Shown: positions 1 to 13,280 of the stretch, piece after piece
How the letters are laid out: the number at the start of each line of letters is the position of its first letter
How positions within the stretch are numbered: position 1 is the first letter of the stretch
From: Deltaproteobacteria bacterium
Lineage (GTDB): Bacteria; Desulfobacterota; DSM-4660; Desulfatiglandales; Desulfatiglandaceae
Reading direction: 5' to 3'
Length of the DNA stretch: 13,280 bases
Assembly (NCBI GenBank): GCA_019314425.1
Contig: JAFCZI010000084.1
Coordinates: 1 to 13,280 of the forward strand
Notes under the pieces: model-generated
Told to the model about the DNA's origin: nothing
What the model saw: the letters and a program-made list of their open reading frames with translations, nothing else
Databases searched by the model: none
Position numbers and translations under genes: made by a program

Positions 1-2
1 CC

Positions 3-1433
3 TTTGAGTATCGGTTCAGCGGTTCCATGATTACCAATGAACATTATCAGACGGCGGATCTCATGCTGGTGGATATGGGGGATGATACCTATGCCATTGA
101 GGTGGTGTCGGACGGGGGCAGGGCGTTGCTTCAAGGAAGCGCGGCCGTACCGGCGGATGAACACACTATTAAAAACATCGAAGGGCGAAAGCATGTGGTT
201 CAGGATGAAATCCATCTCTCCATGCCGAGGAAAAGTTTGCCGGCATTCCTGGAAAAACAGCAGCAGTCGAAGGTGATTGATCGGCGTGCGGACCGGTGTT
301 TTTCATGTGGTGCATGTGTTCTGGTCTGTCCTACCTGTTACTGCTTTCACGTGGAAGAGGAGGTGGACCTTTCGCTTCAGGCGGGCCGTCGCACGCGAAG
401 CTGGGATGGGTGTATGCTGGAGGGGTTTGCATCTGCTGCCGGGGGGCATAATTTCAGGGAAACGCCGGCCAATCGGCTTCGTCACCGTATTCTGCGAAAG
501 GGGAAATACCTTCCCGAGCATTTCCATCTGCCCGGCTGCGTCGGGTGCGGTCGGTGCGCGCGGGCCTGTGTGGCGGGCATTGCCTCTCCCCTTGAAATCA
601 TCAACGAGATGAACCGTTCGATCTATCTTCCCGAGGTGGCTATCCTTCAAAAAATCGAAGATATGAATGAAAAGGACCGGTTCTTTGAATTCACCCTGGA
701 AGGCCGCGATCTGGATCACCAGCCCGGGCAATTCGTGGAGTTGTCCATCCCCGGCATCGGGGAAGCCCCCTTTTCCATCTCCTCTTCTCCCACAAAAAAG
801 GGCGGCTTCGAAATGTTGATTCGAAATGTGGGAAAAGTCACCGAAGCGGTTCACCGTCTGGTGCCGGGCGACAAAGTGGGCATTCGAGGTCCCTTCGGCT
901 CTCATTTTGCGCTGGAAAGATACCTTGGGAAGGACCTGCTTTTTATTGCGGGGGGGCTGGGTCTTGCCCCGCTCCGGTCGGCCATCAATTATGTTATGGA
1001 CAAGCGGGAAGATTACGGTCAAGTGATCATCCTTTCAGGGGCCAGGGACCGATCCCAGAGGCTCTTTCCCGAGGAAGTCAAACGGTGGTCCCGGGCGCCG
1101 GATACCCTTGTCCTGGAAACCCTGGACCATGGGGATGCCCAGTGGCCCGGGCAGACCGGCGTTATCACCACCCTGTTCCCCCTAGTGGAAGACCGTATTA
1201 TCCCCTCCAACACCAAGGCGTTCATCGTGGGGCCGCCGATCATGTACCGCTTCGTCATTCAGGAACTGGAAAAGCTGGGTTTTGATCATAAAGACATCCT
1301 GGTGTCACTGGAGCGGCGCATGGAATGTGGTGTGGGAAAATGCGGTCACTGCCAGATCGACGACATCTATGTGTGCCAGGAAGGACCGGTTTTTACCTAT
1401 GATTCAATCCGTGAATCCATGGAGGCGTTATGA
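3..1433 (+). CDS. Fused sulfhydrogenase beta-gamma subunit (Fe-S + FAD/NAD(P) electron-transfer module), 5' end outside window
   Basis: This is the electron-transfer arm of a group 3 [NiFe] hydrogenase, passing electrons between the iron-sulfur clusters and NAD(P) in the cytoplasm. The frame is open to the left edge. The first ATG is at position 27, but the homology to the HydB family already seems under way there, so the true start probably lies upstream. Numbering from that Met, a beta-subunit part (about 1-194) carries C91/C94/C97/C101, then C104/C106, C129, and a second CxxCxxCxxxC at C171/C174/C177/C181. A gamma-subunit part (about 195-468) follows: an FAD-binding barrel with APFSISSSPT at 247-256, a nucleotide-binding GGLGLAP near 309, and a [2Fe-2S] site C434/C439/C442/C450. 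In the Pyrococcus-type enzymes these parts are separate proteins (HydB, HydG). The stop overlaps the next start by 4 bp. Family assignment is confident; the NADP versus NAD preference is not visible. Confidence 0.9.
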   Translation, partial: FEYRFSGSMITNEHYQTADLMLVDMGDDTYAIEVVSDGGRALLQGSAAVPADEHTIKNIEGRKHVVQDEIHLSMPRKSLPAFLEKQQQSKVIDRRADRCFSCGACVLVCPTCYCFHVEEEVDLSLQAGRRTRSWDGCMLEGFASAAGGHNFRETPANRLRHRILRKGKYLPEHFHLPGCVGCGRCARACVAGIASPLEIINEMNRSIYLPEVAILQKIEDMNEKDRFFEFTLEGRDLDHQPGQFVELSIPGIGEAPFSISSSPTKKGGFEMLIRNVGKVTEAVHRLVPGDKVGIRGPFGSHFALERYLGKDLLFIAGGLGLAPLRSAINYVMDKREDYGQVIILSGARDRSQRLFPEEVKRWSRAPDTLVLETLDHGDAQWPGQTGVITTLFPLVEDRIIPSNTKAFIVGPPIMYRFVIQELEKLGFDHKDILVSLERRMECGVGKCGHCQIDDIYVCQEGPVFTYDSIRESMEAL

Positions 1434-2182
1434 GCACGAAACCGAAAGTGGCGTTTTTCGATTTTGCATCCTGCGAAGGGTGTCAGCTTCAAATCGCCAA
1501 TCTGGAAGAGGAAATTATCGATTTGGTGAACCTGGTGGATGTGGTGGAGTTCCGGGAGGTGATGACGGAAAAGGCCCCCGCCTACGACATTGCTTTTATC
1601 GAAGGCTCTATGACCCGGGAAACAGATGAAGCGCGCCTGCGGGATATCCGTGAGCGGTCCGGGCTACTGGTGGCTCTGGGCGCCTGTGCCGCCACCGGTG
1701 GTTTGAACAGACTCAAAAATGTTCGCGGTAACCTCGAACAGGTGAGACGGGATGTGTATGGGAGCGATTGGGATCGTCCCCATCTGGACACCTATGCCAC
1801 CCGGGCCGTTGATGAAGTGGTTAAGGTGGATTTTCACATTCATGGATGCCCCATCAACCGGGAAGAATTCCTCCGGGTGGTGGAAGCCCTCGCATTGGGC
1901 ACAAAGCCTGAAATCCCCGACTATCCCGTGTGCGCGGAATGCAAAATAAAAGAAAATGTGTGCCGCTTTGATCTGGGCGAAATCTGTCTGGGACCCATCG
2001 TTCGCGCCGGCTGTGGGGCGATTTGCCCCAGTAACGGTGTCGGGTGCGAGGGGTGCCGCGGCATTATTCCCCATGCCAACCAGAATGCCATGAAAGACAT
2101 TTTAGCTGAACACAATCTGACCGTGGAACAAATTACTGAAAAATTCAATCTGTTCCCCCTTTACCTGGAGGTGACTCCGTGA
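1430..2182 (+). CDS. hydD: Sulfhydrogenase delta subunit ([NiFe] hydrogenase small subunit)
   Basis: The small subunit of a cytoplasmic group 3 [NiFe] hydrogenase carries electrons from the NiFe site to the flavin arm through [4Fe-4S] clusters. The 250-residue protein belongs to the 20 kDa oxidoreductase family. Proximal-cluster ligands are visible as CEGC (C15, C18), GAC (C86) and HGCP (C140). The C-terminal part has eight further cysteines (C168, C171, C178, C186, C195, C199, C206, C209), enough for two more [4Fe-4S] clusters. There is no twin-arginine signal peptide, which agrees with a cytoplasmic group 3 enzyme rather than an exported uptake hydrogenase. The ATG overlaps the upstream stop as ATGA, and a GGAGG sits 5 nt before it, so translation is probably coupled. 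The symbol follows the HydBGDA naming. Confidence 0.92.
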   Translation: MSTKPKVAFFDFASCEGCQLQIANLEEEIIDLVNLVDVVEFREVMTEKAPAYDIAFIEGSMTRETDEARLRDIRERSGLLVALGACAATGGLNRLKNVRGNLEQVRRDVYGSDWDRPHLDTYATRAVDEVVKVDFHIHGCPINREEFLRVVEALALGTKPEIPDYPVCAECKIKENVCRFDLGEICLGPIVRAGCGAICPSNGVGCEGCRGIIPHANQNAMKDILAEHNLTVEQITEKFNLFPLYLEVTP

Positions 2183-3480
2183 CAGGAAAGTTGATTCGCA
2201 TTGACAACACCCATATTTCAAGGGTGGAAGGCCATGGGAATATCGTGGTGCATATGGCGGGTGACCGTCTTGACCGGGTGGAATGGCAGATCCCCGAAGC
2301 CCCCCGTTTTTTCGAATCCATGGTGGTGGGCAGGGACTGGAGCGAGATCAGCCTGATTACCTCGCGCATCTGCGGCATTTGTTCCATCGGCCATACTTTC
2401 GCGTCCCAGAAGGCCACGGAAGCGGCCATGGGCATCACCATTACGGAACAGACCCGGCGTTTGCGGGAAATTCTCAACCATGCGGAAAATTTGCAGAGCC
2501 ATATCCTCCACGTATGCTACCTGGTGCTGCCGGATCTTCTGGGGGTGGGGAGCGTTTTACCGCTGATCGAAACGAATCGGGACGTGGTGCTTCTGGCCAT
2601 CCGGCTCCATCGGCTGGCCAACGAGACCTGCGACAAAATCGGCGGTCGAACTACGCATCCCATACGGGCTTGTGTTAATGGCTGGAGCATGTTCCCCGAC
2701 AAAAAGACGTTACGGGAAATTCGAGATCACCACGTGACGGCGCTGGAGGACCTCAAAACCCTGGCGGAATTTGTTCAATCCCTTGCCCATAAACTGCCTG
2801 ATTTTGAGCGGGAAACGGAGTACGTCAGCCTGACAAATTCGCTGGACTATGCCCTTTATGACGGTGTCATCAAATCGAGCGATGTGGACGATGTCATACA
2901 ACCTCGGGATTATGAGCGGGTGACCAACGAATATGTGGATGATCGGTCCACGGCCAAATGGACCCGTTTTAACCGGGATGCTTACGCCGTGGGGGCACTG
3001 GCGCGATTCAACAATAACCATTCCCAACTGACCGATGGCGCGAAAGCCATTGCCGCGCAATTGGGGCTTTCAGCACCCTGTCACAACCCCTTCATGAACA
3101 GTGTGGCCCAGGTGGTGGAGTGCGTATTTTCCGCAGAAAAAACCATCGAATATTCACAATGGTTACTGGATAACGGGATCAAGGAAGAGGATAGAGGGTT
3201 TACGGTTCGTGAGGGCCGTGGTGTGGGTGCGGTGGATGTGCCACGGGGGGTCCTGTTCCATGACTACACCTATGATGGAAAAGGGAAATGTGTGGAGGCC
3301 AATCTGGTGATCCCCACCAACCAGAACCATGCCAATATACAGGCGGACATGGCAGCTCTGGTGCCCGTCATAAAGGACATGCCCAGCGAAAAAATAACCC
3401 TGACGCTGGAAATGCTGGTGCGTGCGTATGACCCCTGTATTTCATGCTCAACCCATTGTGTTGATTTGAGAAGATCTTAA
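2179..3480 (+). CDS. hydA: Sulfhydrogenase alpha subunit ([NiFe] hydrogenase large subunit)
   Basis: The catalytic large subunit binds the NiFe(CN)2CO centre and oxidises or evolves H2. In the 433-residue protein the N-terminal nickel motif RICGICSIGH gives ligands C65 and C68 with H72, and the C-terminal motif DPCISCSTH gives C420 and C423 with H426. An RVEGHG motif lies at 15-20. Seven residues follow H426, which fits a short C-terminal peptide removed by a maturation endopeptidase after Ni insertion. No maturation gene (hyp or protease) is in the window. The start is GTG at 2179, overlapping the hydD stop as GTGA, with a strong GGAGGTGA upstream. The four-cysteine set places it as an active [NiFe] enzyme rather than a Complex I-like homologue. 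Group 3b is my best guess for the subtype, from the HydB/HydG-type partners. Confidence 0.93.
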   Translation: MTGKLIRIDNTHISRVEGHGNIVVHMAGDRLDRVEWQIPEAPRFFESMVVGRDWSEISLITSRICGICSIGHTFASQKATEAAMGITITEQTRRLREILNHAENLQSHILHVCYLVLPDLLGVGSVLPLIETNRDVVLLAIRLHRLANETCDKIGGRTTHPIRACVNGWSMFPDKKTLREIRDHHVTALEDLKTLAEFVQSLAHKLPDFERETEYVSLTNSLDYALYDGVIKSSDVDDVIQPRDYERVTNEYVDDRSTAKWTRFNRDAYAVGALARFNNNHSQLTDGAKAIAAQLGLSAPCHNPFMNSVAQVVECVFSAEKTIEYSQWLLDNGIKEEDRGFTVREGRGVGAVDVPRGVLFHDYTYDGKGKCVEANLVIPTNQNHANIQADMAALVPVIKDMPSEKITLTLEMLVRAYDPCISCSTHCVDLRRS

Positions 3481-3735
3481 GCTTGATGGCGTCGTAAAAA
3501 GTCCCATCTACTTGGGTTGCAGTGATTTTGCAGCATCTCAACATACTGCAGGTCTGCCCCGACGATCCTGAAAAACCACTACGCCTTGTATTCGGAAAGT
3601 TCGGGATTTTCAGTAATGCTCTTAGCGGTGGTATCCATATTAAGTCTTTATTACCTGATGTTCTGTCACAAAAAACAAGAAGTTCATTGACTGAAAACCC
3701 TAAAACTTGAAACTGCGGCGTTGCCGATTTAGGAT
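3481..3735. repeat. Non-coding gap between convergent operons, candidate dispersed-repeat remnant
   Basis: This gap separates the hydrogenase operon from the end of the leftward transporter operon. Just after the hydA stop it begins with GATGGCGTCGTAAAAAGTCC (3485-3504), which resembles an end sequence I associate with dispersed non-coding repeats of Desulfobacterales; this is recollection, not a search. No matching inverted end is visible before the transporter gene, so only half an element may remain. A spaced inverted repeat lies at 3603-3614 and 3690-3700 (one bulged base, about 75 nt apart). A 62-codon open frame at 3522-3710 lacks a ribosome binding site and any recognisable domain, so I leave it out. 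I see no convincing GC-rich hairpin plus T-run terminator for either operon. Confidence 0.35.
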
Positions 3736-4566
3736 TCAGTCCCGGTTCTTTCGCGCCATGGCCTGCAAATCCTCATTGATGAATTTCCGGGGCACCAACG
3801 TTACCCGCCGGCAATTTCCCAATGGGCTTTCATCCACCAGAAGGGGACACTCGTATGCTTCTTCCAGGGTCTTGAAGGTGAGTACCTCCGCCGGCGGACC
3901 CATTTTAACAATCCGTCCTTTTTTGAGCAGCATTAGGCGGTTACCGTACATGGCCGCCAGGTTGATATCGTGGGATACCATCACAATGGTGAGGTCTTTT
4001 TCCGCCCGCAGCTTTTCCATCAGATCCATGATCCGCACCTGATGGGCCAGATCCAGGGCCGCCGTGGGTTCATCAAGCAGGATGATCTGCGGTTCCTGAC
4101 AGATGGCCCTGGCAATAAATACCCTTTGGCGTTCCCCACCGCTCAACTGATCCATTTTTCGCTCGGCCAGGGGGTCCACTCTTGTAAAGGCCATGGCTTC
4201 TTCAGCCATCTGAATATCCTGATCCCTTTCCAATCCTAAAAGACCCATACGGGGTGCTCGGGCCATGAGGATTAATTCTCTGACGGTAAACGGAAGATCT
4301 TCGGGAACGGTTTGAGGGACCAGGGCCATGATCCTTGCCAGAGAACGTCGGGAGTATTTTGCTATGGGGATCCCTGCAATTTCAAGGGTTCCCTTCTGAA
4401 AATGCGTGATGGCGGACAGGATTTTCAGCAGAGTGGTTTTTCCCGAACCGTTGGGACCGATAACGATGAAAAATTCCCCTTTGGGCACGGAAAAGGAAAC
4501 ATCCTGAAGTACCGACAGGGATCCATAGGCGGCATGCAGGGAGGTGGCTTGGATGGATGGTTTCAT
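3736..4566 (-). CDS. ABC transporter ATP-binding protein, cobalamin/Fe(III)-siderophore type (BtuD/FecE-like)
   Basis: This cytoplasmic ATPase drives import through the permease encoded just upstream of it. The 276-residue protein shows every ABC ATPase motif: Walker A GPNGSGKTT at 37-45, Q-loop Q85, signature LSGGERQ at 141-147, Walker B IILLDEP at 161-167 and switch histidine H199. The roughly 20 to 30 residues at the C terminus are basic and show no domain I recognise. It is the last gene of the three-gene leftward operon, and its ATG overlaps the permease stop by 4 bp (ATGA on the minus strand), implying coupled translation. ATPases of this family cannot be assigned to cobalamin, haem or siderophore on their own; the BtuF-like binding protein favours a corrinoid. 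Confidence 0.93.
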   Translation of the reverse strand: MKPSIQATSLHAAYGSLSVLQDVSFSVPKGEFFIVIGPNGSGKTTLLKILSAITHFQKGTLEIAGIPIAKYSRRSLARIMALVPQTVPEDLPFTVRELILMARAPRMGLLGLERDQDIQMAEEAMAFTRVDPLAERKMDQLSGGERQRVFIARAICQEPQIILLDEPTAALDLAHQVRIMDLMEKLRAEKDLTIVMVSHDINLAAMYGNRLMLLKKGRIVKMGPPAEVLTFKTLEEAYECPLLVDESPLGNCRRVTLVPRKFINEDLQAMARKNRD

Positions 4567-5570
4567 GATGATTTTTTTAACAATATGATGAAAAGGGGTG
4601 CGCCGATCATAGCGGTGACGACGCCGGCGGGCATTTCCCCCTGTTCCGGCAGTGTCCTGGCCAGTATATCACAAAGCACCACGTAGGCGCTCCCCCCCAG
4701 CAGGCAGGCGGGAACCAGCACCCGGTGGTCCGGTCCCACCACAAGCCTCAACAGGTGGGGAATGACCAGCCCCACAAAGCCGATGGGCCCGCAGGCCGCT
4801 ACCGTGGCGCTGACCATGATGGAGGTCGCCACCAGAAGGATTGCGGTGATCACTTTAATGTTAACCCCCATGGTTTGGGCCAGTTCTTTGCCCATGAGAA
4901 AGAGGTTCATGGTATTGGAAAGACAGAAAATCAAAACGGTACAGGGCACCACCACCGCAGTCAGCAGCCAGACCTGTGGAAGGTCCGCCATGGACAGATC
5001 CCCCATGAGCCAGAAGATGATGTTATGAAGACGGTCGTCCTGGGTGATGGATATGAGAAACATGATAAAAGCCCCACAGAACGCATTGACCATGACCCCT
5101 GAAAGAAGAAGGATGTTTTTTTTCAGCATGGTTTTGCCCGACGTCATAAACAGGAGAAGCAACAGGGTGGCCATGCTGCCGACAAAAGCGGCGAGGCTTA
5201 CGCCGGGAAAAGGGGACATGCCCGTCAGGATGCCGATAATGGCCCCGATGCCCGACCCGCTTGAAATGCCCAGAATATAGGGTTCGGCCAGGGGATTCCG
5301 AAGCAGGGCCTGGAAAACCAATCCCCCCAGCGACAGGGCCGCACCGACCAGCATCGCCAGAAATACACGGGGCAGGCGGATGCGCCAGATAATGGTTTCA
5401 AGCATGGCGTCTGCCTTCTCTATGCCGGCAAGAGAGAATAACGTCTCTTTGAAGTTGCTGCCGGTAGATCCCACGGAGATGCCCAGAACCATGGTTACGG
5501 CGAGAACAGAGATGCCCAGAATCAATATGATCCATATGCGTTTTAAAACGCGCGGTCTTTGGGTTTTCAC
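4563..5570 (-). CDS. FecCD-family ABC transporter permease (BtuC-like)
   Basis: This is the inner-membrane channel subunit of a cobalamin/iron-chelate importer, working as a dimer with the ATPase. The 335-residue protein is strongly hydrophobic with about nine to ten membrane segments, matching the usual length of the family. Family landmarks include RLPRVFLAMLVGAALSLGG near residues 64-82, the following LLRNPLAEPYILGISSG segment, and ACGPIGFVGLVIPHLLRL, which includes the GxxGFVGLxxPH coupling region that contacts the ATPase. The start is a GTG whose GTGA overlaps the stop of the upstream binding-protein gene; an AGGA lies about 8 nt before it. The NPLAEP and VGPDHR segments look closest to BtuC-type permeases, but a siderophore permease cannot be excluded. 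Confidence 0.92.
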   Translation of the reverse strand: MKTQRPRVLKRIWIILILGISVLAVTMVLGISVGSTGSNFKETLFSLAGIEKADAMLETIIWRIRLPRVFLAMLVGAALSLGGLVFQALLRNPLAEPYILGISSGSGIGAIIGILTGMSPFPGVSLAAFVGSMATLLLLLFMTSGKTMLKKNILLLSGVMVNAFCGAFIMFLISITQDDRLHNIIFWLMGDLSMADLPQVWLLTAVVVPCTVLIFCLSNTMNLFLMGKELAQTMGVNIKVITAILLVATSIMVSATVAACGPIGFVGLVIPHLLRLVVGPDHRVLVPACLLGGSAYVVLCDILARTLPEQGEMPAGVVTAMIGAPLFIILLKKSS

Positions 5571-6505
5571 GGTTTTTTCCTGTAGAGATCCGGATGAATC
5601 GCTTCAGCAACCTGTTCCAGACCATCAATGAGCCGGGGTGTGGGACGGTCGCAGAGATTGGAATCCAGAAGCAGGATGCGGCTGTCCCGAACAGCGGGCA
5701 TGGAAGGCCATTGGGACCATTGTTTTTTGACATGCTCAAAACTGGCGCCTCTGGCCATGGAGGTGATAATCATGACGTCGGGGGAAAGGCCCAGGACCTG
5801 CTCACGGCTGTACCTTGGGTAGGGCACAGGGCCTTCCGCAAGATTTCTGCCCCCGGCCATGACGATCAATTCGTGAATATAGGTCTGGGTGCCCGCGGAA
5901 ACAATGGGTGAAACGCCGATTTGAAAAAATACACGGGGTTTGTCAGGTGATGTGGCCACCCGGGATTTCACCTGTTCCATACGGGTGCGCATATCGGAAA
6001 CGATGGCTTGCGCCTTTTGGTCGGCGCCCAGGAGACGGCCCATCTGAATGATGGTTTCAAGGATGGCGTTCATGTCTTTGGGATCAACGGCATAGACGGG
6101 TATGCCTAAATGTTCCAGTTTTCTGACCACCGCTATGGGGTTCCCGTCCTTAATGCCGATACAGAGATCCGGTTTCAGGGCAACGATTTTTTCAAGATCC
6201 AGGTGAACATAGGAGCCCACGCTGGGCAGCTTTTCAGCCGCAGCCGGAAAATCACTGAACCGCGAGACACCCTTCAGGAGATCCTCCTTGCCCAGGGCAA
6301 AAATGATTTCAGTAATGCTTGGCGCCAGGGAAACAACCCGTTTGAGGTCGTCCGGCACGGTCATTTTCCGGTCCAGTTCATCCGTCACCACCCGGGCGTT
6401 CGGCTGTTGTCCATGAAGCGCAAAAAGGCCCGTAAGGAAAAAGAAAACACTCAGGAGAACTGTCTTTTTTGCGGTAGCAGTAAGCTGTAAAGCGCGTCGG
6501 CGCAT
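5567..6505 (-). CDS. Periplasmic substrate-binding protein, BtuF-like (corrinoid uptake)
   Basis: This exported binding protein captures the substrate and delivers it to the permease. The 312-residue protein opens with a basic start, a hydrophobic stretch (about 15-29) and a likely signal peptidase I site near FALHG. No lipobox cysteine is present, so it should be soluble in the periplasm. The TroA/BtuF-type fold is indicated by RVVSLAPSITEIIFALG near 61-77, the KPDLCIGI region and a PRYSREQVLGLSPDVMIITS segment. The C-terminal RPTPRLIDGLEQVAEAIHP resembles cobalamin-binding members, so a corrinoid substrate is likely but not proven. It is first in the operon, with GAGAGGG 4 nt before the ATG. 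Its promoter faces away from thrS. Corrinoids would suit an anaerobe, since Wood-Ljungdahl and methyltransferase enzymes use them. Confidence 0.88.
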   Translation of the reverse strand: MRRRALQLTATAKKTVLLSVFFFLTGLFALHGQQPNARVVTDELDRKMTVPDDLKRVVSLAPSITEIIFALGKEDLLKGVSRFSDFPAAAEKLPSVGSYVHLDLEKIVALKPDLCIGIKDGNPIAVVRKLEHLGIPVYAVDPKDMNAILETIIQMGRLLGADQKAQAIVSDMRTRMEQVKSRVATSPDKPRVFFQIGVSPIVSAGTQTYIHELIVMAGGRNLAEGPVPYPRYSREQVLGLSPDVMIITSMARGASFEHVKKQWSQWPSMPAVRDSRILLLDSNLCDRPTPRLIDGLEQVAEAIHPDLYRKKP

Positions 6506-6677
6506 TTTACCCTCTCGTTATTCTTATCTTAAAAATTCAGAATATAGCGGCCTCCCGGCTTTTTTGAAAGAACTTTTTTATGAACATAAAAATGATTTTT
6601 CTGAAGCCCTTTTCTTCCGGTCCCGGTTCCTGCACCTTCCATATCTGAACGGGAATTCACATGGGGGCATTTTTAAC

Positions 6678-6706
6678 TTGCATTTCATCATGTTATTGTT
6701 TATAAA
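6678..6706 (+). promoter_or_regulatory. Predicted sigma-70-type promoter for thrS operon
   Basis: TTGCAT (6678-6683) and TATAAA (6701-6706) are separated by exactly 17 nt, close to the consensus TTGACA-17-TATAAT. Transcription would start near 6713 and leave a leader of about 145 nt before the thrS ATG. The prediction is from sequence only; other start sites are possible in this AT-rich stretch. Confidence 0.5.
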
Positions 6707-6790
6707 GCTCGGATATTTTTTGGCTTGGATTTTTGGGAAACGTTCTTAGGTTGTTCTGCGAAGATGATTTAAACGTTGATGTTGACATGT

Positions 6791-6841
6791 ATGAGGCATC
6801 TTGAGAGGTGATCGTTTCGCTTCAGATGCCTTATTTTCTTT
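6791..6841 (+). promoter_or_regulatory. thrS leader hairpin followed by a U-rich tract (possible attenuator or ThrRS operator)
   Basis: The arms 6791-6801 and 6824-6834 pair over 11 bp with a single G-U wobble, around a 22-nt loop. The 3' arm runs into TTTTCTTT (6834-6841), so the structure resembles an intrinsic terminator lying 16 nt before the thrS start. The loop contains CGU (6813-6815), the anticodon of one tRNA-Thr, which recalls the Escherichia coli thrS operator, where ThrRS binds tRNA-like leader hairpins. This is an inference; the T tract is interrupted and the stem is only moderately GC-rich. Confidence 0.35.
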
Positions 6842-6856
6842 GATGGTTATCTCTAT

Positions 6857-8425
6857 ATGGAAGTATTTTCTGTCGGTATAAAAGGGAAGGATGTTCACCA
6901 GGTGGAGGCGGAAACCCTTTCGGTTGCCGAGGCGCTGGAACATCTGAAAGTGGGTGGACTGGACCGTGTGGTGGCGGTGAAGGTGAATGGGATCCCCTGC
7001 GATCTTTCGGCTGAGATAGGTCCGGATACGGAGCTGGAACCCATTTACCTGCATTCTGATGAGGGCTTGGAAATCCTTCGACACAGCACTTCACATGTGA
7101 TGGCCATGGCCGTTAGAGAACTCTTCCCCGGCGTGAAAGTGACCATCGGACCCGCCGTGAAAGATGGGTTCTATTACGATTTTGATTACGAACGGCCTTT
7201 CCGGGAGGATGATCTTCCGCGTGTGGAAGAAAAGATGAAGGAGATTATTAAAGCGAATCTCCCCTTTGCCAGAAAAGAGATGGTTGTTTCGGAAGCAGTG
7301 GCGTTTTTCAAAGCGCAGGGTGAGGATTACAAGGTTGAACTCATCGAAGACCTTGGGGTTGAGACGGTCTCCCTTTACACCCAGGGGAATTTTACGGACC
7401 TGTGTCTCGGGCCGCATATTCCTTCCACCGGTATGATTAAGGCGTTTCATTTGGTTAAGGTGGCGGGTGCATACTGGCGGGGCGATGAACATCGGCCCAT
7501 GCTGAGTCGCATATACGGTGTGGGTTTTTCCGACCGGAAGCAGTTGAAAAAGCATCTCCACATGTTGGAGGAGGCCCGAAAACGGAATCATGTGAAGCTC
7601 GGGACTCAGCTGGAGCTTTTCAGTACCCATGAAGAAGTGGGTGCGGGAATGGTTGTCTGGCACCCCAACGGCGCTATGTTGCGTTACCTTCTGGAGGATT
7701 TTGAGATTTCGGAGCATCTCAAAAGGGGCTATGAACTGGCGAAAGGCCCGGAAATCCTGAAGACGGACCTGTGGAAAAAATCCGGGCATTTTGACAATTA
7801 CCGCGAAAACATGTACTTTACCGAGATTGATGGGCTGTCCTATGGTATAAAACCCATGAATTGCCTTTCCCATATGCTGATTTACGGTTCCAAAATCAGA
7901 AGTTATCGTGACTTGCCCAAGCGGTATTTTGAATTGGGAACGGTCCACAGACACGAGCGGTCAGGGGTTTTGAACGGTCTTTTCCGGGTTCGGGAATTTA
8001 CCCAGGATGACGCTCACATTCTCTGTACGCCCGAGCAGCTCAATGGTGAGATCAAAGGTGTCCTTGATTTTGTTAAAGACGTGATGGGGATTTTTCAGTT
8101 CGATTATGAATTGGAAATCAGTACACGCCCCGAAAAATCCATCGGCTCCGATGAGGACTGGGAACTGGCTACCGAGGCGCTTATCAAAGCCATGGATGAG
8201 CTTCAATTGAACTATGAGATTAATGAAGGCGATGGCGCTTTTTACGGTCCCAAGATTGATGTCAAGCTTGAGGATGCTTTGGGTCGAAAATGGCAGTGCG
8301 CAACTATCCAGTGTGACTTCACACTTCCTGAAAAATTTGATTTGGCCTTTATTGGAAGAGATGGAGGAAAACACCGGCCTGTTATGATTCACCGGGTTTC
8401 ACCGGGTGATACTCGGCGCTATTGA
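6857..8425 (+). CDS. thrS: ThrRS N-terminal part as read in frame (TGS, editing and most of the catalytic domain)
   Basis: The 522-codon frame holds, in order, a TGS-like N-terminal domain (about 1-66), the editing domain with its HxxxH at H76/H80 and a second pair C183/H187, and most of the class II catalytic domain. The zinc ligands that recognise threonine align as C336, H387 and H512, and motif 2 lies near [10 protein letters not shown] (358-367). The last nine codons after R513 (VSPGDTRRY) are out of frame and not ThrRS-like. Motif 3, with its catalytic arginine, and the anticodon-binding domain are missing. On its own the product could fold its editing domain but should not aminoacylate. 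Confidence 0.8.
8388..8407 (+). repeat. Exact 10-bp tandem duplication inside thrS
   Basis: TTCACCGGGT is present twice with no mismatch and no spacer. It sits between the codons for the zinc-binding histidine (H512) and catalytic motif 3. The extra 10 bp shift the reading frame; with one copy the ThrRS frame is continuous. Confidence 0.95.
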
Positions 8426-8789
8426 GCGATTTATCGGTGTTTTGATAGAGCATTATGCCGGTGCGTTTCCCACATGGCTGGCTCCGGTACAGGCCACCCT
8501 CCTTACGGTGACAGACCGAAATATTCCGTTTGGTGAAAAGATGGCTGAAGCACTTCTGACGGCAGGTATTCGGGTGGTGTCCGATTTCAGAAATGAAAAG
8601 TTGGGTCTCAAGGTGCGGGAGGCCCAGTTAAAAAAGATCCCTTATATGTTGATTATTGGGGATAAAGAATGCGATAATGGTGGCGTAACCCCGAGGAAAA
8701 GGAATGGTCAGAATCTCTCTTTGATGGGGGCAAATGAGTTTATTGACCTGATTACCGAGGAGTGCAAGCAGAGGAGGGAATGGCAATAA
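8406..8789 (+). CDS. thrS: ThrRS C-terminal part (motif 3 and anticodon-binding domain) in the shifted frame
   Basis: This 127-codon frame supplies the missing end of Thr[12 protein letters not shown] matches motif 3 (E. coli ILGSMERFIG), and the rest is the class II anticodon-binding domain, with [20 protein letters not shown] and [13 protein letters not shown] typical of ThrRS. A GTG at 8406 could serve as a start, but no Shine-Dalgarno sequence lies at a useful distance; the nearest GGAGG is about 35-40 nt upstream. I therefore think it is normally translated as part of full-length ThrRS rather than as a separate protein. Its TAA overlaps the start region of infC. Confidence 0.7.
8771..8789 (+). 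promoter_or_regulatory. infC ribosome binding site and start region overlapping the thrS stop
   Basis: GAGGAGGG (8771-8778) is a strong Shine-Dalgarno sequence. The AGGAGG core lies only 2 nt before the ATG at 8780 but 8 nt before the in-frame ATA at 8786, whose last two bases start the thrS TAA (8787-8789). The spacing favours initiation at ATA, a rare start of the kind infC uses in other bacteria; codon identity favours ATG. Confidence 0.5.
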
Positions 8790-9304
8790 GAAAAAAATCT
8801 GACGACGTAAGGATCAATGAGAAGATCCGTTCCGAGAAAGTGAGACTGATCTCCGCTGAAGGAGAGCAGTTGGGAATTTTGTCTCTTGAGGACGCTCTGA
8901 ATGGGGCCAAGGATGTAGGGTTGGACCTGGTTGAGGTCGCGCCGAATTCAGATCCACCGGTTTGCCGTGTGATGGATTATGGTAAGTTCCGGTATGAAGC
9001 AAGCAAGAAAGTTCAGGAGGCGCGCAAGAAAACCCGGGGCGGCCAGATGAAGGAAATTAAACTTCGGCCTCATACTGAAGATCATGATCTTGGGTTTAAG
9101 ATCAAGAACCTCAGGAAATTCCTGGATAAAAAACACCGGGTGAAAGTCAGTGTCTTTTTCCGTGGTCGGGAGATGGCGTTTATGAAAGCCGGCGACGATC
9201 TTTTAAAACGCGTGGCTGAAGAAGTATCGGAAATCGGAACCGTAGACCAGCCTCCTTCCAGGGAGGCCCGGAATCGAATGACCATGGTCATTGTTCCGAG
9301 ATAA
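8780..9304 (+). CDS. infC: Translation initiation factor IF-3
   Basis: IF-3 binds the 30S subunit, prevents premature joining of 50S, and checks the start codon and initiator tRNA. The 174-residue protein (from the ATG at 8780) has the full two-domain layout. The N-terminal domain carries DVRINEKIR and the conserved [20 protein letters not shown], a basic linker follows, and the C-terminal domain contains [13 protein letters not shown] and FFRGREMAF. Length matches the family (E. coli 180). A GTG at 8762 lies further upstream in frame, but it precedes the Shine-Dalgarno sequence and is unlikely. An ATA at 8786 is a serious alternative start that would remove two residues and fits the known self-regulation of infC through rare initiation codons. 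The start overlaps the end of thrS, so expression is tied to thrS translation. Confidence 0.95.
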
Positions 9305-9338
9305 CAAAAAACGACAATAAGGTTCTCAGGGTTCAACA

Positions 9339-9370
9339 CAGTAGAGACAAGGCGTGCCTTGTCTCTACTG
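9339..9370. repeat. Perfect 32-bp palindrome between infC and rpmI
   Basis: Two 15-bp arms (9339-9353 and 9356-9370) are exact reverse complements around GT. The core GTAGAGACAAGGC facing GCCTTGTCTCTAC resembles a class of palindromic dispersed repeats built on GTAGAGAC...GTCTCTAC that I recall from other bacterial genomes. There is no following T-run, so it does not look like a simple terminator. In the mRNA it would form a tight hairpin between infC and rpmI and could affect RNA stability or readthrough. Confidence 0.85.
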
Positions 9371-9438
9371 GCGGAGATCGCAAGGGGTGTGGTGGGGTGT
9401 TTTTCCTTGAGGGCCGTATGGTGCAGTGGAGGACAGTA

Positions 9439-9636
9439 ATGCCGAAAATGAAGACCAACCGCGGGGCAGCCAAGCGCTTTAAAACCAGTGGTTCTGGAAA
9501 AATTGTGAGAAACAAGGCTTTTTCAAGCCATATTCTTACCAAGAAAAGCACCAAAAGAAAACGGAATCTTCGAAAATCAACCGTGTTGGATTCCGCTAAT
9601 CTGAAGGGAGTCAGGCGGATGATTCCGTATGCGTAG
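9439..9636 (+). CDS. rpmI: Large ribosomal subunit protein bL35
   Basis: This is a small basic protein of the 50S subunit. The 65-residue sequence starts [20 protein letters not shown], the characteristic L35 opening, and stays rich in lysine and arginine up to the terminal [11 protein letters not shown]. The length is that of the family. The ATG at 9439 follows GGAGGA (9428-9433) at a 5-nt spacing; in-frame methionines upstream (9397, 9418) have no such site and precede the conserved start. It lies between infC and rplT as in E. coli and Bacillus, where ribosomal protein L20 regulates these genes. Confidence 0.97.
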
Positions 9637-9675
9637 TCTTGTGGTTTCCTTAACGAAATTTTGAACCAATAACCA

Positions 9676-9825
9676 GCAAGTGTCCGTCCACAAATGAGAA
9701 AATTTGTTCGAGTTCAAGGAAGACAAAAATTGTAACCGCAGGAATACATAGAAGTATTTCGAGGATTGCAATTTTAGTCTGACGCCGAAATCGGGCAAAT
9801 TGGCCATTTGTGGATGGGCACTTGC
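9676..9825. repeat. 150-bp imperfect palindrome (MITE-like or long-hairpin element) between rpmI and rplT
   Basis: The outer 21-nt arms (9676-9696 and 9805-9825) are inverted with only two differences, and in the mRNA both would be G-U pairs. Pairing continues inward through AATTTG, AAAATTG and GAATAC with scattered mismatches to a small loop at about 9748-9753, which is the exact centre of the element. The whole unit would fold into one long hairpin. It contains no ORF. It ends 5 nt before the rplT ribosome binding site. The sequence resembles dispersed non-coding repeats I associate with Desulfobacterota, but this is from memory only. Flanks AACCA and AACAA could be a worn 5-bp target duplication. 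Confidence 0.8.
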
Positions 9826-9842
9826 AACAAAGAGGGTTTGTC

Positions 9843-10187
9843 ATGCCAAGGGTTAAAAGAGGCTTTAAAGCCAGAAGAAGACGAAAAAAAGTATTAAAGG
9901 CAGCAAAGGGATTCCGGGGGGGACACAGCAAACAGTACCGGACGGCTGAAAATGCCGTGATGCGTGCCGGGGCGTATGAATACCGCGACCGAAGGGTTCG
10001 AAAACGTGATTTTCGAAAGCTGTGGATTATCAGGATCAATGCGGCGGCCCGTGCCCACGGGATTTCCTACAGCCGATTGATTGGGGCGCTCAGTAAGGCG
10101 GGTGTTGTTCTGGATCGTAAGGTGCTTGCAGATATGGCGGTTAATGACCCGGCGGGGTTTTCCCGGGTGGCCGCGATGGCCTCGTAA
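9843..10187 (+). CDS. rplT: Large ribosomal subunit protein bL20
   Basis: L20 binds 23S rRNA early in 50S assembly and in several bacteria represses its own operon by binding the mRNA. The 114-residue protein begins [19 protein letters not shown], the typical very basic N-terminal tail, continues with [15 protein letters not shown] and the globular [19 protein letters not shown], and ends near the usual 117 residues. The ATG at 9843 has AGAGGG (9831-9836) 6 nt before it; an in-frame extension to 9810 would begin inside the palindromic element and is rejected. The 206-nt gap before it is unusually long for the rpmI-rplT pair and is mostly filled by that element. Confidence 0.97.
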
Positions 10188-10218
10188 CGGTGCGCCGGGT
10201 GGACAAGGGCCTAACACT

Positions 10219-11226
10219 ATGAAAGACCAGCTTCTCGAACTGGAAAAACGCGCCATTGATGAAATTAATGCCATTGATGATCCGTCCGGCCTTGAGCCGT
10301 TTCGGATCAGGTATCTGAGCAAGAAAGGCGCGCTGACATCCCTGATGAAAAGTCTGGGAACGCTTAGCCGCGCGGAACGTCCGGAAGCGGGTAAGCTTGC
10401 AAATCAAATCAAGGTAAACATTTCCCGCCATTTCCAGGATGTCAAATTATCCCTCGAAGCCAGCGGGAGCGGGGACGCGGGTTCCGTAGATGTGACCCTG
10501 CCGGGGAGAGAACCCCTTTATGGTCACCTGCATCCCATCACCTCGGTGATTAAGGAGGTGTGCCTTATTTTTTCACGGATGGGATTTCGGGTGGTCAAAG
10601 GTCCCAATGTGGAGTTGGATTATTACAATTTTGAGGCGCTCAACCTGCCCAAAGACCATCCAGCCAGGGATATGCAGGACACATTCTATATATCCGAAAA
10701 TGTGGTGTTGAGAACCCACACCTCTCCTATCCAAGTGCGTGTCATGGAAACCCAAAAGCCGCCTGTCAGCATCATCGCGCCGGGAAAAGTATATCGACGT
10801 GATTCCGATGTTTCCCATACCCCCATGTTCCATCAGGTCGAGGGGCTTCTGGTGGACCGGGATGTTTCTTTTGGTGAATTAAAGGGAACGCTCACCAGTT
10901 TCATCCATCAAATGTTTGGCAGTGATACACGTCTGCGTTTCAGACCCAGTTTCTTTCCTTTTACCGAGCCCAGTGCCGAGGTGGATATCCGATGTGTTAT
11001 CTGCGGGGGAAAGGGATGCCGAACGTGTTCCCATACGGGATGGTTGGAAATACTGGGTTCCGGTATGGTGGACCCTGAAGTATACGGTTTTGTTGACTAT
11101 GATCCTGATGTATACAGCGGCTTTGCTTTTGGCATGGGGATTGAGAGAATCGCCATGCTGAAATATGGGATCGATGACATCCAACTCTTCTTCAAAAATG
11201 ATATGCGGTTTCTGAATCAATTCTAG
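10219..11226 (+). CDS. pheS: Phenylalanyl-tRNA synthetase alpha subunit
   Basis: This is the catalytic half of the (alpha-beta)2 PheRS, which charges tRNA-Phe. The 335-residue protein (E. coli 327) opens with a coiled-coil region (about 1-85) that reaches the tRNA, followed by the class II core: YYNFEALNLPKDHPARDMQD, the THTSPIQVRVM region, motif 2 around YRRDSDVSHTPMFHQVEGL, the Phe-site RFRPSFFPFTEPS, and motif 3 in GFAFGMGIERIAMLKYG. A CVICGGKGCRTC segment before motif 3 is a cysteine-rich insert common in bacterial PheS. The start ATG at 10219 follows AAGGG at 9 nt; open frame upstream overlaps rplT in another frame and is not PheS-like. It sits 31 nt after rplT. Confidence 0.96.
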   Translation: MKDQLLELEKRAIDEINAIDDPSGLEPFRIRYLSKKGALTSLMKSLGTLSRAERPEAGKLANQIKVNISRHFQDVKLSLEASGSGDAGSVDVTLPGREPLYGHLHPITSVIKEVCLIFSRMGFRVVKGPNVELDYYNFEALNLPKDHPARDMQDTFYISENVVLRTHTSPIQVRVMETQKPPVSIIAPGKVYRRDSDVSHTPMFHQVEGLLVDRDVSFGELKGTLTSFIHQMFGSDTRLRFRPSFFPFTEPSAEVDIRCVICGGKGCRTCSHTGWLEILGSGMVDPEVYGFVDYDPDVYSGFAFGMGIERIAMLKYGIDDIQLFFKNDMRFLNQF

Positions 11227-11251
11227 AGCAGTAAGCCGCAGTTTTTTTAAT

Positions 11252-11282
11252 GCTAACAGCTAATGGCTAATCGCTAACAGCT
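11252..11282. repeat. GCTAAYN heptad tandem repeat between pheS and pheT
   Basis: Four consecutive 7-bp units (GCTAACA, GCTAATG, GCTAATC, GCTAACA) plus a partial GCT fill the middle of the 75-bp gap. Because 7 is not a multiple of 3, the unit puts a TAA stop in all three frames. It lies 19 nt before the pheT start. Similar short TAA-rich heptads occur between genes in some other bacterial genomes, from memory. No hairpin is formed. Confidence 0.85.
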
Positions 11283-11301
11283 TCATTTCAGAGTGTAATC
11301 C

Positions 11302-13280
11302 ATGAAGGTAAGTTTAAACTGGTTGAAAGAACACGTTGATATCGCGCTTTCTCCCGAGGAACTCGGTCATGTTCTGACCATGGCGGGTTTGGAAGTGGAA
11401 GGTATCGAAGCGGTGGGGCAAAATCTGGACCATATCCTGGTGGCCAGGATTCTGGAGGTGACGCCCCATCCCAACGCCGATCGCCTGTCCCTCTGCCGGG
11501 TTGATACCGGCGCCGATGTCATTCAGGTGGTTTGCGGCGCACCCAATGCGGCCGAAGGGGTTTTGGCGCCCTTGATCCTGCCGGGCGGAAAACTTCCGGA
11601 CGGTACGAAGATGAAGGAAGGCCGTATTCGGGGGGAGATTTCAAAAGGGATGCTCCTGGCAGAAGATGAAATGGGCCTGACGGATGATCATACCGGGATT
11701 ATGATTCTATCTGAGAGTGCGACCCCCGGAACGCCCCTCACCCCCCTGTTACCCTTTCCCGACTGGGTTTTTGATGTGAGTATCACCCCCAACAGGCCGG
11801 ATTGCGCCAGTGTTCTGGGCATTGCCAGAGAGATTGCCGCTAACACGGGAAAACAGCTGAAAAGTTTTGAAAAAGGGGTGGATGCAACGGGGCCGGCCGT
11901 GGATGGGCTGACGGACGTTTCCGTCCAGGACCCGGATGGGTGCCCCCGTTACGCGGCAGCGGTTGTGCAGGACGTTTCTCTTAAGCCGACCCCCTTTTGG
12001 ATGCGTTACCGACTTTTTCAGTCCGGGGTTCGAAGCATCAGCAATCTGGTGGATGTGAGCAATTATGTGATGCTTGAAATGGGGCAACCCCTTCACGCCT
12101 TTGATTATGACAGACTGAGCGAGAACCGAATTGAGGTTCGCAGAGCGGTAAAAGGAGAGGTTTTTACAACGCTGGACGGGCTGAAGCGGGACCTGGACCC
12201 GGAAACACTGCTCATCTGTGATGGCAAAAAACCCGTTGCGCTGGCCGGTATTATGGGCGGTTTAAACTCTGAGATTCATGAAAAAACGAAAAATATTCTG
12301 GTGGAAAGTGCCTTTTTTGATCCCATTACCATTCGTCGAGGATCAAAACGGATGGGGTTGTCCACGGAGGCTTCTTATCGGTTCGAAAGAGGCGCCGATA
12401 TCGGGGGCGTGATCTCCGCCCTCAACCGGGCTCTTTATTTTATTGATCTGCTGGCCGGTGGCGTGACGGCCAAGGGTATCATAGACAACTATTCCAAGCC
12501 TTTTACGGCACCCCGTATTTCTTTCCGACCGGAAAAAGCCAATGCCATATTGGGAACTTCCATCCCGAAAAGTGACATGAAAGATTACTTTGGCGCCCTT
12601 GAAATGAAGGTTGTGGAGGATGGGAATCAAGACCCTCTATATGTTATACCGCCTACCTTTAGGGTGGATATCGAACGGGAAGTGGATCTGGTGGAAGAGG
12701 TGGCAAGACTCCATGGATTCGACAATATCCCTGTGATTTCACCCCGGATCACGCCTTCCGAGGGATCGGAATCGCCTGACCTGTTGCTGCGGGATAAGGT
12801 TAGGACGATGATGATGGCATTCGGTTTTTCTGAAATCATCACCTATAGTTTTGTTTCCCCTGATTCTGTCCATGCCCTTGTGGGCGAAACGCCGGGGGGG
12901 TTGAATGCGTTTACCCGGATCATGAACCCGCTCACAGTGGAACAGTCTGTTTTGCGAACCTCTCTGATTCCCGGGCTCATGGAGACGGTCAGATACAATG
13001 TTCTCCATGAAATGGGGGATCTTAAGCTTTTTGAGTGGGGAAAGGTTTTCTTTGACAGGGAAAACGAATTGCAACCGCTTGAGAAAATCTGTCTGGCGGG
13101 CATCATGGTGGGTGTGCAAACTGAAAAATCCTGGTATAATGAGGAAAGGCCCGTTGATTTTTATGATGCCAAAGGAACATTGGCGGTGCTGTTAAAAGAA
13201 CTGGGACTCAAGGGTTTCCGGTTCAAACAGGAAAAGGACCTCCCGGGATATGATGTGAGCATTTCATCCGGGATTTATTG
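11302..13280 (+). CDS. pheT: Phenylalanyl-tRNA synthetase beta subunit (3' end outside window)
   Basis: The beta subunit of PheRS recognises tRNA-Phe and edits misacylated Tyr-tRNA-Phe. I translated the frame from 11302 to the window edge (659 codons) and found no stop. Domains in order: the start MKVSLNWLKEHVDIALSPEE; an OB-fold tRNA-binding domain (about 40-148) with HPNADRLSLCRVDTG; the B3/B4 editing domain (about 210-390) with SNLVDVSNYVMLEMGQPLHA; the B5 domain ending in FRVDIEREVDLVEEVARLHG near 453-472; and the synthetase-like core with NPLTVEQSVLRTSLIPGLM at 542-560. Against the E. coli length of 795, about 140 residues are missing, including the C-terminal anticodon-binding domain. 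The Shine-Dalgarno sequence is weak (GAG 9 nt upstream), and the pheS-pheT gap of 75 bp holds a heptad repeat. Confidence 0.95.
   Translation, partial: MKVSLNWLKEHVDIALSPEELGHVLTMAGLEVEGIEAVGQNLDHILVARILEVTPHPNADRLSLCRVDTGADVIQVVCGAPNAAEGVLAPLILPGGKLPDGTKMKEGRIRGEISKGMLLAEDEMGLTDDHTGIMILSESATPGTPLTPLLPFPDWVFDVSITPNRPDCASVLGIAREIAANTGKQLKSFEKGVDATGPAVDGLTDVSVQDPDGCPRYAAAVVQDVSLKPTPFWMRYRLFQSGVRSISNLVDVSNYVMLEMGQPLHAFDYDRLSENRIEVRRAVKGEVFTTLDGLKRDLDPETLLICDGKKPVALAGIMGGLNSEIHEKTKNILVESAFFDPITIRRGSKRMGLSTEASYRFERGADIGGVISALNRALYFIDLLAGGVTAKGIIDNYSKPFTAPRISFRPEKANAILGTSIPKSDMKDYFGALEMKVVEDGNQDPLYVIPPTFRVDIEREVDLVEEVARLHGFDNIPVISPRITPSEGSESPDLLLRDKVRTMMMAFGFSEIITYSFVSPDSVHALVGETPGGLNAFTRIMNPLTVEQSVLRTSLIPGLMETVRYNVLHEMGDLKLFEWGKVFFDRENELQPLEKICLAGIMVGVQTEKSWYNEERPVDFYDAKGTLAVLLKELGLKGFRFKQEKDLPGYDVSISSGIY

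Follow-up and report, generated by a model that had tools for sequence, protein, structure and literature searches.

In V. fischeri ES114 v1.0, a wrongly split thrS was corrected, and split essential genes were proven by resequencing to be errors (PMC2330054). The same assembly also had false tandem sequence of 318-1264 bp derived from contig ends, and the available part of that report enters the thrS correction as a plain frameshift, not as an expansion (PMC2330054). Many putative bacterial pseudogenes have likewise been attributed to assembly errors; in the accessible portion of that study, the causal link from technical factors to frameshifts is weak (read coverage only, 37% confidence) and that to internal stops is stronger (PMC11017572). 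Frame changes overcome in translation have also been described: excerpts of the respective reports give an intrinsic suppression of 5% for a +1 frameshift in E. coli rpoB (PMC7022156) and the bypassing of frame-disrupting blocks in Magnusiomyces mitochondria (PMC5009743).

Here we describe a window of 13,280 nucleotides, the entire contig C30 of a draft genome (2.81 Mb, 475 contigs, 80.22% complete, 5.19% contaminated), in which the threonyl-tRNA synthetase (ThrRS) gene thrS is divided between two reading frames at a 10-bp tandem repeat (Table 1). The genus of this genome appears to include delta proteobacterium NaphS2, to judge from the thrS coordinates of genome G004, which are those of locus L033.

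Table 1. Features at and next to the thrS break, in positions of the window
Feature	Position	Strand	Basis
thrS upstream part, 522 aa	6857..8425	+	ORF; TIGR00418 profile positions 1-449; homologues up to 93% identical
TGA in downstream frame	8385..8387	+	read from sequence
Copy 1 of TTCACCGGGT	8388..8397	+	sequence, repeat search
Copy 2 of TTCACCGGGT, exact tandem	8398..8407	+	10-base gap at this point in the L031 and L032 alignments
thrS downstream part, +1 frame, 127 aa from a mechanical GTG	8406..8789	+	ORF; TIGR00418 positions 447-565
infC (IF-3), next gene, open throughout	8762..9304	+	ORF; TIGR00168, 209.3 bits

The two copies of TTCACCGGGT are 100% identical and stand in perfect tandem at a spacing of 10, as the initial annotation had described for 8388-8407. 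The tandem extends over 10 + 10 matching bases with 0 matching bases outside, and the duplicated 20-mer has a single occurrence across the whole window. Among 400 simulated sequences matched to the length and dinucleotide make-up of the window, 7 contained a perfect tandem of period 10 and 11 contained any perfect tandem with a period of 10-40. Because a period-10 tandem arises at this rate, the repeat taken alone is only mildly unusual. In DNA alignments, loci L031 and L032 each show a gap of exactly the 10 duplicated bases, and since both align in this way, the 10 bases are an insertion relative to them. This gap is the sole one inside thrS in the L031 alignment; that of L032 also shows 2-base gaps, a cancelling pair at 6988/7001 and one at the edge of the start codon, which we take as alignment effects. 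What gives the repeat its meaning, to judge from these alignments, is the exact 10-base gap in L031 and L032 and not the repeat itself.

The upstream frame runs from an ATG at 6857 to a TGA at 8423-8425, and both motif 3 (ILGAIERF) and the anticodon-binding domain lie in the downstream, +1 frame, which bears out the earlier observation that the frame ends at 8425 without motif 3. The NCBIfam thrS profile TIGR00418 (565 positions) is matched by the upstream part with 537.6 bits and by the downstream part with 135.2 bits, that is, in two pieces and two frames and not along its full length in a single open frame. Since the two parts cover positions 1-449 and 447-565, the predicted enzyme is complete apart from frame continuity, and the arithmetic by which a single copy of the unit would give a 640-residue ThrRS holds. 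The upstream part presumably comprises the N-terminal domain, the editing domain and most of the catalytic domain. The residues H76, H80, C183 and H187 and the residues C336, H387 and H512, which we take to be the editing and zinc residues of ThrRS, are all present and invariant in an alignment of 10 sequences, so the claim that these key residues are kept is confirmed. Over its last eight residues, SPGDTRRY, the upstream part loses register with the nine aligned homologues.

Of the genes that follow, infC, rplT and pheS have open frames and family matches, and pheS is followed by a putative pheT-like frame, named by reading its translation, that runs off the contig end. The true start of infC is probably the ATG at 8780, which would overlap the end of thrS. 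Between infC and rplT, at 9341-9368, lies a near-perfect palindrome, GTAGAGACAAGGCGTGCCTTGTCTCTAC, which is a dispersed repeat. With at most 2 mismatches it is present in 5 of the 21 genomes searched (7 places in the source genome, 5 in G002, 36 in G042 and 1 each in G001 and G037), and the reversed control gave 0. At the other end of the window (3-3480), three overlapping genes resemble an iron-sulfur/flavin-reductase fusion and the small and large subunits of a nickel-iron hydrogenase, and they are followed at 3736-6505 by a convergent set of substrate-binding, permease and ATPase genes for a transporter of the cobalamin or iron kind. The hydrogenase and permease names come from translations read by eye, and the other two transporter genes were profile-searched.

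A comparison of thrS with close relatives had been proposed from the outset. The exact 20-mer was found in one of the 61 genomes searched, the window's own, and thus in none of the 60 relatives, as would be expected of an assembly artefact. Matches with 2 mismatches occur in G017 and G055, in both cases on contigs other than that of their thrS. In 48 of the 60 relatives the gene occupies an open frame 636 aa or longer; the remaining 12 comprise five with partial pieces (G004, G008, G028, G029 and G060), three with weak matches (E > 1e-4; G031, G034 and G050) and four without a match (G001, G039, G041 and G048). G015 is counted within the 48 despite a TAG inside its match. At that locus (L030, minus strand) the ATG-started ORF measures 617 aa, below the usual length; we take this one TAG to lie near the N-terminus, and it is possibly another draft error. 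Two full-length thrS genes were found together in none of the 60 relatives. In G008, partial thrS pieces on two contigs (C15 and C177) match overlapping stretches of the query (3-342 and 237-521) at 75% and 86% identity and may represent a second thrS or a contaminant.

Protein homologues gave a similar picture. Among the best 120 listed of 8000 scored, 119 are longer than 600 aa, the exception being a truncated NaphS2 record, and the motif 3 region is kept in 39 of the 40 nearest. The nearest of these 120 are 93% identical; therefore, no other member of the same species is seen among them. A near-DNA search of a plasmid collection returned 0 matches. From these comparisons the duplication looks private to the source genome.

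Both halves of thrS look constrained when set against their homologues. Where 95% or more of 119 homologues share a residue, the window shows 0 departures in either half. Lowering the threshold to 90% gives 2 departures for the N-half and 0 for the C-half; the other homologues average 4.20 and 1.04, respectively. The ratio of C-half to N-half divergence has a median of 1.35 for the window (19 of the 39 nearest homologues passing the distance filter) and likewise of 1.35 for intact relatives (324 pairs). Ka/Ks amounts to 0.105 for the C-half and 0.060 for the N-half against L031, and to 0.134 and 0.094 against L032; the higher values of the C-half are explained by its being the faster part in intact relatives too, as the ratio control indicates. 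These were the only two of the 7 input loci with values usable for both halves: L033 stops within the gene, L037 and the C-half of L034 were saturated, and L005 and L006 were badly aligned. The residue change H373N is no oddity, N being found in 38 of the 119 homologues. No sign of the relaxed constraint that would follow the break in a decaying pseudogene was seen in either half, and the break is therefore either extremely young or absent from the organism. A chimeric origin from two lineages, with the repeat as the junction, was also rejected; both halves stand at about the distances from the same relatives that are seen for intact genes.

The search for a second thrS, another check suggested at the start, found none in the source genome with either half as query, a result that speaks for an artefact within the bounds set by 80.22% completeness and by the 43 of 80 sampled contigs that are all-N. 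PF00587 is matched at 4 places in this genome, with an internal stop only at that of the window. A further C-half match, on C36 (31% identity), was rejected as a second thrS; its 583-aa frame is matched by PF00587 as well, and we take it for another class II synthetase.

We also surveyed the draft for comparable events. In 346,147 readable bases of the source genome, one of the 13 tandem repeats of at least 8 bases breaks a gene, that of the window itself, and other frame-breaking tandem joins number 0. The controls gave 0 in 244,453 bases of G003, 0 in 213,129 bases of G002 and 0 in 683,961 bases of 80 thrS loci, the last being a kinder sample made up of DNA around thrS from the best 80 of 476 loci. 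Two 'breaks' scored under a looser rule, in L122 and L135, fell where long intact ORFs run on the opposite strand and disappeared under a stricter one. Elsewhere in the source genome, a 38-bp tandem unit with 39 matching bases (L149:1662) and a 21-bp unit in nearly three copies, also with 39 matching bases (L145:6659), break no gene under the stricter rule. A scan for frame changes produced 3 candidates in 31,145 covered bases of the source genome, a rate biased by the choice of the window for its break, and 0 in the covered bases of G003 (20,496) and G002 (17,234). One candidate, a minus-strand ORF near 10200 that covers rplT/pheS, was judged to be spurious antisense. The two retained are thrS itself and a site, seen with one query only, at an 11-N run where a relative has 5 more bases; we take this run for an estimated join, and it could also be a withheld stretch.

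We consider an assembly error to be the most likely origin of the thrS break, and hold this with moderate confidence. The second TTCACCGGGT copy would not be in the DNA of the organism and would have arisen on assembling a fragmented draft, probably when contig or read ends overlapping by these 10 bases were set end to end without being merged; in that case, the real locus would have a normal thrS ahead of infC, rplT, pheS and pheT. An error is favoured because the tandem comprises 10 + 10 bases and none beyond, as in an unmerged overlap, because of the draft state of the genome, including the other frame change at the 11-N run, and because thrS is normally essential and no second copy was found. 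Precedents are the V. fischeri thrS and the pseudogenes put down to assembly errors (PMC2330054, PMC11017572). Against it, the V. fischeri expansions were far longer than 10 bp and its thrS correction was not one of them, and the published causal link to frameshifts is weak. The readable sample holds no further tandem break, so that a systematic tandem-join error lacks support, and the conservation of the C-half would fit a very young real mutation equally well. Such a mutation is the main rival: a real 10-bp tandem duplication of very recent date, whose carriers either do not grow or possess a second threonyl-tRNA synthetase, encoded in the missing part of the genome. Short tandem duplications are an ordinary class of mutation, and the constraint on both halves is compatible with youth. 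A 4-base direct repeat, TGAT (8385-8388 and 8407-8410), flanks the site and might favour slippage, but slippage of the simple kind from one copy to the other would insert 12 bases and not 10. In a genome of this completeness, with so many all-N contigs in the sample, a second thrS could have been missed, and the overlapping pieces in G008 leave room for one in the family; however, no relative has two full-length genes, and an allele that is lethal would probably not prevail in a metagenomic consensus. On balance, a real mutation seems to us possible but rather improbable. The initial annotation had named an artefact or a very recent mutation as explanations; this pair fits the 20-mer count in relatives, the constrained halves and the search for a second thrS.

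The remaining alternatives take the two-copy state as functional. The break might be overcome in translation, by a +1 frameshift or by a 10-nt hop from copy 1 to copy 2, to give a normal ThrRS. Because of the TGA at 8385-8387 in the downstream frame, any ribosomal +1 change would be confined to 8388-8425, where the codons from 8387 read ATT CAC CGG GTT TCA CCG GGT GAT ACT CGG CGC TAT TGA. As read from the sequence, this interval contains no CCC codon, no homopolymer longer than three and no recognised +1 slippery motif, and we take it to lack a prfB-like site as well. Local RNA folding is unexceptional (z -1.85, equalled or exceeded in stability by 12 of 200 shuffles). A programmed +1 frameshift or bypass would show conservation together with a slippery site or a stimulatory structure, a combination not found here; nothing in an arrangement seen in 0 of 60 relatives suggests an evolved feature. 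In favour of recoding, the tandem places the same codons, CAC and CGG, in both frames at a distance of 10 nt, a +1 frameshift in an essential gene can be survived through intrinsic suppression, as described for E. coli rpoB (PMC7022156), and bypassing is known from Magnusiomyces mitochondria (PMC5009743, likewise from excerpts). Among the titles searched, no paper titled on threonyl-tRNA synthetase recoding was found. The earlier idea that the break is overcome in expression thus gained no positive support from motif or fold; we regard it as highly improbable, and its specific form, in which ribosomes would hop 10 nt between identical codons in a minimal bypass within a bacterial housekeeping gene, as more improbable still. 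The gene might instead encode a two-piece ThrRS, in which reinitiation near GTG 8406 would yield a fragment that joins the upstream one; alternatively, the 10-bp tandem might act as a reversible switch. The GTG does lie near the upstream stop, and constraint is apparent in both pieces, but the break sits immediately ahead of motif 3 in the catalytic core, the upstream piece has an out-of-register end, and the two-copy state is absent from relatives, 48 of which have the gene in one long frame. The copy number variation of a phase-variable repeat was not observed among the 60 relatives (none of the same species), and the near-matches in G017 and G055 lie away from thrS contigs, so the switch proposed initially is not upheld. 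We attach hardly any probability to a two-piece enzyme or a switch, and recoding, split enzyme and switch remain very unlikely even when considered jointly.

If the break is an assembly error, as we think most likely, an essential gene disrupted in one draft genome only is in the first place a quality signal. If it is real, a free-living bacterium would tolerate a thrS frame break, and a mechanism of suppression or bypass would be called for. Compared with known systems, the window shares with E. coli rpoB a frame change within an essential gene; however, the excerpted rpoB report concerns a live strain with suppression on a heptanucleotide, for which tRNA-Pro slippage on CCC was assessed (PMC7022156), whereas the thrS of the window has no CCC codon and is known from draft sequence alone. 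With V. fischeri ES114 v1.0 it has in common an essential thrS split by a frame-changing difference, but the false tandems given in the available part of that report are far longer than the 10 bp found here and were proven by resequencing, whereas the error in the window is inferred (PMC2330054). Like bacterial threonyl-tRNA synthetases of TIGR00418, the two pieces of the window jointly span positions 1-565 of 565 of the profile, and they differ from them in that 10 additional bases interrupt the frame immediately ahead of motif 3.
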